64,000 nt of DNA, taken from the NCBI RefSeq assembly GCF_028858515.1, contig NZ_JAPJZJ010000002.1, positions 186,001 through 250,000 of the forward strand, given 5' to 3'. The notes below the pieces were generated by a model. The model made no database searches. It worked only from the letters and a program-made list of their open reading frames with translations, and was not told the origin of the DNA. The translations under genes and the position numbers were made by a program. Positions 1-64,000 of this stretch are shown piece after piece; position 1 is the stretch's first letter; each line of letters opens with the position of its first letter. This DNA is from Aurantiacibacter sp. D1-12. Its GTDB lineage: Bacteria; Pseudomonadota; Alphaproteobacteria; Sphingomonadales; Sphingomonadaceae.

Positions 1-1
1 C

Positions 2-1309
2 GAACACGGCGCTGCCATCCAGTCTGCCGAAGCTGCCGTGGCTGCAGAGCCGCGCAACGCAGCTTACCGCATGACGCTGGGCAATGCCTATCTTGAAGCC
101 GGTCGCTTCGGCGCGGCTTCGACCAGCTTTGAAGATGCGATGGCGTTGGGTGAGAATAGCCCGCGTGCCGCACTTAGCCTTGCGCTCGCCCTTACCGGCC
201 AGGCCCGTTACTCGGAAGCTTCTGCTGTCCTGAGCGATTGGGAAGGCCGCATTGCTTCTGCCGATATCGGCCTCGCCTTCGCGCTCGCCGGTCAGCCGGA
301 ACGCGGAATCCACATTCTCACCAATGCCATTCGCGGCGGCGATAACTCGGTCAAGACCCGCCAGAACCTCGCCTATGCCTATGCTGTGGCCGGTCGCTGG
401 CGCGAAGCCCGCATGATGGTCGCGCAGGACGTGCCGGCGCATGAAGTGGGCAATCGCATGGCAGAGTGGGCGCAGCTTACCCATGCAGAAGCCTATCAGG
501 CTCGCGTTGCCGGTCTGCTGGGTGTGCCTGCCAATGTCCGCGATAGCGGCCAGCCAGTCCATCTCGCACTGGTCAACGCACCCGGCGCCTCACAGCTTGC
601 CTACGAAGCGTCTGCTCCTGCGGTTGATGCCAATGGCGAGCTTGCTGCTATCGATACTGACCGCATGAACGTTCCGGCTACTGGCGGTGCCTTGCCGCAA
701 GTTGGCGCTCCTGCCGATAGCCCGAGCACTTTCGCTAGTGCCTTTGGCAGTGGCCCGGCGCTCGCTCCCGTACAGGCACCAAACACGAGCTACGCCAGCC
801 GTCCGGTCGTTCAATCAACACCGGGAAGTGCACCGAGTGCATTTGCCCCGCCGCCGCCGGCAGCGCCAGCTGCTTCGGCTCCGCGCCTTCCTGAAATCGC
901 CCGCCCTGCCCTCGCAACCTCGCGTCCGGCAGCAGCTCCGGCCCGCACCGCCAGCCCTGCTGCCGAAGTGGCTCCGTCTGCAGCTCCTGCTTCGGCAGCA
1001 ACCCCGGTCGCCAACCCCACGCACCTTGTGCAGCTGGGCAGTTTCTCGAGCGAAGCGGGTGCAATGCGCGCATGGAACATCTACGTCGCACGCTACCCCG
1101 AGCTGGCTGATCGCGAACGCGTGATCACGCAGGCTGTAGTCAATGGCCGCAACTACTGGCGCGTTTCTGCCGGTGGCTATGACCGCGCGTCGAGCACCGC
1201 CATGTGTGGCCGCGTAAACTCTTCCAACGGTGAAGGTTGCATCAGCTGGGCTGCCAACAGCCCGCTGCCAGGTGCAGTTGATACCGGCGTCCGTCTCGCG
1301 CGCCGCTAA
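2..1309 (+). CDS. TPR and SPOR domain protein, 5' end outside window
   Basis: The reading frame is already open at base 2, so the gene begins upstream of the window and only its last 435 or so codons are seen. The visible N-terminal part is made of helical repeats that look like tetratricopeptide repeats (GNAYLEAGRF, GLAFALAGQPERG, NLAYAYAVAGRWREA). A long Ala/Pro/Ser-rich linker follows, typical of periplasm-spanning regions. The last 80 residues form a SPOR domain starting at THLVQLGSFSSEAGA. SPOR domains bind denuded peptidoglycan glycan strands, mostly at the division septum, so an envelope or division role is inferred. The two cysteines near the C-terminus (MCGRV and GCISW) could form a disulfide. 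The gene ends just before a strong hairpin terminator and converges with the SDR gene. Confidence 0.85.
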   Translation, partial: EHGAAIQSAEAAVAAEPRNAAYRMTLGNAYLEAGRFGAASTSFEDAMALGENSPRAALSLALALTGQARYSEASAVLSDWEGRIASADIGLAFALAGQPERGIHILTNAIRGGDNSVKTRQNLAYAYAVAGRWREARMMVAQDVPAHEVGNRMAEWAQLTHAEAYQARVAGLLGVPANVRDSGQPVHLALVNAPGASQLAYEASAPAVDANGELAAIDTDRMNVPATGGALPQVGAPADSPSTFASAFGSGPALAPVQAPNTSYASRPVVQSTPGSAPSAFAPPPPAAPAASAPRLPEIARPALATSRPAAAPARTASPAAEVAPSAAPASAATPVANPTHLVQLGSFSSEAGAMRAWNIYVARYPELADRERVITQAVVNGRNYWRVSAGGYDRASSTAMCGRVNSSNGEGCISWAANSPLPGAVDTGVRLARR

Positions 1310-1339
1310 GACCTCTTTCTCTCTCCGAGAGACAACAGG

Positions 1340-1374
1340 AAAACCCCTCCCCTAACCGGGAGGGGTTTTCTTTT
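1340..1374. terminator. Bidirectional Rho-independent terminator
   Basis: A perfect 12-bp stem (AAAACCCCTCCC at 1340-1351 paired with GGGAGGGGTTTT at 1358-1369) encloses a 6-nt loop. T-rich sequence follows on the plus strand and the stem itself begins with AAAA, giving a T tract on the minus strand too. It lies between the converging SPOR and SDR genes and probably ends both transcripts. Confidence 0.92.
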
Positions 1375-1381
1375 GCGCTGC

Positions 1382-2143
1382 TTACAGACGGAAGCCGCCG
1401 TCAGCCACAAGTGTACTGCCGGTAGTGAAAGCCGCAGCATCGGACAGCAGGAACATGATCTGCCCTGCCATCTCTTCCGACGTGGCAAAGCGGCCCATCG
1501 GAGTCACCTGCGCCGCCATTGTCGCAATGGCACCCGCCCGGTCCCCTTGGTGCTTTTCCACTAGATCTTCAAAGAACGGTGCTCCGTCCCAGATGCCGGT
1601 GTCGGTTCCTCCCGGCGCAATCGCGTTCACGCGGATGCCGCGCGATGCACATTCTTTCGCCGCAACCTTTGTCAGATGCTTCACTGCCGCCTTGGATGAA
1701 GCATAGTGTGCAATGCCCATTTCCGGCTTCACCGCAGTCACCGACGATGTGAGCACGATGGACGTACCCTTTTTGGCCATGCGGATGGAAGTGCGCAGCG
1801 AGAGGAAGGCGCCATCGAGATTGACGCTCATGACCCGGCGCCAGTTGTCGAGGCTCATCTTCGCAATAGGCTCTCCATCGCCGGGGATGCCTGCATTGAG
1901 TACCGCTAGATCGATTGTGCCGCCTGCGGCCTCGATCCCGTCCCACAAAGCTTCATCGGCGACATCGCCTGCGTGGATCACCGTCTCGCAATCAAAGTTG
2001 AAAGCTTCGAGCGGTTCCTTGTTTATGTCGACGAGGATCAGTTTCGCCACACCGCCTTCAGCCAGCAACTTTGCGCATGCAGCGCCTATTCCTGAAGCCG
2101 CACCGGTAACGAGAGCTGTCTTGCCCGAAAAATCATAGGTCAA
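1382..2143 (-). CDS. SDR family NAD(P)-dependent oxidoreductase
   Basis: This is a 253-residue classical short-chain dehydrogenase/reductase. The Rossmann cofactor motif TGAASGIG is at about 13-20, NAG is at about 83-85, and the catalytic triad has Ser in LTSS (about 133), Tyr147 and Lys151 in YASSK. The acidic residue after beta-2 (LVDINKE) favours NAD(H) over NADP(H). The substrate cannot be read from sequence. The start is a TTG at 2143: an in-frame ATG is absent nearby and GGGAGGAA sits 7-8 bases upstream. The gene overlaps the stop of the pyrC homologue by 11 bases, so it is translated as the third gene of the pyrB operon, although it has no known role in pyrimidine synthesis. Confidence 0.9.
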   Translation of the reverse strand: MTYDFSGKTALVTGAASGIGAACAKLLAEGGVAKLILVDINKEPLEAFNFDCETVIHAGDVADEALWDGIEAAGGTIDLAVLNAGIPGDGEPIAKMSLDNWRRVMSVNLDGAFLSLRTSIRMAKKGTSIVLTSSVTAVKPEMGIAHYASSKAAVKHLTKVAAKECASRGIRVNAIAPGGTDTGIWDGAPFFEDLVEKHQGDRAGAIATMAAQVTPMGRFATSEEMAGQIMFLLSDAAAFTTGSTLVADGGFRL

Positions 2144-3362
2144 TGCGAATTCCTCCCATGAACAGCGCGGTCACCCGGCCCTGCACGGGCTGCCGGTCAA
2201 ACGGGGTGTTGCCGGCCTGGGCTTCCATGTCGCCCGAATTGACGATCCACGGCGCCTCTGGATCGATAATTGCGATGTCAGCTTCCTTGCCTTCCGCAAG
2301 CTCTCCGGCGTTCACTCCCAACAGCCGAGCGGGATTGCCTGCCAGCAATTCGAAAGCACGCGACATGTCGATCACGCCATCGCGGACCAACGTCAATGTC
2401 AGTGGCAGAAGCGTTTCTGCGCCCGACATACCGGACGCGGCATCAGCAAAGGGCAGTCGCTTATCCTCAGGCCCACGTGGATCGTGGCCGCTGGAAATGA
2501 CATCGATAGTGCCGTCACCAATCGCCTCGATCACAGCCTGTCGGTCATCTTCTTCACGCAGCGGCGGAGAGAGACGCGCAAAGGTACGGAAGTCCGCAAT
2601 CGCTAGATCGGACAGCATGAAATGCGCTGGAGTTATGCCCGCAGTTACGGCAACCCCGCGAGCCTTCGCCTGTCGCACCAGCTCAAGTCCTGCACGCGTG
2701 GTGACTTGCCGGGCATGGAGGCGCGCGCCGCTCGCCTCGGCCAGTGCAATGTCGCGCGCCAGAGCCAGTGTTTCGGCCTCTTTAGGAGCGCTGGGCAATC
2801 CGAGCCGTGTTGCCATTTCACCCGCCGTTGCGGCCGCGTTTCCACCCAGCCCTGCATCCTCTGCATGGGTGATCACCACCAGATCGAGCATGGCGGCATA
2901 TTGCAGCAGTCGCATCATCACGCCGCTGTCGCCAATCCACTGTCGGCCAGTGGCAATGGCCTTTGCACCAGCGTCTTGCATCAGGGCGATTTCGGCTAGT
3001 TGTTGTCCTTCCAGCCCAGTGGTCGCCGCAGCCAGCGGGTGGACCCAGAAATCGGGCTTGCCGCTCTGCGTCGCAAAGCGAACCCGCGCCGGATGGTCGA
3101 GCGGCGGAGACTGGTCGGGCATGAGCGCCGCGCGGGTGATCCCGCCGAAGTGCAACGCGGGTTTGTCGATGGCGAAGACGCCAAGATCGACGAGGCCCGG
3201 TGCAACGATCTTGCCGCCAGCATCGACAACGAGGTCTCCATCCTTCGGCGCAACAGCGTCCAGCGTCTCGACGGAGCCATCAACAAAGCGCAGCGAGCCG
3301 TCGACAAGCCCCGCGCTTGTCACGACCTGAGCGTTGGTGATGGTGGTGGAGGCCTGTGTCAT
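2133..3362 (-). CDS. pyrC: Dihydroorotase-like protein lacking metal-binding motifs (PyrC')
   Basis: This 409-residue amidohydrolase-fold protein is encoded directly after pyrB and aligns with class I dihydroorotases over its full length. The signature PGxxDxHxH is degenerate: the sequence is [10 protein letters not shown], so both histidines are gone (Gly61 and Phe63 in their places). The usual TDHAPH region reads SSGHDPRG and lacks the catalytic Asp. In pseudomonads such an inactive homologue (PyrC', sometimes PyrX) is needed to assemble active aspartate transcarbamoylase, and the same structural role is inferred here. An active dihydroorotase should then lie elsewhere in the genome. The start at 3362 overlaps the pyrB stop as ATGA and has GAGGGGGA upstream. 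A start two codons earlier (3368) is also possible. Confidence 0.88.
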
Positions 3363-4390
3363 ACCCATTCCCCCTCGCCCCAGCCTTCGATCGCCCGCGC
3401 CTTTCGCGTCAGAACATCGAGGCACGCCATGCGGATCGCAACGCCCATTTCGACCTGGGCGGTGATGATTGACCGGCCTTCCATGTCCGCCACATCACTA
3501 TCAATCTCAACCCCGCGGTTCATCGGCCCGGGATGCATCACAATCGCTTGGTCATTTGCCAGCGCGAGCCGATCTCTGGTCAGGCCATAGAGGTGCCGGT
3601 ACTCGCGCGGTGATGGAATGAACTGTCCGTCCATCCGCTCGTTCTGCAAACGCAGCATCATAACCACGTCGGAACCTTTGAGGGCATCGTCGAAGCGATT
3701 GTACGGCTCGACACCCATGTTTGCGATGCCACTTGGCATAAGCGCTGGAGGAGCACAGAGGCGCACCGTCGCGCCCAGCGCTTGCAGGCACAGAATGTTC
3801 GACCGTGCGACCCGGCTGTGCAGAATATCGCCGCAAATCGTCACCGTCAGACCGGTGAAATCTTCCGCATCGTGGCCCATCTCGCGTAGCTTCAAGCGCA
3901 GCGCGAGCGCATCGAGCAGGGCTTGTGTAGGATGCTCGTGCTGCCCGTCACCCGCATTCAAAACCGGACAATCGACTTTGCCCGCTATCAGGCCAACCGC
4001 GCCTGACGAACCATGCCGGATGACAATCGCATCAGCACGCATCGCATTGAGCGTCACGGCCGTATCGATCAGCGTTTCGCCCTTTTTTACAGAGCTTTGC
4101 GCGGCATGCATGTTCACCACATCCGCGCCCAGCCGCTTGCCTGCGATCTCGAAGCTCAACAGCGTTCGCGTGCTGTTTTCGAAGAAGGCGTTGATGATGG
4201 TGAGGCCCGCCAGCTTGTCCGTATGTTTGGCAGCCTGGCGGTTGAATTCAACATACTGCTCTGCCTCAGCAAGCAGGTAGAGAATTTCGTGGCGCTCCAG
4301 ATCACCGATGGCGATCAGGTCACGATGCGGAAAAGCGCGGCCACCCGCCGGAAAGCGGGCGCTGGCTGGGGTGTTCTGCGGCGATGTCAT
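3359..4390 (-). CDS. pyrB: Aspartate carbamoyltransferase catalytic subunit
   Basis: The 343-residue protein catalyses carbamoyl phosphate plus aspartate to carbamoyl aspartate, the committed step of UMP synthesis. Carbamoyl-phosphate-binding motif STRT is at about 73-76, Lys in KKGETL at about 102, HPTQ at about 153, and the C-terminal HPGPMNRG motif is present. The N-terminus is some 30 residues longer than the E. coli enzyme, consistent with class A ATCases that bind a PyrC' partner. ATG at 4390 is chosen; the open frame continues upstream to 4489, but that extension is low-complexity and basic. The gene is coupled to pyrC' by a 4-base overlap and diverges from sppA, with their promoters in 4391-4575. 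I see no pyrI-like regulatory subunit nearby. Confidence 0.95.
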
Positions 4391-4575
4391 TAAAGCATGC
4401 CCCTTAGGGCGCAGTGGCAGGGCTGGCAATGGCTTTGATGCCAAAGTCGCAAGATCGCGTTTACGTTTCTGGCGCGTTTGTCGAGCCAAATCAGGCGCAA
4501 ATCGCTTGAGGGCTAGCGTAAGCTGCCGCGCGCCACTAGGTCATCACCAAAGCAATTGTTCCAACGGGGTTCCGC
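4391..4575. promoter_or_regulatory. Divergent promoter region pyrB / sppA
   Basis: This 185-base gap between head-to-head pyrB and sppA must hold promoters for both. I could not identify a clear -35/-10 pair or an attenuator hairpin by eye. Confidence 0.4.
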
Positions 4576-6477
4576 ATGGCATTCGCACGCAAAGTCTGGA
4601 AGTTTCTGGTCGCGGTCAAAGATGGCCTCGCGCTCCTCTTCCTGCTGCTCTTCTTCATGATGCTGTTCGCACTGTTGAGCGCGCGGCCCAATCCCGGCGT
4701 GGTGCGTGATGGAGCTCTGCTGCTCGACCTTGATGGCGTGGTGGTGGAAGAGGTGGCGCCAATCGATCCTTTCGCAGCATTACTTTCCAACACCGTGCCG
4801 ACACGCGAGTATGCTGCGCGCGAACTTGTGGCTGCAATTGACGCCGCCGCATCTGACGAGCGGATTGAGGCTCTCGCGCTCGACCTCACAGGGTTTCTGG
4901 GTGGCGGCGCGGTCAATCTGCAGGAGGTAAGCGAAGCGCTCGATCGTTTCCGTGCGAGCGACAAACCGATTTATTCCTACGCAGTTGCCTATTCCGACTC
5001 TTCCGTGCTGCTTGCCGCGCATTCGGACGAGATCTGGGTGGACCCGCTGGGCGGCGTTGCTATCACCGGCCCGGGTGGAGAAAACCTCTACTATGCCAAT
5101 GCGTTGGAGCGGTTCAACGTAACCGCCAACGTCTATCGCGTCGGCACATACAAGAGCGCGGTCGAACCGTGGACGGAAACTGGCATGTCTCCTGAAGCGC
5201 GCGAGAACATGGCGCAATTGCTCGCCACAATCTGGGAAGAATGGCGCGCCAATGTGCAACAGGCCCGTCCCGATGCTGACATTGATCTTGTGACCAGCGA
5301 TGTTGCCGGTTGGCTCGCAGCGTCGAACAACGACATTGCCGAAGCCTCTTTGGCAGCTGGCCTCGCCGATCGTATCGGCACCCGTGTCGAATGGGGTGAG
5401 CGGATTGCCCAGGTTGTTGGCGAAGACCGCTGGAATGACGATCCCGGCTCTTTCGCAGCGACCGAGTACGATCCATGGCTGGCCGACGTGAATGGTGGCA
5501 TCGACCTCGGCAACGATAACAAGATCGGCGTTGTTACTATCGCGGGTGTGATCAGCGATGGTGAAGCGGGGCCCGGCTCGGCCGGAGCGGAACGCATCGC
5601 CAACCTCCTCGATAACGCTCTGGATGAAGGGTTTGATGCTCTTGTCGTTCGGGTGAACTCCCCGGGCGGCACGGTTACGGGCTCCGAAACAATCCGCCGT
5701 GCGATCCTGCGTCATAAAGATGCAGGCATCCCGATTGCAGTATCCATGGGCAATTATGCGGCAAGCGGCGGATACTGGGTGGCAACGCCAGCGGACCGCA
5801 TCTTTGCCGAACCGCAAACGCTCACCGGATCAATCGGCGTGTTTGTCGTGGTGCCAAGCTTTGAAGGCGTGCTGAGCGACTATGGCGTGAGCACCGATGG
5901 CGTGCGCACCACGGGCCTTTCGGGCCAGCCGGACCTGTTCGACGGTTTCAGCCCCGAAGTCGACAGCGTGCTGCAGGCCGGCGTTGAATCCAGCTACTCG
6001 CGCTTCCTTGGCCTCGTGGCGGAAGCACGGGGCATCTCGCTCGAGCGTGCAGACGAGCTTGGTCAGGGCCGCGTATGGGACGGCGGTGCCGCACGTCAGC
6101 TTGGTCTGGTCGACCAGTTCGGCGACTTGCAGGCAGCGATTGCATGGGCGGCAGAGCGCGCAGAACTTGCCGAGGGTGACTACGATGTGACCTATCTGGG
6201 GGCCAACGCTCCCTCTTATGATTCCATCTTTGCCCAGCTGCGGGCGGGCGGGAATGCGAAAGAGCAGACCGGACGCGATGTCACTTCCATGTTTACGCGC
6301 AGGGAAATGGCACGCCTTGGTCGCATCACCGAAGACCTCGATCAACTGATGGGAGCCCAGGGCATTCAGGCCCGCTGCCTTGAGTGCACAATTTTACCGT
6401 CAGCCACACCAGCTGCGGGCCCGCCGCGCGCCGCAGACAACTGGCTCTTCGCACTTGCACAGCTCTGGCGCGACTGA
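4576..6477 (+). CDS. sppA: Signal peptide peptidase SppA, 67K type
   Basis: This 633-residue membrane-bound serine protease degrades remnant signal peptides in the inner membrane. One transmembrane segment lies at about 17-35 (LALLFLLLFFMMLFALL), then two tandem ClpP-like protease domains face the periplasm. The Ser/Lys dyad expected of the full-length form is present: Lys193 in GTYKSAVEP in the first domain and Ser397 in NYAASGGYW in the second. The length is close to the 618 residues of the E. coli enzyme, so this is not the short half-size form. The C-terminus carries a short Cys-containing extension (RCLEC). The gene is followed by tRNA-Val on the same strand after 77 bases. Confidence 0.95.
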   Translation: MAFARKVWKFLVAVKDGLALLFLLLFFMMLFALLSARPNPGVVRDGALLLDLDGVVVEEVAPIDPFAALLSNTVPTREYAARELVAAIDAAASDERIEALALDLTGFLGGGAVNLQEVSEALDRFRASDKPIYSYAVAYSDSSVLLAAHSDEIWVDPLGGVAITGPGGENLYYANALERFNVTANVYRVGTYKSAVEPWTETGMSPEARENMAQLLATIWEEWRANVQQARPDADIDLVTSDVAGWLAASNNDIAEASLAAGLADRIGTRVEWGERIAQVVGEDRWNDDPGSFAATEYDPWLADVNGGIDLGNDNKIGVVTIAGVISDGEAGPGSAGAERIANLLDNALDEGFDALVVRVNSPGGTVTGSETIRRAILRHKDAGIPIAVSMGNYAASGGYWVATPADRIFAEPQTLTGSIGVFVVVPSFEGVLSDYGVSTDGVRTTGLSGQPDLFDGFSPEVDSVLQAGVESSYSRFLGLVAEARGISLERADELGQGRVWDGGAARQLGLVDQFGDLQAAIAWAAERAELAEGDYDVTYLGANAPSYDSIFAQLRAGGNAKEQTGRDVTSMFTRREMARLGRITEDLDQLMGAQGIQARCLECTILPSATPAAGPPRAADNWLFALAQLWRD

Positions 6478-6554
6478 ACCGCTTGTCAATCCTAGCAGGG
6501 CGTGGCAAAGGCCCGCCCCTGCCGTGAATCGCTATTGCAAGCGAGGTATCCGGC

Positions 6555-6629
6555 GGGCGCGTAGCTCAGTGGTAGAGCACACCCTTCACACGGGTGGGGT
6601 CGCAAGTTCAATCCTTGCCGCGCCCACCA
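6555..6629 (+). tRNA. tRNA-Val (anticodon CAC)
   Basis: A full cloverleaf can be folded by hand. The acceptor stem pairs GGGCGCG (6555-6561) with CGCGCCC (6619-6625). The anticodon stem is CACCC/GGGTG with loop TTCACAC, giving anticodon CAC at 6587-6589, which reads GUG (Val). The T arm is GCAAG-TTCAATC-CTTGC. The discriminator is A and CCA is encoded (6627-6629). No variable-arm expansion is seen. Confidence 0.97.
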
Positions 6630-6648
6630 TTCCTCCGGAATAATCGGG

Positions 6649-6885
6649 TCAGATGATGTAGGTCCAGCCGTCGTGTGACTTCACGCGGTTGGTGACCATC
6701 TTGTCGTGCAAAGTGGTGATCTGGCGGCTGCCGGTCTTGATGCAAAGGAACGGGAAAATGCCGTGCAGCAGGCAGGCAATCCCGCCCGCGATCATTCGCA
6801 GACCAAAACCCGAAGCATGGACCAGATGTTCGGAATAGGTCTCACCCACTGATGCCGGATGTTCGGTAAAAGCCTTGCGCAGCAT
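6649..6885 (-). CDS. DUF6356 family small protein
   Basis: A 78-residue protein of a small family common in sphingomonads (DUF6356, recognised from the pattern HPxSVGExYxEHL followed by FGLRMIAGGIACLLHGIFPFLC). One hydrophobic segment at about 31-48 suggests a single membrane-associated helix. Function is unknown. It diverges from the Lrp-type regulator at 6994, with a 108-base gap for both promoters. Confidence 0.75.
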   Translation of the reverse strand: MLRKAFTEHPASVGETYSEHLVHASGFGLRMIAGGIACLLHGIFPFLCIKTGSRQITTLHDKMVTNRVKSHDGWTYII

Positions 6886-6993
6886 GAAATGTCATTCCCT
6901 CACGTGATTTCCTGCTCTTCTAGACTGTCACACCAGCAAATGGCTCCCAAACTTCTCGCTTTTTCTCCACATCTTGGATAATACATCCCTTAA

Positions 6994-7470
6994 ATGAGCA
7001 AAATTCGTAAAATTGATCCCATTGATTGGGCAATCCTTGGCGTCTTGCAGGGCGACGCGACACTTTCTGTCGGCGCAATTGGCGAAAAGGTTGGCCTTTC
7101 ACACAACCCATGCTGGCGACGCATCAGGCGGATGGAAGATGAAGGGATCATCGCAAAGCGGGTCGCTCTGCTCGATCCAGTAAAAGTTGGCCTGAGCACG
7201 AGTGTCTTCGTTGCGATTCGTACCACGCGCCACGATGCCAGCTGGCTGGAAACCTTCGCATCTGCAATCGACGGCATCGATGAAATCGTCGAATGCCACA
7301 GGATGGCGGGCGATATCGACTACATGCTCAAGCTTCGCGTGCGAGACATTGCCGATTATGACCGGATCTACCAGCGACTGATAGCCCGCGTGCCTGGCCT
7401 ATCTGATGTGACTGCCAGCTTCTCCATGGAAGAAATGAAGCTGACAACAGCCCTGCCTCATCCTGACTAG
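6994..7470 (+). CDS. Lrp/AsnC family transcriptional regulator
   Basis: A 158-residue regulator with the standard Lrp layout. The N-terminal winged helix-turn-helix spans about 6-65 (IDWAILGVLQGDATLSV, then the recognition region SHNPCWRRIRRMEDEGII). The C-terminal RAM/ligand-binding domain spans about 70-150 (VECHRMAGDIDYMLKLRVRD, with the conserved GxxDY turn). Lrp-family proteins sense amino acids or related small molecules and often control a neighbouring transporter. The candidate targets here are the divergent DUF6356 gene and the convergent YeiH transporter. This is inference, as no operator is evident. Confidence 0.93.
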   Translation: MSKIRKIDPIDWAILGVLQGDATLSVGAIGEKVGLSHNPCWRRIRRMEDEGIIAKRVALLDPVKVGLSTSVFVAIRTTRHDASWLETFASAIDGIDEIVECHRMAGDIDYMLKLRVRDIADYDRIYQRLIARVPGLSDVTASFSMEEMKLTTALPHPD

Positions 7471-7478
7471 CGTTCCGG

Positions 7479-8546
7479 TCAGGCAATCACGGTCAAGGCC
7501 AGCGTGCTTGCCAAGAGGAACGCGACAAGACTTGCGACCGCAACCGGAACCAAGGGGCGCCATCCAGCTTCAAGCAGGAGCGAGAGGCGCGAACGCATAG
7601 CTGTGGCGATCACCGCGAGCAGCAGCACAGCCTTGGAAAAGTCGAGCGCGTGGGATTGAGCCTGCTCTGGCAGCGTCACCGCATTGGCGATCACGGCCAG
7701 CACGATAAACGCCGCGACGAACCAGGGCATGGAAATTCTCTTACGCTTGCCGGTTCCTTGTTGTTCTTCACCCTGTGCCAACCAGATCGCCGCAAGCGCT
7801 ACGATTGGCCCCAGCATGGCAACGCGCGCCAGCTTGGTTACGGTCGCCGCAGCGCCTGCACTGTCAGAGTAGGAATAGCCTCCACCGATAGCCTGCGCTG
7901 CATCGTGCACGGAAGCGCCGATCAGGAAGCCTGCTTGCGTATCGGTCAGTTCCACCAGCTTGGCGAATGCGGGATAGAATGACATGGCAATCGCGCTCGC
8001 GAGCGCCACGCCGACCAGCGTCACCGAAAAGCGCGCCTGATCAAGCCTTTCCTTGCCGATTACGCCGTAGAGAGCGAGCGCTGCCGATGCCCCGCAAATG
8101 GCTGTCGCACCGCCCGCCAAGAGACCTGCCTCGCGCCCCTCCCCGATCCATCGCGCCGTCAAAATTCCGCTCAGCAGAGTACCTGCCATAACGGCAAAGA
8201 GGCTGACCATGCCAGTCCAGCCCAGCTGGAGAAGATCGCTTACTCCGACTTGCAGACCAAGCAGTGCGATGCCCACTTGCAAAAGGCGCTTGGAAGCAAG
8301 ATCGAGGCCCGGAGCTACCGCGTCCACATCGCCGGCAAAGCTCAGAGCCAGGCCGAGTAAGAGCCCCAGCAGCATGACAGGGAAGGCATATTGTCCGGCA
8401 AGAAATGCGGCAGCTAGCCCGACTGTTCCTGCCAGCAGCAAACCCGGCACAAAATCGCGCCAGCGCCGCTTTTCCGCGGGCCCTTCGGCGAGGTAGTACT
8501 CACCGAACAGGTCGCCGCTGTAATAGTCGCGATTGGCCGTGTTCAT
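7479..8546 (-). CDS. YeiH/YadS family putative sulfate exporter (10-TM)
   Basis: A 355-residue polytopic inner-membrane protein of the YeiH family (Pfam Cons_hypoth698), with about ten hydrophobic segments beginning at LLLAGTVGLAAAFLAG. Family hallmarks include the Gly-rich re-entrant region GGATAICGASAALALYGVIG and the IGASVHDAAQAIGGG motif. Members are annotated as putative sulfate exporters, but substrates are poorly established. The start at ATG 8546 follows GGAGGAGGGG by about 11 bases; an open extension to 8588 is rejected as low complexity. It is 71 bases downstream of the big barrel gene on the same strand and convergent with the Lrp gene. Confidence 0.88.
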   Translation of the reverse strand: MNTANRDYYSGDLFGEYYLAEGPAEKRRWRDFVPGLLLAGTVGLAAAFLAGQYAFPVMLLGLLLGLALSFAGDVDAVAPGLDLASKRLLQVGIALLGLQVGVSDLLQLGWTGMVSLFAVMAGTLLSGILTARWIGEGREAGLLAGGATAICGASAALALYGVIGKERLDQARFSVTLVGVALASAIAMSFYPAFAKLVELTDTQAGFLIGASVHDAAQAIGGGYSYSDSAGAAATVTKLARVAMLGPIVALAAIWLAQGEEQQGTGKRKRISMPWFVAAFIVLAVIANAVTLPEQAQSHALDFSKAVLLLAVIATAMRSRLSLLLEAGWRPLVPVAVASLVAFLLASTLALTVIA

Positions 8547-8617
8547 GCGGCGGCTGTCCCCTCCTCCTGATCCGCGCCTTCTGGCCACAGATCGGGCGAG
8601 AGATCAACCGCAGCGGC

Positions 8618-11600
8618 CTAAAAGCGGCCGAGAATGTTCAGGAACGGTCCGTGGCTGGTGTAGCTCTGATCTGTCAGATCATCCGAGAAGTCCGACCAGG
8701 AATAGCCGACACCGACCTTCACCGTGTCGCCGATGTGGCGATAGACGCCACCCAGCGCACCAAGACGCAGATCGTCCGCCTGGGTCACCCACAGCGCGCG
8801 ACCTTCAGCCATCACATCCCACTCGCGGATGACGTTGTAGTCGAGGCGGACAACCGCGAGGTGAGCGTCCGAACTCACAAATTCATCGGAATCGCGTCCG
8901 AGCGAAACGCGGCCGTTGCGATAGCCGTAGCGGGTGCCCAGCGTCAAACGATCAGACAGATCGAAATTGAAGTCCGCACTGAAGATCAGGCTTTCCTGCT
9001 TCGGGCTTTCCACTGCGCCGGACCCGGTGATCTGGCCAACCGGACCAAGATCCTCGAAGTACTGGAAGCGTACAATGCCATTGACGCGATCGTTGTCGAT
9101 CGGGCGGTAAGCGAAGCCGGCAATCGCCTCGGTAAACTCGGCTGCACGGATAGAGGTACCTTCGGTATCCGCGCGCGCGATGTTGAACTGGCTGACAAAG
9201 CGCCAATCCGGATTCACCGCATAGCTGAAGTTCGAGCGCAACAGCCAGACGGTCTGGTCGCCACCGCCAACGGCCACGCCATCTTCATGGCGGACTTCCA
9301 GAGCAGTGCCTGCACGCACATCGTCGGTCTGATAGCCAAGCGCGATAGAGCCCGCGGTACGACGGAATACGCCTGCATTCGGGTCTTCAATCCGGCCATT
9401 CTCGAATGTACCGGTCACGCTGAATTCGTCCGTCGGATCGAACTGCAGGCCGAAGCTGCGCGCCAGCGTCGGCACGTCGCCACCCACACTCACACGGTTT
9501 TCGCCAAAGACGGAAAGGCTGTCTGTGAAGCGGTGACGTGCACCAACTACCAGCGCCCCACCCGGCTGCCCGGTGAAGAGATTCTGCGGCTCCAGCCCGG
9601 TATCGGTACGGTCGGCCAGCAGGGTGTAGCCGACATAGGCTTCAGAGCCTTCGCCCAGACGATGGTTCAGCTGCACGTCGGCACCAAGGCCACCGTCACC
9701 GCCCGAAAGCTCGCCCGTCAGAGAGAAGCGATCGCTCAGGTCAGCCGTTACGCCCGCACCAACGCGGTTGTTACGCTGACGGCTGGCGTCGTTATCCAGC
9801 GTGGCCTGCCCGAATGCATGGACAGTCCAGAACGTGTTCGACGGCGCGTACTTCAGCTCAAGCGCGGCGTCAGTGCGACTGCCATTCTGCGTAGCGTTGA
9901 ACAGCGCGCCCGGTGTCAGATCATCGTGACGCACGCCAAGGCTTGCAGTCAGGATGCCGCCGGACAGAGTAAAGTTGTTCGACAGGTCGAGTTCGGCGGT
10001 TTTGTTGCTACCGCGCCCTTCTGCGTCGAAACTGTCGTAGCTGGCGCGAACATTGCCGGTTTCACCCAGCGGAATGTCGGCGGCAAGGCCCCAACGCTGC
10101 GTTTCAGTCGGCGAGAGGCGCCCAGCAGCGGAGTAGCCGGCATCCATGTGCTCGAAGAAGCCGGTGATCGTGCCCATGTTGCCCTGACGTCCAGCCAGTT
10201 CGGCAAAATTCACACCTACTTCTGCACGATATGCCTGCGCCGTAATATTCGCGCCAGGATTGGCGATATCGGTGAATGACAGGCCGCCATCGATGGAATT
10301 CGACTGCGCGAAACCCGGACCTTCGCTCTGCGCCACTTCGGCGCGCACGAATGTTCCGGCGGTGATACGCAGCAGCGCATCGGCACCGAGCAAAGTCTGG
10401 TTTGCTTCTTCTACGGTATCGCGCTGTGCGGTCGCACCAAAGCGGAGGGTATCACCCACCCAAACCGTGCCGCGCGCGCCGACGGTGTAGCCGTCAAGGC
10501 TGCCTACCGGAGGCGTATATTCGTAGCGGACGACCAGCACAGGCACATTGCCCGCAGCACTGCCTTCGCGCACGGTACCGCCGGTATTGGCAGTCGAACC
10601 GAGCGGACGCAGCAGAGTGAGACGGCCGTTGAACGGATCGAAATCATAGTCCTGACGCGGGTGCAGATCGGTGCTCTCGATCACGATACCCGTTTCGCGG
10701 TCGCGGATTTCCACGCGAACGCGTTCAGAACCGACGGTTACATCCTGACGCTGCAGGAAGTAGAGCGAGCCGCCCGTACCGCGGAATTCTTCACGTGCCG
10801 GCACCGTGCCCGGATCGGAAGCGAATGCCAGCAGCTGCGCATCGCGCTCACCAAAGCTGGTGGTGCCGGCGGTGTTGATGTCAATCAGCGCACCAAACAG
10901 GCCGCGATCCAGCTGGACCAGATCGGTGCCCGTGGCCTGCGCCACGAAGTTGCCGATGATCGCCTGGCTGAGGCCGTTCTCCACACGGAGATAGAAACGG
11001 CCCTGTGTTGGCGCATCTTCAACAAGCGTCGAATCATCGCCGTAGGTGGGATAGTATTGCTCGGAGGTGATCCGGCGCAGCAGCTGGCGCGGGTCCTTGC
11101 GATCGAGGTTGGACAGCAGGTCCTGCACCTCTGCCTCGCCCGTATCGAGCGACGCAGTGACTTCCCAATCGCCGCCCAGCGGGCCGTTGGCGTAGAAGGC
11201 CGCGCGGCCAATCGCATAGTCGCCGTCTGCAAGCGTCGATCCGCTCACGTCCTCTGCGGGACCGCTCGACCACGTGGTGCCAAAGGTGACTTCACCCTGA
11301 CCGACGATAAACCAGTCATCGCTATCGCTTTGCAGGTTGCGGATGGCAGCGAACTGCACGTCATCGCCCTGCCCGATAGCCACGGTGATCTGGTCCATGC
11401 CCTGCGGAATGATCTGCTCGCCGACCCAGCGGCCGTTCTCGTCCACGGGAACAATCTGGTCGCCGACACGGACCATGTCGGCCCCCGGCTGCGCAGCACC
11501 TGACACAGTAACGGTCGACGTACGGCGCTGGCGGATCGTGCGGGTGGCAGCTTCATCCTGTGTACCAAACAGCGGGCGGCTTGGCGGTTCGTCATCGCCC

Positions 11601-12895
11601 GGACGCTCGTGAAGAACCGTCAGCTCATGGGCAATGGTCTCGTCGAATTGTCCTTCGGCGTCATAGACGCGGTAGACAAAGAACATGTCTTGCCGGGCTG
11701 CAGCATCGGGCTGCCACTGAGCAACACCATTGGCATCGACCGGAATGATTGCGAACGGGGTCGAGGCTGCGCTCACGCCACGCTCAAAAACTCGGATCTC
11801 TCCGCGCTCGATAAGTGCTGGATAGTTGTTGTAGCTGACGAATGTCGCGGTCTCACCGCGCACGACCACACGCACGCTGTCTGCGAGTCCAGTGGCCAGC
11901 ACAGGGTCGATGCGACCGGAATCGACGCGCACATCAATAGCGTGGTCGAAAGCGTCGTCGCCCAGCTCACCCGTTACGATCGTCAGTCCGTCTTGCGGAT
12001 CATCCTGCGAAGCCCCCGCATTCAGTACATCCTGCACGTCCGGCATCAGTGCGGAGGAAAGCGCATGCGCTGTGCCGCAATCATCGGTAGCGATGATCGA
12101 AAGGTCGGTGCAGTCCGAAGGCAGCAACTGGCTGGAGAAGAACTGACCCGTCCCTGCATCGTGCGCCGTAAGCTGGCCGGAAACATGCAGGCGCGAAACG
12201 TCGCCATCCACTGTTCCGGAAATGGCCACGGGCTGCGCCTGATCCAGAGCAATACCACGCTGCGCAGCACTGTCGACGACACCAAATTCGGGTCGCGTCA
12301 TGCGCTCACGGGTAAGCTTTGTACCAGCGGACAGAACTTTCAGATCCTGCGCTTGTGTCTCGTCAAAATTCCCATCGGCATCATAGACACGGTAGACGGC
12401 CACCATGCGGTCAGCCGCATAGGTGCTGGGCGTCCATGTCATTACGCCGTCCTTGTCGGCGGGAATGACCGCATGTGGCGGCCCGCTCAGATCCGAACCC
12501 GCAGCGAAAAGCCGCAGTTCGGCGCGTTCGACGAAGGCCGGATAATTGCTGTAACCGAGGAAGCTGGCAGGTGTGCCGCGCTGCACAGTATCGGCAAAGT
12601 CTACGAGTCCGAGCGACAGGACCGGTCCCACTGACGATGTGTCACGAGACACACCGATATCGCGCAATTCCGGGGCAGCCGTACGGTGATCTTCGCGTGC
12701 AGCACGCTCATCTACGGCACCGTTGCTTTCGCCTAGGGCAATCGAAGATAGCGCAGAGAATTCGCTCTGTGCACCGATATCGGATGCCTGGACGGGCGCT
12801 GTCGTAGCGAGACAGGCAATGCCCGAGACACCGGCCAGCAGCAGGCCTGCTTTGCCATTAAACATCTTGGTGGAGGTCGTCTTGATCTTGCTCAT
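8618..12895 (-). CDS. Giant secreted repeat protein with C-terminal outer-membrane beta-barrel
   Basis: A 1425-residue protein, the last gene of the four-gene DUF11 operon. A signal peptide (about 1-38, ending VQASD) is followed by two copies of a ~98-residue module, at about 91-188 and 331-428, both of the form NYPAxxERxExRxF...VYRVYDAxGxFDET. Ig-like blocks lie between and after them (about 223-250 and 460-510). From about 800 to the end the sequence alternates short polar turns and amphipathic strands and terminates in Phe (LNILGRF). This is the C-terminal signature of outer-membrane barrels inserted by BAM. I see no TonB plug motif and no OmpA peptidoglycan domain, so the barrel more likely anchors or exports the N-terminal modules. 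The start at ATG 12895 has AGGGGAG 8 bases upstream; a GTG at 12904 would overlap the previous stop. Function is unknown. Confidence 0.8.
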   Translation of the reverse strand: MSKIKTTSTKMFNGKAGLLLAGVSGIACLATTAPVQASDIGAQSEFSALSSIALGESNGAVDERAAREDHRTAAPELRDIGVSRDTSSVGPVLSLGLVDFADTVQRGTPASFLGYSNYPAFVERAELRLFAAGSDLSGPPHAVIPADKDGVMTWTPSTYAADRMVAVYRVYDADGNFDETQAQDLKVLSAGTKLTRERMTRPEFGVVDSAAQRGIALDQAQPVAISGTVDGDVSRLHVSGQLTAHDAGTGQFFSSQLLPSDCTDLSIIATDDCGTAHALSSALMPDVQDVLNAGASQDDPQDGLTIVTGELGDDAFDHAIDVRVDSGRIDPVLATGLADSVRVVVRGETATFVSYNNYPALIERGEIRVFERGVSAASTPFAIIPVDANGVAQWQPDAAARQDMFFVYRVYDAEGQFDETIAHELTVLHERPGDDEPPSRPLFGTQDEAATRTIRQRRTSTVTVSGAAQPGADMVRVGDQIVPVDENGRWVGEQIIPQGMDQITVAIGQGDDVQFAAIRNLQSDSDDWFIVGQGEVTFGTTWSSGPAEDVSGSTLADGDYAIGRAAFYANGPLGGDWEVTASLDTGEAEVQDLLSNLDRKDPRQLLRRITSEQYYPTYGDDSTLVEDAPTQGRFYLRVENGLSQAIIGNFVAQATGTDLVQLDRGLFGALIDINTAGTTSFGERDAQLLAFASDPGTVPAREEFRGTGGSLYFLQRQDVTVGSERVRVEIRDRETGIVIESTDLHPRQDYDFDPFNGRLTLLRPLGSTANTGGTVREGSAAGNVPVLVVRYEYTPPVGSLDGYTVGARGTVWVGDTLRFGATAQRDTVEEANQTLLGADALLRITAGTFVRAEVAQSEGPGFAQSNSIDGGLSFTDIANPGANITAQAYRAEVGVNFAELAGRQGNMGTITGFFEHMDAGYSAAGRLSPTETQRWGLAADIPLGETGNVRASYDSFDAEGRGSNKTAELDLSNNFTLSGGILTASLGVRHDDLTPGALFNATQNGSRTDAALELKYAPSNTFWTVHAFGQATLDNDASRQRNNRVGAGVTADLSDRFSLTGELSGGDGGLGADVQLNHRLGEGSEAYVGYTLLADRTDTGLEPQNLFTGQPGGALVVGARHRFTDSLSVFGENRVSVGGDVPTLARSFGLQFDPTDEFSVTGTFENGRIEDPNAGVFRRTAGSIALGYQTDDVRAGTALEVRHEDGVAVGGGDQTVWLLRSNFSYAVNPDWRFVSQFNIARADTEGTSIRAAEFTEAIAGFAYRPIDNDRVNGIVRFQYFEDLGPVGQITGSGAVESPKQESLIFSADFNFDLSDRLTLGTRYGYRNGRVSLGRDSDEFVSSDAHLAVVRLDYNVIREWDVMAEGRALWVTQADDLRLGALGGVYRHIGDTVKVGVGYSWSDFSDDLTDQSYTSHGPFLNILGRF

Positions 12896-12900
12896 GGCGA

Positions 12901-15153
12901 TCACTCCCCTCTCTCACCGGGCAGAGCGCTTGCAGCGTCCACCTGGATAGTTGGATCCGGGCCATCCCAGCCCTCGGCGAAGATCACTTCGAGAGTCTGG
13001 CTGATGGTGGCGAGGCGCGACTGGATGACTTCCGGAGAGTCGCCAGCAGCGATTTGATAGGTCGCACGAACAACGAGCGCTTGCGGATCACCGCTGGCGA
13101 TTGCCCGCATACGCGCGACCACATCAGCGTTGAGAGAACCGTCAGCGGCAAAAGCGTGCGGTTCGACCCGCAGCGAGACAAGGTCTGCCTCGGCGATACC
13201 GAAGTTGAGTTCGCTCATCTTACCGCGTGTGAGGCGGATCGAGCGCGGATTGTCGGTCGTCAGCGCATAGCCCTGCGGCAGCGTGCGCTCGTCAAGACGC
13301 AGCACGTAGTTCGAACCGATGCGTGCATCGGGCACGGCGGCACAGGTGATGTGATAGCGGCCATGTTCGTCAGTGGTGATCAGCTCACCGTTGACGGTAG
13401 CAAGGCGCATAGCGGGCACACCGGGCTCGCCATCGTCCTGATAGCCGTCGCCATCGTAGTCTTCGAAGACCTGGCCGATCAGCTCGGCGCAATCGAACAC
13501 CGTGCTCGGGACAATCTGGATCGTCGCGGTACCGCGGTTGGAGATTTCGGTCCCGTCGAGACCGTTTTCAGCAAGGCCGGTATTGACCCGCTGGCCTTCG
13601 GTAATGCCGGCACCGACCAGCAGCACCAGTTCATACGTGACCGAGCTATTCGGCGGAATGACCTGATCGGTCCACACCAGCTCGCGGTTGCCGTTGGTCA
13701 GTTCGGGCTCGACTGCCACGCCATTCACCCGCGCAGTGCCGGTGACATAGGTCATGCCAGCAGGCAGCACGTCGATCACATCGACGTCGGCGCGGCGGAA
13801 TGCCTCTTCGTTGCGAACGGTGATTTCGTACGGCACCAGATCGCCCGTGCTCGCCGAACGGCGGGTGGAGGTCTTGGTGACGATCAGGCCATCGCGCGAC
13901 AGGAATGGATCCAGCGGCAGATGGTTGAAGATGATATCGGGATCGCCGCTCTGCAGGCGGAAATTGATGTAATAGGTCGGATCGCTCTCGATCGGGATGT
14001 TGCCGTCGCTACCGACAAGGTACGGCGAACCGGATCCGGTCGGATCGAGCGGACCGGCTGCAGGCGGCAGGATCGTCGAAACGAAGCTATAACCAGCCGG
14101 CGGCGTGACGCGGATCGCATAGTCAGTTTCGCCCACGGGACAAGCAGCCGCTGCGCCGGGCACGATGTCGAAGCGATAGGAACCACTGGAACCGGTTGTC
14201 TGGTTGTTTTGCGATGCGTCGATATAGCAGTCTTCCGGCAACGGGTTACCGTTACGGTCGACGAGCGTGAGTACGGCGCCGGACACCGCTTCACGCGTGA
14301 TAGAATCGTAGACAATCCCGGAAGGATCGATCGGCAGGTTCTGGTCGGGCAGCGAGCTCGCAATGTCGAGCTGGATGTCCTCGATCCTTTCGTAAACCAC
14401 ACCCGTTTCCGGATCGCGGAACTGGATCGTGTACTCGGTGCCACCCGAAAGGCCGGTAAACTGATAAGAACCATCAGGCTCTGTAATGACTGTGCCGACC
14501 AGCGTGTCACCTTCGTAAAGCTCGACAGTCCAGTCACCCAGGCGGGTGTCGTTGTCATCAAGCTCGCGATCACCATCTTCGTCGGTGTAAACCGTGCCTG
14601 AAAGCTCACTGTTCGGAGCCTCTACCTCAATGGTGACGGTCGTGATCTCACAGTTGTCGGGCGCGTCTATCTGGCAGATCTGGTAGTCGAAAGAATAGTC
14701 GCCCGTTCCCGTGCCAGGCTCTACGCCCACCACACCTGTTGTCGGATCAAAGGTGATCCCGGGCGGCAAAGACGATCCCGGAGCAATCTCGACCGTCGAA
14801 TTGGTCGGAGTTGCCGTGTCGCCATCGACGGTGTCGTTATCGAACACGTTGATGACATCATCCTGGCCGGTGTTGCCGTTGACACCGGATACGATGTCAG
14901 GTGTGGCCACGATATCGACGAGGAACACGTCCGCATCGGTTGCAGTGTTGTCTGCGGTATCGGCGTCGATAGCACCGCCGCCGACTGTGACAGTGGCCGT
15001 GTTGGACACGTCCCCTGCCAGCAGTGCGGCCGGCGTTGCCACCGCTAGGAAAGGCAGGATGCTGGTGAGCATCCGCCCAAGCGGCAAGCTTGGCAAACCC
15101 AGATTGTTCTGAAGGTTATACATCGGCTTGATTACCTGTGCCTTTCCTTGCAC
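12901..15153 (-). CDS. Secreted SdrD-B/DUF11 domain protein
   Basis: A 750-residue exported protein. After a signal-like segment (about 29-47, MLTSILPFLAVATPAALLAG) come a Cys-containing Ig-like domain (about 80-177) and SdrD B-like/CNA-B modules (about 182-255, 278-400 and 555-655). A DUF11 domain lies at about 422-548. The first and last B modules each open with an acidic calcium-type loop (DEDGDRELDD at about 191, DYDGDGYQDD at about 565). Such modules form stiff stalks in surface adhesins. The C-terminal 100 residues resemble no domain I can name. The start is uncertain: GTG 15153 has AAGG 4 bases upstream and lies 6 bases after the previous stop, while ATG 15123 is the alternative. The next gene starts within 6 bases of this stop, so a joint product pathway is likely. 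Confidence 0.8.
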   Translation of the reverse strand: MQGKAQVIKPMYNLQNNLGLPSLPLGRMLTSILPFLAVATPAALLAGDVSNTATVTVGGGAIDADTADNTATDADVFLVDIVATPDIVSGVNGNTGQDDVINVFDNDTVDGDTATPTNSTVEIAPGSSLPPGITFDPTTGVVGVEPGTGTGDYSFDYQICQIDAPDNCEITTVTIEVEAPNSELSGTVYTDEDGDRELDDNDTRLGDWTVELYEGDTLVGTVITEPDGSYQFTGLSGGTEYTIQFRDPETGVVYERIEDIQLDIASSLPDQNLPIDPSGIVYDSITREAVSGAVLTLVDRNGNPLPEDCYIDASQNNQTTGSSGSYRFDIVPGAAAACPVGETDYAIRVTPPAGYSFVSTILPPAAGPLDPTGSGSPYLVGSDGNIPIESDPTYYINFRLQSGDPDIIFNHLPLDPFLSRDGLIVTKTSTRRSASTGDLVPYEITVRNEEAFRRADVDVIDVLPAGMTYVTGTARVNGVAVEPELTNGNRELVWTDQVIPPNSSVTYELVLLVGAGITEGQRVNTGLAENGLDGTEISNRGTATIQIVPSTVFDCAELIGQVFEDYDGDGYQDDGEPGVPAMRLATVNGELITTDEHGRYHITCAAVPDARIGSNYVLRLDERTLPQGYALTTDNPRSIRLTRGKMSELNFGIAEADLVSLRVEPHAFAADGSLNADVVARMRAIASGDPQALVVRATYQIAAGDSPEVIQSRLATISQTLEVIFAEGWDGPDPTIQVDAASALPGERGE

Positions 15154-15159
15154 TCAGCC

Positions 15160-17343
15160 TTAGTTGACCGAGCAGCTGTAGGTGATGGTCACATTCTCAC
15201 CGGCACCGATGGTGCCGAGCGTGATACCTGCACCCTGCAGGTCGCCTACGGTCGGCGATCCAGCCGGAGCACCCGCTGCGGCGGTACCGCCGAAGGTGAT
15301 CGTGCCAGTTGCCGGGCAGGAGAGGCCGGTTCCCGGAGTATCCGTAACAAGCGCACCTGTTGCCGCGTCCGGACCGGCGTTCGACACCGTGAGGACGTAG
15401 GTAACCGTGTCGCCCGAGCGGACTTCGGTGACGTTGTTGGTCTTGGCGATCGAGAGATCGACCACAGCGCCCACAACGACCGTTGCGATGGCAGTGTCGC
15501 AGTTATCCGTGTCTGCTGCTTCGCAGATCTGGTACTGGACATTGTAGGTGCCCGGTGTCGCGCCCGAAGGAATGGTGAGCGTACCATCGGCATTGATAGT
15601 GACACCGGTCAGCCCGTCATCGTCGACGATTGTCGGGATTACTGCGGCATCGGCAAAGCCTGCGCCGTTAAGCGTATCGTTCGGGAAGACACTGGCCGTA
15701 TCGCCACCGGTCGACGGTACTGACGTTCCGGAGAAGTCGTTGTCGTTGGCGACGATCGTGTTGATGACCGTGACCGACTCGTCCAGATCGTCGCCCGTAG
15801 TGGTCGGGTCGTTCTGGTCGCTGGTCGCAGCCGTCGTGGTGTTGGTGATTGTGTTGCCTTCCTGACCGGCATCCACCGTACCTTCGATGGTAAGCGTAGC
15901 GAACGCACCGTTGGCAAGGCTGCCAACCGTCCACACACCGGTACCGCTGTCGTAGGAACCCTGCGAAACGGTGCCGTTGTTGACCGTGGCGGTAAGGCCA
16001 GCAGGCAACAGGTCGGTGAGCGAGACGTTGGTCGCATCATCGCCGCCGTTGTTGGTGACGGTGATAGTGTAAGTGACCGTGTCGCCCACCGCCGGCTCTG
16101 CGGTGGAGGACGTACGGACCTTGACGGTCTGCAGGTCAGCCACGCCGCCAACAACCACGGTAGCAATCGCAGTATCGCAGTTGTCCGGATCGGCAGTTTC
16201 ACAGATCTGATAGGTGACGTTGTACGTACCCGGCGTTGCGCCAGCCGGCACGCTCAGCGTGCCGTCGGCATTGATACTGACACCCGTCAGGCCATCATCA
16301 TCGGTGATCGTGGCCGTCACATCGCCATTGGCGAAGGCTGCACCGTTGATCGTGTCATCACCAAAGACGCTGCCCGTGCTGCCACCGGTCGAAAGGATCG
16401 GAGAGCCCGAGAAGTCATCATCGTTGGCAACGATGGTGTTGATGACATCGACGGACTCGTCGAGATCGTCGCCCGTCGTCGTCGGATCGTTCTGGTCGCT
16501 GGTTGCAGCAGACGTCGTGTTGGTGATCGTGTTGCCTTCCTGACCGGCATCCACCGTACCTTCGATGGTAAGGGTCGCGAACGCACCGTTGGCGAGCGAA
16601 CCGACCGTCCAGACGCCGGTGCCGCTGTCATAGGAGCCCTGCGAGACCGTGCCATTGTTGACCGTGGCGGTAAGGCCAGCAGGCAGCAGGTCGGTCAGCG
16701 AGACGTTGGTCGCATCGTCGCCGCCATTGTTGGTGACGGTGATGGTGAAGGTAACAGTGTCGCCCACAGCCGGTTCGGCCGTGCCCGAAGTCAGTACCTT
16801 GACGGTCTGCAGGTCAGACACACCGCCCACCAGGATGGTGGCAATCGCACTATCGCAATTGGTCGGCTGGCCGTCTTCACAGATCTGGTATTCGACATTG
16901 TAGGTGCCCGGCGTCGTGCCTGCGGGAACCGTGATGGTGCCGTCGGACGCGATGCTCACACCGGTCAGACCGTCATCGTCAAGGATCGAAACAGTCACAT
17001 CGCCGGTCGTCACCGTGGCGCCATTGATGGTGTCGTTCACGAAGACTGTAGAGGTGCTACCGCCGGTCGAAAGGATCGGCGAACCAGTGAAGTCATCATC
17101 AACGGCAAGCAGCGTCGCCAGCAGCGTGTCCGTATCGGTCGCGCTGTTGTTAGAGCTGTCCGGATCAGTCGTACCTGAGGGTGCTGTCACCGTGGCGGTG
17201 TTGGTAACGTCCTGCGCATAGGCAGCGCCCGGTACTGCAACAGCAATGAAAGGGATCGCACTCGTCAGCATCTTGCGCACAGGCAAGCTGCGGATAACGG
17301 GTGCATGCGGATTGACGCGAATGTCCAAAGTTTGAGTCATCAT
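15160..17343 (-). CDS. Secreted DUF11 repeat protein with tandem 226-residue units
   Basis: A 727-residue exported protein built mainly from repeats. Its leader ends AYAQD at about 45 and resembles that of the downstream protein (MLTSAIPFIAVAVPG against MLTSILPFLAVATPA). From residue 81 a 226-residue unit repeats: Cys-containing Ig-like domain plus DUF11 domain. Units start at about 81, 307 and 533. The first two are nearly identical in their DUF11 halves; the third has a diverged DUF11 and ends the protein with ITYSCSVN. Each unit holds a Cys pair (YQIC...NCD) that may be a disulfide. DUF11 proteins are generally cell-surface and of unknown role. The stop is two bases from the TTG/GTG region of the next gene, and the start is two bases after the previous stop, so all four genes appear to be one transcript. 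Confidence 0.82.
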   Translation of the reverse strand: MMTQTLDIRVNPHAPVIRSLPVRKMLTSAIPFIAVAVPGAAYAQDVTNTATVTAPSGTTDPDSSNNSATDTDTLLATLLAVDDDFTGSPILSTGGSTSTVFVNDTINGATVTTGDVTVSILDDDGLTGVSIASDGTITVPAGTTPGTYNVEYQICEDGQPTNCDSAIATILVGGVSDLQTVKVLTSGTAEPAVGDTVTFTITVTNNGGDDATNVSLTDLLPAGLTATVNNGTVSQGSYDSGTGVWTVGSLANGAFATLTIEGTVDAGQEGNTITNTTSAATSDQNDPTTTGDDLDESVDVINTIVANDDDFSGSPILSTGGSTGSVFGDDTINGAAFANGDVTATITDDDGLTGVSINADGTLSVPAGATPGTYNVTYQICETADPDNCDTAIATVVVGGVADLQTVKVRTSSTAEPAVGDTVTYTITVTNNGGDDATNVSLTDLLPAGLTATVNNGTVSQGSYDSGTGVWTVGSLANGAFATLTIEGTVDAGQEGNTITNTTTAATSDQNDPTTTGDDLDESVTVINTIVANDNDFSGTSVPSTGGDTASVFPNDTLNGAGFADAAVIPTIVDDDGLTGVTINADGTLTIPSGATPGTYNVQYQICEAADTDNCDTAIATVVVGAVVDLSIAKTNNVTEVRSGDTVTYVLTVSNAGPDAATGALVTDTPGTGLSCPATGTITFGGTAAAGAPAGSPTVGDLQGAGITLGTIGAGENVTITYSCSVN
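15466..17103 (-). repeat. Tandem 678-bp intragenic repeat
   Basis: Copies run at about 17103-16426, 16425-15748 and 15747-15466 (third copy partial). The 226-codon period is exact between the first two starts (residues 81 and 307) and between the second and third (307 and 533). The near identity of copies 1 and 2 suggests recent duplication or gene conversion and makes copy number likely to vary between strains. Confidence 0.85.
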
Positions 17344-17344
17344 T

Positions 17345-18976
17345 TTAGTTCACCTGGCAAGAGTAAGTGAGGGTGGTCGATTGACCGGAAGAGAGGGTAC
17401 CCAGCGCAATGCCGCCCCCGGTGAGATCTGCGATTGTGAAAGACCCGGCAGGGACACCGTCGCCCGTGATGGTCACAGGATCGGCAGCATCGCAGGTAAG
17501 CCCCGCGCCGGGAGTGTCAGTGATCACGGCGCCGGTGCTGTCGTCACCGCCATTATGGGTAACCGTGAGGGTGTAAGTTGTAGTGGAGCCCGCAAAAACC
17601 GTGTCATCGGCCTGATCGACATTGCCGTTGACCCCGGGCGTGTTGGTTTTCGTCAGCGACAGATCAGCCGCGGCTACCACACTTGCAGACGTCGTCGTCT
17701 GATTGTTCGGAGCTGTCAGGATAGCTGCACCAATCCGGTCGTTGGCCGCGCCGGTTTGTCCGATGAAGTTGATAGTGCTCGAGGACGGAGCGAGCGGCAT
17801 CGTGTAGTCAAAGGTGCAAGTAATCTGGTTAGAACCAGCCAATTCTGACACGCTTGCAGGCAAGGCTGTGTCGCAGGCGACGTTCGAAACCGTTCCTTCA
17901 GATGCCGAGGGAACACACTGCGCGACTGTGGCCGTGTTTGGCCCATTGTTGGTGCAGGTTAGCGTCAGCCCGGTATAGGTCGTGGTCTTTTCAATGGTCG
18001 CAGGCAGGCCCGAGAGTTGCGGCACCATGTCCGAAACCTGGCCGGACACACCGACAAACCAACCTTCTGACCCGCCGCCACTGCCGCTCGGCCACGCGAC
18101 ACCGTCGTTGCTACGCATGTAAACCCGGAAGTAGACGCTGGAGACCGCGTCGCCTTGGATATAGAGACTGCCGCAGGCTGCCGTGTTCAAACCGCAGTCA
18201 CCTGCGGTTCCGCCAGACGCAACGTTGTAGTTGTTGAAGACCTGGCTGCCGGAGAGCGACATCATGGCATTGCTGGACAGGAGAGAAACACCTGTCGCGC
18301 CAACGGAATTCGCCTGGACGTAATCGAGCTCGACCGAAAACTCCTTGCCGCCCGCACTGCCACCGAGTCCGGCGATATGAACAACGGTGTTCGAAATCGG
18401 TCGGCTAAAGGTCAGTTCGATATCAGCAAAGTAGAACCGGCCGGTCGCTGGTGTACCGGCCGCAGCCAGGCCGGCTGTCCGGGATTCCAACAGGAATGCA
18501 TGGTTGATGCCAACGGATATGCCGGTTCCCGGAATGAGCGACGGCAACGAAGTGAAGTGGCTGTTCTGCGCACCTCCGAAAAAGTTCATCGTTGTAAAGT
18601 GGGGGTCGCCAACAAAGGTACCGCCAATCATCAATCCATTCGTGGTGAAATTCGTCGAATTGGCATATTGCTGGTTCAGGACGCGCATGGTCACCGCCGG
18701 GGCAGGAGCCGAGATCGCCGTCGAGGTGTTTCCAGTAGGGTTGTCCGGGTTTGCCATCAGGTTGACCGAAACCGGACCCTGTGTGGGAGCAGCTACTGCC
18801 GTACTTCCGCTTCCCGAAAACATTTCCGAGGACGATTGCGCCGATGCAGTTCCGCTGAGCGCGACCATACCAACCACGAAAGCGATCATGGTCATCCAAA
18901 GACGCACAAAAGACATGGGGCTATCGCTGCGCGCGCCGCCATTCTTCTGTTTTCTATTTTGAGCATCTGCTCGCAT
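17345..18976 (-). CDS. Secreted DUF11 domain protein, first gene of surface-protein operon
   Basis: A 543-residue exported protein. The hydrophobic signal segment at about 24-46 ends in TASAQ, preceded by a long basic N-region; an internal start at ATG 18916 would give a standard signal peptide. The ATG at 18976 is kept because AAGGCGAG lies 8 bases upstream. The first ~270 residues are Gly/Ser/Asn-rich, beta-like and unmatched to a domain I know. A partial DUF11-like block follows at about 310-410 (LTCTNNGPNTATVAQC) and a complete DUF11 domain at the end (about 430-543). The C-terminus, TLTYSCQVN, matches that of the next gene product (ITYSCSVN), so the two share an ancestral C-terminal module. 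The promoter must lie in the 347-base gap before serS. Confidence 0.8.
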   Translation of the reverse strand: MRADAQNRKQKNGGARSDSPMSFVRLWMTMIAFVVGMVALSGTASAQSSSEMFSGSGSTAVAAPTQGPVSVNLMANPDNPTGNTSTAISAPAPAVTMRVLNQQYANSTNFTTNGLMIGGTFVGDPHFTTMNFFGGAQNSHFTSLPSLIPGTGISVGINHAFLLESRTAGLAAAGTPATGRFYFADIELTFSRPISNTVVHIAGLGGSAGGKEFSVELDYVQANSVGATGVSLLSSNAMMSLSGSQVFNNYNVASGGTAGDCGLNTAACGSLYIQGDAVSSVYFRVYMRSNDGVAWPSGSGGGSEGWFVGVSGQVSDMVPQLSGLPATIEKTTTYTGLTLTCTNNGPNTATVAQCVPSASEGTVSNVACDTALPASVSELAGSNQITCTFDYTMPLAPSSSTINFIGQTGAANDRIGAAILTAPNNQTTTSASVVAAADLSLTKTNTPGVNGNVDQADDTVFAGSTTTYTLTVTHNGGDDSTGAVITDTPGAGLTCDAADPVTITGDGVPAGSFTIADLTGGGIALGTLSSGQSTTLTYSCQVN

Positions 18977-19323
18977 TGTAGAAACTCGCCTTAGCTAGTT
19001 TGACCCAAGCCCCCGCAGAACGACCATTGCGATCGGATACGCGGGAGCACTGAGGGTCTGTCTGGAGAAAAATGGTTAACAAGCCGTTTTGAAATTCGGC
19101 CTCGTAATACGATTTTACACTTAGTTACGCCTAAAGCGCTCGATTTCAGGGCGTTAACAAGTAGGTGCACGGGCGTTTACACTTTGCGCTAAAAGCCCGC
19201 TGCCGGTCAGGGTAATTCGCTATTAAGTACAAACTGCGTTTGACCTTGCGCATTTCCCTACGTTGTGAGGGAGTGCACACTGTGCTGGACAAGCGACAAC
19301 GCTATTGGGCATAGGCCGCGGCC
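18977..19323. promoter_or_regulatory. Long divergent intergenic region, surface operon / serS
   Basis: At 347 bases this is the longest gap of its kind here, and it is AT-richer than its surroundings. Two 9-base words each occur twice in the same order: GTTAACAAG at 19075-19083 and 19153-19161, and TTTACACTT at 19114-19122 and 19176-19184. A CtrA-like element GTAA-N7-TTAA lies at 19212-19226. A weak serS promoter could use TTGACC at 19240-19245. No ORF or tRNA is seen in it. Confidence 0.5.
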
Positions 19324-20781
19324 ATGCATGATCTCCGTTTCATCCGCGAAAATCCGGAAAGCTTCGATGCCGCGCTCACCCGCCGCGGGCTTGGACCAAT
19401 GGCCGCCGAACTGCAGGCTCTTGATGAAAAGCACCGCGCACTGACCACACAGCTACAAGAGGCCCAAAGCCGCCGTAACGAGGCGTCCAAGGCGATTGGC
19501 CAGGCGATGGGTCAAGGTGACAAGGGCAAGGCCGAAGCGCTCAAGGCCGAAGTGGCCGAGATCAAGGCGACCATGCCCGAACTGGAAGAGCAGGAAAAGG
19601 CACTGGGTGAAGAGCTGCGCATGGCGCTCGCCGTGATCCCCAACCTGCCAGCCGATGACGTGCCGCAGGGTGCGGACGAGAATGACAATGTCGAGGTGAG
19701 CGTGTGGGGCGAGAAGCGCGAATTCGCTTTCACTCCGCTGGAGCACGCCGACCTCGCGCCGCCGCTGGGCATGGATTTCGAGACGGGTGCCAAGCTCTCG
19801 GGCGCGCGCTTTACATTCCTGCGAGGGGGAATGGCCCGCCTCCACCGCGCCATCGCGCTGTTCATGCTCGACACGCAGACGGGCGATAACGGCTATACCG
19901 AATGCAACCCACCCGTACTGGTGAACGACGATGCGATGTACGGGACCGACAAGCTGCCGAAGTTTGCGGAGGATAGTTTCGAGACCCATTTGAACAACCG
20001 AGAATTCGTCGAAAAACTTGTCGACGAAGCCATCGGAGAAGCGCGTCTGAAATTTGCGGAGGATGGCACGTTCAATGAGATCAGTGCTCAAGCAGCTGAG
20101 AAAATGATTGCGGAGCAGCGATCCAAATCGACCGAAGAGTGGATCACCAAATTGTCCAACATGGGTCTCAACCGACGCTGGCTCATACCGACATCCGAAG
20201 TCAGCCTCACTGCCTCGGTCGCAGGCGAGATCATCCCTGATCTCTCGGAGCCCATCCGCCTCACCGCGCATACGCTCTGCTTCCGCAGCGAAGCGGGCGC
20301 GGCGGGCAAGGATACGCGCGGCTTTATCCGCCAGCACCAGTTCGAAAAGGTCGAGCTGGTTAGCATCTGTCGCCTGGAGGACAGCGAGGCCGAGCATGAA
20401 CGGATGACCGGCTGCGCCGAGGGTATCCTCAAGGCGCTCGACCTGCCCTATCGCAAGGTCCTGCTCTGCACCGGCGACATGGGTTTTGGCGCGCGCAAGA
20501 CATATGACTTGGAGGTGTGGCTGCCCGGACAGGGTGCCTATCGCGAGATTTCCTCCTGCTCCAACACCGGCGATTTTCAGGCGCGCCGCATGAACACGCG
20601 CTATCGCCCCGAAGGCGAGAAGAAGACCGAATTCGTGCACACGCTCAACGGATCGGGCCTCGCCGTAGGACGCACGCTGGTCGCCGTGCTGGAGAACTAC
20701 CAGCAGGAAGACGGATCGGTCATGGTGCCGGAGGCCTTGCGTCCCTATATGGGTGGTGTGACACAGCTGACTCCCGCCTGA
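19324..20781 (+). CDS. serS: Seryl-tRNA synthetase with internal insertion
   Basis: A class II synthetase that charges tRNA-Ser. The N-terminal long coiled-coil arm (about 30-100) grips the tRNA. Catalytic motif 2 ([21 protein letters not shown]) and motif 3 ([12 protein letters not shown]) are intact, as is the TSEV substrate loop. The protein has 485 residues against about 425-430 in most bacteria. The excess sits between KFAEDSF (about 213-219) and RWLIPTSEV (about 285-293), where E. coli-type enzymes have only about 15 residues. The frame is unbroken and all essential motifs are present, so the enzyme is probably active. It overlaps surE by one base (TGATG). Confidence 0.96.
19984..20172 (+). 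other. In-frame insertion segment within serS
   Basis: This approximate segment encodes the extra residues about 221-283 of SerRS. It is predicted mostly helical and charged and is visibly lower in GC than its flanks. A 12-base word TTTGCGGAGGAT occurs just before it (19963-19974) and inside it (20053-20064), exactly 90 bases apart and in the same frame, so KFAED is repeated. A perfect 8-bp inverted repeat, TTCGTCGA (20005-20012) with TCGACGAA (20021-20028), could form a hairpin. Confidence 0.6.
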
Positions 20782-21536
20782 TGCGCATACTTCTCACCAA
20801 CGACGATGGCATCCACGCCCCCGGCCTCGCCGTGCTGGAGGCCTTGGCGCGGCAATTGTCGGACGACGTGTGGGTATGCGCGCCGACGGAAGAACAATCG
20901 GGTGCCGGACACTCGCTGACTCTCCATCAGCCTGTGCGGCTGCGTGAACATGGCGACAAGCGCTTCTCCGTTACCGGCACGCCGACCGACAGCGTCAATC
21001 TGGCGCTGCGCAAGCTGTTTGCCGATCGCAAGCCGGATCTTGTCCTTTCCGGTGTGAACGCGGGCGAGAACCTGGGCGATGACATCACCTATTCGGGCAC
21101 GGCCTCGGCCGCGATGGAAGCCTCGCTCGCAGGGATACCGGCTATCGCGCTGAGCCAAGCCTTCCGCGACAACGGTGCGAGCTTCTCCGCTACCGAAGAG
21201 TGGGGTCTGCGCGTGCTGCGGCCACTTGCCAATATGACAATGGCCAAGCGCACGCTCGTCAACGTCAACTTCCCGTCGCTCCCCGCCGACAAGGTACGCG
21301 GCATCCGCGTAGTGCGGCAGGGCTTCCACGACTATTCCCGCGGGTCATTGGTCGAGGCGACCGATCCGCGCGGGCGGCCCTATTACTGGTTCGGCCTGCA
21401 GGATGCCGAACACACGCTCGATCACGGCACCGACTTGGAAGCTGTCGAAGATGGCTATATCGCGGTAACACCCTTGCAGCTCGATCTGACCCATCACGCC
21501 GCGATTGGCGCGCTGGCAGAACGGTTTGCAGATTGA
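20781..21536 (+). CDS. surE: 5'/3'-nucleotidase SurE
   Basis: A 251-residue metal-dependent survival-protein phosphatase that removes phosphate from nucleoside 5'- and 3'-monophosphates. The N-terminal metal site TNDDGIHAPG is at about 6-15. Other family motifs are VCAPTEEQSGAGHSLT, GTPTDSVNLAL and the SGVNAGENLGDDITYSGTAS-type core. The start is the ATG that overlaps the serS stop by one base; [10 protein letters not shown] is the canonical SurE N-terminus. serS-surE adjacency is common in alphaproteobacteria and implies co-transcription. Confidence 0.95.
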   Translation: MRILLTNDDGIHAPGLAVLEALARQLSDDVWVCAPTEEQSGAGHSLTLHQPVRLREHGDKRFSVTGTPTDSVNLALRKLFADRKPDLVLSGVNAGENLGDDITYSGTASAAMEASLAGIPAIALSQAFRDNGASFSATEEWGLRVLRPLANMTMAKRTLVNVNFPSLPADKVRGIRVVRQGFHDYSRGSLVEATDPRGRPYYWFGLQDAEHTLDHGTDLEAVEDGYIAVTPLQLDLTHHAAIGALAERFAD

Positions 21537-21552
21537 TGGAGGGGCGTTGAGA

Positions 21553-22644
21553 ATGGCGAGTAGCCGCGCGACTTACGACAAGAAGCGACTGGGAAAGCGC
21601 CGCTTCACGCCCTTGCGCCGCGCGGTGAAGATACCTGTCTGGGGTGACCTGGGCATCCGCGTTGGCACAGCGCTCGGGCTGATCTTCCTCGTCATCATGA
21701 TCCACTGGTGGGATCGCGAAGGTCTGGTCGACAATGTCGATGGCCATGTCAGCTTCCTCGACGTCGTCTATTTCACCATGATTTCGATCACCACCACCGG
21801 CTTTGGCGATATCGCCCCAGTTTCCGACAAGGCACGACTGGTCGAGGCGATCATCGTGACCCCGGTTCGGTTTGCCGTGCTCTTCATCTTTGTCGGCACG
21901 GCGTATAACTTCATCATCAAACGCAGTTGGGAGAAGTGGCGCATGGCCAAGATCCAGGATCAACTTGAAGACCATGTCGTTGTTCTCGGTTTCGGTGTTT
22001 CCGGCGCGGAAGCAGTCGAGGAGCTGATCGAGCGCGGCACCGATCCCGCCAGCATCGTGGTGATGGACACCGATGAACACCGGCTCGAGCTTGCTGAAAG
22101 CATGGGTTGCACCGTGATCGAGGCCGATGCCTCTCGCGACGAGAACCTGGAGTCCGTGCGCATTTCCAAGGCGCAGACAGTGCTGGTATCCGCCGGGCGG
22201 GACGATGCCTCTATCCTGATCGTGCTGACCGTCCGCCATCTCGCACCCAAGGTGCCGATCAGCGTGGTCGTGCGCGCCGACGATAACGAACTGCTCGCGC
22301 GACAGGCGGGTGCGGACAACGTTATCAACCCAGTGCGCTTTACCGGGCTGCTGCTCGCCGGGTCTGCGCGCGGGGCGCATATCTCGGAATACATGTCCGA
22401 CCTCGCATCGGTCACCGGACGCGTGCAGCTTGTCGAACGCGAAGTGCTGCCCGAAGAGATCGGCCGCCCGCTGACCGATCTTGCATCGGGCGGTCGTGGC
22501 CTGCGCATCTACCGCAACGGCAGTGCTTGTGGCTTCTGGGAGCACGAGGCTGACGCGTTGCAGGCAGGCGACATGGTGGTCGAAATCCTGCCATCGGACT
22601 TCGCTGTCAACGGCAATGGTGGCGAAGGGGGCGACGGCAAGTAA
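21553..22644 (+). CDS. Two-TM potassium channel with RCK (TrkA-N) domain
   Basis: A 363-residue inner-membrane channel subunit of the Kch/MthK type. Two transmembrane helices (about 33-50 and 92-115) flank a pore loop with the K+ selectivity filter TTGFGD at about 81-86. A cytosolic RCK domain follows, with the dinucleotide motif GFGVSGAE at about 139. Its conserved acidic positions include VVMDTDEHR. The last ~80 residues resemble a TrkA-C region. The ATG at 21553 is chosen because GGAGGGG lies 9 bases upstream. It follows surE by 16 bases and probably shares its mRNA. Confidence 0.93.
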   Translation: MASSRATYDKKRLGKRRFTPLRRAVKIPVWGDLGIRVGTALGLIFLVIMIHWWDREGLVDNVDGHVSFLDVVYFTMISITTTGFGDIAPVSDKARLVEAIIVTPVRFAVLFIFVGTAYNFIIKRSWEKWRMAKIQDQLEDHVVVLGFGVSGAEAVEELIERGTDPASIVVMDTDEHRLELAESMGCTVIEADASRDENLESVRISKAQTVLVSAGRDDASILIVLTVRHLAPKVPISVVVRADDNELLARQAGADNVINPVRFTGLLLAGSARGAHISEYMSDLASVTGRVQLVEREVLPEEIGRPLTDLASGGRGLRIYRNGSACGFWEHEADALQAGDMVVEILPSDFAVNGNGGEGGDGK

Positions 22645-22654
22645 GCCATCGCCC
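22629..22654. terminator. Hairpin between convergent genes
   Basis: GGGCGACGGC (22629-22638) pairs with GCCATCGCCC (22645-22654), a 10-bp stem with one mismatch and a 6-nt loop containing the stop codon of the K+ channel gene. It lacks a T tract, so it may only stabilise or weakly terminate the converging transcripts. Confidence 0.45.
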
Positions 22655-22675
22655 TCTCGGCATCAGGGCAAAGGA

Positions 22676-23086
22676 TCACGCCAGATAGGCGTGCACCAGT
22701 CCCATCGCGATGTAGAACAGCAGCCAGTATCCGGCATCGATGAAGAACAGCGTCTTGCTCTTCTGGCTGAACAGGTAGTTCGTCCCGATCGCTGGCACGA
22801 TGAACCCGAGTGCCACGCCGAATGCCGTCATCACCTTCACCAGCACGCTGAAGTCCTGGCCATAGGTCGCGAAGGTGTGCGCCAGTGTCCAGCTTGCGAG
22901 CAGCGAGAAGGCGAAGGCGCCGCCGTAGATCGCGCCCATGTTGCCTTCCTTGATCTGCTCTTCGGTCAACCCGACCGCCCCCATCCACTTCTTGCCCATT
23001 ATCGGCCCGTACCAGATACCGCCCACTACGAAGCCGGCGAGCGCACCCAGCACCACCGCCAGCCAGTTCACGTCAAACAGGTTCAT
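22676..23086 (-). CDS. DUF1761 family membrane protein
   Basis: A 136-residue inner-membrane protein with four hydrophobic segments (about 8-27, 51-70, 80-100 and 115-135). It carries the DUF1761 features: an N-terminal NWLAVVLGALAGFVVGGIWY-like helix, then GKKWM and a Met/Glu-rich loop. Function of the family is unknown. It is divergent from rimO, with 77 bases between the two starts. Confidence 0.82.
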   Translation of the reverse strand: MNLFDVNWLAVVLGALAGFVVGGIWYGPIMGKKWMGAVGLTEEQIKEGNMGAIYGGAFAFSLLASWTLAHTFATYGQDFSVLVKVMTAFGVALGFIVPAIGTNYLFSQKSKTLFFIDAGYWLLFYIAMGLVHAYLA

Positions 23087-23163
23087 CTACTTTCCCCTCT
23101 CTCCAATCGACCCGCCATGCCCTCTAGCCCAATTGCCGCATCAGGTGTAGAGGCGCGGCCACT

Positions 23164-24543
23164 ATGGCATCGCAAATCCCAGACCAGAAGCGCGTCGGCA
23201 TGGTCTCGCTCGGCTGCCCCAAGGCGCTGGTCGATTCCGAACGCATCCTCACCCGCCTGCGCGCAGACGGCTATGCCATGTCGCCCGACTATGCCGGGGC
23301 CGACGTCGTGCTCGTCAACACCTGCGGCTTCCTCGACTCCGCCAAGGAGGAGAGCTTGGACGCCATTGGCGAGGCCATCGCCGAGAACGGCCGCGTTATC
23401 GTGACCGGCTGCATGGGTGACGAGGCGGAGCTGATCCGCAAGCGCCACCCCGGCGTCCTCGCCATCACCGGCGCGCACCAGTACGAGGACGTGGTCGAAG
23501 CCGTTCACGAGGCCGCGCCGCCCAGTCAGGGCCCCTTCATCGACCTCGTCCCGCAACCGTCCGACCAGATGGTGAAGCTGACACCAAGGCACTACTCCTA
23601 CCTCAAGATCAGCGAAGGGTGTAACCACTCCTGCGCCTTCTGCATCATCCCCGACCTGCGCGGGAAGCTCGCCAGCCGCCGGATCGACGCGGTTCTGCGA
23701 GAGGCCGAGAAGCTCGTCGCCTCGGGCACCAAGGAACTGCTCGTCATCAGCCAGGACACCAGCGCCTACGGCGTCGACACCCGGCACGAGACGCGGGCCT
23801 GGAAGGGCCGCGAACCCCGCGCGCACATGACCGACCTCGCCCGCGAGCTCGGCCAGCTCACCACAGCAGACGGCACCCCGCCCTGGGTGCGCCTCCACTA
23901 TGTCTACCCCTACCCCCATGTCGACGCGGTCATCCCGCTGATGGCAGAGGGGCTGCTGACGCCGTATCTCGACATCCCGTTCCAGCACGCCGCGCCCAGC
24001 GTCCTCAAGGCCATGCGCCGCCCGGCGAACGAGGCAAAGGTGCTCGAGCGTGTGCGCAAGTGGCGCGAGATCTGCCCCGATCTCACCATCCGCTCCAGCT
24101 TCGTGGTCGGCTTCCCGGGCGAGACCGAGGAGGACTTCCAGTACCTGCTACGCTGGTTGGAGGAAGCCCAGCTCGACCGCGTCGGCGCTTTCCGCTTCGA
24201 ACCCGTCGAAGGCGCAGCCGCCAACATGCTGCCCGATCCGGTGCCCGAGGAGGTGAAGGAGGAACGATACGCAAGGCTGATGGAAGTCACCGAGCGCATC
24301 TCCGCCGCCAAACTCGCCGCCAAGGTCGGCCGCACGCTTCCGGTCATCATCGACGAGGTGGGTGAGCCCGACGAGGATGGCGACATAGGCGCCACCGGCC
24401 GCAGCCAGGCCGACGCCCCCGAGATCGACGGCCAGGTGTTCCTGCGCAACGTACCCGAGACGCTGCAGGCCGGCGACGTGGTGCAGACGCTCGTCGAGGA
24501 TGCCGACGCGCACGACCTGTATGGGGTGATTCGTTCAGCTTAA
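23164..24543 (+). CDS. rimO: Ribosomal protein uS12 (S12) methylthiotransferase RimO
   Basis: A 459-residue radical-SAM enzyme that adds a methylthio group to the conserved Asp of ribosomal protein S12. The N-terminal UPF0004 domain holds Cys18, Cys54 and Cys83 for the auxiliary [4Fe-4S] cluster. The radical-SAM CxxxCxxC motif is Cys153, Cys157 and Cys160 (GCNHSCAFC). A C-terminal TRAM domain ends the protein. The motif [12 protein letters not shown] and [12 protein letters not shown] identify RimO rather than MiaB. The gene is notably GC-rich compared with its downstream neighbour. Confidence 0.96.
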
Positions 24544-24727
24544 ATGTCGCCCAAATGAACAGGACGGGGTTTAGTTGATCTAGTTGATGCCGGGCGCGGC
24601 CTGCGAAATCTCCGCACGGCTGGTTTAGGGGATCGACGATAGCAAAGAGCCTGCCCGACGGGTGAGGAAGGGCGAAGCGATGCTGGGCATGTTCTGGGCG
24701 GGTAGGAAAGGGGTTTGGCGCTCCTGC

Positions 24728-24753
24728 CAGAAATACCCACCCCGCAAGGGGAG
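24728..24753. terminator. Possible hairpin between convergent rimO and nuclease-like gene
   Basis: Within the 221-base gap the sequence ACCCaCCCC-GCAA-GGGGagaGGGT can fold with a GNRA-type tetraloop. There is no T tract, so termination is uncertain. Nothing else recognisable is in 24544-24764. Confidence 0.35.
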
Positions 24754-24764
24754 AGGGTAAAGTG

Positions 24765-26084
24765 TCAATCCTCCATTTCATCAGCTTCTTCTTCCACCGA
24801 CTTGCGGAGCGCAGGTGCCGGTGCTTGCCAAGCTTGTAAATGGCTTAGCCCGTGCTCGTAAAATCTAAGAACCAAGCTTTCGAGCTCCGAAATGAAAGTG
24901 TTTCGTCCGGCGAACTTTCGGCCGTCTTCCATACGCATCACCACAGCAAACTTGTGTGGCAGCATCGAATAATCAGAATGCGAATGAACTTGCGCGTCTT
25001 CTTTCGCTTCCATCAGAGTCGATTCAATCACCGGGGCTTTCCCGGGCCAGTGCGAGTGTATGCGCACATCATCCGCAACATCCTCCCCAAACTGCCGCAA
25101 CAGCCAGTTAAGCCGCGATGATTGCCTTACCCGATCTTTCGGTGCGTTGAGGACCGACTCCACTCGAATGGTTCGTGATGACAAATCCGCTTCGATATCC
25201 AAAGTGGACGCAGCGTCAGGCACCACAAGTTTCGCATTTAGGATGCAATCGTCGGCTAGAGATTTGCAATCGGCGTGCAGGCGTAACGCTGCATTGCCAC
25301 GCAGCTTGTTCGAGATTTTCACATCTACCATTGAACCCGTCTTGCGAGTCAAAAGCAGGCACAGATCGTTCAGTTCTGAGTGCCAACTGGACACTACGCT
25401 AGCAACTTCATCACTCGACTTGGAGAGTGACAAACCGCTGCGCAATCGATCGAGCAACTTGCCCCATGCGTCGCTCATACTTGTGAAACGTTGGAGACCC
25501 GCGCTTGGGTGAACCAAAAAGCGCTCCAGTTCATCTAGCAAGAACCGTTTTTCCCGGTCCTCCACGTCATCGCCTTCACTTAGAAGATTGAGCGCTGTGA
25601 GAAACGAAAACCAAGAAACATGGAATAGATCGACACGTTTGGTTAGCCGCTTGTCCACTGCAATGGGATGATGCTCAGGCCCTGACGTGTAATCGTTCGT
25701 GACAGTAATTACCGCATCAACACCTGCATCACGCGCCAACCTGAGGTAGGTCGAAACCTGCGCTTCAGTCAGGCGAGAGTTGCCAACTTTTGCTTCTATC
25801 AGTGCCCGCCAAACAGTCTGCCCTGTCCTGACGACGATCAATCCATCGGGGCGGCATTTGCCTTCTTTGCTAGATGGAAAACATACTTCGGTGAACGCCT
25901 CTATTGTAGTGCGTTTGCCAACGGGTCTGCCAATTGGCTTAAGCATTGCGTTTGCAAATTCGGGGACACCCACGAGACTTGCCAACAAGACCGAAAGTGT
26001 CCGCCCTTCCTTTGAGGTCTCTGCCAAAACAGGGAAAAGCCGAGCAACTTCACCAGTCGCGCCAATTTCTTGAAGTGAATTCAT
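24765..26084 (-). CDS. Uncharacterised protein with PD-(D/E)XK nuclease signature
   Basis: A 439-residue protein I do not recognise as a named family. Residues about 79-130 look like a PD-(D/E)XK nuclease core: PD at 79-80 (CRPDGLIVV), E97-A98-K99 (LIEAKVG), then Gln109 in a helix (EAQVSTYLRLA) and a hydrophobic strand VDAVITVTND. This spacing matches Mrr/RecB-like catalytic sites. The remaining ~300 residues are mixed alpha/beta without recognised motifs. Base composition and codon choice are visibly AT-richer than neighbours, suggesting transfer. The ATG at 26084 has GGAGGGG 6 bases upstream; a TTG at 26171 is rejected. It stands alone without methylase, helicase or toxin partner, so a defence or repair role is only a hypothesis. 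Confidence 0.65.
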   Translation of the reverse strand: MNSLQEIGATGEVARLFPVLAETSKEGRTLSVLLASLVGVPEFANAMLKPIGRPVGKRTTIEAFTEVCFPSSKEGKCRPDGLIVVRTGQTVWRALIEAKVGNSRLTEAQVSTYLRLARDAGVDAVITVTNDYTSGPEHHPIAVDKRLTKRVDLFHVSWFSFLTALNLLSEGDDVEDREKRFLLDELERFLVHPSAGLQRFTSMSDAWGKLLDRLRSGLSLSKSSDEVASVVSSWHSELNDLCLLLTRKTGSMVDVKISNKLRGNAALRLHADCKSLADDCILNAKLVVPDAASTLDIEADLSSRTIRVESVLNAPKDRVRQSSRLNWLLRQFGEDVADDVRIHSHWPGKAPVIESTLMEAKEDAQVHSHSDYSMLPHKFAVVMRMEDGRKFAGRNTFISELESLVLRFYEHGLSHLQAWQAPAPALRKSVEEEADEMED

Positions 26085-26169
26085 TTCCTGCCCCTCCAGA
26101 GGTGCAGTTTCTCCCAGCTTTTCGAAATTAGCAAGTGTCGAGAAGTGCTTAGTCAATCTGCCACCCCAC

Positions 26170-26210
26170 AAAAAACAACCCCCGCCCCTGCTGTTGCAGG
26201 TGACGGGGGC
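26170..26210 (-). terminator. Rho-independent terminator of the minus-strand PRC-like gene
   Basis: Read on the minus strand, a composite hairpin (outer CCCCC/GGGGG arms at 26205-26209 and 26179-26183, inner CCTGC/GCAGG arms) is followed by a run of six T residues (26171-26175 region). It lies 110 bases after the stop of the secreted protein gene. Confidence 0.75.
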
Positions 26211-26323
26211 TGTTCGGGTTACCGGGGCGCAGTCGAGAACCGGGAGGTTCGGGCGCTACGGTGTCGCAGGTTGGGGTAAACCTTGCGAGGGTCGGGCGAG
26301 AGGGGGCTCGCCCGTTGGAGAAC

Positions 26324-27205
26324 TTACTGTGCTTCGCTGCCCGGTGCCGCTTCGGGGTCTTCCTGCGGGGCGGGCTGGTTCGTCGAGCCGTTGGCCTGGC
26401 CCATGCCCATCACCAGCGCATCACCCATCGCACCGAATTCACCGGCGGGGACGAGGCGTTCTACGCGGCCGTTGCTGACCAGCACCTGGCTCACTTCACC
26501 GCGGCCATTGGCGACGATCTCGCGGACTTCACCGATCTGCGCGCCGTTGGGGGCGAGTACATCCATGCCCGGAGCGATGGAGAAGGCTCCTGCGCCCTGC
26601 GAGGCTCCGCTACCGGCGACGGCGAGGGTATTGCCCATCAAGCCGCCATTGGCCGAGCCTTCACCCGATGCGCTGCCGCTGCCGCTACCGGCAATCGAAC
26701 CTGCGCCATTGGTGAGGCCCGAAGCGCGGTTGCGAGCGGTGCCAACTGCGCCAGTCGCGGTGTTGCGAGCGGTGCCCACAGCACCCATCGCTGTGTCACG
26801 CGTCTGGCCAACAATGCCGCGCACCTGATCCGTACCGATCAGCTGGGCCGAGCCCGATGCGCTGCCCGATGCCTGGCCTTCGCCGCTGGCATTGGCGCTC
26901 TGCGTGCCCAGCGGGCTGGAGAGCAGCTGCGAGGCGTTTCCGGTGATCGAAGCGTCGGCTTCACGGTTTGTTTCGACGCGACCATTGCGACGGTCAACGC
27001 GGGTTTCACCGCGGGTCGAGGAACGGCTGTCGAGCGTGCCGCGGGTTGCGGTAGACACGGTGCGGTCAATGCCACCGATCGTGGTGTCGAGCGCGCCGCC
27101 ACCACCGCCAAGGATGGAGCCTCCGCCACCCAGGATCTGGGCACTGGCAGGGGTTGCGATCATCGCGATTGCGATTGCAGAGGTAAGAGTAAGAGCCTTT
27201 TTCAT
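26324..27205 (-). CDS. Secreted low-complexity protein with PRC-barrel-like C-terminus
   Basis: A 293-residue exported protein. The signal peptide ends TPASAQ at about 23. A Gly-rich stretch (ILGGGGSILGGGGG) is followed by a Ser/Ala/Gly/Thr-rich region with short repeats of the type VGTARNTATGA. Residues about 225-275 (MDVLAPNGAQIGEVREIV, VSQVLVSNGRV) resemble a PRC-barrel fold, usually a protein-interaction module. Function is unknown. ATG 27205 is supported by AAAGGAA 7 bases upstream. A promoter matching that of the neighbouring ECF sigma gene lies at 27268-27294, so it is probably a member of that regulon. Confidence 0.72.
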   Translation of the reverse strand: MKKALTLTSAIAIAMIATPASAQILGGGGSILGGGGGALDTTIGGIDRTVSTATRGTLDSRSSTRGETRVDRRNGRVETNREADASITGNASQLLSSPLGTQSANASGEGQASGSASGSAQLIGTDQVRGIVGQTRDTAMGAVGTARNTATGAVGTARNRASGLTNGAGSIAGSGSGSASGEGSANGGLMGNTLAVAGSGASQGAGAFSIAPGMDVLAPNGAQIGEVREIVANGRGEVSQVLVSNGRVERLVPAGEFGAMGDALVMGMGQANGSTNQPAPQEDPEAAPGSEAQ

Positions 27206-27267
27206 GTCGTGTTCCTTTCGTGTCTTTCGCCGGGGCACAGGAGAGTTTGCTCCCGGCTACAAAAGGA

Positions 27268-27294
27268 AAACGGATGGGCTGGCGGGCTTAATCC
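27268..27294 (-). promoter_or_regulatory. ECF-type promoter of the PRC-like gene
   Basis: On the minus strand -35 GGATTAA (27294-27288), a 15-base spacer and -10 CGTTT (27272-27268). The same boxes and spacing occur twice between the subtilase and sigma-factor genes. Confidence 0.75.
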
Positions 27295-27323
27295 ATGCCC
27301 ATGCAAATTTTCTCGAAAAAAGT

Positions 27324-28592
27324 TCAGCGACGCGCGCCACAGCCTCGGCAGACAAGCCCGCGGCCGCAGGTGTCATCGACGCCGCGCGGGCCGAGATCGT
27401 GCGCCTCGCTATCGAGCGCGCTGCGCCAGTTGGAACCGCGGCCGAGCGCGCTTGCGATGCGTGCGGCGACCAGCGGGGTGGCGTAGGATGTACCGCGCAG
27501 GCGCTGGTTCCGCCCGCGCCGGTCAAGGCCGTATATGTCAGCTCCCGGAGCCGCGTAGTCGAGGTGGAGCGCACGCCCTGCTTCGATTAGTGCGCGCTCG
27601 CGCCGGTCGACAGCGGTGACTGCGACCACCCCGTCATAAGATGCAGGGTAGGCAGCAGGCGCTGCTGGGCCGTCGTTGCCGACCGCAGCCACAACCACCA
27701 CACCGCGCCCGCGTGCTGCGGCAATGGCACGAGAAAGAACCGAATTGTCCGGCCCGACAAGGCTGATGGTGACGACCTCTGCGCTCTCCTCCACCAGCCA
27801 GCCGAGCGCGCGGGCGATGGCGAGTGCGTTTCCACCCGCCGGATCGCTGCCGTAGACATCGGCGGAAAGTATCTGCCGCACACCTGCGCGGTTGAGCAGG
27901 CTCGCAACCGCGCTGCCATGATCGCTCGCCGCACCAGCGCCGGTGGCAAAGCCGCGTCGCGCACGCACGGGAATGGAGCTGGAAGGTGCGCCGTCGATCA
28001 TACCGACGCGCGTTTGCGTGGAATTGCGCCCGAACGGCCCGGCGCTATCCTGCGACGCAGGCTCGGCGTTGCCGCCCGATTGGAAATAGAGGTTGTCTGC
28101 GCTGATCGTCGCATTGGGGAGAAGCTCGGCGAGGTCTTCCTGCGCATCGTCCAGGTCTTCGCCGCTCGGTATGGCGAGCCTCGTTACCATTATGCCAAGT
28201 CCATCCACTTCTTCGGTCGAGAGAACACGAAAGCCCTGTTCCTCGGCGCGTGAAATGGCCGCGGCATCGGCATCCATCACCAGTAACTCGCCGCGCCGCG
28301 CGGGTGCACCATTCGCGTCACGCTCGATCATATCACGGTTGCGACGCACAAGGCGGTTGAGGCGTCGCACGCGGTCTTCGGCAAGTTCCAGCGCCTCGCG
28401 CGAGAATTCACCGGTCAGATCATCGACATCGTTCAGCACCGGATCGAGCACACGGTCCGGCAGGTTTCCGCCGAGGCCGCCCGGCAAGTCTTGCGTGCCT
28501 AATTGCACCCCGCCCACACCAAGCTGCGCGCTGGCGGGGACAGATACAAACAGCGCGAAAATCGCGGCAATCAGGGAAAAACGGGTCGTCAT
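27324..28592 (-). CDS. Secreted S8 family serine peptidase (subtilase)
   Basis: A 422-residue exported subtilisin-like protease. The signal peptide ends VPASAQ at about 23, and a ~170-residue prodomain-like region rich in charged helices follows. The catalytic residues are Asp200 (VGMIDG), His225 (SDHGSAVAS) and Ser369 (GTSYATPL), with oxyanion Asn306 (VGNDGP). The C-terminus has three cysteines (DTCGRGLVCRGCG). It is divergent from an ECF sigma/anti-sigma pair and has the same promoter type, so it is likely a direct target. It may act in the envelope and could feed back on the membrane anti-sigma factor, which is speculative. Start: ATG 28592 is 6 bases from AGAGG; ATG 28595 is the adjacent alternative. 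Confidence 0.88.
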   Translation of the reverse strand: MTTRFSLIAAIFALFVSVPASAQLGVGGVQLGTQDLPGGLGGNLPDRVLDPVLNDVDDLTGEFSREALELAEDRVRRLNRLVRRNRDMIERDANGAPARRGELLVMDADAAAISRAEEQGFRVLSTEEVDGLGIMVTRLAIPSGEDLDDAQEDLAELLPNATISADNLYFQSGGNAEPASQDSAGPFGRNSTQTRVGMIDGAPSSSIPVRARRGFATGAGAASDHGSAVASLLNRAGVRQILSADVYGSDPAGGNALAIARALGWLVEESAEVVTISLVGPDNSVLSRAIAAARGRGVVVVAAVGNDGPAAPAAYPASYDGVVAVTAVDRRERALIEAGRALHLDYAAPGADIYGLDRRGRNQRLRGTSYATPLVAARIASALGRGSNWRSALDSEAHDLGPRGVDDTCGRGLVCRGCGARR

Positions 28593-28625
28593 CATATGCC
28601 TCTTGCACTTTTTTCGATTAAGCAT

Positions 28626-28652
28626 GGATGAAACGCACGGACCCATCCGTTT
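28626..28652 (+). promoter_or_regulatory. ECF-type autoregulatory promoter of the sigma-factor gene
   Basis: On the plus strand -35 GGATGAA (28626-28632), 15-base spacer, -10 CGTTT (28648-28652). It almost completely overlaps the opposing subtilase promoter, forming an imperfect palindrome at 28623-28660. The leader would be only about a dozen bases long. Confidence 0.75.
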
Positions 28653-28657
28653 AATCC
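28631..28657 (-). promoter_or_regulatory. ECF-type promoter of the subtilase gene
   Basis: On the minus strand -35 GGATTAA (28657-28651), 15-base spacer, -10 CGTTT (28635-28631). The predicted transcript start is about 28622, giving a leader of about 30 bases. Confidence 0.75.
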
Positions 28658-28670
28658 ATGTGAAAAGGAA

Positions 28671-29165
28671 ATGACACTGGACCAATCGTTTCAACAGCAG
28701 GTGCTTACCCTCCTGCCCCGGCTGCGGCGTTTCGCAGTGGGGCTTGCGGGCAATCCTGCCGACGGAGACGACCTATGTCAGATAACGATAGAGCGTGCGC
28801 TGTTAAACCAGGACAAATGGCAAGACGGCACGCGGCTCGATAGCTGGATGTACAGGATCATGCGCAATTGCTGGATAGATGAGACGAGGAGCCGGAGCCG
28901 CCGCAGCGAAACCTTTGTGGCGGAGGATGCCGGGATGAGCGTGGGCGGCGAAGGCGCGCAGGAAGCCACTGTCGAGCTGTCGAATGTCGACCGCGCCATG
29001 CAGAAGCTTCCCGAAGACCAGCGCGAAGCGGTCCTGCTCGTAATGGTGGAAGGCTATGCCTACAAGGAGGCGGCGGAGATTGTCGGCTGCCCCGTGGGCA
29101 CGCTCAATTCGCGGCTGGTACGTGGACGCGATGCGCTGATGGAAATGCTGGAGGACGCGGCATGA
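28671..29165 (+). CDS. ECF-family RNA polymerase sigma factor
   Basis: A 164-residue sigma factor with only regions 2 and 4, as in ECF sigmas. Region 2 is at about 12-80 (ADGDDLCQITIERALLN, LDSWMYRIMRNCWIDETRSR) and region 4 at about 105-160 (LPEDQREAVLLVMVEGYAYKEAAEIVGCPVGTLNSRLVRGR). It recruits RNA polymerase to specific promoters, evidently the GGATNAA-N15-CGTTT type seen at its own start. The anti-sigma gene starts 4 bases before its stop (ATGA), coupling their synthesis. It is distinct from EcfG, whose GGAAC boxes appear at the phyR locus. Confidence 0.93.
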   Translation: MTLDQSFQQQVLTLLPRLRRFAVGLAGNPADGDDLCQITIERALLNQDKWQDGTRLDSWMYRIMRNCWIDETRSRSRRSETFVAEDAGMSVGGEGAQEATVELSNVDRAMQKLPEDQREAVLLVMVEGYAYKEAAEIVGCPVGTLNSRLVRGRDALMEMLEDAA

Positions 29166-29902
29166 GCACGCCAGACATCACTCCCGAAGAACTGGCTGCA
29201 TGGGCCGATGGCGAGCTGACTGGCGAACGCGGTGACGCGATTGCCGCGGCGGTAGAGGCTGATCCTGCGCTACAAGCGAAGATCGATGCCCACCGTGCAT
29301 TGAAGAGCAAGCTATCAGCGCATTTCGCACCGATTGCCGAAGAGCCGGTGCCCGATCACTTGGCGGCTTTGCTGCAGACGCCCGCTCCTGCTGCGGCGAA
29401 TGACCAGATCGAAACGCCCGAAGGTTCTGCGACAATCGTCAATTTTGCCGAAGCCAAGGAAAAACGCACCATGCCGCGCTGGGGCTGGATTGCTGGCCCG
29501 GCACTGGCGGCAACGCTGGCTTTGGCGGTATTCCTGCCCGGCGGCGGAACGAGCGATCCGGTTGGCCCCAATCCTTACGCCGATACGCAGCTTGCAAGCG
29601 TGCTCGACAGCCAGTTGGTCGCCGATCAAGGTGCGGGTATGGACACGCGGATCCTGCTCTCTTTCCAGAACGAAGGTGGCGAGTTCTGCCGCGCCTATTC
29701 GGCTGGCGAGACCGGCGGCATTGCCTGCCGCGATGACAACGGCTGGCGCATGGAAGCGACCGGAGACGGCGTGGATGGCGGCAATACCGAATTCCGCATG
29801 GCCGGAGCTGCCGAAATCATGGCCGCCGCGCAGGAGATGGCCGCAGGTGATGCGCTGGATGCTGAGGCCGAAGAAGCCGCGCGAGAGGCGGGCTGGCGGT
29901 AG
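29162..29902 (+). CDS. Membrane-bound anti-sigma factor
   Basis: A 246-residue single-pass protein. The first ~60 residues (ITPEELAAWADGELTGERG) look like a RskA/anti-sigma-type helical domain that would hold the co-encoded sigma factor. A membrane helix lies at about 108-125 (WIAGPALAATLALAVFL). The periplasmic part has two cysteines (EFCRAY and IACRDD). The usual HxxxCxxC zinc motif of ZAS-type anti-sigmas is absent. Overlap with the sigma gene is 4 bases. Release of the sigma factor by regulated proteolysis is the common mechanism in this class. Confidence 0.85.
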   Translation: MSTPDITPEELAAWADGELTGERGDAIAAAVEADPALQAKIDAHRALKSKLSAHFAPIAEEPVPDHLAALLQTPAPAAANDQIETPEGSATIVNFAEAKEKRTMPRWGWIAGPALAATLALAVFLPGGGTSDPVGPNPYADTQLASVLDSQLVADQGAGMDTRILLSFQNEGGEFCRAYSAGETGGIACRDDNGWRMEATGDGVDGGNTEFRMAGAAEIMAAAQEMAAGDALDAEAEEAAREAGWR

Positions 29903-29913
29903 GCGCCAAACGC

Positions 29914-31119
29914 TTACCGCACCGCGTCGCTCACCTGTTCACCATCGATCACCACGCCAATCGCGTGGCTGGTATATTCGAACGGGTCGCCATCAAACAT
30001 GGCCACATCGCCATCCTTGCCGACCTCGAGGCTACCGACGCGATCAGCCACCCCGATAATGCGGGCGGCATCGATGGTAATGCTGGCTAGCGCGTCTTCG
30101 GGCGCGAGGCCGTTGGCGGCGGCGAAGCCGGCTTCCCACAGCACTACGCGGACCTTGGGCACATAGGCCTCGTATCCCGATTGCAGCGCGAAGGGAATCC
30201 CCGCCTCCTCCAGCACTGCTGCGGTGGTGAAGGCGGCGTTTTCCAGTTCGCCTTCGTTGCGTGCCATTGTCGGATGGAGGATCACCGAAACGCCTGCTTC
30301 GCGCAGTTCATCGAGCATCAGGTGCGCATCGGCTCCGCCATCAATGATCACTTCGATATCGAATTCGTCCGCCAGGCGTAGCGCGGACTGGATATCCTGC
30401 TGGCGGTTGGCGGTGACGAGCAGCGGCGTGTCTCCATTGATCACCTGCATGAAGGCGCGGCGGGTGAGATCGCTCACCTCGTCATCACCATCACTGTCTC
30501 CGCTTGCAGCAATCAGCGCCTGGCGCAGCATCGCCATCTGGCGCGCACGGGTGCCCGGCGCACCGCCTTCGCTGTCAAGCGCCCACGAGCCGAGATTGGC
30601 GGCGATCATCGTCCCGTCTTCCACCAGCGCCTCTTCCACCGTGTTGCCGGTGGTTTTCACGATCATGGTCTGGCCGGAAACGAGCGCGCCAGGGCCATGG
30701 CCGGTATGGACGGTTGTGACGCCGAGTTCGCGCAGCCACTGCACCAGCCGGTCATGCGGATTGTAAGCATCGATAGCGCGCAGGTGCGGCTGCACCGGAG
30801 CACTGTCATCAAGCTGGTCCTGATCGTCAAACTGGTTGAGGTATCCGGTGAGGCCGAGGGTGGTATGGGCGTCTACGAAACCGGGTGTCACAACGGGTGC
30901 AGTGAGCACTTCCATGCCGGCAGGAATCGCAGTGGAGGCGGCGGGTCCGACCGCGGTAATGGTGCCATCCTCGATCACCACCACGCCATCTTCGATCACC
31001 CCTTGCGGGCCCATCGTCCAGACCTGCCCCCCACGCACGGCTATGTCCTGTGCCATCGCTGTCGAGGAGAGAAGCGCGGCTGCAAGACCGGCGGCGAATG
31101 TCTTTACCAGAGCGTTCAT
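29914..31119 (-). CDS. Exported amidohydrolase, metal-site variant
   Basis: A 401-residue secreted protein (signal peptide ending TAMAQD) of the imidazolonepropionase-like amidohydrolase family. Strand 1 reads GFVDAHTTLGLTG: the second His of the usual HxH metal motif is Thr. It is paralogous to the upstream gene product (shared GGQ/SGQT and N-terminal beta-sandwich IEDGxxVIxxGxIxAVG). It starts inside the stop of the upstream gene (ATGA), so the two are co-translated and may act as a heteromer. Substrate is unknown; relatives include peptidases and lactonases. Possibly the protein is non-catalytic or has altered metal content. Confidence 0.85.
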   Translation of the reverse strand: MNALVKTFAAGLAAALLSSTAMAQDIAVRGGQVWTMGPQGVIEDGVVVIEDGTITAVGPAASTAIPAGMEVLTAPVVTPGFVDAHTTLGLTGYLNQFDDQDQLDDSAPVQPHLRAIDAYNPHDRLVQWLRELGVTTVHTGHGPGALVSGQTMIVKTTGNTVEEALVEDGTMIAANLGSWALDSEGGAPGTRARQMAMLRQALIAASGDSDGDDEVSDLTRRAFMQVINGDTPLLVTANRQQDIQSALRLADEFDIEVIIDGGADAHLMLDELREAGVSVILHPTMARNEGELENAAFTTAAVLEEAGIPFALQSGYEAYVPKVRVVLWEAGFAAANGLAPEDALASITIDAARIIGVADRVGSLEVGKDGDVAMFDGDPFEYTSHAIGVVIDGEQVSDAVR

Positions 31120-32432
31120 TGGCCGTTCTCCAGCATGTCTGCCTCTCGCTCGAGGACGTGGGTGTTCATCTGCGGATTGCCTGCACCGTGGCCGCCCGTG
31201 GCGTGGAGCAGGTCTTCAGGATTGTCGCGGTCGAACAGCAGCTCGCCCATCACCCAGGTTTCATGCAGGTCGGTGTAGACCGACAGTGGGTCGCCATCGA
31301 GAATGAGGAAATCGGCCATCTTGCCTTCTTCAAGGCTGCCGACACGGTCTTCCAGCCCCAGCTGCACCGCGCCGTTGATCGTCAGCGCCCGCAAGGCGCC
31401 ATCGCGGCTCATGCCCCCGCGCACCGCAATCCCTGCGTGGCGGAACATCAAGCGGCTATCGATGATATTGTCGTCCGAATGCAGCGAAACGAAAACGCCA
31501 GCCCTCTCCAGCGTTGCGGCGGTTTCCAGATTGGCATTGCGCGCCTCCAGCTTGCCGCCGGGGCTATCGACCAGGATCGCCGAAACGGGCACGTCCGCCG
31601 CCGCGATTTCCTCTGCCACGATATAGCTTTCGATCCCGTGCTGGATCAGCATCTCAAACCCGAATTCCTCACGCAGGCGCAGTGCAGTCATGATGTCGTC
31701 ACTGCGGTGGGTGTGGAAGTGAACAAGGCGGTCACCATCAAGGATTTCGCACATGGCTTCCATGCCGATATCGACAGGTGAGCGCTCGCCCCCACAATAT
31801 TCCTGCGCGGCGATGAAATGGCTGCGCACCATTGCGGCAGAACGCGCGCGGGTGGAGGGAAAGGCGGGATTTTCGCGAATAGGGTTGGTGCCGTTCGCCA
31901 TTTTCATGCCGCCCATGATGTCGCCATCACCGTCACGCCACGCCATGCTCTCGATCGAGTTGCCCTCGACCAGATGCATGTAGAAGGTCTGTCCGCCCAT
32001 CAGGTGGCCTGAACCGGGCATAATGTTCGCCGTGGTAACCCCGCCCGAGCGAGCTCGCATGATCGAGCTGTCACGCACGTTGATCGCATCCAGAGCGCGC
32101 ACGTCTGGCTGGATCGCCGCAGAGCTGTCCGCGCCCGACACCTGGCCAATATGCGAGTGCGTATCGACAATGCCCGGCATGATCACGAGGCCGCTCGCAT
32201 CGCGCATTTCCGCCCCTGCGGGCACCTCCGTATCCGCGCCGCCCACAGCCACGATCATGCCGCGGTGAATTACCAGCGTGCCATCCTCAATCGTGCCCGT
32301 TCCGCTGTCTCCGCCCATCGTGTGGATGGTGGCACCGGTAAAGGCTACAGGCGTATCCTGCGCGGCGGCGGGGCTCACTGCCAGGGCAGCAAGGCAAGCC
32401 GACGCAGCGAGTGCGGTTTTGCGTAATGTCAT
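31116..32432 (-). CDS. Exported amidohydrolase
   Basis: A 438-residue secreted member of the amidohydrolase superfamily (signal peptide ending SPAAAQD). It has the intact metal motif HSH in GIVDTHSHIG, later conserved histidines (FHTHRSDD and LIQHGIES) and the C-terminal small-domain return (GSLEEGKMADFLILDGDP). It is likely periplasmic and hydrolyses an unknown amide, peptide or lactone. It forms a two-gene operon with its paralogue at 29914. It diverges from yjbQ, with 89 bases between them. Confidence 0.88.
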   Translation of the reverse strand: MTLRKTALAASACLAALAVSPAAAQDTPVAFTGATIHTMGGDSGTGTIEDGTLVIHRGMIVAVGGADTEVPAGAEMRDASGLVIMPGIVDTHSHIGQVSGADSSAAIQPDVRALDAINVRDSSIMRARSGGVTTANIMPGSGHLMGGQTFYMHLVEGNSIESMAWRDGDGDIMGGMKMANGTNPIRENPAFPSTRARSAAMVRSHFIAAQEYCGGERSPVDIGMEAMCEILDGDRLVHFHTHRSDDIMTALRLREEFGFEMLIQHGIESYIVAEEIAAADVPVSAILVDSPGGKLEARNANLETAATLERAGVFVSLHSDDNIIDSRLMFRHAGIAVRGGMSRDGALRALTINGAVQLGLEDRVGSLEEGKMADFLILDGDPLSVYTDLHETWVMGELLFDRDNPEDLLHATGGHGAGNPQMNTHVLEREADMLENGQ

Positions 32433-32521
32433 GAACGTCCTCTCCTGTGCGCCGGAGACTAGCGATCACATGCCTAGGCGCAAGGCTGATTCAGTTGCTC
32501 AAGCGTGCTAGTCCGCTCCCC

Positions 32522-32938
32522 ATGCACCAGCACCAGACCAGTTTCACTCTCTCCACCAACGGCCAGGCGCTTTACGAGTTCACGCAGGATGTGGAGAGCT
32601 GGCTGGCCAGCACTGGCATCACGACCGGCCTGGTCACGCTCTTTTGCCGCCACACCAGCGCCAGCCTTCTGATCAACGAGAACGCCGCCCCGGCGGTGCA
32701 GCGCGACTTGCTGCGCTGGCTCTCAAAAGCCGCGCCCGAAAGCGACATTTACGAGCACGATGACGAAGGGCCGGACGATATGCCCGCGCACATCCGCACG
32801 ATGCTGACGGGCGCTTCGCTCTCCATACCCGTGGTCGATGGCCAGCTTGCGCTCGGCACGTGGCAGGGTGTGTACCTGGCAGAGCATCGTCGGATACCGC
32901 ACACACGCCGTGTTGTTGCGCATGTGATCGGCGAGTAG
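32522..32938 (+). CDS. YjbQ/UPF0047 family protein
   Basis: A 138-residue protein of the YjbQ family (UPF0047), with the family core CRHTSASLLINENA and the C-terminal GTWQGVYLAEHR. Some members have weak thiamine-phosphate synthase activity, so databases call it secondary thiamine-phosphate synthase; the physiological role is unsettled. The start ATG 32522 gives the normal family length. It lies 12 bases before the transglutaminase gene and may share its transcript. Confidence 0.9.
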   Translation: MHQHQTSFTLSTNGQALYEFTQDVESWLASTGITTGLVTLFCRHTSASLLINENAAPAVQRDLLRWLSKAAPESDIYEHDDEGPDDMPAHIRTMLTGASLSIPVVDGQLALGTWQGVYLAEHRRIPHTRRVVAHVIGE

Positions 32939-32950
32939 GCTGCAAGGCAA

Positions 32951-33745
32951 ATGATCCTCGACATCACATCCAGCTTCACTTTCACGCTCGACCAGCCGAC
33001 CGACAATCTGCTGCAATTCGAGGCCGCCGCCTTGAGCGACCAGAAGGTCATCTCCGCCAACACCAGGGTTAGCGACCCGTTACAGTTCAACCGCGTACCC
33101 GCGCAGGACGAGGTTGGCGAACGCATCTGGGTGCGCGCGGAAGGCAGTGTCCGCGTCGACTATCAGGCGCGGGTCGAAGTCACCCGCAAAACCCCGGATT
33201 TGCGCGGATTTCGCCTTCTCAAGCCGCACGAACTACCCGGACATGTCGTGGAATACGTATTCGATTCGCGGTATTGTCAGGCCGACCGTATGCAGAACTT
33301 CGTGGCAGATCGTTTCGGCAAATATGCGGGCGGCGACAAGATCGTAGCAATGCGCGACTGGATTGCGCAGAACATCACCTATGAGGCGGGTGCCTCCAAT
33401 GCCTCGACTTCGGCATTCGACACATTTGGCGAGCGGCGTGGAATCTGCCGCGACTTTGCCCATGTGATGATCACTTTTGCCCGCGCCTCTGCCATTCCGG
33501 CACGCTACACCAGCTGCTACGCTCCCGGCGTGACACCACAGGATTTCCATGCGGTGGCAGAAGTGTTCGTGGAAAGCGAAGGAGACGGCGGCGGCTGGCA
33601 AATCGTCGATCCGACCGGAATGGCGGACCCTGCCAACACTGTGAAGATCGGTATCGGGCGCGACGCTGCCGACGTCAGCTTTATGACCACATTCGGGCTT
33701 GCCCAGTTCAAGAACAGCAAGGTCGAAGTGCGCGAAACCGCCTGA
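32951..33745 (+). CDS. Transglutaminase-like cysteine protease family protein
   Basis: A 264-residue cytosolic protein. An N-terminal beta domain (bacterial transglutaminase-like N-terminal type) precedes a transglutaminase core. The Cys-His-Asp triad is visible: Cys166 (GICRDFAH), His200 (DFHAVAEVF) and Asp220 (IVDPTG). Members are usually peptidases or amidases rather than true cross-linkers. The gene lies 42 bases upstream of zwf on the same strand. No terminator is seen between them, so read-through into the Entner-Doudoroff operon is possible. Confidence 0.88.
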   Translation: MILDITSSFTFTLDQPTDNLLQFEAAALSDQKVISANTRVSDPLQFNRVPAQDEVGERIWVRAEGSVRVDYQARVEVTRKTPDLRGFRLLKPHELPGHVVEYVFDSRYCQADRMQNFVADRFGKYAGGDKIVAMRDWIAQNITYEAGASNASTSAFDTFGERRGICRDFAHVMITFARASAIPARYTSCYAPGVTPQDFHAVAEVFVESEGDGGGWQIVDPTGMADPANTVKIGIGRDAADVSFMTTFGLAQFKNSKVEVRETA

Positions 33746-33787
33746 TCGGCGATGCAATGAATTTGTGAGAGGATCGGACAAGAACCG

Positions 33788-35230
33788 ATGAAAACCAAGG
33801 CCGACACACTAATCCTTTTTGGCGCGACGGGCGACCTGTCCAAGCGCATGCTGCTGCCATCGCTGTGCGCGCTCGATGCCGAAGATCTTCTGCGCGATGA
33901 TCTGAAGATTATCGGCACCGCGCGGTCCGAGCTTTCGGACAGTGAATTCCGCGACATGGCGCGCGAGGCGATCGAGACCTACCTTCCCGAACACCGCCGC
34001 GGCAGCATGGCAGAGTTCCTCGGCAAGCTCTCTTACAGCCAGCTCGATGTGACCACGCCCGAAGGCTATGCCGCGCTGGCTGAGAAAGCGGGCCTGAAGG
34101 ACGGCAACGACCATCAGGTCGCTATCTTTCTCTCCACTGCGCCCAGCCTGTTCGAACCGACGATCAAAGGGCTAGCGGACCACGGTCTGACCGCAGACAA
34201 TTCGCGCATCTGCCTTGAAAAGCCGCTCGGCACCGATCTCGCCAGCTCGCAGGCGATCAACGATGCGGTGGCGAGCGAATTCAGCGAAGACCGGATTTTC
34301 CGCATCGACCACTATCTCGGCAAGGAAACGGTACAGAACCTGATCGCGCTACGCTTTGCCAACGTGCTGTTCGAACCGCTGTGGAACGCACAGCACATCG
34401 ATCACGTGCAGATCACCGTGGGAGAGACTGTCGGGCTGGAAGGCCGCGCGGACTTCTACGAGAATGCCGGCGCGCTGCGTGACATGGTTCAGAACCACAT
34501 GCTGCAACTGCTCGCGCTGGTGGCGATGGAACCGCCCACCGATTTCAATCCGACCTGCGTGCGTGACGAAAAGGTGAAGGTGCTGCGGGCGCTGCGCCCC
34601 GTCACCAGCGATGAAACTGTGACCGGGCAGTATCGCGGCGGCGCCTCGGACGGCGAAATCGTGCCCGGCTATGACGAGGAGCTGGGCCGCGAGAGCAACG
34701 TCGAGACATTCGTCGCAATCAAATCGCACATCGACAACTGGCGCTGGAACGGCGTTCCCTTTTACCTGCGCACGGGCAAACGCATGCCCGAACGGGTGAC
34801 CGAGATCATTGTGCAGTTCCGCGACGTGCCGCACTCGATCTTCCCCGGCGCGAAGCTGTGCCCCAACCGCCTCGTCATTGGGATCCAGCCCGAAGAAAAC
34901 GTTACGCTCTCGATGATGGCAAAGGTGCCGGGTATCGAGCACGAAGGCATGACGCTACGCGAATTGCCGCTCAACATCGCCATGGACGATGCCTTTACCG
35001 GCAAGCACAAGCGTATCGCCTACGAGCGCCTGTTGCTCGACCTGATCGGCGGGGACCAGACGCTGTTCGTGCGCCGTGACGAAGTCGAAGCCCAGTGGAA
35101 CTGGATCGACGATATCCGCGCCACCTGGGCGAAGGACGACAAGAAGGTGAAAACCTATCCCGCAGGAAGCTGGGGCCCCAGCGCTGCCATTGCTCTTGCC
35201 GAACGCGACGGAGTGAGCTGGCATGAGTAA
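33788..35230 (+). CDS. zwf: Glucose-6-phosphate 1-dehydrogenase
   Basis: A 480-residue enzyme that oxidises glucose 6-phosphate to 6-phosphogluconolactone with NAD(P)+, feeding the Entner-Doudoroff pathway. The cofactor loop GATGDLS is at about 12-18. The substrate and active-site motif RIDHYLGKE is at about 172-180, followed by a conserved DHVQITVGE block. It is the first gene of a tightly overlapping operon: its end overlaps edd by 8 bases. No pgl (6-phosphogluconolactonase) lies in the cluster. Confidence 0.97.
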
Positions 35231-37037
35231 TCTGCACCCGACAATCGAACGCGTGACCGCACGTGTCATCGAGAAATCGAGGGACAGCCGAAAGGCATAC
35301 CTCGATCTGATCGAGCGCGAGATCAACAACCGTCCCGACCGCAATCAAGTCAGCTGTTCCAACCTCGCCCACGCCTTTGCCGGCGCGCTGGAGGATCAGG
35401 AAGCGCTCAAGAACCATCGCGGTCCCAACATCGGCGTGGTGACGGCCTATAATGACATGCTGTCCGCCCATCAGCCCTATGGCCGCTATCCCGAACGGCT
35501 GAAGATCTACGCCCGCGAAGTTGGCGCGACCGCGCAGGTTGCCGGAGGCACGCCCGCCATGTGCGACGGGGTAACGCAGGGCGAGACAGGCATGGAGCTT
35601 TCGCTCTTCAGCCGCGATGCGATTGCCATGGCGACGGGCGTTGCGCTTTCCCACGCAATGTACGACGGCATGCTGCTGCTCGGCATCTGTGACAAGATCG
35701 TGCCCGGCCTGCTGATCGGAGCGCTGCGTTTCGGCCATATGCCCGCGGTGTTCGTGCCCAGCGGCCCGATGCCCAGCGGCATTTCCAACAGCCAGAAGCA
35801 AAAGACCCGCCAGCTCTATGCAGAGGGCAAGGCAACGCGCGCCGAGCTGCTCGAAAGCGAGCTTGGCTCCTACCACTCGCCGGGTACTTGCACCTTTTAC
35901 GGCACTGCCAATTCCAACCAGATGATGATGGAAATGATGGGGCTGCACATTCCGGGCGCGGCCTTCATCCAGCCGGGCACGAAGCTGCGGCAGGCGCTCG
36001 ATCGCGAGGCAGTGCACCGTGTCGCGGCGATGACGCAGGATGGCAACGACTTCCGCCCGCTTGGGCATTGTGTCGATGAAAAGGCGATCATCAACGCGAT
36101 GGTTGGCCTGCTCGCGACCGGCGGCTCGACCAATCATGCGATCCACATCCCTGCCTTCGCCCGCGCGGCCGGCGTGCAGGTGGACTGGACCGACCTTTCC
36201 GAACTTTCGAGCGTTGTTCCGTTGCTCGCTCGCGTCTATCCCAACGGAACGGGTGACGTGAACCATTTCCACGATGCCGGCGGCATGGGTTTTGTGACGC
36301 GCGAACTGGTCGATGCTGGCCTCGCCCACGGCGACGTGATCAGCGTCGGCCAGAAACGCGGGATGGAAGAATACGGCATGGAGCCGGGCCTTGATGGCGA
36401 CAAGCTCGTCTGGCGCGAAGTCGGGCCTTCAGGTGACGAGACGATGCTGAAAAGCGCGTCCAATCCGTTCCAACCCGATGGCGGCATGAAGCTCGTCACC
36501 GGCAACCTTGGCCGCGCATGTTTCAAGTCGTCCGCCGTGGCCAAGGAGCGCTGGACGGTCGAAGCGCCGTGCCGCGTGTTCCAGACCCAGCATGACGTTG
36601 TCGCCGCCTTCAAAGCTGGCGAGCTCGACCGCGATGTTGTGGTCGTCGTGCGCTTCCAGGGGCCGCGCGCCAATGGCATGCCCGAACTGCACAGCCTGAC
36701 CCCGCCGCTCGCGGTGCTGCAAGATCGCGGATACCGCGTCGCCCTCGTCACCGATGGCCGCATGTCGGGTGCATCGGGCAAGGTGCCCGCCGCAATCCAT
36801 TGCTCGCCCGAAGCGCTTGGCGGTGGACCGCTCAGCCTGCTGCAGGATGGCGATATGGTGAAGCTGTGCGCCGAAACGGGCGAGCTTTCGACAAATGCTG
36901 ACCTTTCAGGCCGCACCCCAGCCCCCGATCCCGCGCCGGACAACGGTACCGGGAGAGAGCTGTTCGCTATGTTCCGTCATCTTGCGGACGAGGCAGAGAA
37001 AGGCGGCAGCGCAATGCTGGCAAGTGCAGGCCTATGA
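35223..37037 (+). CDS. edd: Phosphogluconate dehydratase
   Basis: A 604-residue IlvD/Edd family [4Fe-4S] dehydratase that converts 6-phosphogluconate to 2-keto-3-deoxy-6-phosphogluconate. Typical blocks are [26 protein letters not shown] with the first cluster Cys, [11 protein letters not shown] with the second, and [17 protein letters not shown] with the third. The C-terminal [13 protein letters not shown] motif is present. The length matches Edd rather than IlvD-type dihydroxyacid dehydratase. It overlaps zwf by 8 bases and glk by 4. Confidence 0.97.
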
Positions 37038-38014
37038 CGCAGATTGTTTCGGTCGATATCGGCGGCACCCATGCGCGCTTTTCCATCGCCACACGTGGCG
37101 GTGATGGCACGATCACGCTTGATGATCCGATCACCATCCATACAGAAGACCACGCCAGCTTCCAGACCGCATGGGAAGACTACGCCGCGCAAAAGGGTGG
37201 CGACTTGCCACCCCGCGTTGCCATGGCAATTGCCGGGCCGGTGAAGGATGAAGTCATCCGCTTTACCAACAATCCATGGATCATCCGCCCCGCGCTGATC
37301 CCCGAAAAGCTGGGCTGCGATGACTTTGTGCTGGTCAACGATTTCGAAGCCGTAGCCCACGCCGTGGCGATGGCCCCCAACAAGCAATTCCTGCATCTCG
37401 CCGGACCTGACGAGCCGCTCGCGCCCACCGGACGTCTGTCGGTACTCGGCCCCGGCACAGGGCTAGGCGTTGCGCATCTCTATCGCGAGGACAACGGCTC
37501 CTACCGCGTCTCCGCCACCGAAGGCGGGCACATTGATTTCGCCCCGCTGGACTCCGTGGAAGACGCGATCCTTGCCCGCCTGCGTAAACGGCACACACGG
37601 GTCTCGGTCGAACGCGTCGTCTCCGGCCCCGCCATCGTCGATATCCACGCAACACTCGCCGCGCTCGAAGGGCGCGCGATTGCCGAGCAGGACGATATCG
37701 CTGTCTGGACCGCCGCTATGGAAGGGAGCGACAGCCTCGCCGCCGCCGCTATGGACCGCTTCTGTTTGTCGCTCGGATCGGTCGCAGGCGACATTGCGCT
37801 TGCCCAGGGCGGCTTTGGCGGTGTGGTGGTCGCTGGCGGTCTCGGTTACCGCCTGCGCGAGCACTTGCCGCAATCGGGCTTTGCCGAACGCTTCCGCGCC
37901 AAAGGCCGTTTTGAAGGCCTGATGGCGAAAATCCCTGTCAAACTTATCACCCATCCGCAGCCCGGCCTGTTCGGCGCAGCGGCCGCCTATTTCCAAACAC
38001 ATGGAGACGCCTGA
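37034..38014 (+). CDS. glk: Glucokinase
   Basis: A 326-residue ROK-unrelated bacterial glucokinase (Pfam Glucokinase) that phosphorylates glucose with ATP. The phosphate-1 motif DIGGTHARF is at about 6-14. The sugar-binding region is [19 protein letters not shown] and [10 protein letters not shown]. The C-terminal ATP loop is in [16 protein letters not shown]. The gene starts inside the edd stop (ATGA) and its stop shares one base with eda. The gene order zwf-edd-glk-eda lets free glucose be taken to pyruvate and glyceraldehyde 3-phosphate. Confidence 0.96.
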
Positions 38015-38655
38015 TGAGCGACGTGCACCACTATGACCCCAACGAAATCGACCGGATCATGCGCATGGCACCGGTCATTCCCGTGCTGGTTGTCAACGAT
38101 CTCGGCCATGCCCGTGAAACGGCGGAGGCACTGGTCGAAGGCGGGCTCAAGGTACTCGAAGTCACGCTGCGCACCGATCGCGCGATCGAAGCGATCAAGC
38201 GCATGAATCTCGTCAAAGGCGCTATTGTTGGCGCTGGCACGGTGACCAACCCGGATCAGCTGCACGCGGCGCTTGATGCGGGGAGCGAATTCATCGTGTC
38301 CCCCGGCCTCACCCGGCGACTGGGCGACGCAGCGATCAAATCGGGCATTCCTTTTCTGCCGGGCGTGGCAAATTCGGGCGACATCATGCGCGGTATGGAT
38401 ATGGGGCTGACCCATTTCAAATTCTTCCCGGCCATGGCCAATGGCGGCGTGCCCGCGCTCAAGAGCCTCGCTGCGCCGTTCTACAAGTGCAAGTTCTGTC
38501 CCACTGGCGGAATCTCGGCAGACAATGCGGCGGAATGGCTCGCAATGCCAAGCGTGCTTTGCGTGGGCGGCAGCTGGGTTGCTCCTGCCGGAGCATCGCC
38601 CGAGGAAATCACCCGCCTCGCCAAGGAAGCCTGCGAACTGACGGCCGCAGCGTGA
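38014..38655 (+). CDS. eda: KDPG/KHG aldolase
   Basis: A 213-residue class I aldolase that splits 2-keto-3-deoxy-6-phosphogluconate into pyruvate and glyceraldehyde 3-phosphate. Family motifs are VIPVLVVND, VLEVTLRTDRAIEAI with the catalytic Glu and Arg, GAGTVTNPDQ, and FKFFPA containing the Schiff-base Lys. PTGGISADNAAEW forms the phosphate site. Its stop overlaps the GTG start of the next gene (GTGA). Confidence 0.97.
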   Translation: MSDVHHYDPNEIDRIMRMAPVIPVLVVNDLGHARETAEALVEGGLKVLEVTLRTDRAIEAIKRMNLVKGAIVGAGTVTNPDQLHAALDAGSEFIVSPGLTRRLGDAAIKSGIPFLPGVANSGDIMRGMDMGLTHFKFFPAMANGGVPALKSLAAPFYKCKFCPTGGISADNAAEWLAMPSVLCVGGSWVAPAGASPEEITRLAKEACELTAAA

Positions 38656-41426
38656 GGAGCGTCGAAGACCTTTCCGCTCGCCTGCAAGAGCTGCACAAGC
38701 GGACGGAGGAAACGCCGCTCTTCAATCCGGTTTTCCAGTTGGCACACGATCTTTCGCGTCAGCTTGAAGCGGGCGAGATGTCGCTCGACCACTTCGAGGA
38801 GATCATTGCCGAGCTGGAACTGGCCTCTCTCAACGAGCGTGCAATACGGCTTTCAAACATGGTCGCTCCGCTGGATGATACCGCCAATGAGGCCGCATTA
38901 GCCGGGAGCATGTGCGATGCGGACTTCGATGCCTTTCGCAAGCGTTGGGAGCGGCCCAACCTGCATGCAGTCTTCACCGCGCACCCCACCTTCCTGCTAA
39001 CGCCCGACCAGTCCACTGCGGTGGCTGCAGCGGCATCAGGCACGGGGGAGATCGACGCGAGCTGTGCAGGCAGCGAGCGCCCACAAGTCACCCTGACCTA
39101 TGAACACCAGCGGGCCATGCGCGCCATCGCCAATGCGCAGGAAGCCCGCAGCACCATCGTGGCACAGGCGCTGTCCCACGCGCGCGAAAAGTGGCCTGAC
39201 AAGTGGTCTGAGGTTTCGCCAGTCCCGTTCCGGTTTGCGACTTGGGTCGGCTATGACATGGACGGCCGCACAGACATCACCTGGTCCAATTCGATCGGCT
39301 TCCGTCTGTCCGAGAAGGCTGACAGGCTGGCGCGCTACGTCGAAAGCCTGGAGGCCATCGATAGCGATCATACCCTGCTGGATGAACTGCGCCCTGCCGC
39401 CACCTACGCAATGGAGCGTGCGCAGGATTTCACATCTGACCTGACCGATCCGGCAGCGCTTTCGGTTGCCGCCAACCGTCTGACGGCGAGCGATCCGCGC
39501 AAGCTGCTGAGCCTGTCGCGCTATATCGACACGCTCGAAAGCGAAGCCGCTGCGTGTGATGACGGCGAACGCGCCGTTGCGCTCAAGGCGCTCACTGCAG
39601 CCATGCGCGCGGACGGGCTGGGCATGGGCTGGATCCACTTCCGCGTGAACGCCAAGCAGATGCACAATGCGATCCGTCGCCGCATCGACCCCGATGGCAA
39701 TCTCGATCTCGCGAGCAAGGGCGCGGTCAGCCACCTGCGCAAGGCCATTGCCGAAGTCAAACCGCACCGCAGCAACTTCGGCTCGCTCGCCATTGAAGCG
39801 AGTTCAGCCATCCGCCAGTTCCTCGCCATGGCGCAGATCCTTCAGCATATCGATGCCGACGCGCCGATCCGCATGCTGATTGCCGAGTGCGAAGAGCCTG
39901 CAACGGTGCTTTCCGCGCTCTATTTCGCCAAGCTGTTCGGGATCGAGGACAAGGTCGATGTCTCGCCGCTCTTCGAAACCGAAACCGCGCTGGAACACGG
40001 TGGCCGTTTTCTCGACGAGCTGCTCGCTGAAGAGGTTTATCAGGACTACGCCAGAAAGCGCGGCCGGGTCGCCATCCAGACAGGCTTTTCCGATGCCGGG
40101 CGCTTTGTAGGCCAAATCCCCGCCAGCCTCGCCATCGAACGTCTGCAGGGACGTCTGTCCGAAGCGATGGAAGAGAATGGTCTGACCGAAGTCGCCGCGC
40201 TGATTTTCAACACCCACGGCGAAAGCATGGGTCGCGGTGCACACCCGAACAATATGGCCGACCGGCTCGACTGGGCGCTATCACCCTGGGCCAAGCGCCG
40301 CTTTGCCCGCGCCGGGATCACGCTGGAACCCGAAGTCAGCTTCCAGGGCGGCGACGGGTACCTGTGGTTCGCCACGCCAGAGCTGGCGCGCGCCACGCTG
40401 ACCCGCATTGCCTGTCTGCGCCCGTGCACGACCGATACCGACGCTCCCGTCGATGTGTTCTATCGCCGCACCGATCTGAGCCTCGATTTCTACCGCGCGA
40501 TCAAGGATCACCAGCGTGAAAACCTGGAAAGCCGGATTTACAGCCGCGCGATCACATCTTTCGGCCTCGGCCTGCTCAATGCGACCGGCAGCCGCGTTTC
40601 GCGCCGCCAGAGCGATCTTTCGGCCGACCGTGATATGAGCCTGCGGCAGATCCGCGCGATCCCGCACAACGCGATCCTGCAACAGCTCGGCTATCCGGTG
40701 AACATAATTTCCGGCATCGGCGAAGCGGCAGAGGGTATCTACGAGGAACTGGGCGAGCTGCTGGTTGAAAGCCCGCGCGGGCGCGAACTGGTACGCCTTG
40801 TGCGCGCCGCCAACGCACTCGCCAGCGTGAAGACGGTTGCCGCCTATGGCGAACTGTTCAACTCCGCTTACTGGGCCAGCCGCCCCTATCGCGGGACCGA
40901 GCAGCACCTTTCCGAAGCGTGTGAGAGCCTCTCCGAATACCTCGTAAAGGATGACCGTGTCGGCGTGTTCCGCCGCCTCGCCAGCCGCCTGCGCGTCGAT
41001 GCCATGAAGCTGCACCGCTTGCTCGCGCACATCCCGGACGAGGCCCCGACCGAGAACCGCGAAGACAAGCGCCGCATGATCGGCGTCGCGCAATCGCTGC
41101 GGCTCGCGCTGATGCAGGCGATGTTTATCCGCGCGGTCAGCGTGCCTGTGTTCAGCCGCGCCAACGACGTATCGCGCGATGATGTGCTGGAAATGGTCTT
41201 CACCCTGCGGATAGACGATGCGCTGGCACAGCTCCGCCGCGCATACCCAACCAGCTTCCCGCGTATCGACCGCTTTGATCTCACCGAACGCGCCGATTGG
41301 CCCGATGGTGCGGACGAGGGTTACGAAGCGATCCACCGCGACTTTATCGACCCGATAGAACGCGCCCACTCGCTCTCGCTGCGCCTTTCCACCGCCATCG
41401 CCAACATATTCGGCGCACACGGTTAG
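38652..41426 (+). CDS. Divergent phosphoenolpyruvate carboxylase homologue
   Basis: A 924-residue protein aligned by eye with PEP carboxylase along its length. The first His motif FTAHPT, the Arg in HFRVNAKQMH and the late GSRVSRR...LRQIRAIPHN block are kept. Residues essential in E. coli PEPC are changed: the FHGRGGSIGRGG loop reads FNTHGESMGRGA, replacing the His579 and Arg581 equivalents by Asn and His, and the YSDSxKDAG Lys becomes Arg (FSDAGRFVG). Carboxylation of PEP to oxaloacetate is therefore doubtful. The start is GTG 38652, overlapping the eda stop by 4 bases; the frame is open further upstream but that lies inside eda. Being the last gene of the Entner-Doudoroff operon suggests a carbon-flux role at PEP/pyruvate. 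Confidence 0.8.
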   Translation: MRSVEDLSARLQELHKRTEETPLFNPVFQLAHDLSRQLEAGEMSLDHFEEIIAELELASLNERAIRLSNMVAPLDDTANEAALAGSMCDADFDAFRKRWERPNLHAVFTAHPTFLLTPDQSTAVAAAASGTGEIDASCAGSERPQVTLTYEHQRAMRAIANAQEARSTIVAQALSHAREKWPDKWSEVSPVPFRFATWVGYDMDGRTDITWSNSIGFRLSEKADRLARYVESLEAIDSDHTLLDELRPAATYAMERAQDFTSDLTDPAALSVAANRLTASDPRKLLSLSRYIDTLESEAAACDDGERAVALKALTAAMRADGLGMGWIHFRVNAKQMHNAIRRRIDPDGNLDLASKGAVSHLRKAIAEVKPHRSNFGSLAIEASSAIRQFLAMAQILQHIDADAPIRMLIAECEEPATVLSALYFAKLFGIEDKVDVSPLFETETALEHGGRFLDELLAEEVYQDYARKRGRVAIQTGFSDAGRFVGQIPASLAIERLQGRLSEAMEENGLTEVAALIFNTHGESMGRGAHPNNMADRLDWALSPWAKRRFARAGITLEPEVSFQGGDGYLWFATPELARATLTRIACLRPCTTDTDAPVDVFYRRTDLSLDFYRAIKDHQRENLESRIYSRAITSFGLGLLNATGSRVSRRQSDLSADRDMSLRQIRAIPHNAILQQLGYPVNIISGIGEAAEGIYEELGELLVESPRGRELVRLVRAANALASVKTVAAYGELFNSAYWASRPYRGTEQHLSEACESLSEYLVKDDRVGVFRRLASRLRVDAMKLHRLLAHIPDEAPTENREDKRRMIGVAQSLRLALMQAMFIRAVSVPVFSRANDVSRDDVLEMVFTLRIDDALAQLRRAYPTSFPRIDRFDLTERADWPDGADEGYEAIHRDFIDPIERAHSLSLRLSTAIANIFGAHG

Positions 41427-41519
41427 CGGCGGTTACATCTGCCCCGTGCGCTGTCTCGCAAAGGGACGGCGTGCGCGCGGTATTGGGATTTTCACCTGTT
41501 CGGCGCTATATTGCGTTGC

Positions 41520-42278
41520 ATGAACACTGGCGTGAAATGGATTGGCGGACTGACGCTGGGCGTCGTGGCACTGATTGCCAGCGCGATGGCGGTGGGCAGT
41601 TCGCTGGAAGCGCAGGACCCGGCTGACGGGTGGCTGACACCCGAAGACGTGCTTGTCGAAGGCGAAGCAGCTTCGGTGGAAGATGCCGCCGTGCTCGCGC
41701 ATGCAGACGACCAGTACTACGGCAACGATCCGCTCAGCGCGGAAGAAATCGCCTATCTCAGCCAGGAAGTGGTGCAGGAAACGCCCGATTACGATCCGGA
41801 CAATCCTTTCGTTATCAAGCGCGTGCTGCCCATCGAAGGCCCGATCCGTTACGGCGAATGGTACTGGGACGATGAAGGCGTGCCCGATGGCCCGCTGGTG
41901 ATGACCGTGGACCTGCAGGCGCGCGTGATCAGCGTGTTCCGCGACGGTTACGAAATCGGCGCGGCGGCGGCCCTGCTCGGCACGCCCGACCACCCGACAC
42001 CCACCGGCGTATTCCCGATCCTGACCAAGGAACGCCACAACGTTTCCGAAAAATACAACAACGCCCCCATGCCGTGGACACTGCGGCTGACATGGGACGG
42101 TATCGCCGTGCACGGCGGATCGACCGTGGAACTGGGTTACGCCAGCCACGGCTGCATCGGTGTGCCGGACGAGTTCGCGTCACGCCTGTTCGATATTGCG
42201 CAGCTGGGTGACGTGGTGATTATCACCGATGGCGTGATGACCGGTGTCGGCGGTTCGCTGGATTATCGCGAGCAGTAG
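41520..42278 (+). CDS. L,D-transpeptidase (YkuD domain) family protein
   Basis: A 252-residue exported or membrane-anchored enzyme. The N-terminal hydrophobic segment (about 8-28, GGLTLGVVALIASAMAVG) ends near a possible signal cleavage. The YkuD catalytic domain begins at about 125 (PLVMTVDLQARVISVFRDG) and has the HGG...SHGC motif, nucleophile Cys212. Such enzymes form 3-3 peptidoglycan cross-links or attach proteins to peptidoglycan. The region between has a distinctive acidic linker. ATG 41520 is preferred over a TTG nine bases earlier. It converges with tilS, three bases apart. Confidence 0.92.
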   Translation: MNTGVKWIGGLTLGVVALIASAMAVGSSLEAQDPADGWLTPEDVLVEGEAASVEDAAVLAHADDQYYGNDPLSAEEIAYLSQEVVQETPDYDPDNPFVIKRVLPIEGPIRYGEWYWDDEGVPDGPLVMTVDLQARVISVFRDGYEIGAAAALLGTPDHPTPTGVFPILTKERHNVSEKYNNAPMPWTLRLTWDGIAVHGGSTVELGYASHGCIGVPDEFASRLFDIAQLGDVVIITDGVMTGVGGSLDYREQ

Positions 42279-42281
42279 GCG

Positions 42282-43250
42282 CTAGCCCGTTCTGCGGGGC
42301 GGTTCGGGACGAAAGACCCAGTCATCACCTTCAACAGTGACGAGAACGCCGGAGAGGTTTGCGTTTTCACCTCCTTGCAACCGGTCAACTAGTCTCGCTA
42401 CGTCGCCACCGTCTACAGATTTTCCTGTTCGCACACGAATAGCCCTGACCGCCAATTCACGATCAATGTATGCCAACCGCGTGGGCCTAAAACGGAGACT
42501 TGCTTTGTCCATTTTCATTCGCTCATGCCATAGCACTCGGACCCAAGCCTCCATCGCACCTGCCGCCTCTCCAAGGACCTGAGCGCTGTGAGCAATCGCC
42601 GTTGGGTCTAGCCAACTTGCTTCGCCTAGCCTCTGGCGGACACGGACCCGCTCGTAAGCCAAGTCAGCGTTGCTCGGATCATCAACAAACGAGACCTTCG
42701 AACCTCGAACCAGCGTTTCCAGTTCAATCCGTCGAAAGCTCAGGAGTGGTCGGATTAGGTCAAGCGCAACGTCATAAAGGCTGACAACAGTACGCTCACG
42801 GATGCCGGCAAGACCCGCAAGGCCACTGCCTCTGTTCAGCCGCATCAGGACAGTCTCGGCTTGGTCGTCCGCATGATGCGCCGTTGCTACTGCGGCATGA
42901 CTTTTCCTAGCGAGCCAGTCACCAAGCGCTTCATACCGCGCCTCGCGCGCTTTCGCCTGCACGTTCCCCTCGCCCACCGTCACGCTCAGCACCTCGCAGG
43001 GCACACCCCGCTCCTCGCAGGCGGCGACCACCAGCGCGCATTCGTCTTTCGCTTCAGGGCGCAGGCCGTGGTCCACGGTCGCAACTTCGAACTGGCCGGG
43101 GATCGTCTCCTGCGCCAGCAGCAGCATTGCCATGCTGTCCGGCCCACCACTTACCGCGAGGCCCAGCTTGCCACCATCGGGGTTGAGCCGGTCGAGCGCT
43201 TTCTTGAAGCGTGCGACCAGCTCAGGATCAATTGCAGTCGACGCGCCCAC
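42282..43250 (-). CDS. tilS: tRNA(Ile)-lysidine synthetase
   Basis: A 322-residue PP-loop ATPase that converts the wobble cytidine of the AUA-reading tRNA-Ile to lysidine. The ATP-binding motif SGGPDS is at about 34-39, and the conserved ATAHHADDQAETVLMRL-type block follows. It lacks a full-length C-terminal extension as in E. coli but is normal for alphaproteobacterial TilS. The start is GTG 43250, overlapping the end of cpoB by 23 bases; no better start lies upstream. The essential AUA decoding function makes the gene a housekeeping gene. Its middle part is somewhat lower in GC than its neighbours. Confidence 0.94.
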   Translation of the reverse strand: MGASTAIDPELVARFKKALDRLNPDGGKLGLAVSGGPDSMAMLLLAQETIPGQFEVATVDHGLRPEAKDECALVVAACEERGVPCEVLSVTVGEGNVQAKAREARYEALGDWLARKSHAAVATAHHADDQAETVLMRLNRGSGLAGLAGIRERTVVSLYDVALDLIRPLLSFRRIELETLVRGSKVSFVDDPSNADLAYERVRVRQRLGEASWLDPTAIAHSAQVLGEAAGAMEAWVRVLWHERMKMDKASLRFRPTRLAYIDRELAVRAIRVRTGKSVDGGDVARLVDRLQGGENANLSGVLVTVEGDDWVFRPEPPRRTG

Positions 43251-44154
43251 TCAGGCCTTCGTACATGCCGGACAGACGACCTACGGCGAGTGCAGGATAG
43301 CCGTCACCGAATTCAGCAAGCGCGATGCAGGCACGACGTGTATCGCCCAGCGCAATCATGCTTTCGGCGAGATACAGCAGGCTGTCCGGCGCGCGCGCGG
43401 CGGAATTGTCGTTCTGGTAGTTCTCGAAGAAGTGCGTGGCCGCTGCCCGCGGTTCGCCCGCATCGAGGAAAGCGCGACCAAGCAGGTTGCGGCCATAGGT
43501 AGTACGCCAGTGGTTGGGGTACTGCTCCACGAACATCGCGAGCTGCTGCTGCGCTTCGGGATAGAAACCGGCATCCCACAGGCGGAAACCGTAGACATAT
43601 TCGTCATCGCCCTGATCGCCCGTTGCGGGCTTGGCGATGGCCTGTACGGCAGCGAGTCGCTCAGGTGATGGCGCGTTCTGTTCGGGCTGCGGTGGCGGCT
43701 CGGGCAAGTCCACTTCAGCAGTCTCTTCAGGCACTGGAATAACGCCGGTCGGGCTATTGGTGGCGACTGCCGGCGGCGAACCGCCGGTCTCCATCGCTGC
43801 CACGCGTTCTTCAAGTGAAGTGAGAGCATTCTCGTTCACTTCGGTCGCGGCTGTCAGGCGCGCGAGCTGTTGCTCTATGGCGTCGAGCCGCGCGAGCACA
43901 TCTGTCAGCGCAGTGGTGGTGACTTGCGGGGTGTTGACCTGCGGGTTGGCCGCCGTCTCCGGCGTGATCTCGGGTTCAAAAAAGCGCCCGTCCCCGCCCG
44001 GAAAAACCGCACGCTGCAAAGCGTTGAGCTGCCGCTCGATACGGTCAAGTCGCGCATCCTGCGCTGCTGCGGGCACCGATACGAAGATCAACGCCGCCGA
44101 AAGCGAACCCAAAATCGCTTTGGGTGCCGCCTTGGGTGCAGAAATCCATTTCAT
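43228..44154 (-). CDS. cpoB: Tol-Pal system protein CpoB/YbgF
   Basis: A 308-residue periplasmic protein. The signal peptide ends VPAAAQD at about 30. A coiled-coil trimerisation region follows (LDRIERQLNALQ and a second LARLDAIEQQLARL), then a Pro-rich linker and C-terminal TPR repeats from about 185 (YVYGFRLWDAGFYPEAQQQLAMFVEQYPNH-type). CpoB coordinates outer-membrane constriction and PBP1B activity with Tol-Pal in division. Here it precedes tilS, as in many alphaproteobacteria, but no tol genes are in the window. The ATG at 44154 has GGAGGAG 10 bases upstream. Confidence 0.92.
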   Translation of the reverse strand: MKWISAPKAAPKAILGSLSAALIFVSVPAAAQDARLDRIERQLNALQRAVFPGGDGRFFEPEITPETAANPQVNTPQVTTTALTDVLARLDAIEQQLARLTAATEVNENALTSLEERVAAMETGGSPPAVATNSPTGVIPVPEETAEVDLPEPPPQPEQNAPSPERLAAVQAIAKPATGDQGDDEYVYGFRLWDAGFYPEAQQQLAMFVEQYPNHWRTTYGRNLLGRAFLDAGEPRAAATHFFENYQNDNSAARAPDSLLYLAESMIALGDTRRACIALAEFGDGYPALAVGRLSGMYEGLSGRVDCN

Positions 44155-44289
44155 CGCCGCGATACTCCTCCAACATCCATTGTCATGCGCGAATGCCACG
44201 CTGCCACACGGCGCCAAGATAGAAGATTAACGCGCGTGCGGAAGGCGGGAATGCCCCTTATTCCCCGCAAATAGAGACCGGACTGCCGA

Positions 44290-45132
44290 TCAGTTCACGC
44301 TGGTGTCGGACTCGGTGACCGGTGGCGGGGCTTGCCGCGCCATGAGGGCGCTCGCCGAAATCTCGGCACCATCAAGCGTTTCGATCTCTTCGGAGAGCTT
44401 CGGCACAGCGCGACCGCCAATGGTAATTGCCAGCAAATCGGGGCGTCCGGTGATGATGCGCGGCCCCTCGGCATCGGCGGGAATGGCGTAGGTATCGCCT
44501 TCCTGCATGGTCTGCTCGCTCAACACGCGGTTTTGCGCATCGTAGAAACGCACCCAGACTTCGCCCTCTGCGCGAAACACGACCTGGCCGGACGCATCAA
44601 CCGGAGTTGCATCGTCTGCGCTGCCGGAACCGTCTGCCAATTCCGCTTCGCCTTCTGCCTGGCCTTCTTCCGCAGTCAGAGCCGGAAGTTCCGCACCGGG
44701 CGAGAACAGCACACGAGACGCGAAGAAAATGCCTGCCAGCAGCAGAACAACCGCGAAGAGCGAGAACCACACAAGCTTTCCGCCGGGGGCGCGTGAAGGA
44801 TCGCCGGGTTCAAACGTCGACGGGGCGGCAACACGTTCGGTTGGCGATTCGATATCCATTTCCGCACGGACCATGGCCGCAACATCTTCCTGATCGAGCC
44901 CAACCACCTTGGCGATCGTCTTGGCAAAACCCACGGCATAGGTGCGGCCGGGAAGGGTGTGGAAGGCACCTTCCTCAATGTTTTCAATATGCCTCGCAGA
45001 GATGCGCGTTTCGGCCGCAACCTGCTCGATCGACAGGCCTCTGGCCTCTCGCGCAGCGCGCAGCTGTGGACCGACGCCTTCGGGCACAGCCTGTTCGTCA
45101 CCTTCGACTTGCGGATTTTGATCGTCGGACAT
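44290..45132 (-). CDS. RodZ-like helix-turn-helix membrane protein
   Basis: A 280-residue protein. An N-terminal HTH_25 domain at about 22-85 (GPQLRAAREARGLSIEQVAAET, ISARHIENIEEGAFHTLPG) precedes one membrane helix at about 140-160 (VWFSLFAVVLLLAGIFFAS). A periplasmic DUF4115-like beta domain ends the protein (VVFRAEGEVWVRFYD, RIITGRPDLLAITIGGRAV). This is the RodZ architecture, which in other bacteria links MreB to the cell wall synthesis machinery. The ATG at 45132 has GGAG 7 bases upstream. It lies between cpoB and ptsP on the same strand. Confidence 0.88.
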   Translation of the reverse strand: MSDDQNPQVEGDEQAVPEGVGPQLRAAREARGLSIEQVAAETRISARHIENIEEGAFHTLPGRTYAVGFAKTIAKVVGLDQEDVAAMVRAEMDIESPTERVAAPSTFEPGDPSRAPGGKLVWFSLFAVVLLLAGIFFASRVLFSPGAELPALTAEEGQAEGEAELADGSGSADDATPVDASGQVVFRAEGEVWVRFYDAQNRVLSEQTMQEGDTYAIPADAEGPRIITGRPDLLAITIGGRAVPKLSEEIETLDGAEISASALMARQAPPPVTESDTSVN

Positions 45133-45239
45133 TGCCGCTCCAACTGAGGGCCAAACGCTGACCTGACCCTTTGCGAACCTTGTGGGCGCAGAAACAATGA
45201 GCCAGCCCTTTGAGTCAAGCGCTGCTTTGCACAATTTGA

Positions 45240-47510
45240 CTAATCAACGTCGATTTCTCGCGATCGTGCCCATGCTATCAGTTCCTCGCGTAAATTGGCG
45301 GGTGGTGATGCCAGCCAGCCGCGCATGGCGTCGCCGATTTCCTTGGTATCGACCTTGCGCACCAGTTCCTTGATCTGGCCTACCGATGCGGGCGTGATCG
45401 ACAACCGGCGAATACCAAGACCGATCAGTGCCAACGCCTCCAGCCGGCGTCCGCCCATTTCACCGCAAACGCCAAGATCAACCGGCTGCCCGACACAGGT
45501 CTGCACCACCCGCGCAAGGAAGCGCAGGATCGACGGGCTGAGCCAGTCATAGCGTTCGGCCAGCATCGGATTCGCCCGGTCTGCGGCAAACAGGAACTGT
45601 GTCAGGTCATTGGTGCCGATGGACACAAACTTGAGCCGTGGCAGCAGCTGGTCGAGCGTTTCGGCAAGCGAAGGAACCTCCAGCATCACGCCGTAATTGA
45701 TCGCGGTGGGCAGCTGGTGCTTGCGCTTTTTCAGGTAGGCGAGCTGGGCATCGAAAACCTCTTTCGCAGCGTCAAATTCCCACGGTTCCGACACCATCGG
45801 GAACATCACGTTGAGCTCGCGCCCCGCGCAGCCTTCCAGCAGCGCGCGTGCCTGTACTTTCATCAGGCCTTCGCGTTCGAGTGCCAGTCTGAGCGCACGC
45901 CAGCCCATTGCCGGATTCTCGTCCTCCTTGGCGTTCTCGCTCTGGATATAGGGCAGTGACTTATCGCCGCCGATATCCACCGTGCGGAACACGACCTTCT
46001 TGCCCTTCGCCGCATCGAGAACATCGCGGTACAGCCGCGCCTGCCGTTCACGCTGGGGAAGCTGGGCGGAAACAAGGAACTGGAACTCTGTTCGATAGAG
46101 ACCGATCCCGTCCGCCCCTGTCATCGCCAACATGCCCATATCATCGCGCAGGCCGGCGTTCATCATCACTTCAATCCGCTCACCATCGCGGGTGAAGGGT
46201 TCCACGTCGCGCAGCTTGGCATAGGCTGCCTGCTTTTCCTTCTTACGCGCAAAGCGTGCCTCGAAAGCAGACAGGACACCGTTGCCAGGACGCAGGGTGA
46301 CAGTGGCCTTGTCACCATCGACCAGCACAGTGTCGCCTTCGCGCACCAGACCACGCAGGTTGCGAATCCTGCCGACGACGGGAACTCCCATCGCCCGCGC
46401 CACAATAACCACGTGTGCAGTTTGCGATCCTTCTTCGAGCACAACGCCTTTAAGGCGACGCTTATCGTACTCGAGCAGCTCTGCCGGACCGAGATTCTTG
46501 GCGATCAGGATGGAATCGCGCGCCAGCCCCTTTTGCGCAGCCGTGCCCAGCTGGCCGGAGACGATGCGGATCAGCCGGTTCGCCAGATCCTCCAGATCGT
46601 GCATCCTGTCCTGCAGCAGCGGGTCCTGGATTTCGCGCATGCGCATACGGGTGCGTTGCTGCACGCGCTCGATCGCGGCTTCGGCTGTCAGGCCGGAGTC
46701 AATCGCTTCGTTGATGCGGCGGCTCCAGCCTTCATCGTAGGCGAACATTTTGTAGGTCTCGAGCACCTGCTCGTGCTCTCCGCCAATGCCGAATTCAGCC
46801 TGCCCGGTCATCGCGTCAATCTGTTCGCGCATCTTGTCGAATGCGAGATAAACACGCTGGCGCTCCGCTTCGGTGTCCTCCGCCACAGTGTGCTCGATCT
46901 GGACGCGCGGCTGGTGGAAGACCGCCTCACCCAATGCGAGACCCTTCACCAGTTCGAGTCCCGTGGCCGTTTCCTGCCCGGTTGACGCCGTGGATGAACT
47001 TTCCAGCTGCTCTTCATCGACCAGCCCGGCATTGTTGATCAGCTCCGCCAGCACCATCGCGACGGTCTGCAGCGCTTCGATCTCCAGCTCTTCGTATTTG
47101 CGCGGCTCGATATGCTGGACGTTCACGACACCGATGGCACGCTCGCGCCGGACGATGGGAACACCGGCAAACGAATGGAACTTTTCTTCGCCCGTTTCGG
47201 GGCGGTACTGGAATTCAGGGTGGGTCGCCGCCTCGTCCAGATTCAGCGTTTCGATGTTCTGCGCGATGGTGCCGGTCAAGCCCTCGCCCACCGCCAGCCG
47301 CGTGACGTGCACGGCGGCCTGGTTGAGGCCGCGCGTCGCGAAAAGTTCCAGCATGCCTTCGCGCAGCAGGTAGATCGAGCAGACCTCGCTATCGAGCGAC
47401 TCACCAATCGTCTCCACCACCTGGTTGAGTTTGGCCTGCGCATGGGTGCGCGAAGCCATGATCTCGTGCAGGCTGGTGAGGATCGTTCGTGCAGAAGCGG
47501 CGGCAGACAT
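45240..47510 (-). CDS. ptsP: Phosphoenolpyruvate-protein phosphotransferase PtsP (EI-Ntr)
   Basis: A 756-residue nitrogen-PTS enzyme I that takes phosphate from PEP and passes it to NPr. An N-terminal GAF sensor domain (about 18-160) precedes the EI N-domain with phospho-acceptor His366 (GSQTAHVVIVARAMG). The C-terminal PEP-binding TIM barrel has RTVDIGGDK, GIGLYRTEFQF and the CGEMGGR motif. Glutamine or 2-oxoglutarate sensing by the GAF domain is known in homologues. No ptsN or ptsO is nearby. It follows the twin small ydcH-like genes in the same direction. Confidence 0.95.
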   Translation of the reverse strand: MSAAASARTILTSLHEIMASRTHAQAKLNQVVETIGESLDSEVCSIYLLREGMLELFATRGLNQAAVHVTRLAVGEGLTGTIAQNIETLNLDEAATHPEFQYRPETGEEKFHSFAGVPIVRRERAIGVVNVQHIEPRKYEELEIEALQTVAMVLAELINNAGLVDEEQLESSSTASTGQETATGLELVKGLALGEAVFHQPRVQIEHTVAEDTEAERQRVYLAFDKMREQIDAMTGQAEFGIGGEHEQVLETYKMFAYDEGWSRRINEAIDSGLTAEAAIERVQQRTRMRMREIQDPLLQDRMHDLEDLANRLIRIVSGQLGTAAQKGLARDSILIAKNLGPAELLEYDKRRLKGVVLEEGSQTAHVVIVARAMGVPVVGRIRNLRGLVREGDTVLVDGDKATVTLRPGNGVLSAFEARFARKKEKQAAYAKLRDVEPFTRDGERIEVMMNAGLRDDMGMLAMTGADGIGLYRTEFQFLVSAQLPQRERQARLYRDVLDAAKGKKVVFRTVDIGGDKSLPYIQSENAKEDENPAMGWRALRLALEREGLMKVQARALLEGCAGRELNVMFPMVSEPWEFDAAKEVFDAQLAYLKKRKHQLPTAINYGVMLEVPSLAETLDQLLPRLKFVSIGTNDLTQFLFAADRANPMLAERYDWLSPSILRFLARVVQTCVGQPVDLGVCGEMGGRRLEALALIGLGIRRLSITPASVGQIKELVRKVDTKEIGDAMRGWLASPPANLREELIAWARSREIDVD

Positions 47511-47588
47511 GGCTACCGCCTATAGCACAGTCATCGGATTGCAAACGTTCCTGTTGGCGCGGAAGCGCGAGGAGCCGGATCTATCGCT

Positions 47589-47744
47589 TCAATGGAAGGC
47601 GATTTCTTCCTTGATCTTGAGCTTTTGCTTCTTGAGCGCCTGAATTTTCGCAGCATCGGGGGACGGTCGGTTCATCTCTTCCTTGAGACGGCGGTCCAAC
47701 CCTTCGTGCTTGGCATTGAGGGCGGTGACGTGCGAAGAATCCAT
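47589..47744 (-). CDS. DUF465/YdcH-like small protein (copy 1)
   Basis: A 51-residue charged helical protein with the DUF465 pattern (HVTALNAKHEGLDRRLKEE, KIQALKKQKLKIKEEI). It probably forms a coiled coil and its function is unknown. ATG 47744 is chosen because AGGAG lies 8 bases upstream; the frame is open to 47795. It diverges from a second DUF465 gene at 47954. Confidence 0.88.
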   Translation of the reverse strand: MDSSHVTALNAKHEGLDRRLKEEMNRPSPDAAKIQALKKQKLKIKEEIAFH

Positions 47745-47953
47745 AGGTGCTTCTCCTAGCTGTTTGGGGCCGAACACAATGTCCGGCGCTGCCACAAAAG
47801 CGGCGACTCGCCAGGCGCGACGAGAGCCGCAATTGTCATCAAACCATAATAGTCTTAACTCTTCAATTATCGTGGCGATGAATCGCCCTTAACGCCCGAT
47901 AATGCGGCATCGGCGCGGTGAAAGGACCTTATGCAAGTGGGCGAGCGGAAAGC
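47745..47953. promoter_or_regulatory. Divergent control region between two DUF465 genes
   Basis: Two degenerate CtrA-type elements lie here, TTAA-N7-ATTA at 47855-47869 and TTAA-N7-TAAT at 47889-47903. Both match only one half-site well. The region is AT-richer than the genes. Confidence 0.35.
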
Positions 47954-48151
47954 ATGACCGAAGACGAAATGCGAAAACGCCTGACCGCGCTCCAGGTGGA
48001 ACACCGCGATCTCGACATTGCCATCGGCGCGCTTCTGGCCAACGGCGGGCCCGATCAATTGCAGGTCGCCCGCCTCAAGAAGCGCAAGCTCGCCCTGCGC
48101 GACCAGATGGCGATAATCGAAGATTATCTGACACCTGATATCATCGCCTGA
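47954..48151 (+). CDS. DUF465/YdcH-like small protein (copy 2)
   Basis: A 65-residue helical protein with the same DUF465 heptad-like pattern as its divergent neighbour (LTALQVEHRDLDIAIGALL, LQVARLKKRKLALRDQM). ATG 47954 fits the family length, although its ribosome-binding site is weak (GGAAAG). It is 115 bases upstream of the DUF1465 gene on the same strand, a neighbourhood common in sphingomonads. Function is unknown. Confidence 0.85.
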   Translation: MTEDEMRKRLTALQVEHRDLDIAIGALLANGGPDQLQVARLKKRKLALRDQMAIIEDYLTPDIIA

Positions 48152-48266
48152 CCGCGTTTACAGGGCTGTTAATCCGTGTCTGAACGGGACAGCGCAAAAT
48201 CCCTGTGAACGTTTACCATTGCGCCTCTGGTCCCGGCGAATGTGACAGGCTAGCGAATCTCACACC

Positions 48267-48734
48267 ATGCCGAACCCTGCGACCATAACGCCCGCGATTG
48301 TAGAGATGCTCTACGAAGATGCGCTACTGCTTGCCGAGGAAGCTCGCGCGGCGTTTGAGCAAGAAGATGTGCGCCCTCCGGTCACAGAACACGAAAGCAC
48401 GCTGCGTATAGCCATGTCTTGTGAGGCGCTGCGCACGACGACGCGTATGATGCATGCCATCGCCTGGTTGCTGAACCATCGTGCCTATTTCGCCGGTGAC
48501 CTGACCGAGTTCCAGCTGCGCCGTCACGGTCGCTTGCCCCCGCCACAGCCGGAAAGCGATCCGGCCCAGCTTGCGCTGATGGATCTGTACACACTCGATC
48601 TGATCGACCGGACCAAGGCGCTCTATTCACGCATCCAGCGACTGGATACCGCATGGCGTAACCACTTCGCCATGCAGCCCGCCGCCGTGCATCGCCTGCG
48701 TCAGCGAATTGGTGACGCTTTCGCACTGCACTAA
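48267..48734 (+). CDS. DUF1465 (RcdA-type) family protein
   Basis: A 155-residue all-helical protein of the DUF1465 family, which includes Caulobacter RcdA, an adaptor that brings CtrA to the ClpXP protease. Typical patterns are ALLLAEEARAAFEQE, SCEALRTTTRMMHAIAWLLNHRAYFAGDLT and the LDLIDRTKALYSRIQRLD helix. A role in cell-cycle proteolysis is inferred from family membership and has not been shown for sphingomonads here. Its stop is 9 bases from the convergent glpK stop. Confidence 0.85.
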   Translation: MPNPATITPAIVEMLYEDALLLAEEARAAFEQEDVRPPVTEHESTLRIAMSCEALRTTTRMMHAIAWLLNHRAYFAGDLTEFQLRRHGRLPPPQPESDPAQLALMDLYTLDLIDRTKALYSRIQRLDTAWRNHFAMQPAAVHRLRQRIGDAFALH

Positions 48735-48743
48735 GGCCGCGCG

Positions 48744-50219
48744 CTAGACCTTCGCCAAGGCCGCATCCCAGCTTTCCAGTCGCGCCTTGCGCACAGGTTC
48801 ATCCATCTGCGGCGTAAAGGTCTTTGCCTTGCCGATCATTGCGCTGGCGGCCTCTTCAAGCGAGGCGAACATGCCGCAGCCGACGCCCGCAAGCATCGCG
48901 GCGCCCAGTGCCGTGGTCTCGACAAAGTCCGGCCGCACCACTTCGATGTCGAGCAGGTCGGCAATGTCCTGCGCCATCCAGCTGTTGGCCGCCATGCCGC
49001 CATCGATCTTCAGGCTTTTCCATTTCGCGCCATCGGCTGCGAACGCGCTCGCCAGGTCGTAGGTCTGGTGCGCCATCGCTTCGAGCGCCGCGCGGGCAAT
49101 CTGCGCGCGCCCGGTATCGAAGCCGAGGCCCGAAATGATGCCGCGCGCGTCTGGCCGCCAGTGCGGCGCGCCAAGGCCGGATAGTGCAGGCACGATCACC
49201 ACACCGCCATTGTCATCAATGGATCGCGCGAGCGCCTCGGTTTCAGCCGCGTCGTCGATCAGGCCGAGCGTATCGCGCAGGTATTTGACCAGGCTCCCGG
49301 CGACAAAGACCGCACCTTCGATGGCGTAATGCCGCTTGCCGCCAAGCTGGTAGAGCACGGTGCCGAGCATACGGTTGTCCGAATGCGGCAGCGTGGGGCC
49401 GGTGTTGGCGAGAACAAACGCACCGGTGCCATAGGTCGCCTTGGTATCACCCGGCGAAAGGCAACCTTGCCCGATGGTTGCGGCCTGCTGGTCCCCCGCC
49501 ATGCCGCAAATCGGGATGGGCGCGCCGAACAGGTCGGTATGCGTGGTGCCCAACTCACCCGCACAGTCGACCACTGCGGGAAGCGCCGATTGCGGCACGC
49601 CGAAGAGATCGCACAGCTCGCCATCCCAGCTCTCGCCGTCGAGCGCCAGCAACAGTGTACGGCTGGCATTGCTGGCATCGGTCACGTGCGTGTTGCCGCC
49701 CGTAAGTTTCCACGTGAGCCAGCTCTCCACCGTTCCTAAGGCGAGCCTGCCATCTTTTGCTGCATCTGCCACGGCATCATTATTGTCGAGCAGCCAGCGC
49801 ATCTTGGTGCCGGAGAAATAGGGATCGAGCAGCAGTCCGGTCTTGCCGCGCACCATCGCCTCGTGCCCAGCCTCTTTCAGGCCAGCACAGAAGTCCGCCG
49901 TGCGGCGATCCTGCCAGACAATCGCCTTGGCCAGCGGTTCACTCCTTGCCTTGTCCCACGCCACCACGGTTTCGCGCTGGTTGGTAATGCCAATCGCGGC
50001 GACCCCATCAGCGCCACCCGCCTGCCCGACCATCGCCTGCGCACAGCGCAACGTCTTGTCCCAGATTTCCTCAGCGTCATGCTCGACCCAGCCGCTGTGC
50101 GGATAGAACTGTTCAAGCTCTTCTTGCGCCACGCCCAGAAGCTTGCCGTCAGGCGCAAAAAGCATCGCGCGGGTGCTGGTGGTGCCTTCATCCAGAACGA
50201 GTATCGGCTTGTCGGTCAT
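48744..50219 (-). CDS. glpK: Glycerol kinase
   Basis: A 491-residue FGGY-family kinase that makes sn-glycerol 3-phosphate. N-terminal LDEGTTSTRAMLF is the ATP phosphate loop. Substrate and family motifs include WDKTLRCAQ, NQRETVVAWDK and WLTWKLTGG. The C-terminal FGGY block FLGAPHW-like appears as ALSGLGAPHWRPDARG and the GGMAANSWMAQ box. Start ATG 50219 is supported by AGAGGAA upstream; the frame is open further but antisense to the MBL gene. No glpF or glpD is adjacent. It is head-to-head with the MBL hydrolase gene, 25 bases apart. Confidence 0.96.
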   Translation of the reverse strand: MTDKPILVLDEGTTSTRAMLFAPDGKLLGVAQEELEQFYPHSGWVEHDAEEIWDKTLRCAQAMVGQAGGADGVAAIGITNQRETVVAWDKARSEPLAKAIVWQDRRTADFCAGLKEAGHEAMVRGKTGLLLDPYFSGTKMRWLLDNNDAVADAAKDGRLALGTVESWLTWKLTGGNTHVTDASNASRTLLLALDGESWDGELCDLFGVPQSALPAVVDCAGELGTTHTDLFGAPIPICGMAGDQQAATIGQGCLSPGDTKATYGTGAFVLANTGPTLPHSDNRMLGTVLYQLGGKRHYAIEGAVFVAGSLVKYLRDTLGLIDDAAETEALARSIDDNGGVVIVPALSGLGAPHWRPDARGIISGLGFDTGRAQIARAALEAMAHQTYDLASAFAADGAKWKSLKIDGGMAANSWMAQDIADLLDIEVVRPDFVETTALGAAMLAGVGCGMFASLEEAASAMIGKAKTFTPQMDEPVRKARLESWDAALAKV

Positions 50220-50244
50220 TGGCATTCCTCTTCCTCCCCGCCAT

Positions 50245-51120
50245 ATGCACACGATGGCAATTCCCCCGCAACCCTGGCCGACAGGCGATCTGGAACAGCT
50301 GGAGCCGCTGGTCGCGCGTGTGCTGGCGCCCAATGCGTCGCCATACACCTACACCGGTACGCAGACCTATCTTGTGGGGACAGAGGATCTGGCGGTGATC
50401 GATCCAGGTCCCGATGACCCCGCACATATCCATGCAATTTTGCGCGCCGTGGACGGTAGGCCCATTCGCGCGATCATGTGCACGCACACGCACCGCGATC
50501 ACTCACCCGCCGCCGCACCCTTGGCCAAGCAAACGGGTGCACCGATCGTCGGCTGCGCGCCGCTCCGCTTCGCAGGCGATGGAGGTGATGTAGAGGCCGC
50601 GTTCGATCAGGACTACGAGCCCGACCGCGTGCTGCAGGATGGCGAGACAATGACCGGCACCGGCTGGACGCTCACCGCGCTGTTCACACCCGGCCATATC
50701 TCCAACCACCTGTGCTTTGCGCTGGAGGAAACGGGCGCGGTTTTTACCGGCGATCACGTCATGGGCTGGTCCACCAGCGTTATCGTTCCGCCCGATGGCG
50801 ACATGGCCGATTACGTTGCCAGCCTGCACAAGCTCTACGAACGCGAAGACCGCATCTATTATCCCGCCCACGGTCCGGCGGTGGAGAAGCCCAGGCAACT
50901 GGTGCGCGGCACCATCGGCCACCGCAAGGCACGCGAGGCACAGATCATCAAATTGCTGGGCGAGGCATCGCAGCCGATAGAGGATCTGGTGGCACGGATG
51001 TACTCGGGCGTGGACAAGCGTCTCTGGCCCGCAGCGCAGATGAGCGTCTGGGCCCATCTCATCGATCTGGAACACCGCGGCATGGTCGCTCGTTCGGGGG
51101 ATGTATGGACACACGGATAG
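50245..51120 (+). CDS. MBL-fold metallo-hydrolase (LACTB2-like)
   Basis: A 291-residue metallo-beta-lactamase-fold enzyme. The zinc motif THTHRDH is at about 80-86, followed by GHISNHLCF, GDHVMGW (bridging Asp) and the last His in YPAHGP. The C-terminal ~60 residues form a winged-helix-like domain, as in human LACTB2-type nucleases, so a nuclease or hydrolase role is possible. It overlaps the DUF4230 gene by 16 bases and is head-to-head with glpK. ATG 50254 is an alternative start. Confidence 0.9.
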   Translation: MHTMAIPPQPWPTGDLEQLEPLVARVLAPNASPYTYTGTQTYLVGTEDLAVIDPGPDDPAHIHAILRAVDGRPIRAIMCTHTHRDHSPAAAPLAKQTGAPIVGCAPLRFAGDGGDVEAAFDQDYEPDRVLQDGETMTGTGWTLTALFTPGHISNHLCFALEETGAVFTGDHVMGWSTSVIVPPDGDMADYVASLHKLYEREDRIYYPAHGPAVEKPRQLVRGTIGHRKAREAQIIKLLGEASQPIEDLVARMYSGVDKRLWPAAQMSVWAHLIDLEHRGMVARSGDVWTHG

Positions 51121-51809
51121 ATAACGAAACGGGCGTGGTCGAAGCGGAAGAGATCCGCGCTCACACCCCTCCTGCCGAACGCGCCGCCCCGCCGCGCGTA
51201 CCGCGCAACCTGGCGCTCGTCATCATTGCGGTGATGGCGGCCGCCCTGCTGTGGCTCGCCTGGGACAAGTGGGGGCCACAGGAAGAGGGCGATATCGTCG
51301 CCACCTCCATGCTCGCCTTCGAGAGACAGAACTCACTAACCGTTTTTTCGAGCCGCTTCGATGTCGTGGCAGAGAGCATTTCCACACCCAACGTCGGCCC
51401 GGTCGAAATCGGCGCGCTGCAATCGCGGCAAGCGATGATCGTACCCGCGACGGTCGAGTACCGTCTCGACCTTTCGGCAATGGATCACGATGATTTCACA
51501 TGGGATGCAACAACGCAGACGCTTGACGTGTCACTGCCGCCTATCCTCGTGTCGACGCCAAATCTCGACGAATCGCAGGCGCGTTATTTCACCGATGGCG
51601 TGTGGGTCAGCCGCGATGCCTCGGAAGCGCTTAACCGCAGCAACTCGGAAATCGCCGAGCGCCGCGCCGTCGCCTTTGCTACCAATGCAGAGGTCATGGG
51701 CCTTGCCCGCAGCGCCGCACGTGAAGCGGTGCAGCAGAACCTCGCCATTCCCCTGCAAGTAGCCGGGTTCGGCGACGTCCGTGTAACCGTTCGCTTTACC
51801 GACGAATAG
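51105..51809 (+). CDS. DUF4230 family membrane-anchored protein
   Basis: A 234-residue protein with one membrane helix at about 34-53 (LALVIIAVMAAALLWLAW) and a DUF4230 domain outside (about 65-225; FERQNSLTVFSSRFDVVAES, then VEYRLDLSAM). Function of the family is unknown. The start ATG 51105 lies within the end of the MBL gene (16-base overlap), indicating co-translation. It precedes nadA by 81 bases. Confidence 0.85.
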   Translation: MDTRIDNETGVVEAEEIRAHTPPAERAAPPRVPRNLALVIIAVMAAALLWLAWDKWGPQEEGDIVATSMLAFERQNSLTVFSSRFDVVAESISTPNVGPVEIGALQSRQAMIVPATVEYRLDLSAMDHDDFTWDATTQTLDVSLPPILVSTPNLDESQARYFTDGVWVSRDASEALNRSNSEIAERRAVAFATNAEVMGLARSAAREAVQQNLAIPLQVAGFGDVRVTVRFTDE

Positions 51810-51890
51810 CGATGCAACTTCACACAAGACACTCGCATACCGACCCAGACCGCCTATAAGCGACCAAACGCCAACTATTCGGGGCCCCAA

Positions 51891-52877
51891 ATGACTGACC
51901 AGACCGCTATTCCTGCCGGAGTTGACCTGCGCGAAGAGATCGATCGCCTGCGCAAAGAGCGCAATGCCGTGATCCTGGCGCACTATTACCAGAAGCCGGA
52001 ATTGCAGGACATTGCCGATTTCGTCGGGGACTCGCTGGAACTGTCCAAAAAGGCAGCCGAGACGGATGCCGATGTCATCGCCTTTTGTGGCGTGAAGTTC
52101 ATGGCAGATACGGCGAAGATCCTCAGTCCCGAAAAGATCGTTGTACTGCCCGATATGGATGCCGGCTGCTCGCTGGAAGACAGCTGCCCGCCGGAAAAAT
52201 TCAAGGCTTTCCGCGAGAAGCACCCCGATCACATCGCTCTGACGTACATCAACTGCTCGACCGAGGTGAAAGCCTTGTCGGACGTGATTGTGACCAGCTC
52301 AAGCGCCGAAACGATCCTCTCGCAGATCCCCGAAAGCCAGCCGATCATCTTCGGGCCGGACCGCCACCTTGGCGGCTATCTCAACCGCAAGTTCAACCGC
52401 GACATGCTGCTGTGGCCGGGCGTGTGCATCGTGCACGAGGCGTTCAGCGAGAAAGAGCTTCTGAAGCTCAAGGCGCAGCACCCTGATGCGCCGATTGCCG
52501 CGCACCCTGAATGCCCGCCGCACATCATCGACCATGCCGATCACGTGGGCTCAACCAGCTCGATCCTGCAGTTCGCCAAGACCTTTGAAGGTGACACGCT
52601 GATCGTCGCGACCGAGCCGCACATCATCCACCAGATGGAAAAGGCGCTGCCCGAGAAGACTTTCCTCGGGGCACCGGGTGCGGACGGCAACTGCAACTGC
52701 AACATCTGCCCGTACATGGCGCTCAACAACATGGAAAAGCTCTACCTCTGCCTGCGCGATCTCGAACCGCGCATCGAGATCGAAGAACAACTCCGCCTCG
52801 ACGCGAAGAAGAGCCTCGACAAGATGCTGGAAATGGCCGCGGGGACTATTGGCAAAGGTGACTTGGGGCGGGCGTAA
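51891..52877 (+). CDS. nadA: Quinolinate synthase A
   Basis: A 328-residue [4Fe-4S] enzyme that condenses iminoaspartate and dihydroxyacetone phosphate to quinolinate in NAD biosynthesis. Cluster ligands are probably Cys93 (DAGCSLEDSC), Cys179 (GVCIVHEAF) and Cys273 (NICPYMALNN). The AHYYQKPELQDIADFVGDS block, PDRHLGGYLN and HPECPPHI are family signatures. nadB and nadC are not in the window. It converges with the EamA transporter gene. Confidence 0.97.
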   Translation: MTDQTAIPAGVDLREEIDRLRKERNAVILAHYYQKPELQDIADFVGDSLELSKKAAETDADVIAFCGVKFMADTAKILSPEKIVVLPDMDAGCSLEDSCPPEKFKAFREKHPDHIALTYINCSTEVKALSDVIVTSSSAETILSQIPESQPIIFGPDRHLGGYLNRKFNRDMLLWPGVCIVHEAFSEKELLKLKAQHPDAPIAAHPECPPHIIDHADHVGSTSSILQFAKTFEGDTLIVATEPHIIHQMEKALPEKTFLGAPGADGNCNCNICPYMALNNMEKLYLCLRDLEPRIEIEEQLRLDAKKSLDKMLEMAAGTIGKGDLGRA

Positions 52878-52919
52878 TGCTCCCCATTGTGTCGGCGGCA
52901 GTCATTAGCGATCTGTTCG

Positions 52920-53807
52920 CTAAGCCCGTACGCGCGGTGTCGTAGCTTTCGCGAGCGCCAGCGCGCTTCCGACCAGAGCGATGCCGACGAAGTCGAGCGG
53001 CACCAGCACTTCATCGAACACGAACCACCCCACTACCGCCGCGACGGCAGGCTGGGTCAGCAGGGCTATGCCGATCACCAATGGCGGGAAATGCCGCAGC
53101 GCGTAGACGAGCAACCCCTGCCCAACCAGCTGGCTGGAGAATGCCAGCACGATCAGCGGAGTCCAGTCGGTTGGCCAGACGGGCTCGTCCAGCACCAGCG
53201 CAGTGCCAAGCAGAACGGGGGCGCTGGCAAGGCCTGCCAGAGTAAGCAGACTCCAGCTCCCCAGCTCTTTGCGCGCATCCTGCAGGATCAGCAGGTATCC
53301 TGCATAAAGCAGCCCCGCCAGCAGGCAGAACAGGTCCCCTACCAGATTGGTCTGCGATATCTCTAGCGATCGGCCCAGCAGGATTGCCGCGCCCGTGGTT
53401 GCCGCGAGAATCGCTGGCCATTCGCGACCGTGGGGCAAGCGGCGCAGCGCGATAAAGGCCCACAACATGAGGATGATGCTACCTGAATTGCCAAACAAGA
53501 CTGCATTGGCCAGCCGCGTATCGCCGATACCTATATGCCAGCTGGCAATGTCGAAACCGAAGAAGACGCCGCCTGCCAGAACGGCGAGCACCATCTTGCG
53601 GCTCATGCCGGTCATGCGCTGACCGTTCACGCGCGCCATTAGCGCAAGGAAAGGCAAGGCCAGCGCAACGCGCCAGAACCCTGCGGACACGGCACCGCTG
53701 TCCGCTAGCCGAACCAGCCATGGTCCAAGCGCAAGCGCGACATTGCCGCCAATCAGCGCGGCCATCGGCAGCACCTGGCTGCGAATCGAGGTCTCTTCCT
53801 TGTCCAC
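52920..53807 (-). CDS. EamA family (DMT) transporter
   Basis: A 295-residue inner-membrane protein with ten predicted helices in two EamA repeats. Beginning segments are MAALIGGNVALALGPWLVRLAD and VLAVLAGGVFFGFDIASWHIGI. The second half contains the typical LVGDLFCLLAGLLYAGYLLI-like helix. Members export metabolites such as amino acids or nucleosides; this one's substrate is unknown. The start is GTG 53807, supported by AGGGGAG five bases upstream. It is divergent from the CoA-ester lyase gene. Confidence 0.9.
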   Translation of the reverse strand: MDKEETSIRSQVLPMAALIGGNVALALGPWLVRLADSGAVSAGFWRVALALPFLALMARVNGQRMTGMSRKMVLAVLAGGVFFGFDIASWHIGIGDTRLANAVLFGNSGSIILMLWAFIALRRLPHGREWPAILAATTGAAILLGRSLEISQTNLVGDLFCLLAGLLYAGYLLILQDARKELGSWSLLTLAGLASAPVLLGTALVLDEPVWPTDWTPLIVLAFSSQLVGQGLLVYALRHFPPLVIGIALLTQPAVAAVVGWFVFDEVLVPLDFVGIALVGSALALAKATTPRVRA

Positions 53808-53875
53808 GGTTCTCCCCTAGCGCGCCTGCAATCTTGGCTATAGGACAAGTCACAAAAGTTGAGTGGAGAACACAA

Positions 53876-54772
53876 TTGCCGATACGCAGCTGGATGTTTG
53901 TTCCGGGCGATAGCGAGCGCAAACTGGCCAAGGCGACATCGCTGGGCGCCGATGTGGTGATCGTCGATCTTGAAGATGCCGTCGCTCCGCAGGCGAAAGA
54001 AGGCGCCCGCGCGACAACCCGTGAATGGCTGGAAAGCCAACGAAGCGTAGCAAACAAGGATGGCGGCCCGCAGATCTGGGTGCGGATCAACCCACTCGAT
54101 ACGCCGCTGTGGCAATACGACGTCGAAGCTGCATTACCCGGCAAACCGGATGGCATCATGGTGCCCAAGGCAGAAGGGCCCGAGAAGCTACGCCGCCTTG
54201 TAAGCGTCCTCTACGAGCTGGAACCGCGCAACGGCACTACGCCTGGTACGACGCAGCTATTGCCTATCGTGAGCGAGACACCGGTCGCCGCCAATGCGAT
54301 TGCCGACTATGGCCGCGCCGATCATGAGCTCCCTCGCCTTTCGGGGCTGACATGGGGGGCAGAGGACCTCTCCGCTGCCATTGGCGCCAGTCGCAAGCGT
54401 GACGAAAGCGGCCGCTGGACTGACCTGTTCCGCATGGTCCGTTCGCAAACACTGCTCGCTGCCCACGCAGCAGGCGTTGCTGCCATCGATACGCTACACG
54501 CCGATTTCCGCGATGAAGAAGGGCTGAAGCGCGTTGCCCGCGAAAGCTATCAGGACGGGTTTTCGGGAATGATGGCAATCCATCCTGCGCAGGTCCCCAT
54601 TATCAACGAAGCCTTTAGCCCGAGCGAGGAAGAGCTCGCGGAGGCGCAGGCGATTGTCGACCTGTTCGCAGACAACCCCGGCGTCGGGGCGCTGCAGCTG
54701 GACGGCAAAATGGTCGACCAACCGCATCTGGAACAAGCGCGCAAACTGCTCGCCAACGCCAACGCAGGTTAG
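53876..54772 (+). CDS. HpcH/HpaI aldolase / CoA-ester lyase family protein
   Basis: A 298-residue TIM-barrel lyase of the CitE/HpcH family. It has SWMFVPGDSERKLAKA near the start (CoA-binding loop), VDLEDAV with the Mg2+ acidic site, VRINPLDTP, and later GAEDLSAAIG and FSGMMAIHPAQV. Such enzymes act on CoA thioesters such as citramalyl-, malyl- or beta-methylmalyl-CoA; the substrate here is not determined. The start is TTG 53876, with GGAG 7 bases upstream. ATG 53894 is an internal alternative that would cut into the first strand. It lies head-to-head with the EamA gene and end-to-end with a lipoprotein gene. Confidence 0.88.
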   Translation: MPIRSWMFVPGDSERKLAKATSLGADVVIVDLEDAVAPQAKEGARATTREWLESQRSVANKDGGPQIWVRINPLDTPLWQYDVEAALPGKPDGIMVPKAEGPEKLRRLVSVLYELEPRNGTTPGTTQLLPIVSETPVAANAIADYGRADHELPRLSGLTWGAEDLSAAIGASRKRDESGRWTDLFRMVRSQTLLAAHAAGVAAIDTLHADFRDEEGLKRVARESYQDGFSGMMAIHPAQVPIINEAFSPSEEELAEAQAIVDLFADNPGVGALQLDGKMVDQPHLEQARKLLANANAG

Positions 54773-55090
54773 TTATTCAACCGACTCCGGTTCCGCCGCG
54801 GGCTCGGGTTCAGCGGGCTCTTGCGCGACAGGTTCCGGGTCCGGGTCCCCTGCGGCAGCCTGATCGGCATCCTCAGAGGAAGCCTCGCCGTCTTCTCCAG
54901 GCTCAGGCGCGGCGAGCGGTGCCTGGGACTGCAACTCGTCGAGCGGGATCATGCCATCGCTGATCGAGCCTTCGAGCACTTCGCCGCTTGCCTCGCGGTT
55001 CTCGTCACCTTCCACAGGTGCAGGATCGTCTCCGCATGCGGCCAGCGCCAGAACGACAGGTGCGGCCAGAATGGCGAATGATTTTCTCAT
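54773..55090 (-). CDS. Small acidic lipoprotein
   Basis: A 105-residue lipoprotein precursor. The lipobox LAAC has Cys19 as the lipidated residue. The mature part is strongly acidic and Pro/Glu/Ala-rich ([17 protein letters not shown]), probably disordered. Function unknown. It overlaps the lipB stop by 4 bases (ATGA) and is therefore co-translated with it. Confidence 0.82.
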
Positions 55091-55770
55091 GCTTCCTCGG
55101 TCTCCTGCTTCTCCAGCGCGGCGAGGAATTGTCCGGCGCGCTCCAGCAAGGCTTCATCCCACTGCTCGGGCGTAACCGCAAGACCAAGATCGGCAAGGCT
55201 GGTGACGCCGAATTCAGCAATACCGCAGGGCACAATGCCGGAGAAGTGCGACAGATCAGGCGAAATGTTCACGGCAAAACCGTGCATCGTCACCCAGCGC
55301 CGCACACGAACGCCGATAGCACCGATCTTGGCCTCGGCCCCGTCCTTGCCTTTGGTCCAGATGCCCACGCGGTCACACACGGACCACGCCTCTACCCCGA
55401 AATCGCCGAGCGTTGCGATCACCCAGTCTTCCATCGCATGGACGAAGTTGCGCACATCTCGATTGCGCCGTGCCAGATCGAGCAGGACATAGGTCACCCG
55501 CTGCCCCGGGCCATGGTAGGTGTAGCGACCACCCCGGCCCGTTTCGACCACCTCGAACCGCGGATCGACGAGTTCGGCCACATCCGCGCTGGTGCCTCCG
55601 GTGTAGACTGGCGGGTGCTCCAGCATCCATACCAGCTCGCTCGCCTGGCCCTTGCCAATCGCGGTGTTGCGCTGCTCCTGCTCCTCCATCGCCGCGCGAT
55701 AAGGCGTCTGCCCGGCAGAGCGGCGCCACTCGATATCTTGCGGCAAATGGGTGGGAATAGTGTCGGTCAT
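55087..55770 (-). CDS. lipB: Octanoyl-[acyl-carrier-protein]:protein transferase LipB
   Basis: A 227-residue enzyme that transfers octanoate from ACP to lipoyl domains, the first step of endogenous lipoylation. Motifs are [22 protein letters not shown], the Lys in KIGAIGVR and the catalytic Cys in [10 protein letters not shown] 55770 is chosen; its Shine-Dalgarno is poor. lipA is not in the window. It is head-to-head with the multi-TM protein gene at 55843. Confidence 0.95.
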
Positions 55771-55842
55771 GATCAAGCAAGTGTTGCGTGGCGATGCTTG
55801 CGCGGCTTATCAAGCCTCGACTTACGAAATTTAGGGGTCAGC

Positions 55843-56676
55843 ATGAATACCAAGCTGGATATGGGGCAAGCGTGGAACCAGGCCGTGGCGATGCTTTCGG
55901 CGAACAAGAACGTGATTGCCGTGGTCGCAGGGGTATTTTTCTTCCTGCCCAATCTGATCGCCACGCTGGTGATGCCGCAATCGACCGAGATCGAGGCGAT
56001 GATGGGTAGCGCCCCGGCCGACAATCCCGAAGCAATGCTGCAGATGATGGGCGAGCTTTACGCCGGCATCTGGTGGATATTTATCCCGCTGGCTCTTGTT
56101 CAGGCTGTGGGTGTACTCGGACTGCTCGCCTTGCTGACCGACAAATCGAGACCGACGGTGGGCGAAGCGCTGGGCTTCGGACTGAAGGGTCTGCCCACCT
56201 ACATCGGGGCGCAACTGCTCAGTGCGGTAATCCTGGCTGCCGTGTTCCTGCTACCGATCATGCTGGGGGCGCTGATCGCGCCGGCCGTGGCCGCACTGCT
56301 CGGTCTGGTTGCCTTTGTGGCGGTGATCTATGTGATGGTGAAGTTCTCGCTCTCATCGCCAGTCATCGCGATCGAGAAGCAGTTGAACCCCGTCACCGTG
56401 CTGCAACGATCCTGGCAGATTACCAAGGGCAATTCGCTGCGCCTGTTTGCCTTCTATCTGCTGTTGCTGCTCGTTCTCATCGTGATCAGTGCCATTTCCG
56501 GGATGGTGTTCTCGGTCTTCGCCATCATGGGCGATCAGGTTGGCCTGTTCGCTGGCGGCATCGGTGGGTCGCTGATCAACATGGTGACTGCATCTGTCAT
56601 GATGGCCGTACTGGCCGCCGTACACCGGCAATTGACCGGTAGCGCAGGCGACAATGTGGTGGAAACGTTCGAGTAG
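55843..56676 (+). CDS. Multi-pass membrane protein (GPDPase_memb-like)
   Basis: A 277-residue inner-membrane protein with about six to seven helices (NVIAVVAGVFFFLPNLIATLVM; IWWIFIPLALVQAVGVLGLLALL; further pairs at about 128-160, 160-180, 205-230 and 250-270). The pattern resembles the membrane domain associated with glycerophosphodiester phosphodiesterases, including the helix-flanking RSWQITKGNSLRLFAF motif. No catalytic domain is present. Start ATG 55843 has AGGGG 5 bases upstream. The function is unknown. Confidence 0.75.
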   Translation: MNTKLDMGQAWNQAVAMLSANKNVIAVVAGVFFFLPNLIATLVMPQSTEIEAMMGSAPADNPEAMLQMMGELYAGIWWIFIPLALVQAVGVLGLLALLTDKSRPTVGEALGFGLKGLPTYIGAQLLSAVILAAVFLLPIMLGALIAPAVAALLGLVAFVAVIYVMVKFSLSSPVIAIEKQLNPVTVLQRSWQITKGNSLRLFAFYLLLLLVLIVISAISGMVFSVFAIMGDQVGLFAGGIGGSLINMVTASVMMAVLAAVHRQLTGSAGDNVVETFE

Positions 56677-56677
56677 C

Positions 56678-57328
56678 CTAAGCCTGCGTTTCGTCTGCTG
56701 AGGCCGCATCCTTCCAGCCCCAGGCGAGGATGCAGGGCGGAATGTTGCGCCAGACAAAACCCGTTTCAACGCGCGGGAAGTGCTTGGCGGTGAGATCCCG
56801 CGCCGCGCCCTTGAACTGGTAGGTTAGGAATGCGCCGCCTTCGCGGATCACGCGATACGTGGCGGCAGTTATATTCTCCCCCACCCCATCGGGCAGAGTG
56901 GAGAACGGCAGGCCGGAAATCACATAGTCGGCCTTTTCGTGGCCGATCGATTTGACGATCTCTTCCACATTCTCGGCAGAGCCGAGCACTGCGTGGAAGC
57001 GGCTATCGCCGAAAGTCTTACGCAAATAGTCGATGAACAGCGGGTTGGTATCGATCACCAGCAACTCCCCGCCGCGCGGCAGTCGATCAAGGATATGCGG
57101 GCAGAAGGTGCCAACGCCCGGTCCGTATTCGACGAACAGCTTGCAATCGCTCCAATCGAGCGGATCGAGCATGGCATTGATCGTGGTTCGCGATGACGGG
57201 ATGACCGACCCGACCATGCGCGGGTGTTCCAGAAAACCGCGGAAGAACACGCCCGCCGGGCCGAGAACTCGCTTGAGACGCGCTTTGAGGCTCAATCGTC
57301 GCGATTGTGCCAGATCATTGCTTTTCAT
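56678..57328 (-). CDS. Class I SAM-dependent methyltransferase, PmtA-like
   Basis: A 216-residue methyltransferase. The SAM motif is EYGPGVGTF, with further blocks LLVIDTNPLFIDYL, DYVISGLPFSTLP and FLTYQF. The sequence resembles alphaproteobacterial phospholipid N-methyltransferases (PmtA) and ribosomal methyltransferases of the KsgA fold, in which the SGLP motif substitutes the NPPY. The substrate is inferred only. It converges head-to-tail with the arsC gene, which lies 103 bases upstream on the same strand. Confidence 0.82.
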   Translation of the reverse strand: MKSNDLAQSRRLSLKARLKRVLGPAGVFFRGFLEHPRMVGSVIPSSRTTINAMLDPLDWSDCKLFVEYGPGVGTFCPHILDRLPRGGELLVIDTNPLFIDYLRKTFGDSRFHAVLGSAENVEEIVKSIGHEKADYVISGLPFSTLPDGVGENITAATYRVIREGGAFLTYQFKGAARDLTAKHFPRVETGFVWRNIPPCILAWGWKDAASADETQA

Positions 57329-57430
57329 ACGTTTTGCCCAAACCCCGCAGCATTTTACAGAGGCCTCGCATCCGTAGCCCGGGAATGCAAGGTCGTTGGT
57401 CGATTATCGGAAACGGCTGGTGGACAGACT

Positions 57431-57772
57431 TCAGAGAATCTCTTCAACCGTTTCCTTGGGCCGGCAGAGCCGCACGCCCTTGTCGGTTTCCACTAGAGGC
57501 CGCTCGATCAGAATGGGGTCTGCGGCCATCGCATCAAGTACGGTATCGGCGTCCGCCTCTGTCAGTCCGCGTTCTTTGGCATCGGTCCCGCGAATGCGCA
57601 GAGCTGCAGCAGGGTCAAGCCCGGCATCCTTATAGAGCTGCGCGAGCTTTTCCCGGCTTGGCGGGTTCTTGAGATATTCCACCACAGTCACATCGACACC
57701 GCGCTCCTGCAGGATCGCCAGCGTGTTGCGCGAAGTGCCGCATTTGGGATTGTGCCAGATGGTCGCTTTCAT
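57431..57772 (-). CDS. arsC: Glutaredoxin-dependent arsenate reductase ArsC
   Basis: A 113-residue thioredoxin-fold reductase. The N-terminal NPKCGTSRNT loop holds the nucleophilic Cys, and RPLVETDKGVRLCRP carries the arsenate-binding Arg region. The ATG at 57772 has AGGAG 9 bases upstream. It reduces arsenate to arsenite using glutathione and glutaredoxin. No arsR or arsB is adjacent, so it may be housekeeping. It diverges from the TonB receptor gene. Confidence 0.93.
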   Translation of the reverse strand: MKATIWHNPKCGTSRNTLAILQERGVDVTVVEYLKNPPSREKLAQLYKDAGLDPAAALRIRGTDAKERGLTEADADTVLDAMAADPILIERPLVETDKGVRLCRPKETVEEIL

Positions 57773-57862
57773 GGGTGCGTGCTCCTGTATTCGGCAAAAA
57801 GTGTCGCTGTGGCGACTAGCGCGCAAAGAAAATACGGCCAAGTGCAGATTTACTGTTGCCAC

Positions 57863-57881
57863 TGATAATCATTCTCAATAA
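57863..57881 (+). promoter_or_regulatory. Fur box
   Basis: TGATAATCATTCTCAATAA fits the Fur consensus GATAATGATAATCATTATC in the GATAATCATT-type core and sits just upstream of the siderophore receptor. Iron-bound Fur would block its promoter. The divergent arsC may also be affected. Confidence 0.8.
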
Positions 57882-57941
57882 AGCTTCTTGCAAGTCACTC
57901 GCAATAGCGATTGGCGCGTTTTGATTCGTAGGAGAATTCCC

Positions 57942-60149
57942 ATCCGTTACACCGCCGCCCTGCTCGCAAGTGCTGCTATTTCCATCCCTGCCGCAGCGCA
58001 GGATAATAGCGCTATGCTGCCTATGACCGATGCAGCTGGAGAAGCCGGCTCCGACACAGTTCCGGAGTATATGGGCGATCCCATCATCGTCGAGGGTGAG
58101 GTTCTTTACAGCGACCAGGTCAACGCCCTGCGCACTCCCACCCCCATTATCGACGTGCCGCAAAGTCTTTCGATCATCACCAATGAGGAAATCGAGGCGC
58201 GCGGCTTCACCACCATCGGGCAGCTGGTCGATTACACGCCAGGCGTCAGCAATTCGCAAGGCGAAGGCCACCGCGATGCGATCGTCTTCCGCGGCGTACG
58301 CTCGACTGCAGACTTCTTCATCGATGGTGTGCGCGATGATGTGCAGTACTATCGCAGCCTCTACAATCTGGAGCAGGTGGAGATCCTGCGCGGCCCCAAC
58401 GCGCTGCTGTTCGGTCGCGGCGGCGCGGGCGGTATTCTCAACCGCGTCACCAAGAAGGGCGAGCTTGGAGAGACATTCGCCGGCGGCCAGGTTGCACTCG
58501 ACACATTTGGTGCATTCAGCGCGCAAGCGGATCTGAATTTCGCCGTTGCGGATAACGCCGCATTCCGCGTGAACGCCTCTTTCGAAGAGCTCAACAACCA
58601 CCGCGACTTCTACGACGGCACACGCATCGGCATCAATCCGACCGCGCGTGTCCAGCTTGGTGATAACACCGTGCTCGACCTGTCTTACGAATTTGCCGAC
58701 CACGAACGTTTCATTGACCGCGGCATCGTGACCGGCGCCGACGGACGCCCTGTTGAAGCTTTCGAGGATGTGGTTTTCGGCGACCCTGATCTGAACTTCA
58801 CCACGCTTGAAGCCCATATCCTGCGCGCCAACCTGCAGCACCAGTTTGGCGACAATCTGAAGGGCGTTTTCAGCGCATTCTATGGCGATTACGACAAGCT
58901 CTATTCGAACTTCTACGCCTCGGGTTACAATCCGCTGACGGCACCCGACCGTGTCACGCTGGACGGCTATGTTGACACTACACAGCGGCAGAACCTGATC
59001 CTGTCAGGCAACCTTATCGGAGAAATCGACACCGGATCATTGCACCACACGGTAATTTTCGGTGGTGAGTACATCCACACATCATCCGACCAGGATCGCT
59101 TCAATGCGTTCTGGGACACGACGTCCGACGACAACGAAATTTTTGCCATCGCGCGGCCGCTGATGTTGGTAAACGGTACTGGCATAGGCTTTTCGACCGA
59201 TCCCGCTGGCGTGACCACGACCAACGATTTCACCGCAGACCTCAACGACGATACGCGCGCCACGCTCGATGTCTTCTCGCTCTACATCCAGGACGAGATC
59301 GAAGTGACTGACTGGCTGCACCTGATCGTGGGCGCGCGCTATGACAGTTTCGATATCGAAGTGAACAATGTGGTGGCGAACGAGGTGCGCACGCGTAGGG
59401 ACGAGGAGCTTTCCCCGCGTGGCGGCGTGATCATCAAGCCGATGGAGAATATTTCCATCTACGCCAGTTATTCGCAGACCTTCCTGCCGCGTTCGGGCGA
59501 GCAGTTCGCCAATATCAATGGTAATGCCAATGCTCTGGCGCCTGACACTTTCACCAACCTTGAAGCAGGCGTGAAGTGGGACTTCATGAGCGGTCTCAGC
59601 CTGACAGCCGCGGTGTTCGATATCGAGCAGAGCTCGCCGCAGCCCAACGACAACGACCCGACCACGCTCGACGTGATCGATTCCAACATCCGGGGTTTCG
59701 AGCTGCAATTGCGCGGTGAAGTGACAGAAGGCTGGTTCATTTCGGCAGGCTACAGCTACCTGGACGGAGCTCAGGTCGATGCCTTTGGCAACGAAGGCCT
59801 GCGTCCGCGCGAGCTGCCCGAAAGCACTTTCTCGATCTGGAACCAGGTATCTGTCACCGATCGCTTCGGCTTTGGCATCGGCCTAACGCATCAGGGCGAC
59901 AGCTTCATCACCAACGGCAACGTCACCTACACCGGCACGAATGGTGACACCGTGACCGTGCGCCCGACGCTTCCTGCCTATACCCGCGTCGATGCATCAG
60001 CCTATTTCAACGTCAGCGATGGCTGGCGCTTGCAGGTGAATGTCGAAAACCTGACCGACACGCTCTACTTCCCGACATCGCACAGCACGCATCAGGCGAG
60101 CGTTGGCGCGCCAATCAACGCACGCTTCGCGATTACAGGAAGGTTCTGA
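57942..60149 (+). CDS. TonB-dependent siderophore receptor
   Basis: A 735-residue outer-membrane receptor. The signal peptide IRYTAALLASAAISIPAAAQ is followed by a plug domain from about 60 (IDVPQSLSIITNEEI, FRGVRSTADFFIDGVRDD, LRGPNALLFGRGGAGGILN-type NPXX region) and a 22-strand barrel that ends ...RFAITGRF with the terminal Phe. It imports ferric siderophores with TonB-ExbBD energy. The start is unusual: AGGAG (57930-57934) is followed 7 bases later by ATC at 57942. The frame is open upstream to TTG 57888, but that lies at the end of the Fur box. Confidence 0.92.
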   Translation: MRYTAALLASAAISIPAAAQDNSAMLPMTDAAGEAGSDTVPEYMGDPIIVEGEVLYSDQVNALRTPTPIIDVPQSLSIITNEEIEARGFTTIGQLVDYTPGVSNSQGEGHRDAIVFRGVRSTADFFIDGVRDDVQYYRSLYNLEQVEILRGPNALLFGRGGAGGILNRVTKKGELGETFAGGQVALDTFGAFSAQADLNFAVADNAAFRVNASFEELNNHRDFYDGTRIGINPTARVQLGDNTVLDLSYEFADHERFIDRGIVTGADGRPVEAFEDVVFGDPDLNFTTLEAHILRANLQHQFGDNLKGVFSAFYGDYDKLYSNFYASGYNPLTAPDRVTLDGYVDTTQRQNLILSGNLIGEIDTGSLHHTVIFGGEYIHTSSDQDRFNAFWDTTSDDNEIFAIARPLMLVNGTGIGFSTDPAGVTTTNDFTADLNDDTRATLDVFSLYIQDEIEVTDWLHLIVGARYDSFDIEVNNVVANEVRTRRDEELSPRGGVIIKPMENISIYASYSQTFLPRSGEQFANINGNANALAPDTFTNLEAGVKWDFMSGLSLTAAVFDIEQSSPQPNDNDPTTLDVIDSNIRGFELQLRGEVTEGWFISAGYSYLDGAQVDAFGNEGLRPRELPESTFSIWNQVSVTDRFGFGIGLTHQGDSFITNGNVTYTGTNGDTVTVRPTLPAYTRVDASAYFNVSDGWRLQVNVENLTDTLYFPTSHSTHQASVGAPINARFAITGRF

Positions 60150-60168
60150 TCCCCCAGGGGCCGGCGAT

Positions 60169-60741
60169 CTACTCTTCGGCCCCGCCGCTCTCGGCCTCCG
60201 CTTCCCCACCGGCGGACATGGCAGGGACGGCACGCGCCGCGTCTGCAGGGTCGATCCCCGGTGCAGGCGCGGCGCTAATCGTTTCGCGGCGACGGGTAAC
60301 ACGGCCTGCCCTTTGCACAGCAGCGATCAGCCGCGGATAGACGCCGCACCGGCACAGGTTGGGGATGGCTTCGCGAATATCTTCTTCGCTGGGATCGGGG
60401 TTGCGCCGGATGAGCGAGGCGGCGGCGATTGCAATTCCCGGCGTGCAGAAACCGCACTGGATCGCCTGCTCTGCCACCAGCGCCTGCTGCACCGGATGCG
60501 AACGATCGCGGCTCAGGCCTTCTATGGTGGTGATGTAGCGGCCTTCTGCCTCTGCAATAGTCACCAGACAGCTACGCAGCGCTTCGCCGTCCACCAGCAC
60601 CATGCAGGCACCGCAATCACCGACACCGCAGCCGTATTTCGTGCCGGCCAGATTGGCGGCATCGCGCAGTGCCCAGAGAAGCGGCGTCTCAGGGTCCATA
60701 TCGAAGCTGACCGGCCTGTCATTGACAGTCATCGCGGGCAT
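60169..60741 (-). CDS. Orphan [2Fe-2S] ferredoxin subunit of xanthine-oxidase family
   Basis: A 190-residue protein like the alpha subunit of isoquinoline 1-oxidoreductase (IorA) and CoxS. The plant-type [2Fe-2S] site is YGCGVGDCGACMVL with a further Cys (LRSC). The second [2Fe-2S] site is QCGFCTPG and NLCRCGVYPR. Both sites appear complete. The catalytic molybdenum subunit that normally follows is absent on either side: the neighbours are a TonB receptor and a MATE transporter. The C-terminus has a low-complexity Ala/Glu tail. Start ATG 60741 with weak AAGG. Confidence 0.85.
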   Translation of the reverse strand: MPAMTVNDRPVSFDMDPETPLLWALRDAANLAGTKYGCGVGDCGACMVLVDGEALRSCLVTIAEAEGRYITTIEGLSRDRSHPVQQALVAEQAIQCGFCTPGIAIAAASLIRRNPDPSEEDIREAIPNLCRCGVYPRLIAAVQRAGRVTRRRETISAAPAPGIDPADAARAVPAMSAGGEAEAESGGAEE

Positions 60742-60922
60742 CTTGGCATCGCCTTTCGTTGTTGGAGCCAAATACTCCCTGCTTTCACCTATCTTGCGAA
60801 GGCGCGGTCCAATGTCGAGTAGGTGACAATGCTCTTCACCCGATTTGCCGCATGGTTGATCGGTGACACACAGCTGCTAGTGCCGCAGGGTGGCTATTCC
60901 CGCCACGTCCCCAAGGAATTCC
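60742..60922. promoter_or_regulatory. Divergent promoter region, [2Fe-2S] gene / MATE gene
   Basis: A 181-base gap between head-to-head genes. No confident promoter or regulator site was found by eye. Confidence 0.35.
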
Positions 60923-62290
60923 ATGGCCGACGCTCCCGACAACGCCAAGGCAAAGCTGGCAAGAGGCTCCATAGCCGGGCACCTGGTGAGTCAGACCACA
61001 CCAGCGATCATTGGCGTGGCAGCGATCATGTCTGTAGGCGTGATCGATGCCTATTTCGTCGGCCAGCTGGGCGGGCCGGAACTTGCCGCGATCAGCTTTA
61101 TCTTTCCTGTCACCACGGCGCTCTCCAGTCTCGGTGTGGGCGTGATGGTCGGCATCAACTCGGTCGTGGCCCGCGCGCTGGGTGAAGGCGATGATGAACG
61201 TGCCCATGCCCGCGCCAATGTCGGTATCGTGCTTGGCGTGGTTGCGGGCATTCTCATCGGCCTAACCCTGTTTGCGCTTCGCCAGCCGCTCTTTGCATTG
61301 ATGCAGGCGGACGAGGCGATCCTGCCACTGATCGACGAGTACATGGCACCGTTCGCACTCGGCTTTCCGCTGATGATCGCGATGATGGCAATGAATGGGG
61401 TCTTGCGCGGTCAAGGCGCCGCCAAGAGCAACACGCTTGTCCTGATCGTTTATTCCATCGGCAACTGGGTGCTCGATCCCATTTTGATTACCGGCGCGTT
61501 CGGCTTTGCCGGATACGGCGTTGCGGGAGCAGCATATGCGACGCTGGGCGGTTGGGTGATCGCCATCATGACCGCCTTCTACCTGCTCGGGAAACACCAT
61601 CTGCCGTTCGACCTTGCAGCAACGCGCAATTGCGACTGGAAAACACAGCTTGGCGCGATTTCACGTGTTGCCGGCCCTGCGGCCTTTACCAATTCGATCA
61701 ATCCGGCAGGTCTTGCTGTGCTGACTTCACTTTTGGCTATCGAGGGCCAGGCGGCCGTTGCAGGCTTTGGCGCGGGCGGGCGCCTGCAGGGCCTCGCCGT
61801 GGTGCCATTGCTCGCGCTGTCCGGATCGATAGGCTCAATAGTAGGCCAGAACTGGGGCGCGAAGCAGTTTGACCGGGCGCGCCTGGCGCTGGTGCAGGCG
61901 GGCGCATTCTGCCTGGCATACGGTCTTGGTGCGGCGCTGATCCTGTTTGCTGCGCGGGGATGGTTTGCAGAACTCTTCAGCGAAGAGCCGCAAGTCCTCG
62001 ACGCGACGGTCAACTATCTTGCGATATCGGTATGGGGCTATGCCGGATTCGGTGTGCTGATCGTGGTCAACGGTGCCCTGAATGCCATTGACAAGGCCTC
62101 CAACGCACTCGCCCTTTCACTCACGCGCGTGCTGCTGGTGATGATCCCGATAGCGTGGCTGGCGCGCGCTGCCCTGGGCACAGAGGCGATCTATTATGCC
62201 GAACTCGCCGCCAACATGCTGGGCGGCCTGATCGCTGCAGCGCTGGCATGGTGGGTCTTGTGGAAGAACCCGCCCAAGCAAAGCGCCTAG
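60923..62290 (+). CDS. MATE family efflux transporter
   Basis: A 455-residue inner-membrane exporter with 12 helices in two MatE repeats (ISFIFPVTTALSSLGVGVMVGINSVVARALGEGD and the second-half counterpart LALSGSIGSIVGQNWGAKQFD). It exchanges cationic drugs or metabolites for H+ or Na+; the substrate is unknown. ATG 60923 follows AAGGA by 5 bases. Its stop overlaps the stop of phyR tail-to-tail by 4 bases. No terminator separates the two. Confidence 0.92.
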   Translation: MADAPDNAKAKLARGSIAGHLVSQTTPAIIGVAAIMSVGVIDAYFVGQLGGPELAAISFIFPVTTALSSLGVGVMVGINSVVARALGEGDDERAHARANVGIVLGVVAGILIGLTLFALRQPLFALMQADEAILPLIDEYMAPFALGFPLMIAMMAMNGVLRGQGAAKSNTLVLIVYSIGNWVLDPILITGAFGFAGYGVAGAAYATLGGWVIAIMTAFYLLGKHHLPFDLAATRNCDWKTQLGAISRVAGPAAFTNSINPAGLAVLTSLLAIEGQAAVAGFGAGGRLQGLAVVPLLALSGSIGSIVGQNWGAKQFDRARLALVQAGAFCLAYGLGAALILFAARGWFAELFSEEPQVLDATVNYLAISVWGYAGFGVLIVVNGALNAIDKASNALALSLTRVLLVMIPIAWLARAALGTEAIYYAELAANMLGGLIAAALAWWVLWKNPPKQSA

Positions 62291-63081
62291 TCCAGAGGGC
62301 GGCTCGAGCCGAAGAACAGCGCCTGACTAATCGCTGCGCGGACAGTGTTTTCCTGAAACGGCTTGGTGATGAGATAGGTCGGCTCCGGCCGGTCCCCTGT
62401 CAGCAAACGCTCTGGATAAGCCGTGATGAAAATCACCGGCACGCTGGTGATCTCAAGAACGTCATCCACTGCATCGAGGCCTGAAGAACCATCGGCCAGC
62501 TGAATATCGGCGAGCACCAGTCCCGGCTTGTTGCCAGCAACCACTTCCTGCGCTTGCGTACGGGTGGCTGCAGTGCCGCAAATGTCGTGACCCAGCGATT
62601 TGACGAGGTCTTCAAGCTGCATCGAAATCAGCGGCTCATCCTCGATGATCAGCACGCTTGTTGCGGTTTCGCGCTCGATCTCGCCAATGGCTTCGCGCAC
62701 CAGCGCCTCTACATCGGCTTCATCGATGTCCATGATGGTGGCCGCCTGGGCATTGCTGAAATCTTCGACCGTCGTGAGCAGAAGCGCCTGACGGTTGAGC
62801 GGGGTGATCCGCTTCAGCTGGCTCTGTGCGGCCTCTTCATGCGCGCTGCCGACGCTCTTGCGCTGCCCTACCTCAAGATAGGCGCTGGCCCAGAGCTTGC
62901 TGAAAGCACGGTACAGCGGGACACGGCCTTCCCGAAGCGTTGCGGCCAGGGCTTCATCAGCGATCGCCGCTTCGAGCGTCGCCTGAACAAACGTATCTCC
63001 GGTCTTCTGAGATCCGGTGAGTGCGCGCGCGTAGCGACGCAGGAATGGAAGGTGTGCGGCGACTTCAGCCCCAATCGACAT
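62287..63081 (-). CDS. phyR: General stress response anti-anti-sigma regulator PhyR
   Basis: A 264-residue protein with an N-terminal sigma-factor-like domain (about 5-135; FSKLWASAYLEVG, LTTVEDFSNAQAATIMDID) and a C-terminal receiver domain (about 142-258) with phosphorylatable Asp192, Thr220 and Lys240. On phosphorylation PhyR titrates the anti-sigma NepR and frees EcfG. The usual neighbours nepR and ecfG are not within the window on either side. An EcfG-type promoter lies upstream at 63125-63150, suggesting positive feedback. The start is ATG 63081. Confidence 0.95.
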   Translation of the reverse strand: MSIGAEVAAHLPFLRRYARALTGSQKTGDTFVQATLEAAIADEALAATLREGRVPLYRAFSKLWASAYLEVGQRKSVGSAHEEAAQSQLKRITPLNRQALLLTTVEDFSNAQAATIMDIDEADVEALVREAIGEIERETATSVLIIEDEPLISMQLEDLVKSLGHDICGTAATRTQAQEVVAGNKPGLVLADIQLADGSSGLDAVDDVLEITSVPVIFITAYPERLLTGDRPEPTYLITKPFQENTVRAAISQALFFGSSRPLD

Positions 63082-63124
63082 ATGATCCCTTTCCGGTAAC
63101 TGGTCCGGCTTGATAACGGACTTT

Positions 63125-63150
63125 GAACGCCCGGTTCTTCATGCGGTTCC
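63125..63150 (-). promoter_or_regulatory. EcfG-type promoter of phyR
   Basis: On the minus strand -35 GGAAC (63150-63146), 16-base spacer, -10 CGTTC (63129-63125). It matches the general stress response consensus GGAAC-N16/17-CGTT. The predicted start is about 63118. Confidence 0.8.
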
Positions 63151-63236
63151 ACGCACCAAGCAAACCTTTCCACCGCTGGCAACAGCCATATTTTTCCTGC
63201 CCATACAAAACATTGCAAATTTTTTTGCATCTGACG

Positions 63237-63262
63237 GGAACAGTTTTTTTGGCGGGGCATTC
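63237..63262 (+). promoter_or_regulatory. EcfG-like promoter of the candidate sRNA
   Basis: -35 GGAAC (63237-63241), 16-base spacer, -10 CATTC (63258-63262). It differs from the phyR promoter by one base in the -10 box. Transcription would start at about 63268, where the first sRNA stem begins. Confidence 0.55.
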
Positions 63263-63267
63263 TGCTT

Positions 63268-63358
63268 GTATCACCGCCAAGACCCCCCTCCCGTCCAAGC
63301 GGCGGTGATACGATCCCGAAAGGCCCCCACTCACCCCGAGTGGGGGCCTTTTACTTTT
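63268..63358 (+). ncRNA. Candidate stress-regulated small RNA with C-rich loop
   Basis: No protein-coding gene is apparent here, but the structure is strong. An 11-bp perfect stem, GTATCACCGCC (63268-63278) with GGCGGTGATAC (63301-63311), is extended by flanking pairs. It closes a 22-nt loop containing CCCCCCTCCC (63283-63292), complementary to Shine-Dalgarno sequences. Then comes a short linker and an intrinsic terminator. The predicted RNA is about 90 nt and follows an EcfG-like promoter. C-rich anti-SD loops are typical of trans-acting alphaproteobacterial sRNAs. Confidence 0.65.
63320..63358 (+). terminator. Rho-independent terminator (sRNA 3' end)
   Basis: A 13-bp perfect stem (AAGGCCCCCACTC at 63320-63332 and GAGTGGGGGCCTT at 63338-63350) with a 5-nt loop, followed by TTACTTTT. 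The T tract is on the plus strand, so it terminates plus-strand transcription even though both flanking genes are on the minus strand. Confidence 0.9.
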
Positions 63359-63396
63359 AGCGGACAAAACTTGCGGGATCTGTGCAGGGAGGAATT

Positions 63397-63792
63397 TTAG
63401 CGCTTGAGGAGCGCGAAGGGACTGGCCTTGTCGCGCATGCAGAGCGCCTTCACCAGCTCATCCGGATCGTAGGGTTTTTCGAATGTGACGCCCATCTCGG
63501 CGATATCGGTCGGAATGTCCTCTGGCGAGCCGGTAGAAAAGGCAATGCGGGGCGGCCTGGGACCAAGCGCTGTGACCAGCTCTGCAATCGCCCAGCCATC
63601 ATCCCGGTCTGCCAGATGCACATCAAGCACAATAGCATCGGGCCGCGGGCCATCGTGCAGTTCGCGCATGGTGGCCTTCATTGTCTGGCAAACGACGACG
63701 TCTCTAGTCCCGGCTCGGGTGAGAGCATCTTCCAGAGCCAGCGCGAGGATGGCGTCATCCTCCACCAGCAGCACACGCGCGGGTGGTTTCAT
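63397..63792 (-). CDS. Single-domain response regulator
   Basis: A 131-residue receiver-only protein. Acidic pocket EDD is at about 11-13, phospho-acceptor Asp57 (AIVLDVHL), Ser/Thr87 (AFSTGS) and Lys106 (TFEKPY). It has no output domain. Its receiver belongs to the group found near general stress response loci. It may shuttle phosphate to or from the PhyR-activating kinase, which is inferred only. The start ATG 63792 gives the standard receiver length; ATG 63846 is in frame upstream. An EcfG-type promoter lies at 63864-63890. Confidence 0.88.
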   Translation of the reverse strand: MKPPARVLLVEDDAILALALEDALTRAGTRDVVVCQTMKATMRELHDGPRPDAIVLDVHLADRDDGWAIAELVTALGPRPPRIAFSTGSPEDIPTDIAEMGVTFEKPYDPDELVKALCMRDKASPFALLKR

Positions 63793-63863
63793 CTTGTGTT
63801 TCTTCTGATGAACGCGACCAAGCAAACGAAGTCCTTCCGGATGCATGATCGCATCCGTTACCC

Positions 63864-63890
63864 GAACGCCGCTTGGCCCGGCACGGTTCC
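63864..63890 (-). promoter_or_regulatory. EcfG-type promoter of the single-domain response regulator
   Basis: On the minus strand -35 GGAAC (63890-63886), 17-base spacer, -10 CGTTC (63868-63864). The predicted start is about 63857, upstream of both possible ATG codons. Confidence 0.75.
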
Positions 63891-63908
63891 CGGTAAATCA
63901 GCCGGGAA

Positions 63909-64000
63909 TCACAATTGCTTCGTGTAGATCCGGTATTCCCGGTTGACCCGGGATTCGATAGCATCGGCAATCGCCACCATCCCTTGGTTGTCCTCCAGAA
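63909..64000 (-). CDS. C-terminal fragment of an unidentified gene
   Basis: The minus-strand frame from the window edge is open until TGA at 63911-63909, giving the last 29 or so residues of a protein (including GMVAIADAIESRVNREY and ending YTKQL). The 3' end overlaps a 7-bp inverted repeat, TTCCCGG/CCGGGAA (63887-63908). It precedes the response regulator on the same strand and could be a partner, but the fragment is too short to name. Confidence 0.5.
   Translation of the reverse strand, partial: LEDNQGMVAIADAIESRVNREYRIYTKQL

Follow-up and report, generated by a model that had tools for sequence, protein, structure and literature searches.

Introduction

The sigma-factor switch that governs the general stress response (GSR) of Alphaproteobacteria is well known. 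Post-transcriptional control within the GSR has been demonstrated for few species, with GsrN in Caulobacter and the EcfG-dependent ReC64 in Rhizobium. In the cited part of its description, GsrN from Caulobacter crescentus is an RNA of ~100 nt which is activated by SigT and carries a C-rich 5' loop and a 3' intrinsic terminator, and its homologs are typically located near GSR genes (PMC5869019). GsrN activates katG, the target studied best, and compensating changes in its loop and in the katG leader rescued the expression of katG-lacZ (PMC5869019). ReC64 from Rhizobium etli is presented, in the sections of the report used here, as an 88-nt EcfG-dependent ncRNA in the ecfG1-phyR region, for which the start was determined by 5' RACE and the promoter was tested with fusions; conservation was reported for another R. 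etli strain and R. leguminosarum (PMC3892343). C-rich loops resembling an anti-Shine-Dalgarno (anti-SD) sequence are also present in the alphaproteobacterial hairpins of ar14, cuckoo and CcsR, of which the CcsR are stress RNAs. According to excerpts of the respective papers the loop CCUCCUCCC is found in three or four hairpins of two Sinorhizobium RNAs, and an RpoH-type promoter drives the joint transcription of CcsR and a DUF1127 protein gene (PMC3927594, PMC10253847).

Here we describe a locus next to phyR in Aurantiacibacter sp. D1-12 and its relatives, which is predicted to encode an ncRNA of ~86 nt. With a probability of roughly 0.7 we expect this RNA to be driven by EcfG and to pair via its C-rich loop with several mRNA leaders, mainly lowering translation under stress.

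Results and Discussion

A putative sRNA gene divergent from phyR

The window, by which we mean the whole stretch of 64,000 nt that was analysed, contains the putative sRNA gene on the plus strand between phyR and a response regulator gene (Table 1). The promoter boxes GGAAC (63237-63241) and CATT (63258-63261) are separated by 16 nt, and the -10 box differs from the EcfG consensus CGTT at one base. Downstream follow stem-loop 1, whose 11 Watson-Crick pairs stand above one additional G-U pair and whose loop shows CCCCCCTCCC at 63283-63292, and a terminator stem of 13 Watson-Crick pairs (63320-63332/63338-63350; loop 63333-63337), after which the T-rich tail TTTTACTTTT is found from 63349 on. 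The 5' end of the predicted RNA was set from the promoter spacing and its 3' end from the terminator. These elements had already been recognised in a first-pass annotation of the sequence, which listed an EcfG-like promoter, followed at suitable spacing by a hairpin (11-bp stem, 22-nt loop), a plus-strand terminator of 13 bp and the minus-strand orientation of both flanking protein genes. We could confirm them in the window, as well as the promoter spacing in the relatives.

Table 1: Features of the sRNA locus (positions in the window).
Feature	Position	Strand	Basis or remark
EcfG-type sRNA promoter GGAAC-N16-CATT	63237..63261	+	sequence and motif scan
Predicted sRNA, ~86 nt	63268..63353	+	fold, covariation, covariance model R1 (97.9 bits)
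Stem-loop 1	63268..63311	+	stem 63268-63278/63301-63311, 22-nt loop 63279-63300
C-rich loop motif CCCCCCTCCCGTCC, presumed pairing region	63283..63296	+	CCCCCCTCCCGTCC identical in 30/30 copies, a set itself picked by loop pattern
Intrinsic terminator of the plus-strand RNA	63320..63352	+	sequence, fold, two-sided pair changes
phyR, anti-anti-sigma response regulator of the GSR	62287..63081	-	Pfam PhyR_sigma2, PhyR_sigma-like
phyR EcfG-type promoter GGAAC-N16-CGTT	63126..63150	-	divergent from the sRNA promoter
Single-domain response regulator gene, converging on the sRNA terminator	63397..63846	-	Pfam Response_reg
EcfG-like site GGAAC-N17-CGTT	63865..63890	-	18 nt before the response regulator ORF

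Folding of 63267-63353 resulted in -50.8 kcal/mol (z -9.1), and none of 200 shuffles was equally stable. Together with the covariation described below, this prediction points to a structured RNA with its own terminator, and the C-rich loop would be unpaired and close to the 5' end, as is the case for GsrN. A search for sigma-70 promoters between 63000 and 63500 found none.

Alternatively, the hairpins might chiefly terminate transcription for the minus-strand response regulator gene, as a shared or a dedicated terminator, with no sRNA involved. This gene does converge on the terminator hairpin, many copies show a short T run when read on the minus strand, and a generic terminator scan of 63000-63500 called nothing, including the sRNA terminator of the window copy, the T tract of which is weaker than in 21 of the 30 relatives compared. 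However, a run of 6-8 T was found on the plus side in 21/30 copies, compared to 0-4 on the minus side in all 30, and a terminator alone leaves the EcfG promoter at its fixed distance, the covarying stem-loop 1 and the invariant loop stretch unexplained. As a terminator for a plus-strand gene it would also have nothing to serve in the window, where no plus-strand protein gene ends at this place. We regard this explanation as highly improbable and infer instead that an sRNA is transcribed in Aurantiacibacter sp. D1-12 and that its transcription depends on EcfG, as the promoter sequence suggests.

Distribution in related genomes

Of the 199 genomes of the GTDB family, 85 gave a match in a blastn search with the 122 bases of the locus, and 30 of the matching genomes were used to build the covariance model R1. 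At E ≤ 0.001 this model matched 100/296 genomes of the order, and matches of at least 67 bits were found in 91 of the 296, all from the same family, with the nine others showing weak matches only. Within the class 9/289 genomes matched, of which three strong ones all belong to the family and six are weak, and in the genus g41 93/100 genomes matched at E ≤ 0.001 (89/100 with at least 66 bits, four weak only). Stricter filters were applied in searches over more than 40 genomes, with the loss of weak matches. The six weak class hits outside the family (27-32 bits) and one in genome G234 turned out to be plain terminators when read and were rejected.

A scan of named genomes by loop motif yielded at least 119 matching stretches, of which 80 named loci are listed. 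The matches listed belong to Erythrobacteraceae (Erythrobacter, Qipengyuania, Croceicoccus, Porphyrobacter, Altererythrobacter, Tsuneonella, Pontixanthobacter and others) and Novosphingobium, along with some metagenome-assembled genomes (MAGs) broadly labelled as Sphingomonadales, Erythrobacteraceae, Alphaproteobacteria or Proteobacteria. One match in an Anaerolinea MAG (L095) possesses neither stem nor promoter and was discarded as a chance match.

Since the promoter lies outside the loop motif used for searching, its conservation represents a free test. All 30 members of the first set have GGAAC-N16/17-CATT, placed 21 or 22 nt upstream of the C run. Among the matches listed, GGAAC was found at that spacing, within 50 nt, in 79/80 named loci, with L095 as the exception, and the full motif with C[AG]TT in 74/80. 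The 26 lower-scoring copies described below all show GGAAC-N16, and 23 of them also C[AG]TT, the deviants being L386, L389 and L409 (L386 and L409 read by eye). The occurrence in 85/199 family genomes together with the preserved promoter spacing exceeds what chance would give. Concerning the -10 box, the cited part of a study on Sphingopyxis granuli describes a flexible -10 box for EcfG and the in vitro transcription of a CATT promoter by both EcfG1 and EcfG2, with reduced transcription after the change from CGTT to CATT (PMC7083833). From these in vitro data CATT appears to be usable for EcfG, but not optimal.

The gene phyR was identified in 71 of the 80 named loci among the matches listed and was always divergent from the sRNA. 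For eight other loci the fetched stretch stops short of the expected phyR position or barely reaches into it, and L095 lacks the gene. A plus-strand gene stands between phyR and the sRNA in five loci (L097, L136, L086, L111 and L077; two Qipengyuania, two Novosphingobium and one Pseudopontixanthobacter), and the one from L136, the only one tested, encodes cNMP-binding and Crp-type HTH domains. In other Novosphingobium loci phyR is directly adjacent to the sRNA, and the window shows no such gene at the matching place.

Two genomes of the genus g96 (G333 and G303) harbour diverged copies (L071:1530-1626 and L072:1507-1594) with other C-rich loops, CTCCCCACCTCCCCCC and CCCCCAACCACCCCCC, preceded by GGAAC-N16-CGTT. 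When 26 additional phyR loci, from 23 genomes lacking a strong match, were scanned by rule, no such element was detected; this is a weak negative since the same rule also overlooked the copy in G303.

Covariation and the invariant core of the loop

To look beyond the best matches, lower-scoring copies were added, consisting of 20 hits from the model search of the order and 10 further places from the blastn search and the search of genus g41, and 26 of these 30 places proved to be real copies. The remaining L401-L404 were judged to be terminators and left out of the alignment (A3). Pairing statistics were calculated from a MAFFT alignment of 56 sequences, in which 96.5% of the stem cells pair and 15 of the 24 pairs show two-sided changes, in 94 cells. 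The corresponding means of the shuffles were 90.6%, 8.5 and 22.3, and none of the 500 shuffles matched the observed values, in a comparison uncorrected for relatedness; slid controls of the 56 sequences likewise stayed far below the observed pairing. Two-sided changes occur in four of the 11 pairs of stem 1, most clearly at columns 6-52 with A-U, G-U and G-C in 27, 16 and 12 sequences, and in 11 of the 13 pairs of the terminator stem. Loss of the stems in related genomes had been named at first reading as a finding that would speak against the sRNA, and both stems proved to be conserved.

Over the 56 sequences the loop is the most conserved region (mean 0.949), and within the 26 lower-scoring copies it is about level with the 5' stem arm (0.900 vs 0.909). 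The longest loop stretch which is invariant in 56/56 sequences is CUCCCGU, located at 63288-63294 in the window, and it is followed by a CC that is mostly conserved. In six of the 56 sequences the run upstream of the U contains fewer than six C, and in two of these (L398 and L399) it reads TTCTTC. The variation of the C run beside an invariant CUCCCGU suggests that CUCCCGU is under stronger constraint than the C6 run. The weight that the first-pass annotation had given to CCCCCCTCCC should be shifted accordingly.

The region might also hold a small reading frame or serve as the leader to a gene on the plus strand, as mechanical ORFs overlap it. Both neighbours are encoded on the minus strand, and the consensus of the alignment contains no ATG. 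The C run, the 3' stem arm and the linker also vary in length by single bases between copies, which no reading frame would survive, making this the least probable of all explanations weighed here.

Relationship to known RNAs

No Rfam family reached its gathering score in the window or in 20 relatives. The closest families in the window, all below the cut-off, were 6C (RF01066, 34.6 bits vs a cut-off of 47), CC1840 (RF01521, 33.1 vs 50) and ar14. The two families of the ar14, cuckoo and CcsR group gave 26.3 vs 58.8 bits (RF02344) and 13 vs 65.3 bits (RF02791). Judged by titles and the start of abstracts, searches of open-licence papers in PubMed Central brought up no description of an sRNA at phyR in sphingomonads, and the main text of a paper on the GSR transcriptome of Sphingomonas melonis does not mention small or non-coding RNAs. 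Since neither an Rfam match at cut-off nor a description from sphingomonads was found, we regard the element as a new sRNA family, although one of a kind that is already known. Conservation of the promoter, both stems, the loop and the position next to phyR supports the reading as an sRNA gene on the plus strand behind an EcfG-type promoter, whose transcript is predicted.

The predicted RNA resembles GsrN in its size, the EcfG-type promoter, the C-rich 5' loop, the terminator and the neighbourhood of GSR genes, a likeness of layout and setting, but it differs in its invariant loop stretch CUCCCGU and in that the katG leader is no predicted target. The legend to Figure 9 of the GsrN study shows Erythrobacter litoralis without an apparent gsrN-like gene (PMC5869019). 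Named Erythrobacter species do carry the sRNA described here, and E. litoralis itself is outside the 80 named loci among the matches listed. With ReC64 it shares the position beside phyR, the EcfG-type promoter and a similar length, again a likeness of layout and setting, whereas ReC64 is located downstream of the phyR-tcrY locus according to the part of the report cited (PMC3892343). In contrast to ar14, cuckoo and CcsR it has a single loop with CCCCCCUCCCGUCC instead of CCUCCUCCC and an EcfG-type promoter. The 6C RNA also consists of two hairpins with C runs in the loops. It differs in that the model consensus shows a C6 loop in its second hairpin too, and the cited section of one paper calls it Actinobacteria specific (PMC9569102). 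CC1840 from Caulobacter shows a similar layout and shares some letters near the loop.

If confirmed, an EcfG-promoted sRNA with a C-rich loop at phyR would provide this clade with a post-transcriptional arm of the stress response. If it is unrelated to GsrN, C-rich-loop sRNAs would have been coupled to EcfG more than once. The covariance model and the core motif are now on hand for experiments.

Proposed mode of action and target search

According to our model, stress would activate the PhyR-NepR-EcfG switch, and the sigma factor EcfG would then transcribe the sRNA from GGAAC-N16-CATT divergently from phyR. The resulting RNA is predicted to consist of a 5' hairpin that keeps the C-rich loop open, a short linker and the terminator hairpin. 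Its loop sequence CUCCCGU, complementary to ACGGGAG, would most likely pair in trans with SD-like G-rich stretches in the leaders of several mRNAs, and this pairing would mainly cover ribosome-binding sites, with less translation under stress as a result. We expect pairing with G-rich mRNA stretches because the loop of GsrN pairs with the katG leader, as the cited part of that study describes (PMC5869019). From this analysis we infer that the RNA acts by base pairing and that it mainly represses its targets; the complement ACGGGAG contains the SD-like GGGAG, which makes repression the first choice and activation the second.

In order to find targets we scanned 13 genomes for perfect complements of the loop, ACGGGAGGGG. 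These were not enriched, with 48 sites, 13 of which are the antisense of the sRNA itself, compared to 101 sites for the reversed string; as the reversed string ignores codon use we do not claim a depletion either. An all-against-all blastp of the ORFs at the 35 other sites (E ≤ 1e-8) gave no cross-genome pair. The genome of strain D1-12 contains 65 GGGAGGGG sites, and the sole 11-nt loop complement seen among them, apart from the sRNA antisense, was found 148 nt before the dnaA start. This complement, CGGGAGGGGGG, is located in the dnaA leader at L237:1019-1029 (G000 C5, about 335018). As a target dnaA was rejected, as GGGAGGGGG does not occur within 420 nt upstream of dnaA in 29/29 other sRNA-bearing genomes tested (one leader with 271 nt). 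It is also absent before dnaA in 29/29 genomes without an sRNA match (30 asked, two leaders shorter). Among the dnaA leaders of 30 sRNA-bearing genomes the duplex energy was reached by at most 3 of 60 shuffles only in L264, L287, L290 and L291, at differing positions.

The gene katG is present in 30/30 sRNA-bearing genomes, yet its leaders show no conserved G tract, and it was dismissed as a target with 2/30 leaders lying more than 3 kcal/mol below the average of 40 letter shuffles, in a test in which some start codons were picked by rule and are perhaps wrong. For phyR itself, 7/70 leaders among the matches listed beat all 30 letter shuffles with a mean difference of -2.6 kcal/mol, a signal too weak and too SD-like for us to claim phyR as a target. 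Among the target leads, dnaA, katG and the scan of 13 genomes all failed. Both a generic SD-binding RNA and a few targets with short seeds that are invisible to perfect-complement scans are possible.

Instead of covering ribosome-binding sites, an EcfG-driven sRNA might stabilise or activate mRNAs, as GsrN does for katG. Such an activity would fit the way in which GsrN turns katG on via its C-rich loop, as stated in the cited sections (PMC5869019), and CUCCCGU, which continues into the mostly conserved CC, is not an exact anti-SD sequence. Nevertheless, katG as the target of GsrN gave no signal in 30 leaders, CUCCCGU can pair with the SD-like GGGAG, and a position 3-20 nt upstream of a start codon was found for several of the rare perfect complements, as would be the case for any SD-like string. 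We consider activation as the main outcome rather unlikely. It could also be that the C-rich loop titrates an RNA-binding protein or another sRNA and does not pair with mRNAs at all, as CUCCCGU is invariant in 56/56 sequences and yet no shared mRNA target was found. However, GsrN uses its C-rich loop to act on mRNAs according to the part of the study cited (PMC5869019), and a paper title says the same for 6C RNA, so that titration appears distinctly unlikely to us. Repression of several mRNAs by pairing at their leaders is the reading we prefer.

Hairpins of the type CCCCTCCC-N6-GGGAGGGG were observed at three places in the genome of strain D1-12 (G000; C4:784256-784277, C5:187344-187365 and C6:523454-523475), some of them apparently terminators. 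They are chance reservoirs of the sRNA complement.

Further EcfG-like sites around the locus

As phyR and the response regulator each have an EcfG-like site of their own, three such sites are found within 1.6 kb. Among the matches listed, the EcfG-type site of phyR (N16 or N17) was detected in 52/70 named loci, compared to 0/70 in a control on the opposite strand from which the sRNA promoter was excluded; 18/70 phyR loci have no EcfG site under the rule used. A site upstream of the adjacent regulator was present in 30/44 named loci among the matches listed, and judged from its sequence context the response regulator at 63397-63846 probably belongs to the stress regulon. The genes nepR-ecfG are located ~18 kb away from the sRNA locus behind GGAAC-N16-CGTT, a motif that precedes them in each of the 11 genomes that yielded a NepR among 13 searched from the genus. 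A gene for a CHASE/HWE histidine kinase is divergent from nepR-ecfG (L235:291-1973, minus strand). An additional EcfG-like site, GGAAC-N17-CGTT, is located at 51069 on the plus strand, 10 nt before an ORF of 234 aa with a DUF4230 domain, and from its sequence this ORF is a possible further gene of the stress regulon.
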